Made by a program: the position numbers and the translations under genes
The notes under the pieces: model-generated
Told to the model about the DNA's origin: nothing
The model's input: only the letters and a program-made list of their open reading frames with translations
Databases searched by the model: none
Shown here: one piece after another, positions 1 through 64,000 of the stretch
How the letters are laid out: every line of letters begins with the position of its first letter
Numbering within the stretch: position 1 is the stretch's first letter
NCBI RefSeq assembly: GCF_003589595.1
Contig: NW_020654229.1
Location: forward strand, 5,176,987 to 5,240,986
Direction: 5' to 3'
Source of the DNA: Hyposmocoma kahamanoa
Taxonomy: Eukaryota > Arthropoda > Insecta > Lepidoptera > Cosmopterigidae
Length of the DNA stretch: 64,000 nt

Positions 1-32
1 GTGTAACAATCGCGAAAACCTAAGAACACAAC
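1..32 (+). repeat. FR retroposon, 3' end cut by window edge
   Basis: The first bases match the terminal part (GTGTAACAATCGCGAAAACC) of the FR family seen at 2461-2641, 6466-6660, 25475-25630 and 47165-47335. The remainder lies before the window. Confidence 0.7.
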
Positions 33-225
33 AACAACACAACACGGTTTAAATTTAAAACTTTATTGCTCAAAATAATTACAATTATCTTATGTTAAAT
101 GTTAAGCAATGTTATGAATGCTGACTTGTGCCCGACTTATTGAAATGCACTAAAGTACAGGCGGTCGGCGACTCGTGCCGCCAAACGCTTACGTTAAAGG
201 TGTTCGATTACATCGAGCATGTGAA
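33..225. other. Unassigned AT-rich stretch
   Basis: It opens with an AAC-rich run and continues into sequence with no recognisable gene or repeat. Confidence 0.5.
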
Positions 226-380
226 GTCCCATGGGCCTGTTATTTCACCAGAACCCTGAACCTTCAAAACTGAAACGCACTTTGCTCACATTAGTGCTTG
301 GCGGTGGAAATAGTTAAGGTGGCAGGGCATTCCCTGGACTAAGTCTTTCACAAGGATCTATCTACTCCTTCTAAACTGTT
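226..380 (-). repeat. Family C repeat, partial
   Basis: On the minus strand this is the 5' half of family C: the AGGAGTAGAT start region, the GGAAATAGTTAAGGTGGCAG block and the CATGGGCCTGT block are recognisable against the fuller copies at 31370-31680 and 43325-43625. The A-tailed end is missing. Confidence 0.65.
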
Positions 381-639
381 TGTTCCGCATTTTTTATTTG
401 GAGTACCGTAGCGACATCTCTTTGAAATAGTTTAAACTAATTTTTCCTCTATATTATCGACTATAAATATTAAACTCTTGTAGAGTGTATGTGTGTATAT
501 ATTTGGTTACGAGTGAAGGCTGCAAGTCCCTCTTTCCCCTGTGTTACTCTTACACCACCTGACACTATAGTTTTCCTTGAATTCTTGGTAAGACTTATTG
601 GTGACTCGCAATTAGTAGAGGTGAAGCTGCCGAGGTTTG

Positions 640-1010
640 AACACCGTCGTAACGTGGCCTAACTATCGGTATTCTATAGAATATATCACAGAGATAGTAC
701 TAGAGAATTGCACAGTTAATTCCGCTTTTCCCTTTCCATCGTCGGGGGACCAGACTGGGGTTCCATCCCTATGTTGTGGATATTCCAAGGATTCACTCGA
801 AGAGTTTTGCTTCCACATGTATATGGCGAACGGTTATGGAGTGGAATTCCCTGCCTGCAGACTTGTTCCCTGAACGGTATAGCTTGGGCCTTTTCAAGAC
901 GAGAGTAACAAGACATTATGTATGCTCCATTGTCGACTTTATCGTCACTTTCCATGAGGGGGTCGATGCAGAAGCGACCGACCGACCGATTTCTTTTCAT
1001 TTAATAACTA
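640..1010 (+). pseudogene. LINE ORF2 C-terminal remnant
   Basis: Around 776-960 the plus strand encodes a stretch with WNSLPADLFPERYSLGLFKT, the C-terminal signature (W-N-S-L-P then F-P-x-x-Y-x-L-x-x-F-K) of insect non-LTR retrotransposon ORF2 proteins. Only the extreme C-terminus is present, as expected of a 5'-truncated copy. The frame is short and has no endonuclease or reverse transcriptase part. The 380-640 flank is unassigned. Confidence 0.65.
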
Positions 1011-1019
1011 ATTATGTAT

Positions 1020-1400
1020 AATCACGATATTTTCTTTCATCGTAAATTTATATTAGAGCCGTGACAATGTCCTCCATCTTTTACAATTGACATAGACCTT
1101 GTGCAATAATACAATAACTTAAGACAATGGCATTTCTCGAGATGTATCTATTGTATATATTTCCTAGATCGATGTACAATTAGCAACAAAAGTTAGAGCT
1201 TGAACGATCAGCGGAAGATCTTAAGTAAATCGTTGAGTATTATTTAGTCTATTGAATATCATGATATTTTACTAGCATGGTAATATTAAATACTACACTA
1301 GTTTTGTTATTATTAATAATACGAAGATGAAATAAACGCATACGAAAAAAGTATGTAACGTACGTACCTACGTAATTATAAAAAAAAATCAAAAGTATTT
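1020..1400. other. Unassigned AT-rich stretch
   Basis: There is no coding signal and no repeat recognised from elsewhere in the window. Confidence 0.4.
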
Positions 1401-1401
1401 G

Positions 1402-1611
1402 TTAAGTTTTATTGAAATATGTTCCCGGAAAGTGCGCGAAACGTAGAGGTGGACTATTTCCTTCAAATTCAACCCTCTTTCCAACAAAAAAAGAATCATC
1501 AAAATTGGTTTACAAATGCTATCGCTATATAGAGTTATTGCATAACATACATAACAAAAAGAATGCAGTCGAATTGAGAACCTCCTCCTTTTTGGAAGTC
1601 GGTTAAAATAT
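1402..1611 (-). repeat. Family E repeat, internally deleted
   Basis: Read on the minus strand it begins ACCGACTTCCAAAAAGGAGG and passes through the E landmarks TTCTCAATTCGACTG, GTTGGAAAGAGG and GCGCACTTTCCGG. The 66-residue plus-strand ORF across it is a shadow of the repeat, not a gene. Confidence 0.75.
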
Positions 1612-1629
1612 TAAGATATTCAATATAAA

Positions 1630-1762
1630 TACACTCATAGTCCCGCACTAGGGAAACCCTGCATTGCGGGTACCATGGACACACACATAGATAACCACAA
1701 ATTACACCCAAACCCACGAGAGAAATAAATGTGGATTATACAATTGTTTCTTCTGGCCGAGA
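1630..1762 (-). repeat. SINE A, 3' part
   Basis: The minus strand carries the SINE A body (ATTTATTTCTCTCGTGGG, GTGTGTCCATGG, TTTCCCTAGTGCGGG). The tRNA-like head with A and B boxes is missing, a 5' truncation typical of retroposition. Confidence 0.75.
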
Positions 1763-2239
1763 TTATTCACACATTGTGCAGTCTTCATCTACACAATTTA
1801 AAAAATTGAAAACATATTGAATATTATAGTAGGTAACATAATTATATCTCCGTGCCAAAAGTATTTTAGAAAAAAGGAGACACATAAGCCTAATCATTAA
1901 TACATTACGTATTAATGGTTAGGCGAAAACCAGCACCACTAGCCCGACAAACAATGTATCGCTACGCATTGACAGCTGACTAACGCTGTGAAGTCACTGC
2001 GCATTGGCCCCGTTCATGGAATATTCGACACAAAAGGCGGTATAAACCAATAATAGATACACAAACAACTTTTATACAGATTTTTCTTTTGTTACTGTTA
2101 GGAGCGAATTTATTTGAATTATAAGTTTTTATACAATGATATTATGTGGGTGTATTTCTAAATATAGTTAGGTTAGGTTAAATGGTGTGTACATAAAAAT
2201 ACAATAAGGACAAGTACTTCTCAGAACGAACTCTCACAA
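1763..2239. other. Unassigned stretch
   Basis: No gene is seen. Around 2168 there is GTTAGGTTAGG, about two TTAGG-like units, too short to mean anything telomeric. Confidence 0.4.
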
Positions 2240-2460
2240 GGAGCTCTACTGCTAAATGTACCTTGCTGAGTGAAGAAAAACTTTCCTAGATTTCTCACAG
2301 ATGGCAAGGAAGTCGTTATTTACCAGGAACAAGCACATAGAAAAATTCGTAGCGTTTATCCGTAGCTTAGTTGGCATAGCGCCTGACACGATTTTCTAGG
2401 AGACGTTTTGGTTCGAATCCAGCGGATCGAAGTGAGTTTTTTGTAAGTATTCAATCTAAT
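2240..2460 (+). repeat. SINE B, interrupted by FR element
   Basis: It contains the SINE B tRNA-like core: an A-box-like TAGCTTAGTTGGC at about 2364 and a B-box GGTTCGAATCC at about 2410. Its 3' tail (TATTCAATCTAAT) is duplicated around the FR insertion at 2461-2641, so the SINE is older than that FR copy. Confidence 0.7.
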
Positions 2461-2641
2461 AGGAATGAAACTATTTTTCCGGATTTAAATCGCGTATATT
2501 TGTTTTTTCAAACAAACCGACGTTTCGGGCCCTTTACAAGGTCCCATGGTCACGGTTGACTTTTTTTTTTCGCGCGATTTAAATCCGGAAAAATAGTTTC
2601 ATTCCTATGTGTAACAATCGCGAAAACCTAAGAACTCGATA
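2461..2641 (+). mobile_element. FR retroposon-like element with 13-bp target duplication
   Basis: The element is flanked by TATTCAATCTAAT at 2448-2460 and again at 2642-2654. Internally an inverted pair (GGAATGAAACTATTTTTCC and its complement) brackets the centre, and the right side ends AACCTAAGAACTCGATA. Other copies have 10- and 12-bp duplications. Variable duplication length suggests target-primed reverse transcription rather than a cut-and-paste transposase, but no poly(A) tail or Pol III box is visible. Confidence 0.7.
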
Positions 2642-2699
2642 TATTCAATCTAATTTCACAAAAGTAAAAAATAATTGAATATCAATTTAATAAACATTT

Positions 2700-3020
2700 A
2701 AAATATTCAATCTTTGTTTAATAATTATAATAAACTAGTGGAGTAATTTCACAAAAAATAATTGAATATCATTGTGGTGAAACATTCTGACATTCAATTA
2801 AACTTTATTACAATTATTAACGTGACATCTCTAGTCAGTGGCTGGTAGCTGTAAAGATACCTCCCTAAGTGAAGAAAAACTTACATAGATTTCTCATAGA
2901 TGGCGCTACGGCAAAAAAGTAGTTAAAAACATCTGCAACAAACACATGGAAATATTCATGGTTTCGTTCCGTGGTTAAGAACCGATTTTTTTCTAAGGGT
3001 TTGGATCTTTAATCGTTTAT
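2700..3020 (+). repeat. SINE B copy, degenerate
   Basis: It shows the order CTAGTGGAGTAATTTCAC, GACATCTCTAG, GGTAGCTGTAAAG, AGATGGCGCTACGG and then CGTTCCGTGG, the landmarks of fuller SINE B copies at 42985-43300 and 55840-56345. The B box is lost. Confidence 0.6.
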
Positions 3021-3064
3021 AGTACAGGAAAAAACACACAATACACATAACTCGAAAAAAAAGT

Positions 3065-3330
3065 TCTGCTTATTTCATAAAGAATTTTTTAGTGGCGTGC
3101 TTGCGTCGCGTTTGCATCGCTGCTTAAAATCGCGCGCGTGTGTAAAGGTAGACGATTAGCGACTGTATCTCTACTGCATCGCGTTTGTGTCGCGTTTGCA
3201 TCGCTGCTAAAAGTCGTCGTGTGTAATCGCTCTTAATTTTAAGCTATTTAAAGCTATGAGTGGCACTGCAATCGCTATGGACAGGCGTGCTTACTAGATG
3301 CACGACTAGTTCGTCTCAACCATAGATGTA
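3065..3330. repeat. CG-rich direct repeat plus family C fragment
   Basis: A motif reading TCGCGTTTGCATCGCTGCT occurs twice (about 3107 and 3190), forming a short imperfect tandem. From about 3244 a family C 3' fragment follows (GAGTGGCACTGCAA, GCACGACTAGTTCGTC). Confidence 0.5.
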
Positions 3331-3439
3331 GGAAAAAAGGTCCCAACCATTGGCGTCATAAAAAACATTAAAAAAATACATAATAATTCAAACAGGTAAA
3401 TCAAAATACTACCTAACTAAACATGTGTACAAAACCTTC

Positions 3440-3852
3440 GCGGCATTATATGTTGGCTTTAACAAAACGGATTGAAACCATCCAACTTTAAATGTACCGA
3501 AACCAAGGACTACCCTTACGGTCTGTAGACAGGCGAGGGAAGCACTCCCAACGCTCAATGCCAGTCTATCTCGAATATTTATTAAACTCAAAAGGCAAGA
3601 GCTTCGCACTCTAACTGCCGCCCTAACGGGTCATGGTCCATACAATAAACACCTTTTCAATTTAGGTATCACGGACAGCCCTCTATGCAGAGCGTGCATG
3701 GAGGGGGAGGAAACGGCTGCGCACATCCTACTACTGTGCAAACTACAGGGCAAAGTACCTTGGAGTGCCAAGATCGCTCCCCGAAGTCTTCAGCAAACCG
3801 AGGAGGCTGCTGAGATTCCTGGAGGAGCTTGGGTGGCACGAGTAGGACCCTG
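3440..3852 (+). pseudogene. LINE ORF2 C-terminal remnant (zinc-knuckle end)
   Basis: The plus strand encodes LTGHGPYNKHLFNLGI followed by a C-x2-C...H-x4-C pattern (LCRACMEGEETAAHILLLC), the cysteine-histidine tail that follows the RNase H-like region in jockey/R1-type ORF2 proteins. A frameshift near 3765 moves the reading frame: the next matching peptide, LGVPRSLPEVFS...LLRFLEELGW, is in another frame. The copy is therefore 5' truncated and inactive. Confidence 0.75.
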
Positions 3853-3854
3853 CA

Positions 3855-3940
3855 CCCAACACACGCAAAATAGGCGCCTTGACGTCGAGTTGCGGACACC
3901 AGCCCGTTACACCAAGTACCAAGTACCGAAACCAACCTGT
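3855..3940 (+). repeat. Small dispersed repeat (CACGCAAAATAGGCGCC)
   Basis: An approximately 80-bp unit (CACGCAAAATAGGCGCCTTG ... CCGTTACACCAAGTACC) recurs at 42599-42676 and, shortened, at 19080-19125. Here it directly abuts the LINE remnant. Confidence 0.6.
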
Positions 3941-5086
3941 GCAAACAACCGTACCCTGATAGGTTTCTGGTGGCGATACAGGCACACTCCGGACACTCCA
4001 CACAACGCTCGAAAGTTAGTTACCTACTACTACATACAGCAAGGCGCTGTCTGCACACGCGTAAATGTGTGCGTGAAGTGGCAAGGTTACCCATCAATTT
4101 CTCGTACTATTACGTTACGTGGTCAGAGCGGCAACATAGCGAAAATTCTAGCGCGAATCTGTTATCTACAATTCTATTAATAAAATTCTTATAATTACAC
4201 ATGTTCATTAGGTATTAATATCGATATAATACTCGTATTATATTTTTCGTTAATTCACTAACTAGAATAATATTGAAGATTTATTTAAAAAATATATTGG
4301 AAGCACTTAAAATGTTATATTTTGGACAGGTACTTTTATAAGGTAACCAAGGTATTTGAAATTGCGTGTCCAAGTTCATCATTACCTAGTTAATAATTGG
4401 GTATATTCACTACGTAATATTTATCGGCAATACAAATTGAAAATTCGAGAACCCTTGGCTACTAGCTCACGAAGTTAAGGCGTCTCATTATATTGATATA
4501 ATAAATCTGTATTATGTGTTACTCTGCACTAAATAAATGAAGAAAACCATAGCTGAATGAGTCTCGGACAAATTTCATTTTACTTCCTTTGTTTCATCTT
4601 TCGGAAAACGGAAGAAACTCCTCTCTTATCTCGTTTAGATGACGATAAACAGCCGTCCACAACACAATTCACAACCGTTATAAATAGTAACATAAAATGA
4701 TGTTATATATTAACGTACAAGTTTCGTAATGAATAAAAGAAAACTATATTCAAATATCAAAGCTATTTTCGTGTTAGCACGAAAATAGCTCTCCGACAGC
4801 CTTATTGCCGTTCAGTCAATGTGCGGGGTGTGGTGCGGTATCTAAGGATAGTGAGGGGCGGAGAGAGTCCGTTCTCGTTCTTTTTTGTTCTCTGATACAG
4901 GTTTTATCTAACTTGGACGTCAATCTGTACAAATACACCACAAACAGACGCAACACCCGTGTGGTATCGCTGTTAAGGCGATTCCAATAAAAACTTTTTT
5001 GCTATATTAAGTGGTTTTGGTATTTACTATTAAATAACGTTCCTATAAAAAATACATCTGAATGTACTAATTTTTTACACGACCTT
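3941..5086. other. Unassigned stretch
   Basis: AT-rich with short non-overlapping ORFs and no recognised protein. A small hairpin (CTATTTTCGTG / CACGAAAATAG) lies at about 4762-4790. Confidence 0.4.
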
Positions 5087-5087
5087 T

Positions 5088-5510
5088 ATTTTTGGAGCAG
5101 CTTCAAAACCAGTGTATTAGATTTGTGTTCGGTTTGAAAAAGGACGATCACATTTCCGGTATAGAGATAAGCTGAAGTTGCTGCCTGTCCATCTCCGTAG
5201 AAATACCCACATATTATGTTTCTTATATAAAATCCTTTTCCATCCCTCTTCTCCTAGTTATCTTCGTGAGTGCTTCCAGTACCGTCAGACTATGAGTGAC
5301 CGCCTGCGTTCCGGTACTAATTTGTCCCTCGTCATTCCACAACACAGTTTATAAAAGTATTCGGAATCATTCACAGTGAACTTTGCTCCTATGTGGAAAG
5401 TTCTCTCAGTCCAAGTCAGACAGTCACCTTCGTTTTGGACTTTCAGAGATGCCCTTTTGAAATCTTGGTATTATTCAGGCTCCTCATGTTAGAGCTTAGA
5501 AAATATTTAT
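5088..5510 (+). pseudogene. LINE ORF2 C-terminal remnant (CR1/jockey type)
   Basis: Peptides on shifting plus frames match a LINE C-terminus: LEQLQNQCIRFVFGLKK, then LPVHLRRNTHI-like and ECFQYR-like blocks, and near the end a degenerate form of the V-R-L-W-N-x-L-P region. At least two frameshifts are needed to join them. Confidence 0.6.
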
Positions 5511-5639
5511 TTTCTTATCACATATTTAGTTATAGTCTTATTCTATATGTTAATTTTATTATATTATATTTTATATGTATTCGTGTGTACATTTCATATA
5601 ATAAATTTATTATTTAATTATTGAGTATGTAGCGTTCAG

Positions 5640-5962
5640 CACCCTCCCTATTTTCCAGATAGGTACCGGAGCTGTAGGCACGCTCGCTTAACTAACGGTT
5701 TCCCTCCTTAAGGACAATGGAGATCTGAAGGGGGAAGATGTTTTGAGCATCTTTAATCGATGCGTCATGACAGCTTTCTTAGAAACATTATAGAAGGAAA
5801 GACCGAAGGAAATAGAGGCAGAAGATGACCGAGACGAAGGTATTTAGATTACATAAGGGAAAAGTTAATGTCGTATCGTATCAGAAAGTTAGGGCGCGTA
5901 ACAGAGATGTGGGCGATTACTTCACCGACAAGAGCTTAGCTCTTAAATATCCTATTTAAGAG
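5640..5962 (+). pseudogene. LINE ORF2 C-terminal remnant (RTE-like)
   Basis: The frame reading MRHDSFLRNIIEGKTEGNRG then PRRRYLDYIREKL is the basic C-terminal tail G-x-R-G-R-G-R-P-R-x-x-Y-L-D-x-I found in a group of insect LINEs. A stop interrupts it. A second copy of the same segment lies on the minus strand at 61760-62175. Confidence 0.65.
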
Positions 5963-5994
5963 GATTGGGGAAAATAAATACATGCATACATAAG

Positions 5995-6440
5995 CTCACG
6001 CCCTTGTGCCACCGGAGGGGTAGGCAGAGATCACGGAACGCCACCTTATTTTATTCTGACACAAGTTTCGAGTCTCGCTACTACACTTTTCTTACACTTC
6101 TTTTATTCTTATCACTTCGTATCCCAGCCTTTTTGAGGACATCACTGATCTGGTTAATGTAAGTCCTTCCGAGACGTCCTCTTAAAACCCTTCCATCCAC
6201 ATTCGCATTATATCCATCAGTTCTACATGCCCAAACACCTCAACATTCCTTTCTCTATTCTAGCCACCACATACTGTTTCAAGCTACATTTTTCCTTATA
6301 AATCTAGTCCGTATTCTTCACTCTACCACTCTACTTTATTTCACATATTTTCCTCAAAGATGTCGTCTCCACTGCATTAATTCTACATTCACGCTTCTCC
6401 AACCCAACTTTCACTACCAAACGTCAGTGTAGGAAATAAA
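5995..6440 (-). pseudogene. LINE ORF2 C-terminal remnant (RTE-like)
   Basis: On the minus strand VVARIEKGMLRC, then after a frameshift FGHVELMD and NVDGRVLRGRLGRTYINQIS are seen, ending SDKNKRSVRKV and a stop. The order matches the C-terminal end of RTE-like ORF2. The frame breaks mark it as dead. Confidence 0.7.
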
Positions 6441-6465
6441 TAAATAAATTTATTATTATTATTAT

Positions 6466-6660
6466 CGAGTTCTTAGGTTTTCGCGATTGTTACACATATG
6501 AAATGAAACTATTTTATTGAGATTTAAATCGCGTATATTTGTTTTATCAAACAAACCAACGTCAATCAACCGTGACCACGGGACCTATAAAGGGCCCGAA
6601 ACTTTAGTTTGTTTGAAAAAACAAATATACGCGATTTGAATCCGGAAAAAGTTTCATTTT
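6466..6660 (-). mobile_element. FR retroposon-like element with 10-bp duplication
   Basis: It runs from CGAGTTCTTAGGTTTTCGCG to GTTTCATTTT and is flanked by TTATTATTAT at 6456-6465 and 6661-6670. The host site is a TAT microsatellite, so the exact duplication length is uncertain. Confidence 0.65.
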
Positions 6661-6825
6661 TTATTATTATGTGGTCATCGTCTGAGGCCTTCGCATATGA
6701 GAGTAACCACACTATTATTAACTTGGAATTTGAGTCTTTTTTTTTGCTTTGAGTCGGTCAGAAAAACCTTTATGTCCACGTAAGCGGTTCGAGCGGAAGC
6801 GAAAAGCGCAATGTCTTTTTCGATC

Positions 6826-7076
6826 TTATTCCATGTCGACAAAGGTGGTGACTCCTAATAGCTTCCAAAGTGCAAACTGCTGGACCAATAACATCATCTC
6901 AAACATTGACATCAAAAGATTCCTACCGCCACCAGCTTGTCCAACTTTATCTCTTACAGATCTTCTCTAAGCAGAAGAGTAAATAAGTAACGTTCAAAAA
7001 CAGAAGTTGCGTTTTCGAAAACGCTTCTTAATACAAAATTTTCTGATTTCATAGTAGAAATTCTAGAACGACTTTT
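6826..7076 (-). pseudogene. Possible broken continuation of the 7077-7484 gene
   Basis: After the TAG at 7077 the same minus frame stays open for about 38 codons (containing NFVLRSVFENATSVFERYLF) before TAA. From there another frame reads RSVRDKVGQAGGGRNLLMSM followed by a methionine- and leucine-rich segment and TAA at 6826-6828. This could be decayed coding sequence, or exons whose splice sites I cannot place. I do not recognise the protein. Confidence 0.3.
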
Positions 7077-7484
7077 CTAACTAACAGTACAATAAGGATT
7101 ACCAACCTTTCCTTCAATAACATTGCTATTAACACTATGAATGTTCTCTGCAAGTTTGTAAACATTGCTCTCTACGGAAATACTCTCGGTCACTGTATTA
7201 GTTACATCTGTAGTAATATTAAAAACATCACTATCTGTCATGTCTATTGTTTCCGTTGTAGATATATCTTCGTTTTTTAAATTCTCATTGCTGTCTATTG
7301 GTGAAACTACTTTGACGTCTTTGAATTCTTCATTTTTTACTTCTGTGTGATCTTGTTTGTCTATGGCATCTATGCGTTCACTGCTTCGTAATAAATCTGT
7401 TTTTATTACATCTGTGTCGTCACTTTCGGCGGTAATTGATATGATTATGTTGATGACTAGAAAAAGGGCTAGTTTGGTGGCCAT
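7077..7484 (-). CDS. Small secreted acidic Ser/Thr-rich protein, unknown function
   Basis: The 135-residue frame opens with MATKLALFLVINIIISITAE, a clear signal peptide with probable cleavage after ITA. The rest is acidic, rich in Asp, Glu, Ser, Thr and Asn, with no cysteines except near the end and no domain I recognise. The ATG has a good animal context (CCAAAATGG). About 40 bp upstream on the minus strand is a convincing 3' splice acceptor (pyrimidine-rich ...TTTTATTTTCAG at about 7523), suggesting a non-coding first exon further right. The TAG may be the true end, or the exon may end earlier (for example at AAAG|GTTGGT). Sequence below it keeps coding character, so the gene may be longer or partly decayed. 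No homologue is known to me. Confidence 0.5.
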   Translation of the reverse strand: MATKLALFLVINIIISITAESDDTDVIKTDLLRSSERIDAIDKQDHTEVKNEEFKDVKVVSPIDSNENLKNEDISTTETIDMTDSDVFNITTDVTNTVTESISVESNVYKLAENIHSVNSNVIEGKVGNPYCTVS

Positions 7485-7522
7485 TTTGGTTTTTGATGTC
7501 CTTATGCACGCATCTTTTGGAT

Positions 7523-7538
7523 ATCTGAAAATAAAATG
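7523..7538 (-). other. Putative 3' splice acceptor upstream of secreted-protein exon
   Basis: Reading the minus strand, CACATTTTATTTTCAG precedes ATATCCAAAAG, a typical polypyrimidine-AG acceptor. It would place the signal-peptide ATG near the start of the second exon. Confidence 0.5.
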
Positions 7539-7654
7539 TGATTGTTAGGTTATTATTATATGAAATGTTTCATATTTAAATGAGGAAGGGTGTGTTAATC
7601 ACCCCCAGTGAATTAGAATCATGTTATCTCAGCTTTCTATAAGTAAGGGTCAAT

Positions 7655-7850
7655 GAATTTTGCTGGTGAAATTACAGGAACATGGGACTTGTCAATTTTG
7701 TCTAAGGGTGACGGGCGCAGTAGCAGGGCCGTTCAGATCTTTGCGATTTAAAGCTCTGCGTGGCACTGCAACTGTTATGGATAGACGTATAGCTTACCAC
7801 CAGGCGTACGACTTGCCTGTCCCGTCACTTAATATTATTAAAAAAAAAGG
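7655..7850 (+). repeat. Family C repeat, 3' part with A-tail
   Basis: It contains GCTGGTGAAATTACAGGAAC, CATGGGACTTGTCAA, GATTTAAAGCTCTG and TCCCGTCACTTAATATTATT followed by an A run. The 68-residue ORF here is the repeat, not a gene. Confidence 0.75.
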
Positions 7851-8628
7851 AAATTGTTATCCGTAAAGAAAAAATTTAATTTAATTTAAAAAAAAATTAA
7901 TTTTGATTATATTTCATTGATGTAGTTTCATTCTCTACTGTACTTATTAATAGAAACGGTTGGGTAGGGATAAGTGGAAATGAAATTCCACTTCTCCCAA
8001 CCAGTGCTGGCGTGGTAGGGAAGAGTGAAACAAAAAGTGCAATTGTCCCCACCAGGGGGGACAGCTGGTAGAGACTAATGGAACAGGCCTTATTTATAGA
8101 AACAAATTACAAATTCCGTGTGATTGGTAACTACAGAGACAAAAATTCAATTATTCCATAATCGTGAATATTTTCTTAAGACTGATGAAGTTTTAAGAAT
8201 ATTCATTTACTTAGTTGGTGTTTAATAAATACACGTGTATTTGATGAGGTCGTCGATATATGAATAGAGATAGGCAAGCGCCCGGGTTTCAACCCGGCGC
8301 TTTGTTGGGACCGGATTTAAATCGGATTAAAACCCTTTATCGCCTGAAATCGAAGGCAAAAACTACTTACAACGAAATACTCTTGTAAATCGAGTTTTGT
8401 ACAAATGTAATGATATTATTACAAAATGTGTATTGCTTCTGATCTAAACGGTTTCATTTGCCTTTATATTGAATCCATGAAAGAAAAAACGAATACTCGC
8501 CAAAACTCACACATTCTCAATTTGAAACACTACAAAATCTCGATATTGATTGGTCGTAGTTTCAAATTTAAAAAGAAATAACAAATTCTGGATTGTTAAT
8601 ATAATTTAAACTTTACTCTGTTGGCATA
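7851..8628. other. Unassigned stretch with a small imperfect palindrome
   Basis: Around 7955-8005 GGTTGGGTAGGGATAAGTGG is followed by the near-complement CCACTTCTCCCAACC, and the GGTAGGGAAGAGTG motif recurs just after it. This may be a degraded MITE. Nothing else was recognised. Confidence 0.35.
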
Positions 8629-8904
8629 TCGACCCCTCCTACGTAAAGTATCGTATGTCGAAATTGCCAAGTTTACAGGGGAGCGTTTTAAAGTTCTGAA
8701 TTCACTGAAAGAGTGATCACCATAGATCATCTAACCGATGTCTAGGATTTTATAATACTCTATGTGAGTAATGAGCTTTGCCGAATAAAACTGAGAAATG
8801 CTAAAGTCACGTGTTGTGCTCGTTTCAGTAAATTCAGAACTTTGAAACGCTTCCCTGTAAACTTGGCAATTTCGACATACGATACTTTACGTCGGAGGGG
8901 TCGA
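8629..8904. mobile_element. MITE with about 80-bp terminal inverted repeats
   Basis: The left arm starts TCGACCCCTCCTACGTAAAG and the right arm ends CTTTACGTCGGAGGGGTCGA. The arms stay complementary for about 80 bp each, with a few mismatches (for example through AATTGCCAAGTTTACAGGG). About 110 bp of loop contains no ORF. No target duplication longer than TA is evident, so superfamily is open. Confidence 0.75.
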
Positions 8905-9835
8905 ATTATCCTTGAAAGTTAAATACCGTTAATACTATTGAAATTTCTATCAATGTGCTGCCATCTAGCGGTTAATTGCTGAATGACGACGAATTGGAGT
9001 TATTAATTTAATTCTTCGAACAAGAAGCGACCATAATGCAGGGCCACAAAACAAATATTTCGATAAACAGAAAATTGAAAATTTATTAAAATAACACTTC
9101 CCAGTGATATGAAACAGCACCACGGATAATATTTTTGGTCCGGCTATCATTTTTGCACTCTAAAACAGCACAATAAGGCATTTTATAGAGGATTTGCACG
9201 AAAGAATGACACAACCGTACCATACAAAGCGAAAATGGCGGACTGAACTCAGATAGGACTTTCGAAACCTATAGTTGGTTGACACGCGTCTGACGGTAAT
9301 TAACCACTGCTACTGTATTTTTTGTTCTGTGATTGAATCGATAGATTCAATCAGTTACAAATCGATACAAAAGATCGTACGCACTTGAATCGATCCTCAT
9401 AAAAATCGAATCGTAATGTGCATCCTTAGTAGTGAGAAGCCACAGGATTGCGGTGGGTTTTGTGTGGAGGTGCCTCTTTTTCGTCTAAATAAGATTTTTT
9501 TCATCGAAATTTGTAAAAGTGTGGAATTATACCACATTACGTATTCGCCGTTTCTGCCTACGATTTTGGGCAGAAATGAGTTAAAACCTTTGGGTAGAAA
9601 CACGGTTAAAACCCGAGCGGGTCGATTGAGTTTGAATTCACTTCCCACCTCTGTATATGAATAATAAATAAAAAAGTATTTTCTAATTGAATGCCTCAAC
9701 TTATTTACAGTATTTTACATAATGTAAACAAGTTACACATAAATTTTAGTCGTATATGTAAAACTAGTGTTTATAATTCGTATGTAAATAGTCTGGGTTA
9801 AGTCATATGTCCTTTATTAATTAACCGTCTGCAAA
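8905..9835. other. Unassigned stretch; overlapping ORFs on both strands
   Basis: Between 9397 and 9699 open frames of 82 and 100 codons overlap on opposite strands. Neither resembles a known protein. A palindromic ATTGAATCGATAGATTCAAT lies at about 9333. Confidence 0.3.
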
Positions 9836-10085
9836 AAAAGAAGGAGGTTCTCAATTCGGATGTAGGTTTTTTGTAAGTATATTTCGCGATAACTCCATTT
9901 GTGAACCGATTCTTTTTTTTTGTTGGAAAAGGGGTACCTCAATAGTGGCCCATGTCAATTCGCAGAAAATATTCCATCCCCAAGGGCAAACTAGGGGATG
10001 AATCCAGTTTCGCGCACTTTCCGGTAACCTCCAAATTCCACCAAGTTTTGAGGTCGGTTTTTTAGTACTCTGTTGGTACGGAGAA
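9836..10085 (+). repeat. Family E repeat
   Basis: The E landmarks appear in order from GGAGGTTCTCAATTCGG to TTTGAGGTCGGTTTTTTAGT. The minus ORF across it is a repeat shadow. Confidence 0.75.
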
Positions 10086-10462
10086 TATCTAGCAGGCACG
10101 CGATCAAAATGAATTACATACAGTTATATTTCCCCAGTGATCGTAAATTCAGTTGCAATTATAAATGGTGTTGGTGACGGGAAGCAATAGCCCGTTTACT
10201 TCGTTTCCGATGCGAGAGACGCAGGTTCGAGGCGACGCGAGTGGCGCTCGGCGACTCTTGACACCCTACGCCCTTGTAGGTCGCACATCCTGCACCATAG
10301 AGTAAACCGGCACTGCTCTAAAACCCCGTCTGCATTAGCTATACTCAACCTGCGCCCCCCAAGCATGCAGTAGGCTCCTTGTGAAAAAGTTCGTATGGGA
10401 AGTATGCCACCACCACCTTACCTATTTCTGCCGCCTATTGGTAATATGAGTGTTATACTTCG
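10086..10462 (+). repeat. CG-rich spacer with family C 5' fragment
   Basis: From about 10372 the family C head (GGCTCCTTGTGAAAAAGTTC, CTTACCTATTTCTGCCGCC) is present. Before it, ACGCAGGTTCGAGGCGACGC resembles a tRNA B box, but no convincing A box precedes it. Confidence 0.4.
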
Positions 10463-10948
10463 TTTCAATCCATTTTAAACAAAATGTAAACAAACAAGTC
10501 ACTGACCTGACCATAGACAGTTTAGTGATGGCCAATTGTAATGCCTACTGCAAATCGATTAATTAATTGAATGAATAGATTTGTTTGAGTCATACTAGCG
10601 GTTTTCCTTACATGAATAGTGAAAATACATAACCTATAAAAGCATATATTTAAAATTTTCGAAATATTAATTTGAAATCCTCCATGTTTTTTTTCGTGCA
10701 GCACTATGCAATCATAGACAAGTCATAGAAGTATAGATGAAAAATAACCTCACTTTTGAACTACCATTTTTTAAATACGTTTTTAAGATGCTATTCAAAT
10801 GAATATTGTTGGAAAAAGTGATGAGATATCAAGTCGAGATCTTCGAAATACACGTGAAAGTATTACTTATTCGATTTATTTAGTGATTGCTTTAGAATTT
10901 TAACCAAACAGGTTTGTTTACTTTTTGTTCAAAATGGATTGGAAGACT
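10463..10948. mobile_element. MITE F, copy 1 (about 480 bp)
   Basis: The terminal inverted repeats are about 28 bp: the left reads TTCAATCCATTTTAAACAAA and the right complements to TTCCAATCCATTTTGAACAA. The interior (AAGTCACTGACC, GTGATGGCCAATTGTAATGC) matches copy 2 at 23720-24290. No ORF was found. Confidence 0.7.
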
Positions 10949-10974
10949 ATACCTACTGAGTTCCGGTTTTGAAA

Positions 10975-11112
10975 GATAAGGGTGCTGGTGATATTACAGG
11001 CACATGGGACTTGTCAACTTATGTCTCAGGGTGACGGGCGCATTGGCAGTGTGAATCTTTGTCATGGACAGGCGTGTCGCTTAACATCAGGCGCACGTTC
11101 TACCCAACTATT
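10975..11112 (+). repeat. Family C repeat, internally deleted
   Basis: GGTGCTGGTGATATTACAGG, CATGGGACTTGTCAACTTAT and GCGTGTCGCTTAACATCAGG are in the family order, with the segment between GTGAATCTTTG and CATGGACAGG lost. Confidence 0.65.
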
Positions 11113-11644
11113 CGTAATACCAGGAAAGAGAGAGTCACGTGTCGATAATTCGTCGGGACCAGAACGAACTATATCAGTGAAACAAAACACAAAGTGTTCA
11201 CTCAACTGGGACATTAATAGTACGCATAGTCTCCATTGTATTTTTAATATAAACAATGAATTGACAAGATCGCCTACTTCGAACTACTCGTAAAAATTTG
11301 GCGGAAGCCGATGGTAGTTTTTGCAATACCATTCAGATCTGAAGAACACTGCGTCCGTTACCTTGGGACATAAGTTGATAAGTCCCATGTGTCTGTAATT
11401 TTAAAGATTAATTGGACGTAGTTATGCAAAAAGGATCCAATCCATAAAATTATCAAAAAATTCGTTATATGTACCAAACGGTTCCTAAAGTCTAACCTCT
11501 TATAGATAAATATTTCTGAAGTTACATGACATTATAAATTTTGAAAATAAGACAAGAGTGAGACACACTGTTAAACTTCAAACTGCCATATCTTGAAATT
11601 GATTGGACGTGCATTGGATACTTTTTGTTAATCATGCCCAATTG
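11113..11644. other. Unassigned, with a minus-strand family C scrap
   Basis: A family C scrap on the minus strand (GACTTATCAACTTATGTCCC) lies at about 11345-11402. The rest is not recognised. Confidence 0.4.
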
Positions 11645-11815
11645 TAAGAGTTCGTCCAAAGAGTGCTGTCTCCTTACGTTACCTATTGCTACCGCCAAGC
11701 AGTAATATGAGCGTTAATGCGTTCCGGTTTTGAAGGGTAACGGTGCTGATAAAACTACAGGCCTATGGGACTTGTCAACTTATATCTCAGATTGACCGGC
11801 GCACGCGTTTTGTAC
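11645..11815 (+). repeat. Family C repeat, 5' part
   Basis: GAGTTCGTCC, CTTACGTTACCTATTGCTAC and GGACTTGTCAACTTATATCT are in order. It stops at GGCGCACGCG. Confidence 0.6.
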
Positions 11816-11869
11816 AATTTATTTCCACACACATAAAATACGGAATAAGAGGAAACAAGATGATCTATA

Positions 11870-12165
11870 TTTTTTAACCGATTTTACAAATAGGAAGTTC
11901 TCAATTCGACTGAATTTTTTTGTATGTATGTTCCTGATAATTTGTGAACCGATTTTGATGATTATTTGTTGTTGTTGTTGTTGTTGTTGTTGTTTTTGTT
12001 GGAAAGAGGTTACCTCAGTATTGGTCCCATTTAAATTTGAAGAAAATGTTCGACCTCTAAGGGTGGCAAACTAGGGGATGAATACGATTTAGCGCACTTT
12101 CCGGTATCCGATTTCAATATAACTTGGCAAATATATGTAATTCCACAAACTTTTGAGATCTGTAT
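11870..12165 (+). repeat. Family E repeat with a (GTT)n expansion
   Basis: Typical E order, with a run of about ten GTT units at about 11968-11996 where other copies have a short T run before GTTGGAAAGAGG. Confidence 0.75.
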
Positions 12166-12282
12166 GTTTAGTAAACATACAGCATCATATAATACGTTTC
12201 ATTATTAACACAATAGGAAACAAACACTGCTTAAAACAGTTTCCACTAATGTTTGAATTACATGTATATGTGACTAGGCAAA

Positions 12283-12425
12283 TGTCTCAAGGTGACGGCC
12301 GCAGTAGTAATGCCCTTAAGATCTTTGCGATTTAAATCTCTGAGTGGCACTGCAACTGTTATGGATAGGCGTGTTGCTTATCACCAGATGGACGACTTGT
12401 TTTGTCCCGTCACTCGATATTGTAA
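12283..12425 (+). repeat. Family C repeat, 3' part
   Basis: It runs from ATGTCTCAAGGTGACGG to CGTCACTCGATATTGTAATA, the usual 3' end. Confidence 0.65.
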
Positions 12426-12659
12426 TAATTGATACCTTACTTTCTCAAACTCGTATCTTACAAGGAGTGATAGTTCAGGATAAGGCAAAATATTGTATTT
12501 ATTTTAAATTTTTTATCAAGGTTGTTAATTTGGATGGATTACTTTAAGGATAGGTTAAAGCCAGTGTGTGAATATGAAGGAAATGTGATGTAAAGTCAGC
12601 CTGCAAAATTTGTATATACGTTGCATTTTTTACATTTCAGTAACTTTGTGCTTTAAGAT

Positions 12660-12934
12660 CGTTGACTTACAAATAAATGGACGACGGGTCTAATACAAAA
12701 ACCACGAAAAAAATGTCCCAAGTCAACCTATTTAAACGTAGTGACATGTAAAGGAATATGAAAAAGCTTTTAAATTGTAATGTCATCGCAGTACTGTCTA
12801 ATTTTGCTTGCTTCGCTGTCAGTCGAACAAACGAAGACTAAAGCGTGCATGACGCTCTGTATACGATTTTAACGCCCTATAAGTTCGGACACTTTTTAGC
12901 GCGGACCCGACGTCCATATAATTGTAAGTCAATG
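12660..12934 (+). mobile_element. hAT-N1 MITE, copy 1, 8-bp duplication TTTAAGAT
   Basis: It begins CGTTGACTTACAAATAAATG and ends GTAAGTCAATG. Flanks TTTAAGAT at 12652-12659 and 12935-12942 are identical. The 8-bp duplication and short inverted ends fit a hAT-type non-autonomous element. No transposase fragment is inside. Confidence 0.85.
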
Positions 12935-13223
12935 TTTAAGATACGAGTTTGAGAAAGTAAGGGGACGAATTGTAACTTTTTCATTGAAAAAAAAAACCCG
13001 ACTTCAAAAGTTTGCTTTTTGACTTTTTTCCAATTTCCATGCGATCCCCTCATCAGATTACGACTTCTTAGTGACAATAGGACTGTTACGGACTCCTTTG
13101 TACATTTTATCCTTTTTTTCTGGTTGTCATGGTGACGGTCATTTGTTGATTAATATGTATTGTGTCAAGTGAAAACTCGACTTTTATTTGCGGAAAATAA
13201 ATAGTAATTTGTGACAGCCGAAA

Positions 13224-13623
13224 NNNNNNNNNNNNNNNNNNNNNNNNNNNNNNNNNNNNNNNNNNNNNNNNNNNNNNNNNNNNNNNNNNNNNNNNNNNNN
13301 NNNNNNNNNNNNNNNNNNNNNNNNNNNNNNNNNNNNNNNNNNNNNNNNNNNNNNNNNNNNNNNNNNNNNNNNNNNNNNNNNNNNNNNNNNNNNNNNNNNN
13401 NNNNNNNNNNNNNNNNNNNNNNNNNNNNNNNNNNNNNNNNNNNNNNNNNNNNNNNNNNNNNNNNNNNNNNNNNNNNNNNNNNNNNNNNNNNNNNNNNNNN
13501 NNNNNNNNNNNNNNNNNNNNNNNNNNNNNNNNNNNNNNNNNNNNNNNNNNNNNNNNNNNNNNNNNNNNNNNNNNNNNNNNNNNNNNNNNNNNNNNNNNNN
13601 NNNNNNNNNNNNNNNNNNNNNNN
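13224..13623. other. Assembly gap, 400 N
   Basis: An exactly 400-base run of N, a scaffolding gap whose true length is unknown. Any ORF drawn across it is meaningless. Confidence 1.
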
Positions 13624-14084
13624 AAAACAGCCCTTATTAAATAAAAAATAAAAATAAATTTAAAAAAATTAAAATTATTGTTGCCCTTTTAATCTTAAAT
13701 ATGTTATATTTGCAAGTAGAAAATTGTTTAGATGTCTGTAAACTATAACCAGTACATAAATTTTAATGATCTTTCACGGGAAGTGATTCGTTAAAAAAAA
13801 TGTTATGCGGGTGGATGAAGATTCCACCGCCGAGATGGAGATGGTAAACACCGCATCACCAGTCAGCCCATGACTAAAGCCAGTGCAACCTGGCCGAAAC
13901 GTCGGGAAACTAGGTAGTTGTGAAAAATACCTATTTGTATGTAAACGCGTTTATTCCCGTTTCCAAATGGTAGTAAAATGCAACGCGAAAGTTCAAAAGT
14001 TTATATAGTAATTCGTTTTTCATCAATTCTCAGAAAATAAATACTCTTTTTGAGTTCATATATTATTGTGTTAACAGTGCGAAT
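13624..14084. other. Unassigned repeat-like stretch
   Basis: A GC-richer block at about 13805-13965 (CAGTGCAACCTGGCCGAAAC, then ACGCGTTTATTCCCGTTTCC) looks like the 3' end of a dispersed element but has no second copy here. Confidence 0.35.
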
Positions 14085-14168
14085 ATAAGTAAGGCCCATT
14101 TGCCTGATGAGTTGCTAGGAATAGATGGCCCTTATTTCGTCTCTATTTCTGGTTATATACTCGATGGT
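14085..14168 (+). repeat. hAT-N2 MITE, right-end fragment
   Basis: GGCCCATTTGCCTGATGAGT to GGTTATATACTCGATG is the right end of the hAT-N2 family. Confidence 0.7.
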
Positions 14169-14185
14169 GTTTGTATAAGAAGAAA

Positions 14186-14450
14186 AAAGCCGTAGTAGCC
14201 TAATGGTTTGACCTACGGCCTCGCAAGCTTAGGGTCGCGGGTTCGAATCCGGGCTCGCACCTCGTGAGTTTTCGAAATTTATTTGCGAAATTTAACTTGA
14301 AATTTACCATGAGGTTTTCGGCGAAGGAAGACATCGTGATGAAACACGCACGTCGAAGAAGGTTCACTACCAAACATGTGAAGTGTAAACCCTCGCCCGA
14401 GAGGAGCCCAGTGTCCAGCAGTGGGACGTATAAATGAGTTGTTGATAAGA
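14186..14450 (+). repeat. SINE G, full-length tRNA-derived
   Basis: The head has an A box (TAGCCTAATGG) and a B box (GGTTCGAATCC) about 40 bp apart, the internal Pol III promoter layout. The body passes CATGAGGTTTTCGGCGAAGG and CATCGTGATGAA and ends CCAGCAGTGGGACGTATAAA, a tail shared with LINEs in many Lepidoptera. It is not a functional tRNA gene: the anticodon arm is not clean and a long 3' body follows. Confidence 0.75.
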
Positions 14451-14800
14451 AAATTAAAAAAATATAAGTGAATCAAGACAGATGTGTTAGGATCTCGATT
14501 GACGATTTCTACCTACCCCAGAAGTCGCCTAAACTTCAGGTTCATGTTGACTGTTACATGTCGCACCCCTCGTGGAAGAATGGCATAAGTGGAATTACGT
14601 CAAACATGTTTATTTCTCCATTAGATACAGAAAAATAAAACCAATTGTATAGGATGTGGGTTACATATTTCTGTATCTAATCTCGAATTGGAGAGGATGT
14701 TTAGAAATAAATAAAGAATATTTGTATTGTATACGCTAACTTTTGTAAATTAAATAATAATTATAATACTAATAAATATAATCTCAGGACAGAGTACAAA
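14451..14800. other. Unassigned stretch
   Basis: An imperfect inverted repeat about TTAGATACAGAAA / TTTCTGTATCTAA lies at 14622-14680. No gene was seen. Confidence 0.35.
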
Positions 14801-15055
14801 AGAAACCGACCTCAAAAGTCATTCATCCCCGAGTTTAGCTCTCTTAGAGGTGGAATATTTTCTTCAAATTTAAATGGGACCACATCGTCACCCAGTTAGA
14901 TACCTTTACAGCTACCAGGCTTGGCTAGAGATGTCGCTATTAACTGTGTTTAAATTTGTATTGAATTGATATTCAATTAAACTCCACTAGATCCGATAGG
15001 ATCGAAGGATTTTTTTCTATGTGTTCGATCTTTGTATTAGTAATTATGAAATGAA
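14801..15055. repeat. Mosaic of family E and SINE B fragments
   Basis: Minus-strand E end (ACCGACCTCAAAAGT) jumps at about 14885 to minus-strand SINE B (TACCTTTACAGCTACC, GAGATGTCGCTATT), then at about 14985 to a plus-strand SINE B tail (GGATCGAAGGATTTTTTTCT, GATCTTTGTATTAG). The abrupt changes suggest nested insertion with deletion. Confidence 0.6.
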
Positions 15056-15337
15056 TTATATTTGTTTTATTTTAAAAATATTTATATTTAGTGACAGTAC
15101 TTCAATTTGCTATATGTACAGAACAATAGTTTTGACATTTTATAAAAGATCATGAGCCTACTTTTCATCGCTCTTAACATATTTAATTCGTAAAATTGTA
15201 CGTTGTGTTATTCTAACTATGGTAGTAGTAAATTAACATTTTATAACTATATATGTGCACATTTTTGAGCAAATAAATAAATATTGATTTATTTATTTCA
15301 CCCAATATTTTAGTTACTAATGTTTTATGTATTATTT

Positions 15338-15670
15338 TTAACCGACTTCAAAAAAGGAGGAGGTTCTCAATTCGACTGTGTTTTTTTTAATGTGTGTTAC
15401 GCGATAACTTTTGAAGCGATTGAATATTTGTGGAACGATTTTGATGATTCTGTTTTTATTGGAAAGACGGTACCTCAGATGTGGTCCCAGTTAAATTTGA
15501 AGAAAATATTGTACCTCTAAGGGTGGCAAACTAGGAGATGAATCCGGTTTCGCGCACTTTCAGGTAATTTATATCAAAAAAGCTTTTCAAATAAGTTACA
15601 TGTACTTATTTGAAAAGCTTTTTTGATATAAATTCCACGAACTTTTGAGGCCGGTTTTTTCTTCCAGTCT
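15338..15670 (+). repeat. Family E repeat containing a snapback palindrome
   Basis: A complete E copy from AACCGACTTCAAAAAAGGAG to GAGGCCGGTTTTTTC. At 15566-15634 its usual ACCGATTTCAATAAAACTTG segment is replaced by a perfect 31-bp-arm inverted repeat. Confidence 0.8.
15566..15634. repeat. Perfect inverted repeat, 31-bp arms, 7-nt loop
   Basis: Left arm 15566-15596 and right arm 15604-15634 are exact complements; the loop is TACATGT. The right arm joins smoothly to the normal E sequence (ATTCCACGAAC), so the left arm was probably copied from it by template switching. Confidence 0.9.
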
Positions 15671-15964
15671 TATGTCTGCTTGGACCTCGGGAGTAAATAC
15701 AGAATCCCAAACTGGTGAAACCATCTTTCCTGTTGAAATTAGGATGTTTGTTTTATGTCAATGGCCTATCGCAGCCTCGTAGGTTGATAACGGACTTTTG
15801 CAAGGACCTGAGATTTGTCGAACTTAATTCAGGTTTGTCCGTGACATGCTCGCAATTTGACTGCTACTAAATTGAAGTCAAATGTTTTTGAAAATAAGTA
15901 AAACGGCCTCCGTCGTCGCGAGGCTTGGACACCGGTATTCATGGTGTCGCTGTCGCCCGGCCGG

Positions 15965-16110
15965 GTCAGTGTAGAGAACTAACTTTTCTTTTTGTCTCGG
16001 GTCTGGGTATTTGTGATACCGTCGTTGTTTCTGATTTCCCTAACACAAGTGCTTTAGCTACTTACTTTGGGATCAGGGCAACGTATGCGATGTTGTCTAA
16101 TATTAATTTA
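15965..16110 (+). repeat. LINE 3'-untranslated tail fragment
   Basis: GTCTCGGGTCTGGGTATTTG, ACCGTCGTTGTTTCTGATTT and CACAAGTGCTTTAGCTACTT recur at 45395-45490 with the same order. This looks like the 3' tail of a non-LTR element; no coding part is attached. Confidence 0.55.
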
Positions 16111-16184
16111 AGTAAACATTTTTAAAAGAGAGGTTTTAGTTGGTTTTGAATTGCCATATTATTACGGTAATATAAGTTAAAGTC

Positions 16185-16530
16185 AAATCATAATTTATTC
16201 CATAGGTAAAATTTTTACACCTGAAAGCGTCATTTTTTAAGCTACTGCTCGTTCACTACGCTGCGCTGTCCTCCCTGAGAAGAACGAGCAAGAAACTCTA
16301 GGAAATGCTCCTTTCAAATAAATTTTATATGGTATGGAATACACTTTGAATCATAATTGTGTGGAATCTAGACTCTTGTTGTCTTTCCTAAACTTCTTTA
16401 TCTAAAACATACTCTTCAATTTTGTAATATGACTTTTCAATCAAAATACTTTTCATGTAAGTTTTAAACAGGAAATGATAATCTTAATATATTTTCCGGA
16501 ATCTTATTGTAAAAACGTATACAGTTCCCC
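16185..16530 (-). pseudogene. LINE 3' end with ORF2 C-terminus
   Basis: Minus-strand translation gives NKIPENILRLS, then KSYYKIEEYVLDKEV, the ending found in the better copy at 48252-48605. After it comes the same untranslated tail (GCTCGTTCTTCTCAGGGAGG). Frameshifts separate the peptides. Confidence 0.7.
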
Positions 16531-16814
16531 ATAAAAATATATTTTATTTAAAATATTTTTTCATTATTCATGAAAAGTAAATACGACGGCAATTCACACG
16601 AGAGAACAGCCAGTATTGCATATTGTTGTTTCTATTATACTTCTTAATGTTGTATTGGATATTTTGCAATTTCTTTATAAAACCACTTTCCCTTACGTTC
16701 GGTTAGTGTCTTTCAATAGTACGGTGGGGCGTACCGAGATATATACATGTCGAAATTGTTTTTCAAAAAGTGTGCCTTACGCCATAGAGTCAGTTTTAAT
16801 GTTATATTATTATA

Positions 16815-16890
16815 AAAACGGTAATAGCCCAGTGGAAGAATGGTTGGTTCTCAAACGCGACATCGACGGTTCGAATTTCTGTGGAGGCAA
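16815..16890 (+). repeat. Isolated tRNA-like promoter (SINE head)
   Basis: TAGCCCAGTGG at about 16826 matches the Pol III A-box consensus and GGTTCGAATTT at about 16869 is a degenerate B box. It does not belong to A, B or G by sequence and has no second copy in the window. The flanks (16531-16955) are otherwise unassigned. Confidence 0.45.
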
Positions 16891-16954
16891 GTATGAGTTC
16901 AATTTGTAATATTTAGTAGCAATATAATATAATTAAATACAATATAATTGTAAC

Positions 16955-17245
16955 TAAAAATCTGACTCAAAAGTTCGTGGAACTGCAACTAATTGCCAAG
17001 TTTTATTGATATCAGTTACCGGAAAAGTGCACGAAACCGGATTTCTTAGTTTGCCAACCTTAGAGGTGGAATATTTTTTTCAAATTTAAATGGGATCAAT
17101 ACTCAAGTACCCTTTTTCTAACAAAAAAGAATTATAATAATCGATTCACAAATTTTATACCGGTTCAAAAGTTATCGCGTAACATACGTAAAAAAAATAC
17201 AGTCATATTAAGAACCTCCTCTTTTTTTGAAGTCGGTTAAAAATA
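16955..17245 (-). repeat. Family E repeat
   Basis: Full minus-strand order from GACTTCAAAAAAAGAGGAGG back to GAACTTTTGAGTCAG. Confidence 0.75.
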
Positions 17246-17637
17246 ATTCATAAAGCATTATTAACTAAAATATTCGGGTGAAATAAATAAAACAATATTT
17301 GTTTATTTGCTCAAAACACGGTATAACAGAAGTAGGAAAAAAGCAGTGCCAGGATAATTACATTTCGCAGAAATTAAATAGCGTGCAAATGTATAGTTAT
17401 AGAATGTTAATTCACAACTACAATAGTTAAAATGTCACAATGTACAATTTTACGAATACCAGAGTAAGCGCGTAACATATACACAAAAAAGAAATACAAT
17501 CAAATTGAGAACCTTCTCTTTTTTTTTAGTTTGTTAAAAATGTAGAATACAGAGTTGAACTACTACTGGTCCAACGTTAGGAGTTAGGACGTATGATGGT
17601 AATGGTGTTGAATATCAGAGGAATAATCACAGTCTAA
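17246..17637 (-). repeat. Unassigned with family E end fragment
   Basis: At about 17460-17540 a minus-strand E fragment (AAGGTTCTCAATTTGATTG) is present; the rest is unassigned. Confidence 0.45.
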
Positions 17638-17810
17638 GGGTCGTATTCTAGAACTCTACTCAATGCTCAAGTCAGGATTGCACTGGAAACACAAGCACTG
17701 GAAATACGACCCTAATGGCAGAGACTTGAGTATGATTTCGAGTGCTTTAAACCATACTCAAATCCTGACTTGAGCTACTCAATAGTAGAGTTCTAGAATA
17801 CGACCCTTAG
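17638..17810. mobile_element. Foldback MITE H, copy 1
   Basis: Two arms of about 45 bp are near-perfect complements, starting GGGTCGTATTCTAGAACTCT and ending with its complement. The interior repeats ACTTGAGTATGATTTCGAGT. A second copy lies at 23412-23582. Copy 1 can be read with a TA duplication; copy 2 does not support it. Confidence 0.8.
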
Positions 17811-17844
17811 AGTTACTTGCTCGTTCTTCTCAGGGAGGTCATGT

Positions 17845-18035
17845 TAGCATTATTGCGTTTCGGTTTTAAAGGGTATGTATGGGTGCTGGTGACATTACAG
17901 ACACATGGGACTTGTCAACTTATACGAGCGTAGTGGCAGCGACTCTCAGATCTTTGCGATTTAAAGCCATGACTAGCACTGCAAGTGTTACGGACAGGCG
18001 TGTTGCTTACCAACAGGCGCATGACTTTTTAAAGC
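17845..18035 (+). repeat. Family C repeat
   Basis: GTGCTGGTGACATTACAGAC to GCTTACCAACAGGCGCATGA in family order, with its end changed to unrelated sequence. Confidence 0.65.
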
Positions 18036-18109
18036 AAACCAACGTTTTGGGCAGAATAGTCCAAATTCGTCCTGCCGGGAAAAGAATTCGGCACCTCCAA
18101 CATAACTTT

Positions 18110-18295
18110 TTTGATTAATACAAAGATCGAACACCAAGAAAAACTTCGAACCAGTACGGTTTGTACGGATTGCAGCGCTTTCCAGCAATCCGTGCTGGAA
18201 GACGCTCTGGTTGGAATCCAGCCTGATCGATGGAGTTTCTCTTCTAGTGAAGTAATTTCACAAAATATAATTGTATATCATGGTAGTAAAGCATC
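18110..18295 (+). repeat. SINE B fragments, rearranged
   Basis: ACAAAGATCGAACACC is a minus-oriented SINE B tail. From about 18195 GCTGGAAGACGCTCTGGTTG then GAAGTAATTTCACAAAATAT follow in plus orientation. Confidence 0.5.
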
Positions 18296-18514
18296 GTAAC
18301 GTTCAATCTGAATTTTATATCTTATTTTTAAGGTAAGCCTGTTTTGCATTACATATATTTCAATTAGTATTCTGCGATCGAACAACGCTGCTAAAATGAC
18401 AATCGCGCATTATAAATCGTGCGCCGGAGTTTCCGACTGGTAAACTTCGGCGGCTGCGCAAAAAAAGATAAGTTTATTACTGGACGGAAGCGTTATAAGT
18501 ACACAGACTATGTT
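18296..18514. other. Unassigned stretch
   Basis: No gene or repeat was recognised; one GC-richer patch at 18415-18465. Confidence 0.35.
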
Positions 18515-18740
18515 ACCTATTTCTGCCGCCAAGCAGTAATGTCAGCATTACCGTGTTCCGGTTTAGGAGGGTAAGGGTGCTGGCAAAATTACAGGCACAT
18601 GGGACTAGTTAACTAATGTCTCAGGGTGACGCGCGCAGTGGCTGTGATCGTTGCGATCTCAAGCTCTGAGTGGCACTACAGGCGTGTCGCTTACCATCAG
18701 GCGCACAACTTGTTCATCCCGTCACTTGATATTATAAAAA
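18515..18740 (+). repeat. Family C repeat, near full length
   Basis: TACCTATTTCTGCCGCCAAG through GGCACATGGGACTAG, AGCTCTGAGTGGCACTAC and CCCGTCACTTGATATTATAA with A run. Confidence 0.8.
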
Positions 18741-19149
18741 AATTATTCATCACATTTTACTTTTAAACAAAAATAAAAATATTTAAATAGATCTCTTTAA
18801 CTGGTCGTATGCTGAATTTGGATGGTTTTGCGGACAAATGTGAATTATTTTTAATAAAATTAATAATTGATGGGCGTTTAAACGAAAAACAAAAGTTTGC
18901 TAGTTTACTTTTTAAACTGTGATAACTCTGTGCAAAACGCAGGTGTCGTCGGGGAGGACGTTTGCAAGTTTGTACTTCCTACATTACTACCAGAGACAGG
19001 TCTAAAAATATCAGATAGTACAACAAAAACCTTTTTTTGTGAAAAGTCAAGGAGCAAAGGTTGTTGTTTATGATGTTCCACACGCAAAATAGGCGCCATG
19101 TCGTCGAGTTGCGGGCACTATTATGTAGTGTGCATAGGAACTTTTTAAT
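18741..19149. other. Unassigned, with a scrap of the CACGCAAAATAGGCGCC repeat
   Basis: Only the scrap at 19080-19125 was recognised. A 64-codon minus ORF at 18905-19099 has no known match. Confidence 0.4.
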
Positions 19150-19420
19150 TTAGTTCCAGTTCTGGAAGGTCCGGAACACTATCTCCTTAAGTTGTTAAAA
19201 TACACCTATTCGCACAAAGCACTTTGCTTCCTCTTTTCTGATGCATACGGCAAAGGGATGGAATACTCTACTATCTGTTTCCCGAAAATTACAATTTGGG
19301 GCTATTCAAGTCTAGAGTGAATAGGCATTTTTTAGGCAAACGCGTTCCATCGTCGCTTACTATCAGGGGAAATCGTGGTTGGCCACGTGTGTCTATTATC
19401 TATAAAAAAACAGTCCATTA
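19150..19420 (+). pseudogene. LINE ORF2 C-terminal remnant
   Basis: The peptides AKGWNTL, KLQFGAIQ and VNRHFLGKRVPSS in adjacent frames correspond to the W-N-x-L-P...F-K-x-R-V-N-R-x-x-x-G-R end of ORF2, followed by an untranslated tail. At least one frameshift is needed. Confidence 0.65.
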
Positions 19421-19464
19421 CACCAATTGATGAGATGTTCGTAATTAGTCCTTTTGGTAGTATT

Positions 19465-20161
19465 CATCGAGTATGTAATTAGAAATTTAGAAGAAATGTC
19501 ATTTAATTTATTTGAAAACTATTCTGCCAAATCATTACATTGAATTCGAAACAATTGACGGGTGTCGTCAATTGTTTCACTCAAACCGACTAGTTTAACT
19601 TGAACTTTGCTAATGGACGAAATTTTAAAAAATTAGATGTTTTGCTGTTTTTCTCATACCACCGAATGGAACAGCCCCCATTGTTAGAGATATCTTTATT
19701 ACAATAAATACAGAATATTTTTGGAATATACGGAGACGTACACACAGGTCAGTTGTTGGCGCTGTACTATTTCAGCTATATGTCTAATTTGTAATTTCAG
19801 TGTAAAAGAGAGTTGATATTTAAAAGTGATATAAACTGCCTCCTAAAAGTGATATCAACTGCCTCCGTGGCCGAACGGTTACCATGCCGGACTGCCACGC
19901 AGAGGTCCCAGGTTCGATTCCCGGGCGTAGAGAAATAGTTGTATGGCCTACAATTATTTCTCTCGTGAGTTTGGGTGTAATTTGTGGTTGTCTATGTGTG
20001 TGTCCATGGCACCCGTGACACAGGGTTTCCCTAGTGCGGGGCTATGTTGAGTATGTGCGTTATTTATTTATTTATTTATTTATATAAGGCCCATTTGCCT
20101 GATGAGTTACCAGGGATGGATGGCCCTTATTTCGTCTCCATTTCTGGTTATATACTCGATG
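19465..20161 (+). mobile_element. hAT-N2 MITE with 8-bp duplication GTAGTATT, carrying SINE A
   Basis: It begins CATCGAGTATGTAATTAG and ends TATATACTCGATG. GTAGTATT flanks it at 19457-19464 and 20162-20169. A SINE A (19855-20085) sits inside, in a segment that other copies keep intact, so the SINE arrived later. Confidence 0.85.
19855..20085 (+). repeat. SINE A, full length, nested in hAT-N2
   Basis: A box GTGGCCGAACGG, B box GGTTCGATTCCC, body to TGAGTATGTGCG and a TTTA-repeat tail. Just before it the phrase AAAAGTGATAT plus AACTGCCTCC is tandemly duplicated, which may be part of the insertion scar. Confidence 0.85.
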
Positions 20162-20169
20162 GTAGTATT

Positions 20170-20629
20170 CTACAAATATCCCTGTATAGGTGTACATGCT
20201 CCATCGTCAACCTTATTGCCACTTTCAGTCAAGTGAAATGGACTGGATCAACTGTGTACTTATTTTTATAAAAAAAAATAACGTCCGCCTGAGGACGCTC
20301 TACAAAACGGTCAGGTGTTTTTAAGCCACAGTTTATTTACTGAGTAATAACTGTTTTTATTGCACTCCCCTGCTGTAACACCCGCACGTGCGTACGCTAA
20401 TAAAAAAAACTACATAGCATTTTTATTAAAGAACTTACACATATGTTTTGTGCATTCTTATGTGAACATTCGTAAATTTTTCTATTTGTTTATATATAAT
20501 TTTGACAAATAAAATGACAACACCCGTCATCATTATTCCATTTCCCGCGTTCTTAGCTTCTAATAAAAAAAATGAGAGGCTCCAAGTCCACTAATTTTAA
20601 ATAATCTCAGTTGTGTGTCGGTAGCCAAC
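20170..20629. other. Unassigned stretch
   Basis: AT-rich; no gene or recognised repeat. Confidence 0.35.
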
Positions 20630-21080
20630 GGTAACCAGAAATAGAGACGAAATGTCATTTAATTTGTTTGAAAACCATTCTGCCATATCATTACTGTGAC
20701 AACTGCGCTCCGATTGGCCGGCCCGAGTTTGAAACAATTGACGGGTGTCGTCAATTGTTTCACTTCAAATCGACCAGTTAACTTGAGCTTTACTATAATG
20801 GACGAAAATTGCAAAAAGGACATATTTAGTTACCGGTGAAATTTGATTTTGTTTGTTTTGTAATTAGATGTTTTGCTGTTTTTCCCCACACCACCGAATG
20901 GAACGGCACGCCTTTGTTAAAGATATTACCTTTATTACAATAAATACAGAATATTTTTGGTAATATACGGAGACGTGCACACAGGTCAGTTGTTGGCCTG
21001 TCTATATTTCAGTGCAAACGAGAGTTGATATTTATAAGTGATGTATCACTGATGAGTTACCAGGAATGTTTGGCCGTATT
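20630..21080 (+). repeat. hAT-N2 MITE, truncated at both ends
   Basis: AACCAGAAATAGAGACGAAA near the left, CAATTGACGGGTGTCGTCAA in the middle and GATGAGTTACCAGGAATG on the right match the family, but the terminal CATCGAG/CTCGATG are lost. Confidence 0.75.
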
Positions 21081-21190
21081 CTGTTGAAAGTTAAGAGTAA
21101 GCTGGTCAGTGGCTAGACATGGAGCTGCTATTCAACTGCCATTGCAATTTTTTGGTATTCTACTCTCCAATGGTGAGTCGATGGCATAGA
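21081..21190 (+). repeat. Repeat that also hosts a hAT-N2 insertion elsewhere
   Basis: GGTCAGTGGCTAGACATG and ATTCAACTGCCATTGCAATT match the two sides of the hAT-N2 insertion at 47659-48166, so this copy shows an approximate empty site. Confidence 0.55.
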
Positions 21191-21284
21191 CTACTGATTA
21201 TTTGACATAAAATAGTTAATGAAACGAGAGAAAAATATGTATGATTTATATCGCACTTCTATTATAATAGTGTTGTAAATAAAT

Positions 21285-21500
21285 AAATAACGCACACACT
21301 CAACATAGCCCCGCACTAGGGACACCCTGTGTCGCGGGTGCCATGGACACACACATAGACAACCACAAATTACATCCAAACTCACGAGAGAAATAATTGT
21401 AGGCCATACAACTATTTCTCCCGGCCCGGGAATCGAACCTGGGACCTCTGCGTGGCAGTCCGGCATGGCAACCGTTAGGCCACGGAGGCAGTTAAGTTGT
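21285..21500 (-). repeat. SINE A, full length
   Basis: Minus-strand order: CTGCCTCCGTGGCC, B box GGTTCGATTCCCGGGCC, ATTTCTCTCGTGAG, then GTGCGTTATTTATTTA tail. The 110-residue minus ORF over it is an artefact. Confidence 0.85.
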
Positions 21501-21897
21501 ATTTCAAAATATGTGAATTTCAAGATTATACTACAGCTGAATGTAAAATTTGATTCTCTTCAAGTCAATAAAATCGTTGTTTGTGTATTGCAAGAATCAA
21601 TTAAAATATATCTATTTAACTCAAAATTTGACAATTTCTTTGTGAGCTACTTCTGGACAAAACAAGTTACTAAAAAATACGAAATTATTTTTTCTTTTTA
21701 TTTTTAAATATAATATTTCGGAAGTAGGAAATTGTTTACATGTCTGTAATAAACTTTAAACTATACATAAGTTTTTACAATATTTCTCGGCAAGCGAGTA
21801 ATTCGTTTTTCTTCGATTCTAAAAAAATATACTTTTTGACTTAATACATTATTGTATTCACAGGGCCATATATGTATATGATATGATTTGCATAATA
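21501..21897. other. Unassigned stretch
   Basis: Very AT-rich; an 80-codon ORF at 21465-21707 has low-complexity composition and no match I know. Confidence 0.35.
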
Positions 21898-22170
21898 ATT
21901 AGCACGAGAGTACCTTGTGAAAGAGCTCGTCCAGGGAAGTACTGCCACCTTACCTATTTCTACCGCCAAACAGTAATGGTCACTGTGTTCCAATTTTGAA
22001 GTGTGAGGGTGCTGGTGAAATTACAGGCACATGAGACTTGTCAACTTATGTCTCAGGGTGACGGGCGCAGTGGCGGTGCCCCATGATCTTTATGATTTAA
22101 AGCTCTGAGTAACACTGCAACTGTCATGGCGTGTGGCTTACTACCAGGCGCACGACTAGTTCGTCGCGTC
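21898..22170 (+). repeat. Family C repeat, near full length
   Basis: TACCTTGTGAAAGAGCTCGT through CTATTTCTACCGCCAAACAG, GGGTGACGGGCGCAGTGGCG and GGCGCACGACTAGTTCGTC. Confidence 0.8.
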
Positions 22171-22419
22171 ACAAAAAGAAAAGTAATTTCCACGGTAGGT
22201 TTAGTAAGGCATCGTTATTGTTAGTGATTGAATGATTGTAGGCCATCCCTGACAGTCCACAGACACTCTTTTGAGACTCAACTGCCATTGCAAATAGATT
22301 TTAGCTGAAGATAATTGCAATTATAGACATTATAATCGACATTACAGTCGAGTCTCAATGGAATTATAATGTTATTTTAATTAAGTAGCAGTAGAGCTCC
22401 TTGTGAAAGAGTTTACAAT

Positions 22420-22640
22420 AGTAGTCTGCCACTCAGAAGTCCTTGTTTCGATTCCCGGGCCGGGGACAAATATTTGTGTGGCCTATATTTATTCCTCTCG
22501 CGAGTTTGGGTGTAACTTGTGGTTGTCTATGAATGAATGAAATATTCATTCATGTCAGTCTATGTATGTGTCCATGGCACTCGCGACCAGGATTCTCCGT
22601 AGTGCGAGGCTAAGAGTGAGTGCGTTGTTATTATTATTAA
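22420..22640 (+). repeat. SINE A with a short snapback palindrome
   Basis: The 5' head is damaged. In the body the usual TTGTCTATGTGTGTG is interrupted at about 22527-22552 by an inverted repeat ATGAATGAAT/ATTCATTCAT. Confidence 0.7.
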
Positions 22641-22724
22641 AAGTGGGTATGTCCGTATGCACGAGCATTTGGGAAAAGAAGAAATATTGTTATACGCACT
22701 GTTTGGTTCACGCATGCGTTGTAC

Positions 22725-22790
22725 ATTTTTAACCGACTTCAAAAAGGAGGAGGATAACGTATAAGCAAACTTCTGAGGTTTCTTTTTAAA
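22725..22790 (+). repeat. Family E end fragments
   Basis: AACCGACTTCAAAAAGGAGG joins directly to CTTCTGAGGTTTCTTTTT, leaving only the two ends of E. Confidence 0.55.
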
Positions 22791-23101
22791 TAAAAAGGTT
22801 ATGTTGCTATCTACTTCCGCCACCTTAGTCGAAAGGGCACATGTGACAAAAACTCAAAATCGGGAAAAGTTTTCTCTGGCGGTAACTTCATACCTTATCC
22901 ACCTACGAAAAAAAAAGTGACTAATCGGCCTTCTTTACTCATCACGGCAGTAAACATATATTTTTTTTTAATGTCACGCACACCCTTTCAACTAACGGCA
23001 GCGGACTTGTTTTCATTCCCAATTTCGATTTTGCTTTGAAAATTCGCACGATGCAGTCGAATAAAAATAATACTACGTATTTATGCATATATGTATGTTC
23101 T
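22791..23101. other. Unassigned stretch
   Basis: No gene or repeat was recognised. Confidence 0.35.
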
Positions 23102-23411
23102 ATACAGGGTGACGGATTCAACGAGTAAATAATGAAAGAGGCAAACGAGTAGCTTATATCTAATCCAAATATTTAAAAAGAATCGCCCTTAGACATAAGA
23201 AAAAAAATATTGTGCCATTTTACAAATACTAGAACTCTCTTAATTTGGGCTACTCTATGAAACAGAACACCTGAGCGGTAGGAAATTGAACTCCCGCGTG
23301 TCCAGCCTTCCTATTTAAAGAGTACTATTAAAAATAATTCAATTTTCTCTTCATACCTTGCTTAGGACAGACAAAATTGAGTCCTGACATCAATTTGTAG
23401 GATGGAGCACG

Positions 23412-23582
23412 CTAATGGTCGTATTCTAGAACTCTACTCAATGCTCAAGACAGGATTGCACTGGCAACACAAGCACGGGAAATACGACTGTAATGGCAGG
23501 GACTTGAGTATGATTTCGAGTGCTTAAAACCATACTCAAATCCTGACTTGAGCATTGAGTAGAGTTCTAGAATACGACCCTT
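23412..23582. mobile_element. Foldback MITE H, copy 2
   Basis: Arms GGTCGTATTCTAGAACTC and its complement are near perfect for about 45 bp; the right arm agrees with the consensus better than copy 1. Confidence 0.8.
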
Positions 23583-23719
23583 CGACTAAGGAATGTTTCT
23601 TGGTACAGGACCTTCGCACGACTAAGAACATCATTTGCACAACATACCATAACTTAACACCGCATCATGTGCCAATACTAATAAGGATTCGTTATGAACG
23701 TTACTGCACTCCACTGAAG

Positions 23720-24290
23720 AGTTCATTTCAATACATTTTGAACAAAATGTAAAGAAACAAGTCACTGACCCGACCATATACGGTTTAGTGATGGCCAATT
23801 GTAATGCCAACTACAAATCGATTAATCGATGTAATTGAATGAATTGATTTGTTCAGTTGAGTCATACTAGCGGTTTTCCGTACATAACCTATAAAAGCGT
23901 ATTTAAAATTTCCGAAATCTTAATTTTAAATATTCCTTGAAATCCTTACACTTAGATGCTCGTTCGATTGCGATTGAAATATTCGATTTGCTAATAATAA
24001 TCGATTACAAAAATTTTAGTTAAATGTACTGAATGTTTTTTTCGTTCAGCACTATGCAACCATAGACAAGTCCTAGATGATAGATGAAAAATACTTTTGG
24101 ACTACCATTTTTCAAATGCGATTTTACGATGTTATTCAAATGAATATTGTTGGAAAAGTGATGAGTAGGTATCAAGTCGAAATCTTCGAAATATACATAC
24201 AAATGTTTATTCGATTTATTGAGTGATTGTTTTGGAATTTTAACCAAGTAGTTTTGTTTTCTTTTTGTTCAAATGGATTGGAACAAACTT
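23720..24290. mobile_element. MITE F, copy 2
   Basis: From TTCAATACATTTTGAACAAA to TTTGTTCAAATGGATTGGAA, with the interior AGTCACTGACCCGACCATAT and GTGATGGCCAATTGTAATGC as in copy 1. Confidence 0.7.
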
Positions 24291-24394
24291 TACACAGGCT
24301 ACACAGGTGAATACACCGATATACCAAGCAAATCATATACGCGACGACATGTGGCGTCCCGTCTAACAAGAGCGTAAGCGAACTAACCGGGCGG

Positions 24395-24490
24395 TATCGG
24401 GTGCAGTGTTGCCAGACTTTTGCGAAGTTAATTCGCCAATTTGTAATTCTGCTTGCTGCTGAACATTGGGGAATATGAACTCTCTTATTT
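24395..24490 (+). repeat. Fragment related to the hAT MITE at 41299-41480
   Basis: CAGTGTTGCCAGACTTTTGC then AGTTAATTCGCCAATTTGT correspond to the complement of the right end of the 41299-41480 element; the opposite end is not found. Confidence 0.45.
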
Positions 24491-24953
24491 TCCCAATTCC
24501 CCACACGTAGAAATAGTCAAACCCTTTAATGAGTTATTTTATAACACCATTCCCCACAAAATCCCCAATAAAATTTATAATTCTCCAGACATTTTATTAA
24601 CTAGTCTAAAATAGCCTTTTCCTACTTCAAACATTGCCTAAATATCGCCGAGTCGCCGATCATTTTTTTAGTTCCCTCCAAGGCAACTGTGCAACAGGGC
24701 AACAGTGATTGGATGGCCGGCGGTTCAACAGGGGCGGGCGGGGAACCCCGTGGGAAAGCGTGCGCAGAGGTTGGTAAGGATAGCGGACACTCGCTGCATG
24801 TTCGATCTTGCGCAGAGTATTACAAAACGTTAACGGCAGTATTGTCCTTAGAGAAAAATATTAAAAAATAAAGTAGTGTTTTTTTACATATTCGGTATGT
24901 GTACCCGATTCCCCTCTTTAAATATTTATCTCGTTCAACCTGTCACCCTGTAT

Positions 24954-25194
24954 AATATATGTATTTATGCATGTATGTTAACATCGCCAAGGTTATAGTA
25001 TCTAACCGGTTATACATATTTTAGCATAAAACTTTGTGGTTTTGATTCGAAAATAATCCTTAATCTCTGAATCTATTATTGTATTGTCTTTATTATGCGT
25101 TGTCGTCGCCAACTCGCTATATGTTGGCATGTGACACGGTTCGATTCCCGGTAAAACCAGTTGCGTTCGGAGAAGTATTGCTTCTATACGTATT
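24954..25194. other. Unassigned stretch
   Basis: CGCCAACTCGCTATATGTTG then CACGGTTCGATTCCCGGT at about 25106-25155 resembles a B-box region, but there is no A box. Confidence 0.35.
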
Positions 25195-25350
25195 TCTGTT
25201 GACAAGCAATAATGTGATCGTTACCGTCACCTGCGTTTCGGTTTTGTAAAGGTACTGGTGAAAATGTGTTTCAAAGCTCGTCTATCAGGCAGGGTGTATA
25301 ATAAGCGTATTATCAGGCGCACGACTTGTTCGTCCCGTCACTTAAAACAC
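25195..25350 (+). repeat. Family C repeat, internally deleted
   Basis: The ends (GTTTCGGTTTTGTAAAGGT and CAGGCGCACGACTTGTTCGT) remain; the centre is lost. Confidence 0.6.
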
Positions 25351-25414
25351 AAAGAAAACAGTGAATAAATACATTCTTCTGCCCCCGTAGCATAGCTACG
25401 CATGATAGTCGCGA

Positions 25415-25745
25415 CGCGCGCGATAAAATTGTAATAAGCGCGCGCTATTGGTTGTCTCAATTATATCTAATTTATCGGGTTCTTAGGTTTTCGCGATTGT
25501 TACACATAGGAAATGAAACTATCAATATAGGTCAACCGTGACCATGGGACCTGTAAAGGGCGCGAAACGTCGGTTTGTTTGAAAAAACAAATATACGCGA
25601 TTTAAATCCGGAAAAATAGTTTCATTTCCTATATCTAATTTAGATAGCCAATAGCGCGCGCTATAGGTTGTCTCAATTATATCTAATTTATATAGCCAAT
25701 AGCGCGCGCTATAGGTTGTCTCAATTATATCTAATTTATTTAAAT
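25415..25745. repeat. About 47-bp minisatellite, three units, split by FR
   Basis: Units contain AGCGCGCGCTATAGGTTGTC followed by TCAATTATATCTAATTTA. One unit lies before the FR element (25437-25474) and two after it (25643-25740). Each unit has the self-complementary AGCGCGCGCT. Confidence 0.75.
25475..25630 (-). mobile_element. FR retroposon-like element, 12-bp duplication
   Basis: It runs from TCGGGTTCTTAGGTTTTC to TAGTTTCATTTCCT. ATATCTAATTTA is present at 25463-25474 and 25631-25642. Because the site is in a tandem array, this duplication could partly be array periodicity. Confidence 0.65.
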
Positions 25746-26030
25746 GATTTTGATGATTATTTTTTTGTTGGAAAGAAGGTACATCAGTATTGGTCCCATT
25801 TAAATTTTGAAAAAAATATTCCACTTCTAAGGGTGGAAAACTGGGAGATGAATCCTGTTTCGCGTACTTTCCGATAATCGTTTTCAATAAAACCTAGCAA
25901 ATAGATGTAATTTCATGAACTTTTGAGGTCACAAATGCCGTTAACATAACATGCATACAAAAAAAATACAATCGAATGTTCGAAGGTTCTTCACCTCTTC
26001 CTTTTTCTGAAGTCGGTAAAAAATCAGTGT
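25745..26030 (+). repeat. Family E repeat, rearranged
   Basis: GTTGGAAAGAAGGTACATCA through GGGTGGAAAACTGGGAG and CATGAACTTTTGAGGTC, then a minus-oriented E end (TCTGAAGTCGGTAAAA). Confidence 0.65.
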
Positions 26031-26100
26031 TACAGTTTTGAGTAGTAAAAAAAAATTTTTGCGTCAATTATCTCGAGAGCCACCGAAATACAAATCTACT

Positions 26101-26346
26101 AACTAACTAAAACGCGGCTGTGAGAAATGGTCAAATATCCGTTTTAAATAGCAAAAGATAGAGCACAAAATTCTCTTTTGAGAATAGTTAAAATTAGTTT
26201 ATAATATAATATATAGTTTTTAATATAATTATTAGATAATATGTTCGATTTATCGGTACTTATCCTAATGATGCATAGCTGAAATATCTGGGTTATGGTT
26301 TTTTGTGGTATCTCAAAAATTTTGTCCTTAGCCACGTTTTAGTTAG
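26101..26346. mobile_element. MITE I, copy 1
   Basis: The left end CTAACTAAAACGCGGCT and right end GCCACGTTTTAGTTAG are inverted. The interior (GGTCAAATATCCGTTTTAAA, GATGCATAGCTG) is shared with copy 2 at 43753-44003. Confidence 0.7.
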
Positions 26347-26524
26347 TCTACGGCAGAAATGTGTTACTTGTGACAAGGAAGAATGCTGTCCGCATTAAGC
26401 AAAACTTAATTGTTACATAGAAAACGCAATGCGTATTGAAATAGAATAAACATTTAAAAGCTCTACAAATGTGCTCCGTAGCCTAAATACAGAACTTCTA
26501 ACTCGTTTATTTTTATATAATATG
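26347..26524. other. Unassigned stretch
   Basis: Nothing was recognised. Confidence 0.3.
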
Positions 26525-26640
26525 ACTATGTGACGGGACGAACAAGTCGTGCGCTGGCTGTAAGCTACAGGCTGTCCATGACAGTTGCAGTGCCACTCAG
26601 AGCTTTAAATCGCAAAAATCTGACTTGACGGGTCAATTGA
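26525..26640 (-). repeat. Family C repeat, 3' part
   Basis: TGACGGGACGAACAAGTCGT to GCTTTAAATCGCAAAAATCT, the complement of the family 3' end. Confidence 0.7.
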
Positions 26641-26789
26641 TTTGTGACTATAGTTGAGCTTGTGTTATTTATTTTATAAATTTTATGCGGAGAAAATTAA
26701 AATTAAAACTATCTTCTATCAAAATGCGCGATACATACGCGCGACTACGTGCATATGACGCACCGCGTGGGTGAGTATAAAATGCGTAC

Positions 26790-27010
26790 CTAGGCTCGTG
26801 TATTTGTATGTATACAAATTACATATCAAATGTAATTTGTATGTCTTAAAAATCTCCTTTAAGGGCCTTCAAATTAGATCTAATAGAAGCGCTTTGGTAA
26901 TTGTTAGTTCATTAATTGTGACTGCAAAGGTGGCGTGTCACGACAGTGGCGTTCCATCTGCACTTTTATATGCAGTATGGAAATTAGTAGTAACATCAAG
27001 TGACGAGATG
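26790..27010 (+). repeat. Segment duplicated at 63388-63580
   Basis: ACATATCAAATGTAATTTGT, then CAAATTAGATCTAATAGAAG, CGCTTTGGTAATTGTTAGTT and GGAAATTAGTAGTAACATCA are shared with 63388-63580 at high identity. Both copies run straight into the 3' end of a minus-strand family C repeat, so this is probably part of one larger repeat. Confidence 0.65.
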
Positions 27011-27320
27011 AACAAGTTGTGCGCCTGATGGCACGCTACGAGCCTGTCCATAACAGTTGTACGAGTAACTAAAAAAAATGTAAAGAAAAATGCCACTCAG
27101 AAATGTAAATCGCAAAGATCTGAGGCACCGCCACTGCGCCCGTCACTCTGAGACATAAGTTGACAAGTCTCATGTGCCTGTAATTTTATGACCCTTACCC
27201 TTCAAAACCGGAACGCAGTAAAGCTCACATTACTGCTTGCCGGCAGAAATAAGTAACGTGGTTGTACTTCCCTGGACGACCTCTTTCACAAGAAGCTCTA
27301 CTTCTACTAAACTGTACTAT
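27000..27320 (-). repeat. Family C repeat, near full length
   Basis: It covers the whole family from the AAGTGACGAGATGAACAAG end to AAGAAGCTCTACTTCTACTA. A 25-bp A-rich insertion at about 27062 separates ACAGTTGTACG from TGCCACTCAG. Confidence 0.8.
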
Positions 27321-27480
27321 TTCAGTTTTCTAATTTGTGATTTCAGCGCAAACGAGAGTTGATATTTAAAAGTGATATAAAGCCCATTTGCCTGATGAGT
27401 GGCCAGGGATGGATGGATGGTTATATACATCGAACGAACATTAACACATCGAATATATATATTCGATGTGTTAAAATATT
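27318..27480 (+). repeat. hAT-N2 fragment ending in a 34-bp perfect palindrome
   Basis: CTATTTCAGTTTTCTAATTT to GATGGATGGTTATATACATC is the hAT-N2 right half. It is followed at 27441-27474 by a perfect 34-bp palindrome centred on an ATATAT run. Confidence 0.7.
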
Positions 27481-27577
27481 GAGAGCAACAAAAGATATAT
27501 ATTTAACGCAAAATGAGTGAAAGTATTTGTGAGCTAGTTCTGGACTAAACAGACCTTACTCAGAAATATAAAATTAT

Positions 27578-28075
27578 TTTTTAACCAACTTCATAAAAGG
27601 AGGGGGTTCTCAATTCGACTGTATGTTTTTTTTGTATGTATGTTACGCGATAACACCGGTATTTGTGAACCGATTTTCATGATTCCTTTTTTGTTGGAAA
27701 GAGGGTACCTCCATAGTGGTCCCACATAACTTTGATGAAAATCATCCACCTCTAAGGTAGCCTGTTCACGTATGGAGATTCATTTTTATAAATAGCGTCT
27801 AAATTTTAATACAAGGAGCAATTATTTCAATGCTTGATTTTGCTATTCTTTCTTTAATGCAAGACGTTTTTCTCTCTCAATGTTTTTATTGAGAGAGAAA
27901 AATTAATGATTTTTATTATCTCCTGTGTCAAGTCCCGTATAGTGGCGAACTAGGGGATGAATCCGGGTTTGCGCACTTTCCGGTAACCGATTTCAATAAA
28001 ACTTGGTTATTATATGTAATTCCACGTATTTTTGAGGTCGGTTTTTTTAGTACTCTGTACTGAGATTATTTTATA
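27578..28075 (+). repeat. Family E repeat with internal insert
   Basis: An otherwise complete E copy (ACCAACTTCATAAAAGGAGG to GAGGTCGGTTTTTTTAG) interrupted at about 27763-27948 by roughly 185 bp (AGCCTGTTCACGTATGGAG ... CCGTATAGTGGCGAAC). The same insert at the same place occurs in the copy at 54912-55370. Confidence 0.8.
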
Positions 28076-28215
28076 TATATTTGGTAAGTAGGAAATTGTT
28101 TACATTGTAAGAAATTTTAACCAGTGCATAATTTTTTTAAAACCTTTCACGGTTAATTCGTTTATCAACGATTCTGAAAAGAATACACTTTTTCAGTTAA
28201 TACACTAAAATATAT

Positions 28216-28260
28216 ACTGTCTCAGTCGCCGAACGGTTACCATGCCGGACTGCCACAGCG
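28216..28260 (+). repeat. SINE A, 5' fragment left of Transib
   Basis: ACTGTCTCAGTCGCCGAACG through CCGGACTGCCACAGCG is the SINE A head; its last five bases CAGCG are the target duplication of the adjacent transposon. The other part resumes at 31168. Confidence 0.85.
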
Positions 28261-28298
28261 CACGGTGATTCACGCTCCATACTAAGGCGGTCATAAAT
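28261..28298 (+). repeat. Transib left terminal inverted repeat
   Basis: CACGGTG at 28261-28267 is followed by a 24-nt spacer and then CATAAAT at 28292. This is the end beyond the 3' end of the transposase gene. Confidence 0.8.
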
Positions 28299-28631
28299 AC
28301 GTAACTCCGAAATTATTATTATTTTTTTATTTTATTACGTTAAAATATGATTAGGTAAACGTAAATTAATAAAATTATACATTTTAAAAAATATTTGACA
28401 ATATTTAGGTGTAAAAATGTCTCGTAGTAATTTTGTTTTTAGACGATGTATCTAAAACATTTTATACTGCGACTTTTAATGGTAAAACTGTGTAAATAAT
28501 GATTATTTGTATTAACAATAACCACAAATGAATAAATTAAAACAATAAAAATACATAAAAAAGTTCATTTTACAAAATACAAACAAAACACAAATTATAC
28601 CAAAATACATTAAATCTCAACAATATTAACT

Positions 28632-30904
28632 TTAAATACATAACAAGTCTAATACAGCTTTTGACAGTACACCTTTTTTTTTAACAGGTAACTTTCGTAG
28701 ACCTGTTATGAAGGGATCTGAATGAAGAAGCAGCCTATTTACTAAATCTGTGTTGGTCACAATGCGACTCATTTTACGCGTATGATTTTTTCTAAAAGAC
28801 TTGATGTATTTGTTAGTCGCTTCAGCTGCTTCTTCAGACAACTCTCCGATTGACAACAAACCGTAATCTATAACATTAGCACCATGAATTAGAACTTTGT
28901 GAACGGAAGCAGGCATGTTATACCACGGATACTCGGCAACTAACTGCCGAGCCGTCTCTAAAGCGAACTCTTCGAAGTTCGTCTTATTAATATTATATCC
29001 CGAATTTAAACATTGAAGGATGATCCAGCAACGATCTAGGAGATCCTTCTTGATCCCAGTAATTTCAGCGGAAATTTCTGAATTCGAGAAAAACCGCCTG
29101 GCTGTATTACCATCGTTTGATGTTCCGCTTCCGCCACTTTTAGGCTTATCCACTATAAGCCCTAATCTTTCTCTAAATTGAGTCTGAACATATGATTTTT
29201 TTGCAGCAACAAGCATTTTGTCATTAGCGGACCTAGCTTGCCATTTCCTAACATCTAACTTGTACGCGACATGAACAAAATATTCAAAAAAACGTATTAA
29301 CGCGTGAAGAGGTGATAAACCAAATTCATATTTACTCTCATCGACTTCCTTATTTAAACATTCGTCAATTTTGTTCATTTCACTGGGCAAGGCGTTACAA
29401 ATAAAACATTTTGATGAAGAAACACCACTAAGTGCATTACACACTTTACCATCTACCATAGTAAGTTGCAAACAATGAGTAATGCGATATTCGCGATCTT
29501 CTTCCTTGAAAACAGTAGGCTGCAAGTTCCTTATTTTATCTTTAAAATGAGCTTCTTCCTCAACTGACTCTGCAGTCGATTCCTTCAAATATCGGAGGCG
29601 TATAGGACGACAGTATCGAGTTGATGAAGGACGAGGATTTTTCCACAAAACTACTGAATTTTCTTTGTTATCTGTTGTCAAAACAAGCTGAAGTGGCACA
29701 TACGAAGTAACAAACAGGCTACTGTCTTCAAGAGTAGAGTCAGAAAAACACTGTTTATATTCTGAATGCTCTGTACTGCCATCGAAACCCCATTTCCCTA
29801 TCAAAGATATCTTATCTAGAGACTCATTAGGTACACTATCCAAAACATCTTTTTGAGACTTGAGAATCCGATTGGCAGTATGATCTAATAAACTTTGAAG
29901 TTCGACTTCGGCGGATGATTCTGTAACAGTAATATCTGAAGGATAACAGTGTTTTTTAGATTCCACGACACTTTGGTAAGATGGGAAAATGGTTTTTGAA
30001 AACTTATTGTCTATAAATTTCTTTACTAATATATATTGATGTCGAGTTAACTGAGCTTCAACAATGAGCGATAAAACTTCGCTAGAATCGATTTCAGGAC
30101 AAGACAAGCTATCGGACGCATTGAGCAATGACTGTACAAGAGAAGGGTCTTGGTTAGACAAACTAGCCAATCTTCTCCTTTTTGTACGTTTACTGGTGTC
30201 GTCAAAGTTAATTCTCGGACGGCCATGCGATGAAGAAGTTGATGGTTTAACTTCGTCAAAGCTCTGAGATACACGTAACTCAGTTCGCTGTACATCAATA
30301 TTTTCAACGACATGCAGCCAATCTGAATATTTTTTTAAGAATTTAGATCTAGTACGATTCGACTTTGCTCAGTAGTGGGAAATTCGTTTACAAATATTCT
30401 TAATTTTAAGGCTTAAAGTCTCTAAATCAATATTTTCGATGTCGTCAGAAAGGGATGATGTTTCGGTCAAAGTGCTCAGGAGGTGTTGCATTTTTTCATT
30501 TGGATTACCCACTTTAGAGTGCCAAATATCAAAAATTGTCATCCTCGATACAGAACATTTGAAAAATGTACCTAAAACAATATGAAAGCTGAACTTAAAA
30601 AAAAATTAAAAATTCAATACTATGGACATGCATACTTTGACACCCCTTTAAGCCAAGAAGAGGCAGCAAGATGCAAATGAAACTTATAGCTCTTAATAAG
30701 GACATACTCCTTATTCAAAAACCATATACCTCAGGTGCAGCTCAGCGCAGCCAAAAGTTGTAGGTCTAAAGGAAATTAAGTTATGCCAAAAATTTTCACC
30801 AAAAAACTGCCTTCAATAAAAAAATTATATAAAAAAAATATGCATACAAAAAAAATTAAAAAAAATTGATAATAAAAGTACATACCATGCTCTTGGATCT
30901 CCAT
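28632..30904 (-). pseudogene. Transib transposase (RAG1-core-like), one in-frame TGA
   Basis: This is a cut-and-paste transposase homologous to the RAG1 catalytic core. A continuous minus frame runs from 30571 down to TAA at 28632-28634. A likely short first exon (ATG at 30902-30904, donor CATG|GTATGT at 30886) joins in frame across a 314-bp intron to an acceptor TTGTTTTAG|GT at 30571, giving about 652 codons. If the intron is not used, the first ATG in the open frame is at 30540-30542. Numbering from codon 1 = TTG at 30170, the N-part has GRPRINFDD and RTKRRR basic motifs, then LTRHQY, FPSYQSV and HCYP. D130 (KWGFDGS), D240 (MVDGKV) and E450 (SEEAAEATNK) align by eye with RAG1 D600, D708 and E962. 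C255/C258 (CFIC) and H424/H429 (HKVLIH) match the RAG1 zinc site C727/C730/H937/H942. GGSGTSNDGNTARRFF is typical of Transib. The only lesion seen is TGA at 30369-30371 (between ISHY and AKSNR), probably a mutated Trp codon. Whether read-through occurs is unknown. Confidence 0.9.
30572..30885 (-). other. Predicted intron in the Transib transposase gene
   Basis: The donor is GTATGT after CATG and the acceptor is CATATTGTTTTAG. Splicing keeps the downstream frame open (EHG|TFFKCSV). The interval itself is AT-rich with stops in the frame. Confidence 0.5.
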
Positions 30905-31139
30905 GCTTTCACAACACGTAAACACTTGATTTGGAATAGTGACACTCAAAAACAAAGTGATTAAGTTTCGATGACTCACACGTGGTGATAATTAGTCTCG
31001 CAATGCGATCACTTCCGATGCACAAAAGTGAATGATAACGTGACCTAATTACATTGATATTTATAGTTTTTGGAAGCTTGTTAACTAGTTACTAACTTAG
31101 TGAGTTGATCTAACCGGGATAAGCCAATGATTTTTTTTG

Positions 31140-31167
31140 ATTTATGGCCTATGGGGGAATCACAGTG
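31140..31167 (-). repeat. Transib right terminal inverted repeat
   Basis: Reading inwards, CACTGTG is followed by a 14-nt spacer and then CATAAAT. This is the end upstream of the transposase gene. Confidence 0.8.
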
Positions 31168-31345
31168 CAGCGGTCCCAGGTTGGATTCCCGGGCCGGGAG
31201 AAGTATCTGTATGGCCTACATTAATTTCTCTCGTGAGTTTGGGTGTAATTTGTGGTTGTCTATGTGTGTGCCCATGACTCTCGCGACACAGGGTTTCCCT
31301 AGTGCTGGACTATGTTGAGTATATGCGTTATTTTTATTATTATGT
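31168..31345 (+). repeat. SINE A, 3' fragment right of Transib
   Basis: CAGCGGTCCCAGGTTGGATT, then ATTTCTCTCGTGAGTTTGGG to TGAGTATATGCGTTATTTTT continue the SINE broken at 28260. Rejoined across the transposon with one CAGCG, the SINE is continuous. Confidence 0.9.
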
Positions 31346-31369
31346 GGAACAATAAATTTTGCATGCTTT

Positions 31370-31680
31370 TTTTTATAACATCAAGTGACGGGACGAACAA
31401 GTCATGCGCCTGATAGTAAGGTACACGCCTGTCCATGACAATTACAGTGCCACTCAGAGCTTTAAATTGCAAGATCTGAGGGGCACTGCCGCTGCGCCCG
31501 TCACCCCTGAGACGTAAGTTGACAAGTCCCATGTGCCTGTAATTTCACCAGCACTCTTACCCTTCTAAACCGGAACACAGTAATCCTGACATTACTGCTT
31601 GGCGGCTGAAATAGATAAGGTGGCAGTACTTCCCTGGACGAACTCTTTCACAAGAAGCTCTACTGCTACTAAATTCTATA
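31370..31680 (-). repeat. Family C repeat, full length
   Basis: It runs from the T-run/ATAACATCAAGTGACGGGACG end to AGAAGCTCTACTGCTAC, about 305 bp, one of the best copies for defining the family. Confidence 0.85.
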
Positions 31681-31848
31681 TATATTGGCTGAATAGATGA
31701 ACCATAGTGTAACAAGTACCATCTTGTAAACCTATTTAACGCAAATAAACTCCTCATTTAATTTCATTTGGCGCCTGTTCTTGTTGTCATTTATTGTTTC
31801 TGTTTTGGTTCTTGGTTTTCGTTGTTTTATAATAAACTGTAACTAGGT

Positions 31849-32134
31849 CATTGACTTACAATTATATGGACATCGGGTCCGCGCTAAAAAGTGTCCGAAC
31901 TTATAGGGCGTTAAAATCGTATACATAGCGTCATTCACGCTTTAGTCTTAGTTTGTTCGACTGACAGCGAAGCAAGCAAAATTAGACAGTACTGCGATGA
32001 CATTACAATTTAAATTCAACGTTTTAGCTTTTACATATTCCTTTACATGTCACTACGTTTAAATAGGTTGACTTGGGACATTTTTTTCGTGGTTTTTGTA
32101 TTAGACTCGTCGTCCATTTATTTGTAAGTCAATG
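31849..32134 (-). mobile_element. hAT-N1 MITE, copy 2, 8-bp duplication AACTAGGT
   Basis: CATTGACTTACAATTATATG at one end, TTATTTGTAAGTCAATG at the other; AACTAGGT at 31841-31848 and 32135-32142. Confidence 0.9.
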
Positions 32135-32324
32135 AACTAGGTACATTTACTTGGTCTTGCTCAATCTTTGATAGCACCCACCCAGACCCATTGATACAGG
32201 CCGCTACAACTAATAATAGCAATGGGATATCGTCACTCCTGTCTCCCACCTAGGTAGCCAGAAACTATGGACCTGCACCTGCTACGCTGACAAACCTCCT
32301 TCGCCTTCTCTACTCTCATCAGTC

Positions 32325-32600
32325 TGTTTTGTAATTAGATGTTTTGCTGTTTTTCCCTACACCACCGAATGGAACAGCACGCCATTGTTAGAGATATTAT
32401 CTTTATTACAATAAATACAGAATATTTTTTAAATATACGGAGACTAACACACGGGTCAGTTGATGGCGCTGTACTATTTCAGCTTTCTAATTTGTAATTT
32501 CAGTGCAAACGAGATTTGATATTAATGAGTATCACTGATGAGTTACCAGGAATGTATAGTCCTTATTTCGTCTCTACTTCTGATTATATACTCGATGATC
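32325..32600 (+). repeat. hAT-N2 MITE, right half
   Basis: GTTTTGTAATTAGATGTTTT through GAGACTAACACACGGGTC to GATTATATACTCGATGA; the left half is missing. Confidence 0.75.
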
Positions 32601-32744
32601 TCGTTATGCGTGCCAATTTGTTTATTTGTTTCTAGGTACTTCGACCGGGCCTTTTTTAAGTATATCCCTAATCTACGTTATTTATGACACGAGTGCAGAA
32701 GTGTCTTTTCGTGTAAATTCGATATCTATAACGTTTTTATAAAA
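32601..32744. other. Unassigned stretch
   Basis: Nothing was recognised. Confidence 0.3.
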
Positions 32745-33000
32745 AAAAAGACCTTGAAAGTTCGCGGTATTACATCTATTTGCCAAGTTTTATTGAAATC
32801 GGTTACCGGAAAGTGCGCGAAACCGGATACATCCCCTAGTTTGTCACCCTTATATAAATAGAAATATTTTCTTTAAATTTAAATGGGACCAACACTGAAG
32901 TTCTTACCTAAGAAAAAAGAATCAACAAAAACGGTTTACAAATCGGAGTAAGCGCGTAACATGCAAAACAAAAAGGTAGACGAATTGAAGTCGGTTAAAT
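32745..33000 (-). repeat. Family E repeat
   Basis: ACCTTGAAAGTTCGCGG through GGTTACCGGAAAGTGCGCG to GAATTGAAGTCGGTTAAA. Confidence 0.75.
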
Positions 33001-33244
33001 GCGTTGATGAGAGACCTGCAGATCGACCGAACATCCCTAGGTGTTATAAATTATATATTAAGCAATCCCCACACGAAACAGGCCAAAAGACTGTTACTAT
33101 TTGTTGAATCGGCTCTCTAACAGCGCCGCCCAGATATGTAAGCTATAGTTTAGGGTACGATGGAACTGGCATATACATTGTATAAAAGTTCCTAAATAAA
33201 TAAAGATAAAAAAAAGTCGGTTAAAGAATGGTTTCGCATGACAA

Positions 33245-33430
33245 TTTAATTTCTAATTTACAATGAGCTTTTCGGTGAAGAAAAACATCGTTATTAAACC
33301 TGCGACTGCGGTGAAGAGGGTGTCAAGTCCCCAACCCGCATTAGGCTTGCGTTACGAACTATGGCTTAAACCTTGAGAGGAAACCCGTGACCAGCAATGG
33401 AACGTATCAATAGGGTTGATGATTACGATT
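33245..33430 (+). repeat. SINE G, 5'-truncated
   Basis: TTCGGTGAAGAAAAACATCG, GAGGAAACCCGTGACCAGCA and GTATCAATAGGGTTGATGAT form the SINE G body and tail; the tRNA-like head is absent. Confidence 0.6.
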
Positions 33431-34244
33431 TCTGCAGTGAAGTCTGGGTTTCACGGGTATTGCGAATTATGTTTATGCATTTTTTCTTTTCTCAACATTG
33501 CCAAAGTGAAAACCTTTAAACGTAATAGATAGCAATTTATATTTAGCAAAAAATAAAACCCGATAACTTACACAAGTAAAAGAACTTTTGATAGCAAAAA
33601 CACGATAAAACACTTCACGAAAGAGAAAAATAAATATATAAACAACACAATCACGAACACCAAAATTAATATTATAATGAAATAAAAATATTCCACAAGA
33701 CCGGTACACTTTCGCAAAATGAGCGTTCGAAATTCGAATCGACGACGTGCGCAAGAGCCGGGGTCTGCGATCGGACTGAGGTATCAGAAGGCGCAGGTGT
33801 TTTTTTATGAGATTGATCATTGGTGGAGCGTGTTATGCCATAGTTTAATAACTACCAGTCGATTGAGTATTTTTTGTAGCGGGCGCGTCTAGCCTTTTCT
33901 TTTTTATTTATTATACATACTAACCGACTTGAAAAAAGGATATGTCGCGTCCAGGCTCCATATATTACCAGACTGACAGGAATTCGAAATTAGAGTAATT
34001 AGACCGACTTTCTTTTGGACAAAAGACGACGATGGCAGGCTTGACTGAACCTACGACGCGAGCAGACGACTTCTCCTAACTTAATTGTACAGACAGACCG
34101 TACAGGAGGAGATTTTCAAGTCGACTGTACTTTCCTGGACGAACTTTTTCACGAGGAGGTCTACAGCATTCTGGGCATCCACTCAAATTGAATAATCTAC
34201 GAACGGATACACTTATTAAGTATTATTTTCGTTATTAACTGACT
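33431..34244. other. Unassigned, with a family C head fragment
   Basis: A 115-codon minus ORF at 33473-33820 has no recognised match. At about 34122-34165 a family C head fragment (TTTCCTGGACGAACTTTTTC) occurs, followed by the same sequence as at 58300-58430. Confidence 0.4.
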
Positions 34245-34500
34245 TCCATAAAGGACGAGGTTGTCAATTCGACAGTACTTTTTTGTGTGTATGTTACGCG
34301 ATAACTCAGACATTTGTGAACTGATTTCGATGATTCTTTTTTTGTTGGAAAGGGGGTACCTCAGTATGGGTTCCATTCAAATTTGAAGAAAATATTCCTC
34401 CTCTAAGGGTGCCAAATTAGGAGATCCGGTTTCGCGCACTTTCCGGTAACCGATTTCAATAAAACTTTGCAAATAGATGTAATTCCACAAAATATGGAAG
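34245..34500 (+). repeat. Family E repeat
   Basis: ACTGACTTCCATAAAGGACG through TTGGAAAGGGGGTACCTCAG to GATGTAATTCCAC. Confidence 0.7.
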
Positions 34501-34621
34501 TTCTTCTTAAAGTTATTATGGTCAAAACAAAGTGTTCAAGTCCTGTGTTATAACTCCGTAAAATTCAACATTTAGTAATATAGTTTTCCGCAAAATAACA
34601 CTTGAATCTATAAATAATTAA

Positions 34622-34775
34622 GTAGCAGAAGAGCTTTTTGTGTAATAGTTTGTCCAGGGAAGTACTCCCACCTTACCTATTTCCACCGCCAAGCAGTAAT
34701 GTGAGTACTACTGGCTCCTGATTTTGAAGGGTGAGGGAGCTGGTTAAGTTACAGGCACATGAGACTTATCAATTA
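34622..34775 (+). repeat. Family C repeat, 5' half
   Basis: GTAGCAGAAGAGCTTTTTGT to GGCACATGAGACTTATCAA; it ends where SINE A begins. Confidence 0.75.
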
Positions 34776-34945
34776 GCTGCCTCCGTGGCCGAACGGTTGC
34801 CATGCGGGACTGCCACGCAGAGAACGCAGGTTCGATTTTCGGGCCAGGAGAAATATTAGTATGACCTACATTTATTTCTCTCGTAAGGCACCCGCGACAC
34901 AGGGTTTCCCTAGTGCGGGGCTATGTTGAATGTGTGACTCCTCAT
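34776..34945 (+). repeat. SINE A with internal deletion
   Basis: CTGCCTCCGTGGCCGAACGG, GGTTCGATTTTCGGGCC, then TCTCTCGTAAGGCACCCGCG skips the GTTTGGGTGTAATTTGTGG block. Confidence 0.8.
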
Positions 34946-35397
34946 CAGTGTACAGCAGCTACCTTGTGTTTGGGCTCGTATGATTCGATTTGACGAGGTC
35001 TTCTATAGGCGTTTCAGTTAAGTTTGCTTCAAACTTTTTAAGGTCTGTTTTCTGTGGTGGTAGGTAACATGCATATCCAAAACAGTTGCAGTGCCACTCA
35101 GAGCTTTAAATCGCAAAAATCTTAGGGGTACTACCACTGCGCCACAAGAACTTGAACGTTACAAAAATTCCCGAGCCCGAAAAGCTCCCGCTACCGCCTG
35201 TGTGTGGCCAGAGCATTAAATCAATGTATGACTTTGTAGACTTGTCAAGAACAGCCACTTTAGTTTTTTGTTTTTGTTTAATATACCTACAGTTTTGCGG
35301 TTAACCTGCGAATGAGTTTTAGTGTCAACAAAAAATATTGACAAATTAACCACGAAAACGTGATTTTTAAATTTTAACATATTACCATTTCTGTTTT
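34946..35397 (-). repeat. Mostly unassigned; family C fragment
   Basis: A minus-strand family C piece (GTTGCAGTGCCACTCAGAGC to CACTGCGCC) lies at 35085-35142; elsewhere nothing was recognised. Confidence 0.5.
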
Positions 35398-35640
35398 TTA
35401 ACCGGCTTCAAAAAAGGAGGAGGTTCCCAATTCGACTGTATGTTTTTCTGTATGTGTATTACGCGATAACTCCGATAAAATTTCTGAACCGAATTTGACG
35501 AGTCTTTTTTTGTTGGAAAGAGGTGCCTTAGAAGTGGTCCCATTTAAATTTGAAGAAAATATCCCACTTCTGACGGTGGCAAACTAGGGGATGAATGGCT
35601 TTTGAGATCGGTTTACTTAGTACTCCGTACTGAGATTATT
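35398..35640 (+). repeat. Family E repeat, shortened
   Basis: AACCGGCTTCAAAAAAGGAG through TTGGAAAGAGGTGCC to GAGATCGGTTTACTTAGTAC, with the GCGCACTTTCCGG block deleted. Confidence 0.75.
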
Positions 35641-35788
35641 GTCTCTAGCTTTTGCACACGGCAAGTTCGCGACTTTGATTTTCCACCCCGGTCTCGTGTA
35701 ACTTTTATTTGAACTGGTACCTCTCTGCTAACTTCATTAACGCGTGTAAATAAATGTAGATGTAGCCGATTGATGTCGTGCTAGCAAA

Positions 35789-36213
35789 ATGGATAAACCA
35801 TGTGAATGGCCAAACCATGTGACCATGTCGCCGTGAGCAGTGATGGGCTGACAAGGAGTTCAAGAAAGCCCACATGGGCATTAGGTGGAAGGCTAGCCCC
35901 TTCGGTGGTGCATCTCACGCTGAGGGCATCGTCTTGGAGAAAGTTGGTGTGGAAGCCAGGCAGCCTAAGTCTGCCATCCGCAAGTGTGTATGTGTCCAAT
36001 TTATAAAAAAATGGCAAGAAGGTGACCGCATTCGTGGCATGTGACGGTTGTCTCAACTATATTGAGGAGAACGGTGAGGTTCTAGTTGCGGGATTCGGTC
36101 GTAAAGGTCACGCTGTTGGTGACATTCCTTGAGTCAGGTTTAAGGTTGTCAAAGTTGCCAACGTCTCGCTCCTAGTCCTGTACAAAGAAAAGAAGGAGAG
36201 ACCAAGATCATAA
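35789..36213 (+). pseudogene. RpS23: Ribosomal protein S23 (uS12) processed pseudogene
   Basis: The source protein is the decoding-centre protein of the cytosolic small subunit. The intronless copy reads MDKP at 35789, then (frame-shifted after losing part of the N-terminus) [42 protein letters not shown], and after another frameshift at an A-run (about 36006) [37 protein letters not shown], and VKVANVSLLVLYKEKKERPR-S-stop at 36211-36213. That is nearly the whole of a protein of about 143 residues. Two in-frame stops, two frameshifts, an N-terminal deletion and loss of introns make it a retrocopy. The segment after the stop (to about 36330) is probably the copied 3' untranslated region. Confidence 0.93.
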
Positions 36214-36383
36214 ACTGGCATTGTGATAAGAGACCTGCTGTTTATAAGTATAAATTTAAAAAAGTGCATAAATGTAAGCATAAAATTGAACACTTAAAAG
36301 TATTTCCTAAATAATTAAAATAAACGACACCGGCATTGGGTAGAGCCAAGTTGGAAGACAGCGAATAAAAATATGTTGCCACC

Positions 36384-36683
36384 CATTGACTTACAAATAA
36401 ATGGACGACGGGTCTAATACAAAAACCACGAAAAAAATGTCCCAAGTCAACCTATTTAAACGTAGTGACATGTAAAGGAATATGAAAAAGTTGAAAAAAA
36501 AAAGCTAAAACGTTGAATTTAAATTGTAATGTCGTCGCAGTACTGTCTAATTTTGCTTGCTTCGCTGTCAGTCGAACAAACGAAGACTAAAGCGTGAATG
36601 ACGCTCTGTATACGATTTTAACGCCCTATAAGTTCGGACACTTTTTAACGCGGACCCGACGTCCATATAATTGTAAGTCAATG
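36384..36683 (+). mobile_element. hAT-N1 MITE, copy 3, 8-bp duplication TTGCCACC
   Basis: CATTGACTTACAAATAAATG to ATTGTAAGTCAATG; TTGCCACC at 36376-36383 and 36684-36691. Confidence 0.9.
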
Positions 36684-36691
36684 TTGCCACC

Positions 36692-37254
36692 ACAATAAAC
36701 TCTAATTATTGCCAATAACAATTCTACTGTTTTCACTGTATGTTTATAAATTAATTAAACATGAAGATTTTAAATCGCAAAAATCCGACACTGACATTGC
36801 TACTTTCACCAAAGACATAAGCTGACAAGTATCAAGTGCCTTTATTTATTTAGTTATCAAACTTTGTTTACTAGGACATATAATGGTACAAAAGGCGGAC
36901 TTAATGCTGACAGCATTCTCTACCAGTTAAACTTTGAATAAATTATATTAATGATATAATAACAACATGGATGTAATAAATTTATAATCATATATACAGG
37001 GCGTCTCACGCCTATGCCACACGGAGGGAAGGAGAGCACCTTAAATACCCTAAAAAGGAAATTTCCTTTAATTTCCTTTAGTAAAATTTTACTGAAATAA
37101 GACTTGATTTTGATTTAAAAATTTTTAAAAAAATCACCTGTTTGAACCGGGAATCGAAGCCGGCAAATGTGAAAAAAAAAACCTGTGATTTTACTATATT
37201 GATCGAATGCCTCAATCATAAGGATTGTTTTCTTCTAAATAATAACTTATTTAT
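36692..37254. other. Unassigned stretch
   Basis: A short family C scrap (AAATCGCAAAAATCCGACAC, CATAAGCTGACAAGTATC) lies at about 36772-36840. GGGCGTCTCACGCCTATGCC at 36998 resembles the start of the LINE segment at 5996. No gene was seen. Confidence 0.35.
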
Positions 37255-37442
37255 TTATAATAATAAAGCATACATTCAATATAGCCCCGCACTAGGGAAT
37301 ACCTGTGTCGCGGGTACCACGGACCACACATAGACAACCACAAATTACACCCAAAGTCACGAGAGAAATAAATGTAGGACATACAAATATTTTTCCCGGC
37401 CCGGGAATCGAACCTGGGGCGGTTCGGTCACGGGGGCAGTTA
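37255..37442 (-). repeat. SINE A, nearly full length
   Basis: TATAGCCCCGCACTAGGGAA, CACAAATTACACCCAAAGTC and CCCGGGAATCGAACCTGGG in minus orientation; a deletion removes part of the tRNA-like head. Confidence 0.8.
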
Positions 37443-37574
37443 ATTAAATAACGTAGCATCTTAAGAGTAAGACGATAAAAAAATATTTAATTTGATATTT
37501 TGTTAACAACTCATTTCATTACACGACCCGAAACGTTGATTTGTTTGAAAAATCAAATTTACGCCATTTTGATC

Positions 37575-37810
37575 CGAAATAATCAGTACAGAATACTAAA
37601 AAACCAACTTTAAAAGTTCATTCATCCCCTAGTTTGCCACCCTTAGAGGTGAAATATTTTCTTCATATTTAAAAAGGACCACGACTGAGGTATCGTCTTC
37701 CCAAGAAAAAAAGAATCATCAGAATCTGTTCTCAAAAGAGTTCCCGCGAAAAAAAAAACATACAGTCGAATTGGGAACCTTCTCCTTTTTTTGAAGTCGG
37801 CTAAAATAGT
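37575..37810 (-). repeat. Family E repeat
   Basis: ACCAACTTTAAAAGTTCATT through CTTAGAGGTGAAATATTTTC to TTTTGAAGTCGGCTAAAA. Confidence 0.75.
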
Positions 37811-38261
37811 TTTCTTTCCTAAACATGACTTGCTCAAAATTTCACATTAACTACGGGTAATGAGTAAGTTTTCATACGAAATTTACTGATAATCTGCTTC
37901 CGGACCACTTTTCTTTATCTATTTTTATTATTTATTCTAAAAGTTTGGGCAACACAATGACTGTGTAACAGGAAAAACTTGACGAGACACGATTTGTCCA
38001 TTTTTTCATAACTAAGCTTTTTAGTGGAAATCTTATCTAATAACATTGCAAGGGCTTATTGTACCTTGTTCATTAATATACATGCATTAAAGTCTAGTTT
38101 CGGCCATATTTAATAAATTATGACGTCATGTATCTTATGATATTTCTACAGTTATTGCCAATGTAGACCACATCATTTATCTATATTGCTAGATTCTGTA
38201 GAACTGGCAGCATTTAGAATATACTTAAGTAAATTAAAATTACTTAGATGAGATAAACTGT
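37811..38261. other. Unassigned AT-rich stretch
   Basis: Nothing was recognised. Confidence 0.35.
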
Positions 38262-38358
38262 TACCATGCTGCTCTGCCACGCAGAGGTCCCGGGTTCAAT
38301 TCCCGGGCCGGAAGAAATATTTCGTATGGCCTACATTTATTTCTCTCATGAGTTTGAA
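38262..38358 (+). repeat. SINE A, truncated at both ends
   Basis: GTTACCATGCTGCTCTGCCA, B box GGTTCAATTCC and ATTTCTCTCATGAGTTTG. Confidence 0.75.
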
Positions 38359-38477
38359 ATTGCCAAAAAGTGATTAAAAACTTTGATGAAAGAATCGACA
38401 TCTGTAACTGTCGTGGTGGAAATTTATCAGATATCATTTTTCATTTACTTAGACACACATTTTTCATTTATTTATTT

Positions 38478-38690
38478 AGACTGCCTCAGTGGCCGAACGG
38501 TTACCATGCCGGACTGCCACGCAGAGGTCCCAGGTTCGATTCCCGGGCCGGGAGAAATATTATATGGCCTACATTTATTTCTCTCGTGAGTTTGGGTGTA
38601 ATTTGTGGTTGTCTATGTGTGTGTCCATAGCACCCGCGACACAGGGTTTCCCTAGTGCTGGGCTATGTTGAGTATGTGCGTCATTTATAA
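38478..38690 (+). repeat. SINE A, full length
   Basis: GACTGCCTCAGTGGCCGAAC, GGTTCGATTCCCGGGCC to TGAGTATGTGCGTCATTTAT. CATTTAT repeats on both sides may be a short duplication. Three overlapping ORFs here are artefacts. Confidence 0.85.
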
Positions 38691-39487
38691 TTGCCAGATC
38701 TTACTTTTTTTAATATAAACAAACATTTTTATCATTGTCATCTAAATTTATTGTTTTATTTTGATTTACAAAACCAAAAGAAAGTTCTTGTTGAAAAACC
38801 CTATATATAAAGTAAGTGTATGAAGTATATGGGTCATAGTTGTATGATTTGAATGAATTTATATATAAATAACATTCAGTTAATTACTAATGGTTTCAAG
38901 AAGTATTGCCTAGACGCTAGTGACCACATTCATATCGCAGATAAGTTTGTGATTCTTTGTCAATGAATGTAAGGCGGCACCTTTTATGTATGACTAGAAC
39001 ATGTAACATCATGATAAAATTTATCATTGTTGCTATGACCACTCTTTACTAAGAAATACTAGTTTTATTGTTTCCTGAATGATTCGTTAACTAGTAGAGC
39101 TGTTGAAAATTTTTTGAACTTATAAATCTATACAACCTCAAATGGCTTTGGTTGGTTTCGCATAACAGTGAAAGTGTTTGAAACAATCGCTTTGGAAACA
39201 ATTTATAGTAAAATTGAGGATATATACTGATTAGTATACGGTGTGAAAAGACCGTAGAAGAAGAAAGAACATAAATAAATGTATGGTGACCCTCTGTGCT
39301 GCGCCTTAAGGCATACGAAATATAAAAGTAAGGAACATAAGAATTACATACAATTTATAAAGTTCTTAACTTATATTAGTATGTGTGAAACCACTAATTA
39401 TACCATTACGTTGTCAATATACAAATGAATATTGTGATTCTACAAACTAGAAATATTTTCATTAAAATAATAATTAAAAATATCAAA
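38691..39487. other. Unassigned AT-rich stretch
   Basis: No ORF, tRNA or repeat was recognised. Confidence 0.4.
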
Positions 39488-39895
39488 TTACTTATTAGAA
39501 TTTAAATACTCATCAGTAGAGTAAAATGTTTCATTAACAAGGTATTTAAATATATTTTTTTTAAATGTCCCAATATCCTTAATGTTCTTTGTGTCAGATG
39601 GTAATTTATTATAAATCCTGGCATTTATTACAATAACACTGTTACGTATAAGGGCAGATTTGCCACCTACGCTGTCAAATTTATTAATCCTACAGGCACT
39701 CTTAACATACTTAAAGAATTTTGGTTTGCCTCTGATGAAAACTGCGCTGTTAACTTCATAAAGAGATATTAACGTTAGTAAATGTACATATGTTTCTTAA
39801 AAAAGGCTTACAGCTGTCCGGTCGTTTTGAACCACACATTGCTCTAATACATTTTTTTGCGCTAGGAAGACTGATATGCTGTTAAAACCACAAAC
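39488..39895 (-). pseudogene. LINE ORF2 C-terminus, split by hAT-N2
   Basis: Minus-strand translation gives SISVFLAQKNVLEQCV, one stop, LLTLISLYEVN, a long open stretch, NARIYNKLPSDTKNIKDI, FKKNIFKYLVNETFY and ST-DEYLNSNK-stop (TAA at 39488). This is the typical C-terminal half of CR1/Daphne-like ORF2. The frame is intact over the last 100 codons, so it is younger than most LINE scraps here. The preceding codons (RLVCGF) lie on the far side of the hAT-N2 insertion. Confidence 0.8.
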
Positions 39896-40391
39896 CATCG
39901 AGTATATAACCAGTAATAGACGCGAAATAAGGGCCATATATTCCTGGTAACACATTAACGATACAGCTCTTATAAATATCAACTCCCCTTTGCACTGAAA
40001 TATAGACAGGCCAACTACTGACCTGTGTGTACGTCTCCGTATATACCAAAAAATATTCTGTATTTATTGTAATAAAGATAATATCTCTAACAATGCCGTG
40101 CTGTTCTATTCGGTGGTATAGGAAAAACAGCAAAACATCTAATTACAAAACAAACGGAATCACATTTCATCGGTAATTAAATATTAAGTATATAATTTTG
40201 CAATTTTCGTCCATTATAGCAAAGCTCAAGTTAACTGGTCGATTTGAAGTGAAACAGTTGACGACACCCGTCAATTGTTTCGAACTCGGGCTATCCAATC
40301 GGAGCGCAGTTGTCACAGTAATGATATGGCAGAATAGTTTTCAAACAAATTAAATGACATTTCGTCTCTATTTCTGTTTATATACTCGATG
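39896..40391 (-). mobile_element. hAT-N2 MITE, 8-bp duplication CCACAAAC
   Basis: CATCGAGTATATAACCAG at the left and TATATACTCGATG at the right are inverted. CCACAAAC occurs at 39888-39895 and 40392-40399. It interrupts the LINE ORF2. Confidence 0.9.
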
Positions 40392-40399
40392 CCACAAAC

Positions 40400-40760
40400 T
40401 AACCTCGAAATTTTATAAGACAACCGCTCTATTTAATAAATACTTTACATATGACACCAATGCCTTTTTTTATATTAATTGGACTAAGTAGAACACGTGT
40501 AGTATACGTGTTCTATTTAGTTGAATTTAGTATAATTTAGCTGCAAAAAAAAATACAAAACTCCGATTCAATACCGGAAAAATTTAAATTCTAGTTGTGG
40601 TGGTATCGATTCTTAATGCCGTATACTGTGTTCATTCCGATTAATAAATTCAAGCATTACTTTGGGAAGTCCATGTTAATAAACATGGAAGATGTTCGAC
40701 GCTAATAGTGGACAAGTTGTGGCTAAGAAAAGCTCTAAATCTTTGTGTTAATTTTTTTAT
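40400..40760. other. LINE continuation then unassigned
   Basis: The first about 50 bp may continue the LINE frame (ISRLVCG on the minus strand). A 17-18-bp hairpin around AGAACACGT/ACGTGTTCT lies at about 40485-40528. Confidence 0.4.
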
Positions 40761-40839
40761 TACAATAACAAGTGACGAGAGGAACAAGTCCAGCGCCTAG
40801 TGCTAAGCGACACGCTTACTAGGCGCACGACTAAAGCGA

Positions 40840-41262
40840 CCCGACCCGACCCGCACCCGCTCTCTGTGTGTTTCACGTTTAAGTCCGTGTATTTATATGG
40901 ACGTCAACACGCCGAGAGCGGGCACGTGTGCCCATCCCCCGGCCGTGCGCAGTGTGTTGTCGTCCATACAAAAACAAAGAATTCGGCCCGCCGCGGTCAC
41001 GACCCGACCCGTACCCACTCTCTGTGTATTCACATATTAGACCCGCCGCGGTCCCGACCCGACCCGCACCCACTGTCTGTGTATGTCACGCATTAGACCC
41101 GCCGCGGTCACGACCCGACCCGCGCCCGCTCTCTGTGTATTTCACGCATTAGACCCGCCGCGGTCCCGACGCGATCCTCACCCACTCGCTGTGCATTTCA
41201 CGCATTAGACCCGCCGCGGTTCCGACCCGACCCGCACCCACTATCTGTTTATTTAAGGTATT
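40840..41262 (+). repeat. GC-rich minisatellite, about 56-bp unit
   Basis: Five units starting CCCGCCGCGGTCCCGACCCG lie at 40987, 41042, 41098, 41154 and 41210; a looser unit begins at about 40842. Units contain CTCTGTGTATTTCACG and ACGCATTAGA. The proline/arginine-rich ORFs on both strands are by-products of the repeat. The GC content is far above the surroundings. Confidence 0.85.
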
Positions 41263-41700
41263 TTTTTTTTGTATATATGTCACGCGATTACTCCGACACA
41301 CTGTTGCCAGATCAGGCAGTTTTTCGCCATTTAGGCTATTTTGAGGGGTCGCGCGGTGACTAACGTCTGGGGAATTACAAATTTTATTCATGTAAAATAA
41401 TTTATTTAGGGGTTTGAGTATTTCTTACTACTTAACACAAATAAATTGGCGAATTAACTTCGCAACGTCTGGCAACACTGCTCCGACAATAAACCGATTT
41501 GGATAATTCTTTTTTGTCGGAATGGCGGTACCTCACTAGTGGTGCCATTCATTCAAATTTGAAGAAAATATTCCACCTCTAGGGGTGGTAAATTAGGGAG
41601 TGAATCCGGTTTATTGGATTTTACCCATTTTCCGTTAACCGTTTCGATAAAACTTGGCAAATACATAGATAGATGTAATTCCACAAATTTTTGAAGATTT
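41263..41700 (+). repeat. Family E repeat interrupted by a hAT MITE
   Basis: TATATGTCACGCGATTACTC before the insertion and GATTTGGATAATTCTTTTTT, GGTACCTCACTAGTGG to GATGTAATTCCAC after it form one E copy. Confidence 0.75.
41299..41480. mobile_element. hAT-type MITE, 182 bp, duplication CTCCGACA
   Basis: The ends are CACTGTTGCCAGA and TCTGGCAACACTG (inverted, one mismatch). CTCCGACA at 41291-41298 and 41481-41488 is a perfect 8-bp duplication. A related fragment is at 24395-24490. Confidence 0.9.
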
Positions 41701-42564
41701 TCTTTCTAAAAATGTTTTGATTATTGTATACATACTTTGAAAATAGTTTATTAATCAAATTGCGTTATTGTTGATATGGCTGTAGTCAAATTGTCAAGTG
41801 AGAAAACCGAGTTGCAGCAGTAGTACTTCTTGTTGAGAGAGTAGTTTAAATTAATATTAGACGCAACGGGTTAATGGCCAAGCCCGCCTAAAGGCGGTTT
41901 TCCATTGCCGTGAGTGTTCGCGCCAACTCGCCTTAGCAAGAGGGCCGCCCGAGCGCGCCTGTGCTCGCCTGTTGAGATCCGCCGCGTGTTGGTAACTTTT
42001 AAGGCGCGCCACGAGAGTACGAGCGTTTCGCGAATATTCAGTTTGTTGAATATTCAATTGAAAACTTATCTCGACCTGCTCTTGTTGAATGATAACACCC
42101 AGCGGCGTGTGCTCTTCTGTTCTTTTTGTTAATTAAATTTGTATCCACTGTACAATACAAAAGTGGCTGCAGAAACAGCTAAGCGTTCATCATATTCGGT
42201 ATATTCGATACGTGCGAAATAATTACTGTGATATTTGACATTGTTTTTTGTTTGGGTTGAGTACTTATTACTTATTTGACAGTAATTGTTTTGGGCGGAG
42301 AATGATAGTAGATCTCCTGTTTAGAGCTCTCGACATACACCAGAATACGCGCCACCACGCACGGTCCAGGGCCGGGCGGACTCGCCCGTGGCAATGGGAA
42401 GCCAGCTTAAGTCAGCCGTGACCATGGGACCTGTAAAGACCCTAAACCGTTGGTATTGTTTAAAAAACAGCCATTTGAGCAATCTTGAAAACATAAAAAA
42501 TCGATATTTAGTGCAAAACATACATACATACCTTGTCATAACTAACGACGCTTTTGCATTTTAA
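41701..42564. other. Unassigned, with a GC-rich patch and FR scrap
   Basis: GC-rich CpG-containing sequence at 41860-42020 could be a retained promoter or an eroded repeat; no ORF with a known match spans it. At 42413-42440 the phrase CCGTGACCATGGGACCTGTA is an FR scrap. Confidence 0.35.
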
Positions 42565-42862
42565 CTGCGTCTGTGGCCGAACGGTTACACTTGGTCCTCT
42601 ACACGCAAAATAGGCGCCTTGTCGTCGAGTTGCGGACACCAGCCCGTTACACCAAGTACCAAGTACACTTGGTCCTGTCACGGGACTGCCACGCAGAGGT
42701 CCCAGGTTGGATTCCCGGGCCGGGAGAAATATTTGAATGGCCTACATTTATTTCTCTCGTGAGTTTGGGTGTAATTTGTAATTGTCTATGTGTGTGTCCA
42801 CGGCACCCGCGACACAGGGTTTTCCTAGTGCGGGGCTATGTTGAGTGTGTGCGTTTTTATTA
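42565..42862 (+). repeat. SINE A with a nested insertion
   Basis: The head CTGTGGCCGAACGGTTAC is separated from GGGACTGCCACGCAGAGG by an approximately 90-bp insert of the CACGCAAAATAGGCGCC repeat. ACACTTGGTCCT occurs at both edges of the insert (42587-42598 and 42665-42676). Confidence 0.8.
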
Positions 42863-42984
42863 TTATTTCGGTAAGGTTTCTTTACTCGAGCAAATTCTGA
42901 CCAGTTCCCCGCAAGCGAATGCTGCAGCATAGTGTGTGGTGGCGTGATGGTCACATTGTAATGTCGGAATGGCATAAATAAATA
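42863..42984. other. Unassigned stretch
   Basis: Nothing was recognised. Confidence 0.3.
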
Positions 42985-43300
42985 AAATACTTAAATTTGT
43001 ATTGAATACAAATTTAATTACAATTAATAGCTACATCTCTAGTGAGCGCTGGTAGCTGTAAAGTTATCTAACTGGGTGAAATATATACATAGATTTCTCA
43101 TTGATGGCGTTACGACTAAAAAGTCGTTAATATCCAAATACAAAGATCCGACAACAAGCACATAGAAAAATTCGTGAGGTCCGCTGGTTTGTTCTGTGGC
43201 TTAGTTGGCATAGCGTTTGGCACGGTTTGCTAGAAGACGTCGGTTCAAATCGGGCCGGAAGGAATTTTTCTAAGTATTCGATCTTTGTATTAATAATTAA
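42985..43300 (+). repeat. SINE B, full unit
   Basis: CATCTCTAGTGAGCGCTGGT, CATAGATTTCTCATTGATGG, A box TGGCTTAGTTGG at about 43198, B-like GGTTCAAATCGG and tail CGATCTTTGTATTAATAATT. Confidence 0.8.
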
Positions 43301-43324
43301 ATTATAAATAAAATAAATTATTAA

Positions 43325-43625
43325 ATATTTAGTAGCAGAAGAGCTCCTTGTGAAAGAGTTCGTCCAGGGAAGTATTGCCACCTTATCTATTTCTGCCGCC
43401 AAGCAGTAATATGAGCATTACTGCGTTCCGCTTTTGAATGGTAAGTGCTGGTGAAATTACAGGCACATGGAACTTGTCAACTTATCTCTCACGGTGACAA
43501 CCGCAGTGGCAGTCATATCTTTGCGATTTAAAGCTCTGAGTAGCTTTGCAACTGTTATGGACAGGCGTGTAGTTTACCATCAGCCACACGACTTGTTCGT
43601 ACCGTCACTTGATATTATAAAAAAA
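43325..43625 (+). repeat. Family C repeat, full length
   Basis: TTTAGTAGCAGAAGAGCTCC to ACTTGATATTATAAAAAAAA, in complete family order. Confidence 0.85.
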
Positions 43626-43752
43626 ATGGATAACGATATGATATGACATGAAAACAAAAAAAACCCGCAAAAGAGTTCTTTTTCGAAAAATTTTTGCGAA
43701 ACCGCCGATCTGGAGTTTTAAGAGTTCGTCCACGGAAATATTTCTGACGTCC

Positions 43753-44003
43753 ACTAACTAAAACGCGGCTAGGTGATAAATGGTCAAATATCCGTTTTAA
43801 ATAGAAAAAAATAGAACTCAAAATTCTACTTTAAAAACAGTTAAAATTAGTTAACGTATTCGACTTATCGGAACTGACCTTAACGATGCATAGCTGCAAT
43901 ATTATTAAACCATTTCAATATTCTAAAACTGGATTAGGATTATGATTTAGGATTATGATATCTCCAAAAAATATTTTGTCACTTTTAACGTTTTAGTTAA
44001 CAG
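43753..44003. mobile_element. MITE I, copy 2
   Basis: CTAACTAAAACGCGGCT at the left, AACGTTTTAGTTAAC at the right, interior as in 26101-26346. Confidence 0.65.
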
Positions 44004-44190
44004 ACGGCAGGTTTCCACCTTACCTCTTTCTATCGCTCCAGTTTTGAATTTCACCCACCTCTACAGTTGTTAGGGGTGCTGGTGAAATTACAGATACATA
44101 CGACACTACAACTGCTATGGACAGGCATGTCGCTAACCACCAGGCGCACGACTTGTTCGTCCCGTCACTTGAAGTCATAAAAAAAATCTG
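44004..44190 (+). repeat. Family C repeat, internally deleted
   Basis: TTTCCACCTTACCTCTTTCT, GGTGCTGGTGAAATTACAG, CTATGGACAGGCATGTCGC, TCGTCCCGTCACTTGA and an A run. Confidence 0.7.
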
Positions 44191-45394
44191 ACCAATTTTT
44201 AAAATGAAACTTGGCTCACGTTTTAACATTTTTGAAGAGATTTGATTTATTGAACTAACTATATTCAAATACATTGTCGTCATAAACGTGCAATGTGACC
44301 ATCTGGTTGTGAATTCACGTGGTCTAGTGACCAGGCGTCCATGACCGTATGGTTGCAACCTTGTTCATGACCACTGCACTGACAAATAGAGTTTATATCA
44401 CCATGTTACATGTAAACTGTATTTCTAGGGAGCGTCAAACACAAATAATCTTTATTTGATAGCGGCTCTTCATATTTTTACACGTATTTGTTATTGGGTG
44501 TTCAATGGACTTGGAAAAGTATTTGACGTACTGACAAACATGCAAACACTGACAAATATGGCCGTCTACACTTTAAATAATTTAATTAATCAATATGACC
44601 ATAATGTGGACGGTTTACTTGCTTATTTACCTATTTGACGCCTTTGATGTGCATTGGGAAACCGACCAGCGCGCGGTAACGCGGGTTTGGTGTTTGCTGT
44701 ATTTGGCAAACAAGGCAAATACTTTGTCGCACATGCCATCTACACATGGTGATTGTTTGCTAAATATATCAAATACGCAAATGCAAATAGCCTTGTGAAG
44801 TGCTACCATCATAGGTAATATGATGGAGTGGCTTGCATACGTGTGTTCACGGTGTCGCCATCTCTGAGGTCGATTTCTGGCCAGGACCCCGATTCAACCG
44901 AATCGTTCGATTGTATATTGTTCTCGAATCAAAGGGCGCTTTCCGGCTATTCAGAACATTCGAGTTACACGTTCAATTCGGATTCGCTTACGATATCGAT
45001 ATCTAATAGTGTTTACGGAGTTAGTGGGTGAAATAGTGTTAAGAAAAATGAAAATTCTTTCATGCATTAGTTTTGCGTTAAAATAAATTAATAAAATTGA
45101 ACTAAATCCAGATTTTATTTAAAATAATACGAGATTTCCATATTACATTCTTGCTTTGTAAACAATGGGACGTTCGATAACTTTCATTCGATAACTGTGT
45201 TCTGAATAACGTTTGTAGCCTTTGCCGGTCGAGAACTTCGAGTAATCGTACGGGTGTGACGTCATTGCGATACGGTTTCGAATACGACAGTTTGACGTTC
45301 GATTCGGGTGTTGTGAATAAAAATGAAAAGGAATCGCACGATATCAAATCGAATAGGTCGGCGACTGAGTTATGGTAAGGTTCTGCATCGGCCC
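44191..45394. other. Unassigned stretch rich in TTCGA/TCGAAT
   Basis: Several short ORFs (up to 122 codons on the minus strand at 45102-45470) without recognised domains. ATTCG/CGAAT words are dense at 44880-45000 and 45170-45350 in both orientations, which may reflect a degraded inverted-repeat element. Confidence 0.35.
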
Positions 45395-45490
45395 CCTGGT
45401 GAACTTTTCTATATTGTCTCGGATCTGGGTGCTTGTGGTACCGTCGTTGTTTCCGATTTCCATAACACAAAGTGCTTTAGTTACTTATGA
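45395..45490 (+). repeat. LINE 3'-tail fragment, second copy
   Basis: GTCTCGGATCTGGGTGCTTG, GGTACCGTCGTTGTTTCCGA and CACAAAGTGCTTTAGTTACT, as at 15965-16110. Confidence 0.55.
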
Positions 45491-45929
45491 ACAGATAAAT
45501 AAAATAATCCAAGTTTCCTTAGCATTTAAATCTTAAAACAAATTAGTAACAAAAGATTTGAAGATAAGCGTTTTGGTAATAAATGCTGCAATGTAAAAAC
45601 ATTTGTGTAATAATAGAGATAAATAATCGAATCTTGCAATCGTTTGATGGTAGCGATAATGCGTGTACGCAACTCTGTAGTTGGTTGCGTGTAATTGATT
45701 ACACTATATCATAACAAAAGACTTGTTCGGAATTAGTATGCAGTGACGAGGGTTTTTATTAAATTCAAATTATGTTGGTTGCTTTCAGACGATGTTACTT
45801 CCATGATTTAAAGGGATGGAAATGTAACATAACGTGTGGACTACAACTTTCACTTTAATGGATATCTACAATACGAAGACAATTTTTTTTGTAGCATAAA
45901 CCGTTTTTCTCACTCGCATATTTTTGGAA
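45491..45929. other. Unassigned AT-rich stretch
   Basis: Nothing was recognised. Confidence 0.35.
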
Positions 45930-45968
45930 AATTACTTCACTAGTTGACATTCAACTAGTGAAGTAATT
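45930..45968. repeat. Perfect inverted repeat, 18-bp arms, 3-nt loop
   Basis: 45930-45947 and 45951-45968 are exact complements (AATTACTTCACTAGTTGA) around CAT. Confidence 0.9.
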
Positions 45969-46165
45969 GAAAAATCTCGATTCTAATTTCGCCTAGTCTC
46001 ATTGAACGGATCCGCGCATTTGAAACGTATTTTGAAGGAGAATTTAGCGGTTGCTGTGCAAGTTGGACATACAAAACCACCGTTGTCGAATGAGTTAATA
46101 TTAAAAAGGAAAAACAAATCAAAATGTGACTTATCGGTTTTTGATAATTAAATATATTTGAGAAC

Positions 46166-46615
46166 CGTCTTTTGATTTCGATTAAACGTTCCGGTATATG
46201 TTGCCAGCGTTTCATATGAACGTTGTTATCATAATTCAGTCTTTTTTAGCGTCATAAATGTATTTAATTTGAAAAAAGATTGGCTTCAGTCGTCTTTTGA
46301 TTTCGATTAAACATTCCGATATATGTGGCCAGAGTTTCATATGAACGTTGTTATCATAATTCAGCATTTTTTTAGCGTCATAAATGTATTTAATTTGAAA
46401 AAAGAATGGCTTCAGTCGTCTTTTGATTTTGATTAAACATTCCGATATATGTGGCCAGAGTTTCATATGAACGTTGTTATCATAATTCAGCTTTTATAGC
46501 GTTATAAATGTATTTAATTTGAAAAAAGAATGACTTCAATCGTCTTTTGATTTCGATTAAACGTTCCGGTATATGTGGCCAGAGTTTCATAATTATGAAC
46601 GTTGTTGACTTATAA
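46166..46615 (-). repeat. Tandem array, about 125-bp unit, 3.6 units
   Basis: Units begin CGTCTTTTGATTTCGATTAA at 46166, 46291, 46417 and 46541 (spacings 125, 126, 124). On the minus strand the units translate to a repeated peptide such as MKLWPHISECLIEIKRR; the 126-bp unit keeps frame across two repeats. The frame continues leftwards as MKRWQHIPERLIEIKRRF. I do not recognise the peptide. Confidence 0.85.
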
Positions 46616-47164
46616 TAACTTGATAATTGAAATTTCTTTTATCGTTCCTTTAAAATATGTCCATGGGTATATTTCCTCGCAGAAACCATGCATATGTCGA
46701 AACTTACAGGAAATAATAAAGGTGTAGCAGATAATATCGGTCCGTCTCTATGTTTGTTCTTACTTCGTTACGGTAACGCAAACTTTGATTCATGCAGAGT
46801 TGCTGACAGTTAGTGCAATTACGTTATTTTGTGAAATGTACTATAATTTATTAGCAATTGGTTTAAGTCACTTATACGATTTTTGTCTATTCACGAACCA
46901 GACTATAGTCCATTTCACATGGCATGGGTTACGGTGATTTGAGATTTGAAGTTTCTAGAGATGTAGGTGTAGTGAAGTAGACTTGAATGAAAAGAAAAAT
47001 CGATTAGAGTATTTTATCGAGATAGTTTGTAACGAAGAGAGAATGTATTTAGAGACTATACTTTTAGAACAAAATAATAAACCAAGTAATAACAATTCAG
47101 TTATAATGTTACTAAAAAACTACTCAACAAATAAAAAAGTCAACAACATCCAAACAAAAATTAA
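46616..47164. other. Unassigned AT-rich stretch
   Basis: Nothing was recognised. Confidence 0.35.
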
Positions 47165-47340
47165 ACTATTTTTCCGGATTTAAATCGCGTATATTTGTTT
47201 TTCCAAACAAACCTGTTCCCTTTCGGACCTGTAAAGGGCCCGTTGGTTGGCCCGGAAATGTTGGTTTGTTTGAAAAAACAAATATACCCGATTTAAATCT
47301 GGAAAAATTGTTTCATTTCCTATGTGTAACAATGTCGAAA
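47165..47340 (+). repeat. FR retroposon-like element
   Basis: AACTATTTTTCCGGATTTAA at the left, CGATTTAAATCTGGAAAAAT inverted at the right, then CCTATGTGTAACAATGTCG. Its terminal duplication is not evident. Confidence 0.7.
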
Positions 47341-47658
47341 ACATGGCAACAGATGAGTTTCTGGGTGAGAACATGAACCTGATTCCTACTATATCTTTCT
47401 AATTTTTGAGTTCAACTATTGTTCCGATTAGAAATGTCAAATGTTTCCGATCGGCCAGTTGTGAATAGCAATTGTGCGCCTCGACTCGGTAAAGACGCAG
47501 TCTCCGATCGGGAGAGGCAATCAAAACCAGGCTGCAGTGCCCCAATTCTGCTAATTGTAAATTCTCTCAACTGTATGTCTATAGAATGCCAATGCAGGGT
47601 TTGTACGTTTGGTATTCTGCTAAAAGTTAAAGGGAGTAGCTTGTCAGTGACTAGCCAT
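47341..47658. other. Unassigned, host repeat of the next hAT-N2
   Basis: An 87-codon ORF (47419-47682) has no recognised match. The part at 47585-47658 is the left side of the repeat whose uninterrupted relative is at 21050-21190. Confidence 0.4.
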
Positions 47659-48166
47659 CATCGAGTATATAACCAGAAATAGAGACGAAGTGTCATTTCA
47701 TTTGTTTGAAAACTATTCTGCCAAATCATTACGGTGACAACTGCGCTCCGATTGGCCAGCTCGAATTCGAAACAATTGACGGGTGTCGTCAATTGTTTCA
47801 CTTCAAATCGTCCAGTTTAACTTGAACTTTGCTATAACGGACAAAAATTGAAAAATTACACATGTAACATTTAATTACCAATGAAATGTAATTCCATTTG
47901 TTTTGTAATTAGACGTTTTGCTGTTTTTCCCCACACCACTGAACGGAACAGCCTTCATTGTTAGAGATATTATCTTTATTACAATAAATACACTTTGGAA
48001 TATACGGAGACGTACACACAGGTCAGTTGTTGGCGATGTACTATTTGTGATTTCAGGGCAATCGAGAGTTGATATTTAAAAGTGATACATATAGCCCATT
48101 TGCCTGATGACTTGCCAGGGATGGATGGCCCTTATTTCGTCTCCATCTCTGGTTATACACTCGATG
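47659..48166 (+). mobile_element. hAT-N2 MITE, 508 bp
   Basis: CATCGAGTATATAACCAG to GGTTATACACTCGATG. Flanks CTAGCCAT and CTTGCTTT agree at 5 of 8 bases, consistent with an old duplication; the related empty site at 21100-21120 supports the insertion boundary. Confidence 0.8.
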
Positions 48167-48251
48167 CTTGCTTTCGAGATACTATTCAACTGCCATTGCA
48201 ATTTTTTGGTATTCTGCTCTTCAACGGCGAGTCGATGGCGTAGTATATTAA

Positions 48252-48605
48252 TAAAGTCAAAGTCAAAGTCAAAGATTATTTATTCCATAGGTAAAATTAA
48301 TTTACACTTGAAAACGTCACATTTAAGCTACTGCTCGTTCATTACGCTGACCTCCCTGAGAAGAACGAGCAAGAAACTCTAGGGATTGCTCTTTTCAAAT
48401 AAACTTAAATGCTATGGAATACACTTTGAATCAAATTTGTGTGGATTCTGGAGCCATGTCGTCTTTCCATACATCTTTATCTAACACGTAGTCTTCAATT
48501 TTGTAATATGATTTTTCGATCAAAATATTTTTAATGTAGTTTTTAAACTTACGAAATGATAAACTTAATATATGCTCCGGAATCTTATTGTAAAAACGTA
48601 TATAT
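48252..48605 (-). pseudogene. LINE 3' end with intact ORF2 C-terminus
   Basis: Minus-strand translation: NKIPEHILSLSFRKFKNYIK, then IEKSYYKIEDYVLDKDVWKD and a TGA at 48431-48433, all in one frame. Then comes the untranslated tail (GCTCGTTCTTCTCAGGGAGG) and a terminal (CTTTGA)n microsatellite at 48255-48275, the usual 3' end of a LINE of this type. It is 5' truncated at about 48605. Confidence 0.8.
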
Positions 48606-48886
48606 TATATATACATTTTTAATTTGAAGACTAAATTGCTGTTTAAACGAGATAAAGATTAAGATATGCGTAATAATATCCATGGCTTTAGTAAGGCAAC
48701 ATCGATCGTTAGTAATTGAATGAATGAATTTGCCATCACTGCCATTCCATTGAGGCACCGGCACGCGATGATGGCCGTTTTGACGTTTGTCCGCTCATCA
48801 ATCAAGTTTCGTATTAATTCATAAACTATGCTGACATCCAAATAAGTATCCCCAAAAAACCTTGGTTTTTTAACCTTAAAGGATTC
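48606..48886. other. Unassigned stretch
   Basis: A 96-codon minus ORF at 48659-48949 has no recognised match. TTTCGTATTAATTCATAA at about 48806 is shared with the repeat pair at 49380 and 53870. Confidence 0.35.
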
Positions 48887-49177
48887 AGTAAATCTGTAAC
48901 TTCTACGATATGCCGACTTCGCCTTGGTCATGCCTGCACCCCGGTCCATCTGGCAAAACTTAGAATACGGGATAACTCAATTTGTGAATGTGGCCTAGAT
49001 GAAGGTACCCCAGGCCATATATTTTTCAGCTGCCCTTCCAGAACTTGTTCCATCTACGATAGTCTTCCACCGTCCATTCCGCGTCCCGTAAATTTCCAGT
49101 TTCTGCTATATGTCTTTTCAAATCCCCTTCTGAAATTAATTACTGATTTTATTAGTATTAACAAACTTAAATTATAA
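48887..49177 (+). pseudogene. LINE ORF2 C-terminus (jockey type), open frame
   Basis: An uninterrupted 96-codon frame without an ATG at its start reads TICRLRLGHACTPVHLAKLR, ICECGLDEGTPGHIFFSCP, then SFPNPLLKL-like sequence and TAA at 49175-49177. R-L-R-L-G-H...C-x-C-G...G-T-x-x-H-I-x-F-x-C-P is the jockey-clade ORF2 end after the reverse transcriptase. Upstream the match is lost within about 40 bp, a 5' truncation. Confidence 0.8.
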
Positions 49178-49319
49178 CACTATTTATTTTTATTTTATTT
49201 ATATCATTAATGGTGATGGTACCTATATTGTGTCGTTTTTTATTGTTTCAGAATTGGAATAGACTAAAGAGCAGTGTTAAATGTTTAAACATTGGAAAAT
49301 AAATAAAAGTGCAACTCCC

Positions 49320-49720
49320 ATGACTGACTAGACATTGGCAAAATTCTAAAAGAGAAGCCATCCTTCTTTTTAAAAATAGAATAGAATTAATTCATAACTA
49401 AGTTGAAGGCGCTAATTGACGTGCATTGTTGTCGTGCAGTGACGTGTAGTAAAATTTATGGATGTTTATTCGGCATTTGGTTTTCGAAATTTTTAAAAGT
49501 GAAATCTAACACGATCGTCACCTATGGGATCGCTGGCCAGCACTTCTACCTCCGGCAAACTCGCGTCATAGCTTAATGCGAAAGCAGTTTCGAGTTTTCT
49601 TTTTATTAAAACTTTTTAATCAGCTACCCCTTGTAATACTAATTATAAATCTAAATAACTTAGAGATGCGACTCGCAGTTGTAATCTGTCAAAACGGCTA
49701 TCATAGCGTGCCGGTACTGT
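49320..49720 (+). repeat. Repeat J, copy 1
   Basis: Shared in order with 53510-54350: GCCATCCTTCTTTTTAAAA, TTAATTCATAACTAAGTTGA, TTGTTGTCG, GTAAAATTTATGGA, ACACGATCGTCACC, TTGTAATCTGTCAAAACGGC and ATCATAGCGTGCC. No coding capacity was found. Confidence 0.6.
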
Positions 49721-50568
49721 AGATTTTAACAGAATAGCATATATAATCATAATCACATTGACTTACTAATAAATTGCAATGTAATCTCAAAGGAGTATCT
49801 ATGGAATTCCAATGACCAGTTATTTCAAAAAAATCGGCAGAATTGGGCCCCTGGTATCTCAAGGTATGAAACAACGAACTCGGTCCGTGGTCATTTTGCA
49901 ATATCCCTACTTTCGAACGACCAATGACTCCGTCTTATCTCGTCCACACCCGTAACTTCACATCATGGAAGTTTCGAAGCCATACCCCATCGTTGAGCAA
50001 TCGACCGACATAGCGAAACGTTTTAAATACTTTAATTGCGTTTGGGTTTTTTTACACTAATGTTTGGTAAAGCTGATAGCCTTTTTTTTCTATCTTCGAC
50101 TATAACAATGTCTAATTTATTAGCTGATATTAATATGTTTATCTACACACATATCATAAACTCTCTATAATGTGTTAAAAAACCGCTAATTACGACCAGC
50201 ATAAAGGTAAACTGTTTTATTAGAACAAATTTCTTATCTGTGAAAAACATCGAATTCGATGTTATTTTTTACATTCAAATTTCGAACATCTCAGATAAAC
50301 AAAACAAATTGATTGGACCTCAATTCTAATATCAGTCGAGATGAAGTTTTATTCGAAATGAAATGTCAATAGCAAACAATTTTGACAAATCTCACACGTT
50401 ACGTGATATCGAACGATATGATAGTTGGGGCCAACTCTAGTTTGTCTATGAATTAAAAAACTACGGTTTCGTGACATGCGTGAGAAGTTTTTATTTGCCG
50501 CCTTTTCGCCAGTCGTAACATTCTGTTCCTGAACACATCATTTGTTGTTGTGGGAGTTTTTCGAGTTA
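49721..50568. other. Unassigned AT-rich stretch
   Basis: No gene or repeat was recognised. Confidence 0.35.
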
Positions 50569-51306
50569 AGGCCCATTTAGATGGAGAGAGTTTCTCGTCT
50601 CGAAGATACGATTATCGAAAGAATATAAAAAACTTTCCTCGTCTAAACATTCGCGATTGTCGCCCTTCCACGTGAGCGATAATCGCCTCGCCTTTCAATA
50701 TTGAACTCGGAGACGTAAACAGAACTTGAAAGCAAAAATCGTATTTCGAGTTTTTGTGCCAACCGTTTCTGCCATGAGGACAGTGCGCGAGGGTGTTTTG
50801 ATTATCACTGCTTTTCTAAGACAAGAATTAACGAAATCAAAAAGAAAAAAAACGGGTTAAAAAATGTAATAAAGTAAAAAAAAAATTAAAAAAGAAAGTA
50901 TATTTCTATATAGTGCAATGAACTTAATGTTATCAGCAGTTCCAAATTTCAATGATTTTTGCGTCATTTTGATATATTCATAGTCAATACCGCAGTAATC
51001 ACTGAACTCGAAGGGCAATTCTCGCACTCAAAACGTTTCGAAGCGATTTGTACGATAATCGTATTAACTTGCGAAAATGTCATACAAGATCGTGTTTAGA
51101 CAAGTCGAAAGCAAGAAAGAATCTCCTTACTACATATTTCTCTGTGTAAACAGTCGAGGAGGCGATTAAGTTGCTTGCGAATCTCGTATGACATAATCGT
51201 AGGCGAGATTTTAGTTCTTGCCTCAATGTAAACATTATGATACGATAATCGCGTACGATTTTTCGTCACGAAGCGTGCGATAAACTCTCTCCATCTAAAT
51301 GGGCCT
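50569..51306. mobile_element. Non-autonomous DNA transposon, 738 bp (PIF/Harbinger- or piggyBac-like)
   Basis: The ends AGGCCCATTTAGATGGAGAG and CTCTCCATCTAAATGGGCCT are perfect complements over at least 25 bp. TTA (or TTAA) precedes and follows, so either a 3-bp TTA duplication (PIF/Harbinger) or TTAA (piggyBac) fits. The interior repeats ACGATTATCG/CGATAATCG motifs in both directions. A second copy is at 58978-60033. Confidence 0.85.
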
Positions 51307-51309
51307 TTA

Positions 51310-51534
51310 AGTAACTCGACTTGCCTATCGCTCGCGACACGAGCGTGCGCCGAAGATCACCGAACGAGTAGCCGCTGCGCATTGCGCTGTATGAATGAAG
51401 TATACTGGCTCGGCGGGGCGGGTACCGGACCGCGTTAGCTCGAGTTCATAAAAAAGTAACTCGAGTTGACTCGTTGTCGGTGTAACTCGAGTTAACCGAG
51501 TTAAATAATTCGACTCGCCGATCGCTACCGGGAG
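51310..51534. other. GC-rich stretch with repeated AACTCGAGTT palindromes
   Basis: CTCGAGTT occurs four times at 51438-51505, sometimes as the palindrome AACTCGAGTT. Related CTCGAGT words lie at 58645-58690. Confidence 0.5.
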
Positions 51535-51712
51535 CTCCCGCCCAAAGATGACAGCAGTATTCCATGTGGGGACGGACTTGTGACTCAAAAGTAGCAGTCT
51601 CTGCTCCGATGTGAAATACCGCTTAGCACTGTTGAGCATACCGAGCTTTTTGGACGACAGCTTGACTTTGCCATCTATGCGACTACGGAACTGATCGTCA
51701 CAAGAGATAGCG
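51535..51712 (-). pseudogene. LINE ORF2 internal fragment
   Basis: Minus-strand SSKKLGMLNSAKRYFTSEQR, then after a frameshift QVRPHMEYCCHLWAGAP, matches the region just C-terminal to the reverse transcriptase in insect LINEs (K-K-L-G-x-L-x-R-A-R-x-Y-F...V-R-P-x-x-E-Y-C-S-H-L-W). Both LINE flanks are missing. Confidence 0.8.
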
Positions 51713-52127
51713 ACACCGACATGTATTTTTTGTCAATGTACTACTATTAGTTTAAAAGAAAAAAACACGGTGGCGTTGCTAAGGAGAATTCTCTGTAGCC
51801 ACGCTATCTACTAATAATACTTGTTTTCTGAATTTAGCCAATGTACGTATAAACGCTGTATATTATGTACATTTAAAAAATAGGTGAAATGTAAATTAAT
51901 TCTGCTACATTTCAATTGTCAAAGAAGGATGGCGACTTCCCGTGCATTTTAAGACCCAGTGTTTTTGACGACGTTCATTTAAAGAGACCTATCAATACTT
52001 ATGATTTATTACCATAGCATAAAACAGCTAATTGTAATAGTACAGCATGTAGAAGCTGGAATTGTAAAGTTGATATAGGTTATGTTTATAACATGTCCTA
52101 TATTTCGCTTCAGATTTTGTTCGTAGC
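51713..52127. other. Unassigned stretch
   Basis: Nothing was recognised. Confidence 0.35.
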
Positions 52128-52427
52128 CATTGACTTACAATTATATGGACGTCGGGTCCGCGCTAAAAAGTGTCCGAACTTATAGGGCGTTAAAATCGTA
52201 TACAGAGCGTCATTCACGCTTTAGTCTTCGTTTGTTCGACTGACAACGAAGCAAGCAATATTAGACAGTACTGCGATGACATTACAATTTAAATTCAACG
52301 TTTTAGCTTTTTTTTTTCAACTTTTTCATATTCCTATACATGTCACTACGTTTAAATATGTTGACTTGGGACATTTTTTTCGTGGTTTTTGTATTAGACC
52401 CGTCGTCCATTTGTTTGTAAGTCAATG
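52128..52427 (-). mobile_element. hAT-N1 MITE, copy 4, 8-bp duplication TTCGTAGC
   Basis: CATTGACTTACAATTATATG to TTGTTTGTAAGTCAATG; TTCGTAGC at 52120-52127 and 52428-52435. The 68-codon minus ORF starting here is an artefact. Confidence 0.9.
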
Positions 52428-52667
52428 TTCGTAGCAGTAGAAAACAACAAGTTTTTAGTTTGTTCCCAAAAATAATAAAGAACTTGTTGAATATTCCCAA
52501 ATGTGCCAAACAAACATTTAATACTCATGAAATGTTAATATGTTCTGCCGCAATGAAAATTAATAAAAATTAAATCTGCCCAAATGGCGGAAATATGCCA
52601 CAAATGGTCACATTGTTCTCAATCTGACATTGACAAGAGGCCTCCACTAGTTTGTTATAATTATTAA

Positions 52668-53000
52668 TACAAAGATCGAACACTCGGAAAAAACACTCAG
52701 AAAAAATTCCTTCGATCCGGTCGGATTCGAACCGACGTCTTCTTGCATACCGTGCCAGACGCTATACCAACTAAGCCACGGAACGAACCAACGGACCTCA
52801 CGAATTTTTCTATGTGCTTGCGTCGTGTCTTTGTACTTGGTTTTTCAACGACTTTTTAGTCGTAGCGCCATCTATGAGAAATCTTTGACAGATTTAATAC
52901 CCAGTTAGTACCTTTACAGCTACCAGTCCTGGCGAGAGATGTCGCTATTCACTGTATTAATTAAATTTTTATTGAATTGATATTCAATTATTTTTTGTGA
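52668..53000 (-). repeat. SINE B, full unit
   Basis: Minus-strand B box GGTTCGAATCCGACCGG, A box TGGCTTAGTTGG, TAGATGGCGCTACGAC and GAATATCAATTCAATAAAAA. Tail ATTAATACAAAGATCGAACA. Confidence 0.85.
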
Positions 53001-53120
53001 AATTACTCCACTAGTTTGTTATAATTATTAATACAAAGATCGAACACTCACACACGAACAAACTAGTGGAGTAATTTCACAAAAAATAATTGAATATCAA
53101 TTCAATAAAAATTTAATTAA
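53001..53120 (+). repeat. SINE B end, inverted partner of the preceding copy
   Basis: AATTACTCCACTAGTTTGTT (minus) is followed after about 45 bp by AACAAACTAGTGGAGTAATT (plus), making a large inverted repeat with the previous SINE B end. Confidence 0.7.
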
Positions 53121-53509
53121 GAGGCCTCCAGTCAAAATGTTAATTTTAATATGCAATATTTTTGTCACATTGCGTTTTATTTTTTACTTTATTTATTTTC
53201 ACTTTATGTTATTTCTGTTTAATTGATTATTTGATTAGGTATTTTATAGCTGTAATGTTTTATGTGTGTACTATAAAATAACCAATACTTTAGCTAGGTA
53301 AACATTCATTCATGCTTAAAATTAAACGTATGTATAAGATCGGTACTACGTTGTGTTCTTGCATTTATTCTAAAATACATTGTTATGCAATATCTTCATT
53401 CCAGACAAAAATATACATAAATATATTGATAACTTCACGTAACCTAGAACGTAAAATTATACTAGCAAAGGCTCTTCGTTAATTTTATAATGATTGGGTC
53501 AACTTTTGC
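53121..53509. other. Unassigned AT-rich stretch
   Basis: Nothing was recognised. Confidence 0.35.
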
Positions 53510-54350
53510 CATCCTTCTTTTAAAATAATGAAACGCCTTCACATTCATGTTACAAATATTGCTTATTAATTTTGCTGATACGTTATTGATAGGTGATAAA
53601 CGCAAACGGACTCACAGCGAACTTGACAATTGAAAGGTAGTCCAAATCAAACAACCTTTACCATTGGAACCCCTTTGATATTGTGAAAAATCTACAAGAT
53701 TACAATTTACCTTATGTTTTTTGTACTTTATTTACTTGCTTTCAAGGGCGTGTTCTTTGTTTAAATCTCACCTGGTTATAAGCGACGATATGTCCGATCA
53801 TGACACGCGAAAGTCTTTTGAAAAAGAAAAGATATTTGTTTTGGATTAGTTCAAAAATTAACTATCAAGTTTCGTATTAATTCATAACTACGTTGAAGGA
53901 GCTAATTGCTGTACATTGTTGTCGAAGTGACGTGCAGTAAAATTTATGGAATGTTTCATTTTACGACACAACTCGGCATTTGTTTTTCAAATTCGAAGTT
54001 TTTAAAAATGAAATCTAATACGATCGTCACTTAGCAGCGACGACAGTGAAAATAGCAGTTTAAATATGACTTTTTATACTACCCTTTTTTTAGTATCTTT
54101 CTATATAAATTTGTTTTTTGTGTGCAAATAAAGTATAGTAGGTATATTAATTTTCATTGCAATATTCGTTGCATTGAAATATATTAAGTAAACATTTTTA
54201 TTTTCGTTGTACTAAAACTTGCAATACTAGTTATAAATCTAAAAACATATACATGAACTCGATTTTGATTTTATTTTTTTCGATAATGAATTGAGATTTC
54301 ATCTCACTATTGTAATCTGTCAAATCGGCCATCATAGCGTGCCTGTACTT
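53510..54350 (+). repeat. Repeat J, copy 2 (longer)
   Basis: It carries the same ordered landmarks as 49320-49720, with extra sequence between them (for example 53590-53860). Confidence 0.55.
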
Positions 54351-54911
54351 TAGTAAAAAAAATATGTACAGAGAATAAATCTTGGTCTAATTTAACTTAA
54401 TCCTGTATAAGGCTAGTACAACGTGCTTAACTGCACCACTTTCTATTGAACTGTCAGTTAAGTATTATATATTCCTGCTATATCATTTGCGGCATAGCTA
54501 GGTGCTAGGTGCAGTTAAACCATATGGATGAAGACATTTAACTCTTGCTTTTGTTTGTGGAAAGAGGATAACCACCTGTTGTACTTTGTCTTTTTGATTG
54601 TCTTTTTATTTTCTTCTGAGAGATAGATCGACTATTTGAACGTGCGTACGACTTGAAATTTCTATAATGTATGTACACAAAACATTTGTGAAATTCAGTA
54701 GTAGAACTCTCGGTGACGCTGAAGGAAACATGCCCGTCGAAGATAGAAGAAGAAAAGAAAGAAAATACATTTATTTGTACACCACACAAGAAAAAAAGAA
54801 ACAACACGGAAAGAAAAATAAGAAAAACATTCATACTTAAGACACAAATAAATAATTACGGAACAAATCACAAACATACACCACAGATTATTTAATTAAA
54901 CATAAAACATT
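54351..54911. other. Unassigned AT-rich stretch
   Basis: Purine-rich run at 54738-54840; 60-98-codon ORFs on both strands are low complexity. Confidence 0.35.
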
Positions 54912-55370
54912 AAGTGTATAATCTCAGTACAGAGTTCTAAAAAAACTGACCTCAAAAGTACGTGGAATTACGTCTATTTGCTAAGTTTTTTTGATATATC
55001 CCCTAGTTCGCCACTATACAGGACTTGACACTGGAGATAATAAAAATCGGTTCTCACTACTCAAAGTATATTGAGAGGAAAACGCCTTGAATTGGAGAAA
55101 TAGCAAAATCAACCATTAAAGTAATTGCTCCTAAATTAAAGTTAGGCGCTATTTATAAAAATGAATCTTCATGCGTGAACAGCCACCCTTCGAGGTGGAT
55201 GATTTTCTTCAAAATGAATTGGGGCCACTATGGAAGTACTCCATTTCCAACACAAAAAGAATCCTGAAAATCGGTTCACAACTACCGGAGTTATCGCGTA
55301 ACATACATACAAAAAAAGAACATACAGTCGAATTGAGAAACTCCTCTTTTTTTGAAGTCGGTTAAAAATA
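54912..55370 (-). repeat. Family E repeat with the same internal insert as 27578-28075
   Basis: ATAATCTCAGTACAGAGTT at one end and TTTTGAAGTCGGTTAAAA at the other. Between CCTAGTTCGCCAC and CCACCCTTCGAGGTGG about 180 bp of insert is present, including the hairpin-derived TATTGAGAGG region and AGCGCCTAAC-like arm. Confidence 0.8.
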
Positions 55371-55374
55371 TACT

Positions 55375-55500
55375 TTATGTGATGCCAGCTGCGGTGACGA
55401 AAGGATGAAGTTCACGACCGTAGCAAAAATTGGAATGAAAGCATCTCCTTGGAGGAGTACCGTGACCAGCTACTCTGACGTATATTAGGCTGATGATGAA
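55375..55500 (+). repeat. SINE G, 3' part
   Basis: GCTGCGGTGACGAAAGGATG to CGTATATTAGGCTGATGATG, the SINE G tail. Confidence 0.6.
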
Positions 55501-55502
55501 AA

Positions 55503-55797
55503 CAAAAAAATCATCATGAGCCTATTTATGCGTCCCACTGCTCTGGTCTCCTGTCAGGTGAGGGTTTAGATCATAGCCAGTCACGCTGGTCCAATGCGAG
55601 TTTATTGACTTCACTGGTCTTTCTTCTTCGATGTGCAGGTTTGATCACGATGTTTTCCAGCTCATGGTAAATGTTAAATTAAATTTCGCACATAATGTCC
55701 AAAAAACTCAGAGGTGCGATTGCGGATTCGAACCTCTTACCGCCTCTCGGCATCTGCTTGAGATGCGGTAGGCCAAACTATTAAGCTACCGCGGCTA
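55503..55797 (-). repeat. SINE G, full length, tail-to-tail with the previous copy
   Basis: Minus-strand A box TAGCTTAATAG, B box GGTTCGAATCC, CATGAGCTGGAAAACATCG and CAGAGCAGTGGGACGC tail. Its tail meets the tail of 55375-55500. Confidence 0.8.
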
Positions 55798-55839
55798 TAA
55801 AATGTTAACGACAAAAAAGAATAGAAATAAAATTACAAA

Positions 55840-56345
55840 GACACGACAACAAACTCATAGAAAAATATGTGAGTTCCGCTGATTCGTTCCGTGACTTAGT
55901 TGGTATAGCGTTCTGGCATGCTAGAAGACGTCGGTTCGAGTCCGGCCGGATCGAAGGAATTTTTTCTGAGTGTTCGATCTTTGTATTAATAATTATAACA
56001 AGCTAATGGAGTAATTTCACATATAAAAGAATTGAATATCAATTCAATACAAATTTAAATACAATGAATAGCGACATCTCTAACCAGGGCTGGTAGTTGT
56101 AAAGGTGTCTAACTGGGTGACGAAATACTTAAGATTTCTCATAGATGGCGCTACGGCTAAAAAGTCGTTGAAAAAACCAAATACAAAGACACGACAACAA
56201 ACACATAGAAAAATTCGTTTAGTCAGCTGGTTCGTTCCGTGGCTTAGTTGGTACAGCGTCTGGCACGGTATGCTAGACGTCGGTTCGAATACGGCGGAAT
56301 TGAAGAATTTTTTTCTGAGTGGTCGATCTTTGTATTAATAATTAT
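55840..56345 (+). repeat. SINE B tandem dimer
   Basis: Two tRNA-like cores (A/B boxes near 55895/55933 and 56239/56282) each end in GATCTTTGTATTAATAATTA. Between them is the CTAATGGAGTAATTTCAC ... CACATAGAAAAATTCGT body. The unit length is about 350 bp. Confidence 0.8.
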
Positions 56346-56795
56346 GACAAAAGGAAGCTTAGAATGAATATGAATTAATAGACAAAAATAAAGAATAATG
56401 TTGGAATCGGTTTCATTGAGTCAATAAGTATTACGTAATAAGTACGTATTTGCTATAGGTTTTGACGCTTGCCTTGTAGAACACCTTCAGCCCACAGATA
56501 GGATTGTAATTCTAGTCACGAACAAGTCTGAACCACTCCTCAAAGATACCGTAAAAGGCTCTAATCTAAATAGGCAGCTCAACTAGTCTGAGCACTTCAA
56601 TCACTTATCAATTTAGATCTATGAATTTAAAAAATAATAATATTATCTATGACGAATGTAATTAAAAATCAATTATGATATATTCTGGTGCGGTATTTTT
56701 TACTTATTTACACGTAAGGTATAGATTCAGGAGCTTTTGTTGCTATGGTAATAATAAGATCGTGGTCAATTAACATATATTTTCTATTGTTACAG
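56346..56795. other. Unassigned, probably intron of the next gene
   Basis: AT-rich sequence ending in the polypyrimidine acceptor TTTTCTATTGTTACAG at 56780-56795. Confidence 0.45.
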
Positions 56796-57437
56796 ATTTA
56801 CAATTCGGCACCCAGACACGCTCCCTGGGGGACTTCCAAAACGTGTCATCTAATCACCCGTCTGGCGACACAAATTCCAACATCATCACATCCCACCAAT
56901 CCTCCGCCTCCCATTCCACACAACGCACCCCACCACAATCCCCACAAAATAATAAAAACAATGAAGAACCGTTAGTAGCCTTGCCAAAAGCCTTGGTCAA
57001 ATCCGAAGACGATTTTGACGTAAACGAGTACTTCGCAAGACTTCACGGTACGAGATATGTCAGTGCGCCTCTAAATAGTTCTTTGAAAGAAGATCAAAAT
57101 GCGAATTTGGAGGCAACAGACGAAAATTTAGAAGAAATTAACCTAAACGAACCTGAAAAACCAACCGATGTACCGCAAAGTTTGACTGCTGACATCGCAC
57201 AAAACTTTTCGCAGCTACCCACAGTATTACCTCAAGTTGCAAGTGCGGTATTTAGTTCATTTTCAAATATGCTGAGTTTGAAGAGTCGTGATCAGACTCC
57301 CGATGACGTGAAGAATACTTCAGGATATCAAGATGTGCAGTTTGAAAGGCCTGGCAGTACAGTGACTTCAATGCCCATGATGGATGATTTTAGAGTTAAA
57401 GAATTACTGCCACCACCAAAGGAACCGCCTGTTACTG
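56796..57437 (+). CDS. Internal exon of an unidentified host gene
   Basis: A 642-bp open exon is bounded by an acceptor (TTGTTACAG) and a consensus donor (ACTG|GTAAGT). It starts with the last two bases of a split codon and ends with one base of the next. The peptide is low-complexity at first (Ser, His, Gln, Pro, Asn), then contains DFDVNEYFARLHGTRYVSAP, a Glu/Asn/Leu-rich acidic part, QLPTVLPQVASAVFSSFSNM and finally DDFRVKELLPPPKEPPVTG. It is largely disordered, with no catalytic motif. The short hydrophobic VASAVFSSFSNML helix and the proline-rich end faintly recall N-terminal regions of SEC23-interacting phospholipase proteins (SEC23IP/PAPLA1), but I cannot confirm this. Codon use, splice phase and lack of stops make it the best host coding exon in the window. 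Neighbouring exons were not found. Confidence 0.7.
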
Positions 57438-57594
57438 GTAAGTGGTTTATATTTTTTCTTTCCTACACTACTTTTAGTCTAGTGACTAAAGAACATACAA
57501 CAATTATAAAGAAATAATTTAAAGCTTGCAAAAAAAATTGTTTCAAAAATTCTATGCCCTCAAATTCTGGAAGCGAAACGAGCTTTATTTTTTA
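57438..57594. other. Start of following intron
   Basis: GTAAGT donor then AT-rich sequence. The intron continues beyond the repeats that follow; no acceptor-exon pair was identified to the window end. Confidence 0.45.
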
Positions 57595-57742
57595 TGGTGA
57601 TACCCAAATGACTGGACGAACAAGTCGTGCGCGTTATTGGTAAGCGACGCGTCACGCAGAGCTTTAAATCGCCAAGATCTGAGGGGCACTGCCACTGCGC
57701 GCGTCACCCTGAAACGTAAGTTGACAAGTCCCATGTAATACT
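57595..57742 (-). repeat. Family C repeat, 3' half
   Basis: TGACTGGACGAACAAGTCGT to GTAAGTTGACAAGTCCCATG, with the ACAGTTGCAGTGCC block deleted. Confidence 0.75.
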
Positions 57743-58276
57743 CATTTTATTATGTCTGTGTTTGTGTACACATGTGTATATATGCATATTTGCATCTATC
57801 TTAAGTGGCCACAATCCTTTATACGTTTTACTCTCATGTTATAGTTAGCAAAACGTGTAGTTTGTTTCTATTTTAGATTAGTTATCGTAGTAAGAAATTG
57901 AGTCGTGTTGAATCTAATGATATTTCTAAAGTATCATAAATTATGAATATGATACATAAATTTGGGTAAGCATCTCAAATTTTTATTATTTAGCCATTAC
58001 ATAACACACCATTTCTTAATTGTGTGTATTTGATTGCGTACATAAAAATGTCAGTGTGTCGTCTGTGGTATTTGTTTGGTGCGCCTGTGACACACTCCAT
58101 GTGCTCCACATAATACAAGCGCCTTGGCTGTTCTCAGCCACGGCATAATAACAGAGTGGATGAGAGGTGGCCCATTCCGTATCTTAATTTTAGATTTAAT
58201 TTATTTTTGTTTATTTTGTAAGCACAATTTAATCATACTGAATACAAAATTTCTTTCTTTCTTTCTTTCTGTTACT
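57743..58276. other. Unassigned, with a (TTTC)n microsatellite
   Basis: (TTTC)5 lies at about 58250-58270. The rest is AT-rich with nothing recognised. Confidence 0.4.
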
Positions 58277-58640
58277 ACTTGGCAGCAGAAACAGCTAATG
58301 TGGTGTTGTACTTCCTTGGACGAACTTTTTCACAAGGAACTCTACAGCTTTTTGGACATTCTATGAACGGAAATACTCGGCTGTTGTTTACAAACTGATC
58401 CAAATTATTAAGTATTATTTACATTCGTTGTTAACTGACTTCCAAAAAGCAGAAGTTTCTCGATTCGACGGTATTTTTTCTGTGTACGTTATGCGATTAC
58501 TCCGATATTTGTGAACTGATTTTGATGATTCTTTTTGTTGGAAACCTGTTGTTTTTTTGGGGTACCTTAGTAGAGGTATCATTCGAATTTATAGAATCTG
58601 AAGAAGAGCGAATTTGAAGAAAGTATCCCACGGCTAAAGT
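58277..58640 (+). repeat. Family C head joined to family E, partial
   Basis: GCAGCAGAAACAGCTAATG and TTCCTTGGACGAACTTTTTC are the C head; ACTGACTTCCAAAAAGCAGA to GTTGGAAACCTGT is E. The same C-E junction sequence (ATTAAGTATTATTT) is at 34130-34260. Confidence 0.6.
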
Positions 58641-58977
58641 AAACTCGATTTGCTACTCGAGTCAGCAATCACGTCAACTCGAGAAATTCGACCCATCGCT
58701 AACCTATGTACTTCTCCTAGCTCCCATCTATATACCGAAACTCCTCAAAATTGGTTCGAAAATGCGCGCGTAATGTGGATTAAAGAGCGCGAGCGGAGAT
58801 AACTGCGCGAGAGCAGTCGACAGCTCGAGCAGTCAGTGTATGCCTGGCGGTTGCTTGACTCCACGATGAAATTTCACCGCGTTGCAAACCGTCCAAAGCA
58901 GTCACAACTGCTGGAGCGGTTTGGTGTATGTGTGTACATAGAAGACTGTAGTTTGCTATGTGGTCGCAGCTTGAAGC
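58641..58977. other. Unassigned, moderately GC-rich
   Basis: CTCGAG-containing words as at 51430-51505; the 76-codon ORF at 58836 has no recognised match. Confidence 0.35.
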
Positions 58978-59576
58978 AGGCCTTAGATGGAGAGATTCTC
59001 GTGTCGAAGATACGATTATCGAAAAATTATAAAAAACTCCTCCTACTCCTTGTAAACAGAACTTGAAAGCAATAATCGTATTTCGAGTTTTTATGCCAGG
59101 CTGTTGCTACCATGAGTGCAGTGCGCAAGGTTGTTTTGATTATCACTGTTTTTCTAAGACAAAATTTAATGAAACGAGAACGAAAACACACGTTGGGTTA
59201 AGAAATGTTATAAAATTAAAAAAAAATTATATTTCTTTACAGTGTAATATGAGTGCAATGAACCTAATATTAGTAGCAGTTCCAAATTTGAATGACTTTG
59301 CGTCATTTTGATGTATGTCAACACCACAGTAATCACTGGACTCGAATGATAATTCTCGCACTCAAAACTATTATTATTTGTACGATAATTGTATGAACTT
59401 GAAAAAATGTCATACAAGGTTGTGTTTAGACAAGTCGAAAACTATCTCCTTTTGTTTACTTATTAATTTCTCTGTGTAATCAGTCGAAGAGGCGATTAAG
59501 TTGCTTGCGAATCTCGTATGACATAATCGTAGGCGAGATTTTAGTTCTTGCCTGAACGTCCACATTATGATACGAT

Positions 59577-59954
59577 CTTAGAATAATTACGCATAGAAAC
59601 CTAGCCTGCACACGCTAAGTGAGGCAAATTGAAGCGCTCCCAATGGGCCTACACGAGCGGGCGGGCCTTCAGTGCTCAAGGTCAACTTGCACCGCGAACA
59701 GCTCAAGAATTTTAGCTAAAAATGACGAAATGTGCGGTAAATGAGTGTAAAAATACGTCAAACAAACATAAAATAGATACTAACATCACATTCCACAAGG
59801 AAGTAACGCGTTTCAACTTGTATTTTTATATAAATATTCACTAAAACCGAAAATTAACCTACTACTAAAACTAGCCTACATGAATTTGATTTTTGCCTCA
59901 CTTGTGACAGTTCGTTTGATGTGAAACTATCATTCTATGCGTTATTATTCTAAG
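59577..59954 (+). mobile_element. P-superfamily-like MITE with THAP-domain start, duplication GATACGAT
   Basis: The left end CTTAGAATAATTACGCATAG and right end CTATGCGTTATTATTCTAAG are inverted over 20 bp with one mismatch. GATACGAT at 59569-59576 and 59955-59962 is a perfect 8-bp duplication. An 8-bp duplication alone would fit hAT or P; the THAP-like reading frame inside favours P. Confidence 0.8.
59722..59838 (+). pseudogene. N-terminal THAP zinc-finger fragment
   Basis: ATG at 59722 opens MTKCAVNECKNTSNKHKIDT then NITFHKE, the start of a THAP domain (C-x4-C, then N-x-S and F-H-K/R). It then runs into unrelated sequence and a stop at 59836-59838. The second zinc ligand pair (C-x2-H) is missing, so it is either the first exon only or a deletion relic. 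THAP domains occur at the N-terminus of P-element transposases and related host proteins. Confidence 0.7.
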
Positions 59955-60035
59955 GATACGATAATGTTATGGCGGTTATTGCTTGCGATAATCGCGTACG
60001 ATTTTTTGTCACTCTCTCCATCTAAATGGACCTTT

Positions 60036-60140
60036 AATTGGCATAGCGTCTGATACGGTTTGCTGAAAAACGTTGATTCGAATCCAGCCGGAACGAAAGA
60101 ATTTTTGCTTAATGTTTCGATCTTTGTATTAATAATTTAA
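60036..60140 (+). repeat. SINE B, 3' part
   Basis: TTGGCATAGCGTCTGATACG, B-like GATTCGAATCCAGCCGG and CGATCTTTGTATTAATAATT. Confidence 0.7.
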
Positions 60141-60962
60141 AATGCCTTTGATGAATCATGCATTGACGGTGTAAGCACAAACAACGTTGACCCTAAAACA
60201 GATATTTAATGGCAGCGAGTAAATCGACGCAGTTTACTCGATTACCATATGTAGTTCAAGTAATTTATATAATTACGTGTAGTTTTTGACTTACGTTACG
60301 AAGTATCTGCAAAGGGTCAGTTTATATAAGCCAATATTGACGTAATATTCTTGTGTATTGTAACCAGTGGTCGGAATTGAGGGAGATAAATTACCTTAAG
60401 TATGAACGTTTTCTTAGTATGGACGTAACCATTTCATCATCAATGCGTATAAAATTTCTTGTTTTATTGTTTATTTTCTAAGCATTCCAAATGTTTATTT
60501 TTTTACCTACAGAAACGCAACTACAATATTATTTTTTGAGACAATAATTTGTAGAAAATACTTGTTCACGAAAGTTCATGCTACGTCCCGCTCGCACGGT
60601 AGCACCGCCCCTTTCGCACGGGCGGCATGACAAAAGAAAGTAGGGCCGGATGGTATAAATATGACCCGGAGCGGGCGAAGCGTCATTCTCTTCCAATCCA
60701 GACCCACGACGCAACAACGCATGACAGGATCTCTTCTAATCCACAATGGCAATGCGACGACATATCTGAGAAGCCCTCAAAACTTCTGTCAAGTGTGGGT
60801 CGTCGAAGGTACCCACGATATTTAATAGGAAATAATCATTTGTTGCACATGTATACTAATTTAAATAAATAATACGCATATTCAAATACCACAGAGTTTA
60901 TCCCCGTTCTCCGTCACACATACGTCCGGAACAAACTATGAAATAAATAATACGCGACCAAA
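60141..60962. other. Unassigned, with a GC-rich TATA-containing patch
   Basis: GC-rich sequence at 60575-60700 includes GATGGTATAAATATGACCCG, a TATA-like box. The 81-codon ORF at 60627-60872 has no recognised match. A promoter is possible but unsupported by any adjacent gene. Confidence 0.35.
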
Positions 60963-61420
60963 TTAAAAGACGCGAAAGTCTTTGACCAGTGTGTGTTGCC
61001 AGTGACCACATATGGATCGGAAACGTGGTCCCTCACTATGGACCTCATAAGAAGGCTCAAGGTCACTCCGCGGGCAATGGAGAGAGCGATGCTCGGTATT
61101 TCCCTACGTGATAGAATCAGAAATGAGGAAATCCGTAGGAGGTCTAAGGTAACCGACATACCTCGAATAATTCCTCAGCTGAAGTCGATCCGATGGTCGT
61201 TAGGGCGGAAAGGTTCTTCAATGGCGACCGCGCACCGGACGACGCTCAGTGGGTAGGTCCCCACCAGGTGGACCGGCGATCTGGTAAAGGTCGCGGGAAA
61301 CCGATGGATGCGGGCAGCGCAGAACCGATCGTCGTGGAGATCGTTGGGGGAGGCCTGTGCTCAGCAGTGAGCGTCGTATGGCTGAATGAGGATGTTGATG
61401 ATGACAGTAATTGTTCCGGA
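60963..61420 (+). pseudogene. RTE-clade LINE ORF2 C-terminus
   Basis: The plus frame from 60963 reads LKDAKVFDQCVLPVTTYGSE, then TWSL...LIRRLKVTPRAMERAM, LGISLRDRIRNEEIRRRSKV, typical RTE ORF2 sequence. After a frameshift it continues PTRWTGDLVKVAGNRWMRAA, SLGEACAQQ-stop-ASYG and TGA at about 61403. A (GATGTT/GATGAT) 3' tail follows, as RTE elements have. Frameshift, stop and 5' truncation make it dead. Confidence 0.88.
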
Positions 61421-61759
61421 CGGATATCGGACGCAGAATGGGAGTAGACTCCCAGTTCCCGAGAAGTCCCTGGATTTTTAGAAGGGAATGTCCACGTTAT
61501 TCTTTAGTTTACCTAAATTAACTCTCTCAATTCCGATCACTGATTATAACGTATAATTTTATTTTGTCGTAAAAAGATAGGTGCTTTGTCCAAACTAATA
61601 TTATCAATGCGAAAGTAACTCTGCCTGTTACCCATTTCAGGGCGTTTTGTCAGACCTTTTACGCGTGCAGTCTGTGGACAAGCTACACTAAAAAGACGGC
61701 ATTGATTCTGCATGTTCAATATAATAATGGATTTAAGGACTGTTTCTTCTTCTTCTTAT
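61421..61759. other. Unassigned stretch
   Basis: Nothing was recognised. Confidence 0.35.
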
Positions 61760-62175
61760 TTAAGAGCTAGGTTCTTTTCGGTGGAGTAATCACCAATCAT
61801 CTCTGTTTAGCGCTATAGCCTTGACTTCCTGATACTACATGACATTCACTTTTTCCTTTACCTGATTTAAATAACTTCATCTCGGTCTTCCTCTGCCTCT
61901 CTTTCCTTCGATCTTCCCTTCTATTATGTTTCTAAGAAAACTGTCCTGACGCATCAGATGACCAAACGTTTCCCCCTTCGGTTCTCTATTTTTCTATAAT
62001 AATACGCTTCTCCTTTCATTTACTATTCTTAACATCTCATTGGTCTTTCTTTAGGTCCAACTCATTCCCTCCATGTTTTTCCAGCATCACATCTCAAATG
62101 CCTCCAATCGATCTCTGTATCTCTGTGTCATTGTCCACGTCTCACAGCCATACAATGCAATACTCGAAATATACA
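61760..62175 (-). pseudogene. LINE ORF2 C-terminus, many stops in one frame
   Basis: A single minus frame reads LYGCETWTMTQRYRDRLEAF, HLMRQDSFLRNIIEGK, EGKRGRGRPR, SYLNQVKEKVN, YQEVKAIALNRDDW and ends at TAA 61760-61762. It has about six in-frame stops but almost no frameshifts, so it decayed by point mutation. A related segment is at 5640-5962. Confidence 0.85.
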
Positions 62176-63387
62176 CTTTTATCAATCGTTATCTGGCCTT
62201 TTTTAAAATGTTTGCTTTTAATAGATGTTTTTTTATTGTTGAAAGCCGTTTTAGCCATAAGAATAAAAAACAACAAAACAACAGAAACTATGTCCGAAGT
62301 ACACCTGGAATGACAAGCTATCAAACTACCCAACTATCTAAAGTTAGTTATTTCATCCAATGATTTGTTCCTTAGCTTTATGATTGGTTTATCGTTATAG
62401 GGTTTTGGATTTTTACAATTGGTGAGTACTTTTGTTTTATTAATATTCTGTACGGACCGTTTACACGGGGCCAATATCACTACTGTCACTATTACTAGAC
62501 AATTCTAACAAAACGGTAACTATCACTTAAACCCCGGAATATGGCGGATTGCTATCTGCGATTGCTAAACAATCAATCCGATCGAACGAAATGTTAAAAT
62601 GGACAGATTGGTTATTGACACGAACAAACTGCCATTTTCGAACAGAGGCCTATCCGTGTTCTGTGATCCACCCTCTCAAAGATAGATTGATTTTTAAGAT
62701 AGCTCTCTCCGGACAACGTCTCTAACTCAATCCGGAGATCGGTTATTGGCATGCTTCACCCAAAAAATGGATTGAAATATCAATCTTATATAGCAAAATT
62801 TGGATTAGGATCGATTATTAATTTCGGGCGTAAACCAAGACGTTATTGGCGTCGTACAAATAGAGACAATCCATTATGGAGTGTCTCCAGACAACGATTT
62901 GTAATATTTCGGGCCAAAGTAATTTAGGTCGTCGGCCTAGTCTGAATCAAACACGCTACCACAACTCAATCTTCTTATTAGGCTATCAATATGATAACTT
63001 TTTGCTTACCAATAAAATAAACAAAATAGTATTACAAAGTAAACTATTCCGGAAATACATTATAAAAAAATAATATAGGTGGTATAATCATTTTGACCTT
63101 TATCACGAGATCAGTAGAGGTCATTTAGATTTACTCATCGTATGTCGTGGGAAATACGCTATGGTGGGGCCCTTAAAATGTATCTCGCTTACGTGGTAAA
63201 ATAAAATGGTACCTATGTTTATATTTTGAAATTTAGAACTGGAACAATCTCTTTCGTCAAAAATTAAAAAAAATACCATTACATATTTTGTACTTTCAAA
63301 CGAACCTGTTGAAAAAAAAAAACTATATTTGTACTTTCTAATCTTGCTGTAAGACACCATTGCGATCTGTTTTAAAAGTTTTTTTTT
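62176..63387. other. Unassigned stretch
   Basis: Several 60-96-codon ORFs with no recognised match. No clear inverted-repeat element. Overlapping reading frames at 62073-62363 are in the LINE's shadow. Confidence 0.35.
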
Positions 63388-63719
63388 TTGTTAAATTACA
63401 TATCAAATGTAATTTGTGTCTTAAAAATCTTTAAGTGCCTTCAAATTAGATCTAATAGAAGCGCTTTGGTAATTGTTAGTTCATTAATTGTGTCTGCAAA
63501 GGTAGCGCGCGTGTCACGACAGTGGCGTTGCAACTGCACTTTTATATGTAGCATGGAAATTAGTAGTAACATCAAGTGACATGAACAAGTGAGTGAGGAG
63601 ATGAACAAGTCGTGCGCCTGATGGCAAGCTACAAGCCTGTCCATAACAGTTACAATGCCATTCAGAAATTCAAATCGCAAAATCTGAGGGGCGCCGCCAC
63701 TGCGCCTGTCACCCTGAGA
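63388..63719 (+). repeat. Second copy of the 26790-27140 segment plus family C (minus)
   Basis: ACATATCAAATGTAATTTGT to AGTAACATCAAGTGACATGA as at 26790-27010, then a minus-strand family C 3' half (GAACAAGTCGTGCGCCTGAT to CCTGTCACCCTGAGA). A short tandem (GAACAAGTGAGTGAGGAGAT) marks the join. Confidence 0.7.
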
Positions 63720-64000
63720 GCGCGTTCCCACTATATCGTGACGACAGATTGTCGTGCAGTTTACAGTGTCGTGGCTTGTATATTTAAATGAAGTTGTTCA
63801 TATATAGCACGACACGGTTAAACGTCGTTCACGATGTTTTATCTTTACAACGACAAACTGTGTGTCACAGTGGGAACAGCTAGAACGACAGTCGTCAGAC
63901 GATAAAAAATCGTCCACGACAGATAGTCGTGATATGGGAATAGGCTAGACACGACAGTCGTCCAACGATAATAAATCGTGACGACATAGTGGGAACGCGC
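63720..64000. mobile_element. MITE ending exactly at the window edge
   Basis: The left end GCGCGTTCCCACTAT and right end ATAGTGGGAACGCGC are perfect inverted repeats. The interior is built from ACGACAGTCGTC-like sub-repeats in both directions. It inserted into the family C repeat at CACCCTGAGA. The right flank lies outside the window, so the duplication cannot be checked. Confidence 0.85.

Follow-up and report, generated by a model that had tools for sequence, protein, structure and literature searches.

A Transib transposon copy with a RAG1-type transposase gene, inserted in a SINE-like repeat and interrupted by an in-frame stop codon

The window, by which we mean the whole 64-kb stretch of DNA that was analyzed, contains a 2,907-bp Transib element (28261–31167) recognized by its terminal inverted repeats, its target-site duplications and a transposase gene on the minus strand. 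Directly outside the element lie two exact copies of CAGCG, at 28256–28260 on the left and at 31168–31172 on the right. Two fixed positions would share the same 5 bp by chance once in 1,024 cases, and a GC-rich duplication of this length is given as a Transib trait in passages of PMC7204232 and PMC8289069. Just inside the duplications are the heptamers CACGGTG (28261–28267) and CACAGTG (31161–31167), which read inward as CACGGTG and CACTGTG; like other Transib ends, they are inverted, start with CAC and resemble the RSS heptamer. The left terminal inverted repeat, CACGGTGATTC (28261–28271, plus strand), is located on the 3′ side of the gene, and the right one, CACTGTGATTC when read inward (31157–31167, minus strand), on its 5′ side. 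The two ends agree at 10 of the first 11 bases and at 12 of the first 15, and their agreement then fades to 19 of 40. With up to one mismatch allowed, the pattern CACNGTGATTC was found in the 64 kb only at the two element ends, both times without a mismatch; because shuffled sequences average 2.71 matches when one mismatch is allowed, the placement of these matches, and not their number, is informative. Besides 28261–31167, the window holds no further copy with the same ends.

The element splits a SINE-like repeat on the plus strand, whose left part (28210–28260) ends in the left CAGCG and whose right part (31168–31341) starts with the right one. By BLAST, the 47 bases before the element (28210–28256) and the 175 bases after it (31167–31341) match one dispersed repeat, and the two matches directly adjoin each other in three SINE copies, at 38474, 19852 and 21492 (minus strand). 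At 34777, a fourth copy has them set apart by ten divergent bases that did not align. We aligned nine SINE copies, which are paralogous and do not represent an orthologous empty locus; both halves are found by BLAST in four of them, and nothing comparable interrupts these four. When the element's flanks are joined with a single CAGCG, the resulting site lacks 2 bp relative to the other SINE copies and differs from them at one CAGCG base. Because both CAGCG copies share this odd base, it most likely predates the insertion, while the loss of the 2 bp may have come before or after it. The preliminary description had reported the CAGCG duplications and the CACNGTG ends, both of which we confirm, and had proposed the split SINE as a built-in empty-site test; the break is real, with halves that adjoin each other in other copies, but the match to those copies is imperfect by the bases just named. 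Compared with the paralogous SINE copies, the duplication and the break together behave as an insertion. A tRNA origin of the repeat, suggested by A- and B-box-like letters, found no support, as a SINE copy matched no RNA family at E ≤ 1.

The transposase frame (28632–30542, minus strand) begins with an ATG at 30542 and spans 636 codons plus a stop, with an interruption by an in-frame stop at codon 58 (30369–30371, minus strand). After codon 58 it continues for 578 codons without a stop, a run with a chance of about 1e-19 at the window's base composition; this is the longest frame in the window, the next longest having 247 codons. Because there is no methionine between the stop and residue 362, ordinary translation of this copy would give a product of 57 residues. 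When the two pieces flanking the stop were scanned against Pfam, all matches fell short of the cut-off. The claim of a nearly intact element with an almost complete gene needs one qualification: both ends and a long frame are present, but one stop codon breaks that frame. Between the element's ends there is no second frame of at least 100 codons, which agrees with the single-gene organization of Transibs; counting both strands, the only others longer than 60 codons are three frames with 67 to 88 codons, and a RAG2-like partner is absent. We rejected a RAGL or ProtoRAG transposon because the ends enclose no convergent RAG2-like gene and, apart from the transposase, no frame as long as 100 codons.

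The frame encodes a complete DDE triad, consisting of D254 (29781–29783), D364 (29451–29453) and E574 (28821–28823), together with the zinc ligands of a CxxC motif (ZnC2, C379/C382; 29397–29408) and an HxxxxH motif (ZnH2, H548/H553; 28884–28901), all on the minus strand and identified by alignment with 6pqn. These are the three acidic residues and the C2H2 zinc ligands of the RAG1 core that had been noted earlier, and every one has a place in the frame. By sequence, the best match is HzTransib, followed by amphioxus RAG1L. By structure, in a comparison that covered residues 149–621, the best matches are HzTransib and then RAG1, the scores of the P element and Hermes being far below these. Against the Pfam RAG1 model, the protein reaches 21.6 bits, short of the cut-off of 25. 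Both kinds of comparison favor the Transib/RAG1 identity previously assigned and no other DDE superfamily. Transib is the superfamily that gave rise to the enzyme assembling antibody genes. We conclude, with a probability of about 0.97, that the element is a copy of a Transib cut-and-paste transposon with a 5-bp CAGCG duplication, CACNGTG-type ends and a RAG1-type transposase gene, inserted in a pre-existing SINE-like repeat.

HzTransib from Helicoverpa zea (PDB 6pqn, 6pqr, 6pqu, 6pqx, 6pqy and 6pr5) shares about 40% identity with the window transposase in a structural alignment, but is 3,518 bp in length and has long terminal inverted repeats, whereas the window element has 11-bp ones. At the N-terminus, proteins of the window family also extend about 140 residues beyond the solved HzTransib chain and include a GRP motif, after which that chain begins. 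Vertebrate RAG1 and amphioxus RAG1L of ProtoRAG have the same DDE core, CxxC/HxxxxH zinc site and DDBD-PreRNH-RNH fold as the window transposase, but show only 13–18% identity in structural alignments, and no RAG2-like partner lies between the window element's ends.

A single protein search, in which 7,990 candidates were scored, returned at least 1,129 proteins at E ≤ 0.001, and 120 of these relatives were listed. The closest in the tree, P0001, is a transposase with an uninterrupted frame from a 2,580-bp contig of a read assembly. Over 637 columns, it differs from the window copy by six residues, the stop included, and by one gap column. Judged by their proteins, P0001 and the window element are of the same family and probably come from the same or sister species; because P0001 is nearly identical and uninterrupted, intact copies of this family exist and the window copy is young in protein terms. 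Contigs of 2,931–3,199 bp carry P0002–P0005 and probably include both element ends. Ten of the 120 listed relatives have an organism name, and all ten are from insects. The closest named one among the 120 is a Transib-like protein from Drosophila ananassae (LOC123257406, P0022), which is 60% identical across 94% of the query. In a tree of 49 rows, comprising 48 of the 120 listed relatives and the window copy, the latter pairs with P0001 (support 100/100) within a group of read-assembly proteins; P0022 is in another well-supported branch. The nearest organism-named rows are from Drosophila, and the single named moth row, Amyelois, falls in a distant branch.

Other samples drawn from the 120 served for alignments and scans: A1 contains 16 relatives and the window copy, another sample used 76, and A2 contains 48, hand-picked after the GRP-pattern result and mostly pattern-positive. 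In A2, the residue four positions after D254 is identical in all 48 relatives and different in the window copy. The second catalytic aspartate is replaced by asparagine (TMINGK versus TMVDGK) in P0031, P0037, P0041, P0043, P0044 and P0107; at this position, asparagine occurs in 5 of the 48 relatives of A2, and a pattern applied to the 120 listed relatives gave 102 with aspartate, 6 with asparagine, 1 false match and 11 unmatched. Because the asparagine-bearing rows fall in more than one branch, it is possible that they are inactive or repurposed Transib proteins. No second copy with readable ends emerged when viral contigs were scanned by protein and by end pattern, or when genome contigs were scanned by protein. 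In the viral contigs, the protein scans gave 7 pattern-matching stretches with a single protein and 119 with A1, none of them a relative, and two scans for the end patterns gave 0 matches each; in the genome contigs, the A1 scan gave 40 stretches and no relative.

We now turn to the inner parts of the ends. In RAG systems, a nonamer lies 12 or 23 bp beyond the heptamer. In the window element, a candidate inner binding element, GGTCATAAAT, is found 21 bp behind the left heptamer (28289–28298, plus strand), and its counterpart GGCCATAAAT at 11 bp from the right heptamer (31140–31149, minus strand). Both fit the pattern GGYCATAAAT and are equal at 9 of 10 bases. A rival candidate, the A-rich nonamer-like AAAAAAATC, a Transib consensus, lies 23 bp behind the right heptamer (31129–31137, minus strand) and agrees with the RSS nonamer at 7 of 9 bases; the corresponding place on the left, 23 bp from its heptamer, agrees at only 5 of 9.

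The transposase contains a possible reader of such elements. Its N-terminus is a helical stretch about 80 residues long (residues 1–80; 30303–30542, minus strand), with pLDDT mostly 70–94 in the P0001 model, and after it there is a GRPR motif whose first codon (residue 107) is at 30222–30224 on the minus strand. A GRP-type pattern occurs in 85 of the 120 listed relatives, the other 35 including pieces without the region as well as variant rows. In A2, G and R are present in 48 of 48 relatives and P in 47 of 48, figures that are biased upward because the rows were hand-picked mostly among pattern-positive relatives. A profile aligns the GRPR stretch with the GGRPR of the RAG1 nonamer-binding domain (NBD), collinear with the remaining matches; taken alone, this alignment is weak, at 8.1–10.4 bits across three RAG1 alignments.

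These observations can be read as an asymmetric, 12/23-like Transib, in which the GRP domain would recognize a second element at unequal distances from the two heptamers. The near-identical GGYCATAAAT elements at 21 and 11 bp and the ordered alignment to the NBD argue for this reading, and it would have precedents, as 12/23-asymmetric Transibs are listed in Drosophila and Anopheles in part of PMC8355894 and, according to sections of PMC9435367, Subgroup II Transibs have both symmetric and asymmetric ends. The same sections define Subgroup II by loss of the alpha11-alpha12 region and by a type II C-terminal tail, and describe a GRP-containing NBD for Transibs of either subgroup. However, GGYCATAAAT was sought after the fact, and an equally good match arises by chance in 3.6% of shuffles and in 4.0% of pairs of pieces drawn at random from the window. 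The low NBD score also weighs against the asymmetric reading, as does AAAAAAATC at 23 bp on the right, which fits symmetric ends despite its poor left counterpart, and most Transib ends, including those of HzTransib, are described as symmetric in passages of PMC8289069. Consequently, we regard asymmetric ends as a tentative reading with the odds against it. The fuller proposal is doubtful to a slightly greater degree: that the window family is an insect Transib already using bipartite asymmetric ends, with a heptamer and GGYCATAAAT at spacers of about 11 and 21 bp, one helical turn apart, read by a RAG1-NBD-like GRP domain. If true, the family would be a living model, with intact relatives, for 12/23-type pairing before RAG2. 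Because GRP-bearing NBDs and both symmetric and asymmetric Transib ends are already described in the portions of PMC9435367, PMC8355894 and PMC8289069 drawn on here, neither the element nor its possible end asymmetry is a new kind.

The stop at codon 58 might be something other than damage, overcome by readthrough or bypassed by a non-ATG start below it. The frame is open for all of the codons past the stop and there spans the whole HzTransib-aligned part, and a 512-codon frame starting from a TTG at 30170 likewise takes in everything that the HzTransib structure contains. The lack of a methionine from the stop to residue 362 speaks against this explanation, as does P0001, which is otherwise nearly identical and open at the corresponding place, and we consider the explanation improbable. 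A domesticated, immobile RAG1-like host gene lying by chance between repeats would explain one gene with a single long frame and retained catalytic residues, but is highly implausible because a conserved host gene would not lie between inverted ends that match each other and are flanked by an exact target duplication, interrupt a SINE-like repeat or carry a stop.

For the Transib copy, the following history may be proposed. Transposase from an intact copy would have bound both ends, nicked next to CAC and formed hairpins on the flanking DNA. The excised element would then have been joined to a GC-rich target at points staggered by 5 bp, and host gap repair would have produced the two CAGCG copies. 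The stop at codon 58 would have been acquired after, or at, insertion. From its sequence, the window copy now probably makes no full transposase, though its ends could be usable in trans by the enzyme of an intact relative.

The locus dates the order of events, with the SINE-like repeat first and the Transib second. The value of the element for the evolution of the RAG system, as suggested in the preliminary description, was overstated, given the number of related proteins found and a Transib structure that has already been solved; the element adds one well-bounded copy to an already well-sampled superfamily. If asymmetric ends are conserved in sister copies, the family could show whether unequal spacers can be enforced by an NBD-like domain in the absence of RAG2, a test made feasible by the existence of near-identical intact genes.

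The window also contains other features. After the SINE-like repeat comes a second dispersed repeat (31367–31572), to which more than 15 further places in the window match. To the left of the SINE-like repeat, 28056–28207 partly matches 21698–21851 (75.6% over 156 columns), beside another SINE copy, and these two segments with their SINE copies may be in a larger shared repeat. The frames at 3476–4177 and 48818–49174 are similar to the zinc-binding end (zf-RVT) of reverse transcriptases of the LINE type, scoring 23.1 and 12.6 bits against a cut-off of 27.5. Tandem arrays are found at 40987–41254 (56-bp units), 46166–46591 (126-bp units) and 25630–25739 (48-bp units). A run of N at about 13210–13640 is an assembly gap, the whole window containing 400 N. 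A tRNA-Thr(GGT) gene is located at 52711–52786 on the minus strand (ARAGORN and Rfam), and a tRNA-like match at 55885–55954 (34 bits) is reported by Rfam alone. Pointing to a host that is probably a moth or butterfly, a neighboring host exon at 56774–57451 has 41 protein matches, of which the three that carry an organism name are from Scirpophaga incertulas (twice) and Leguminivora glycinivorella, both Lepidoptera.
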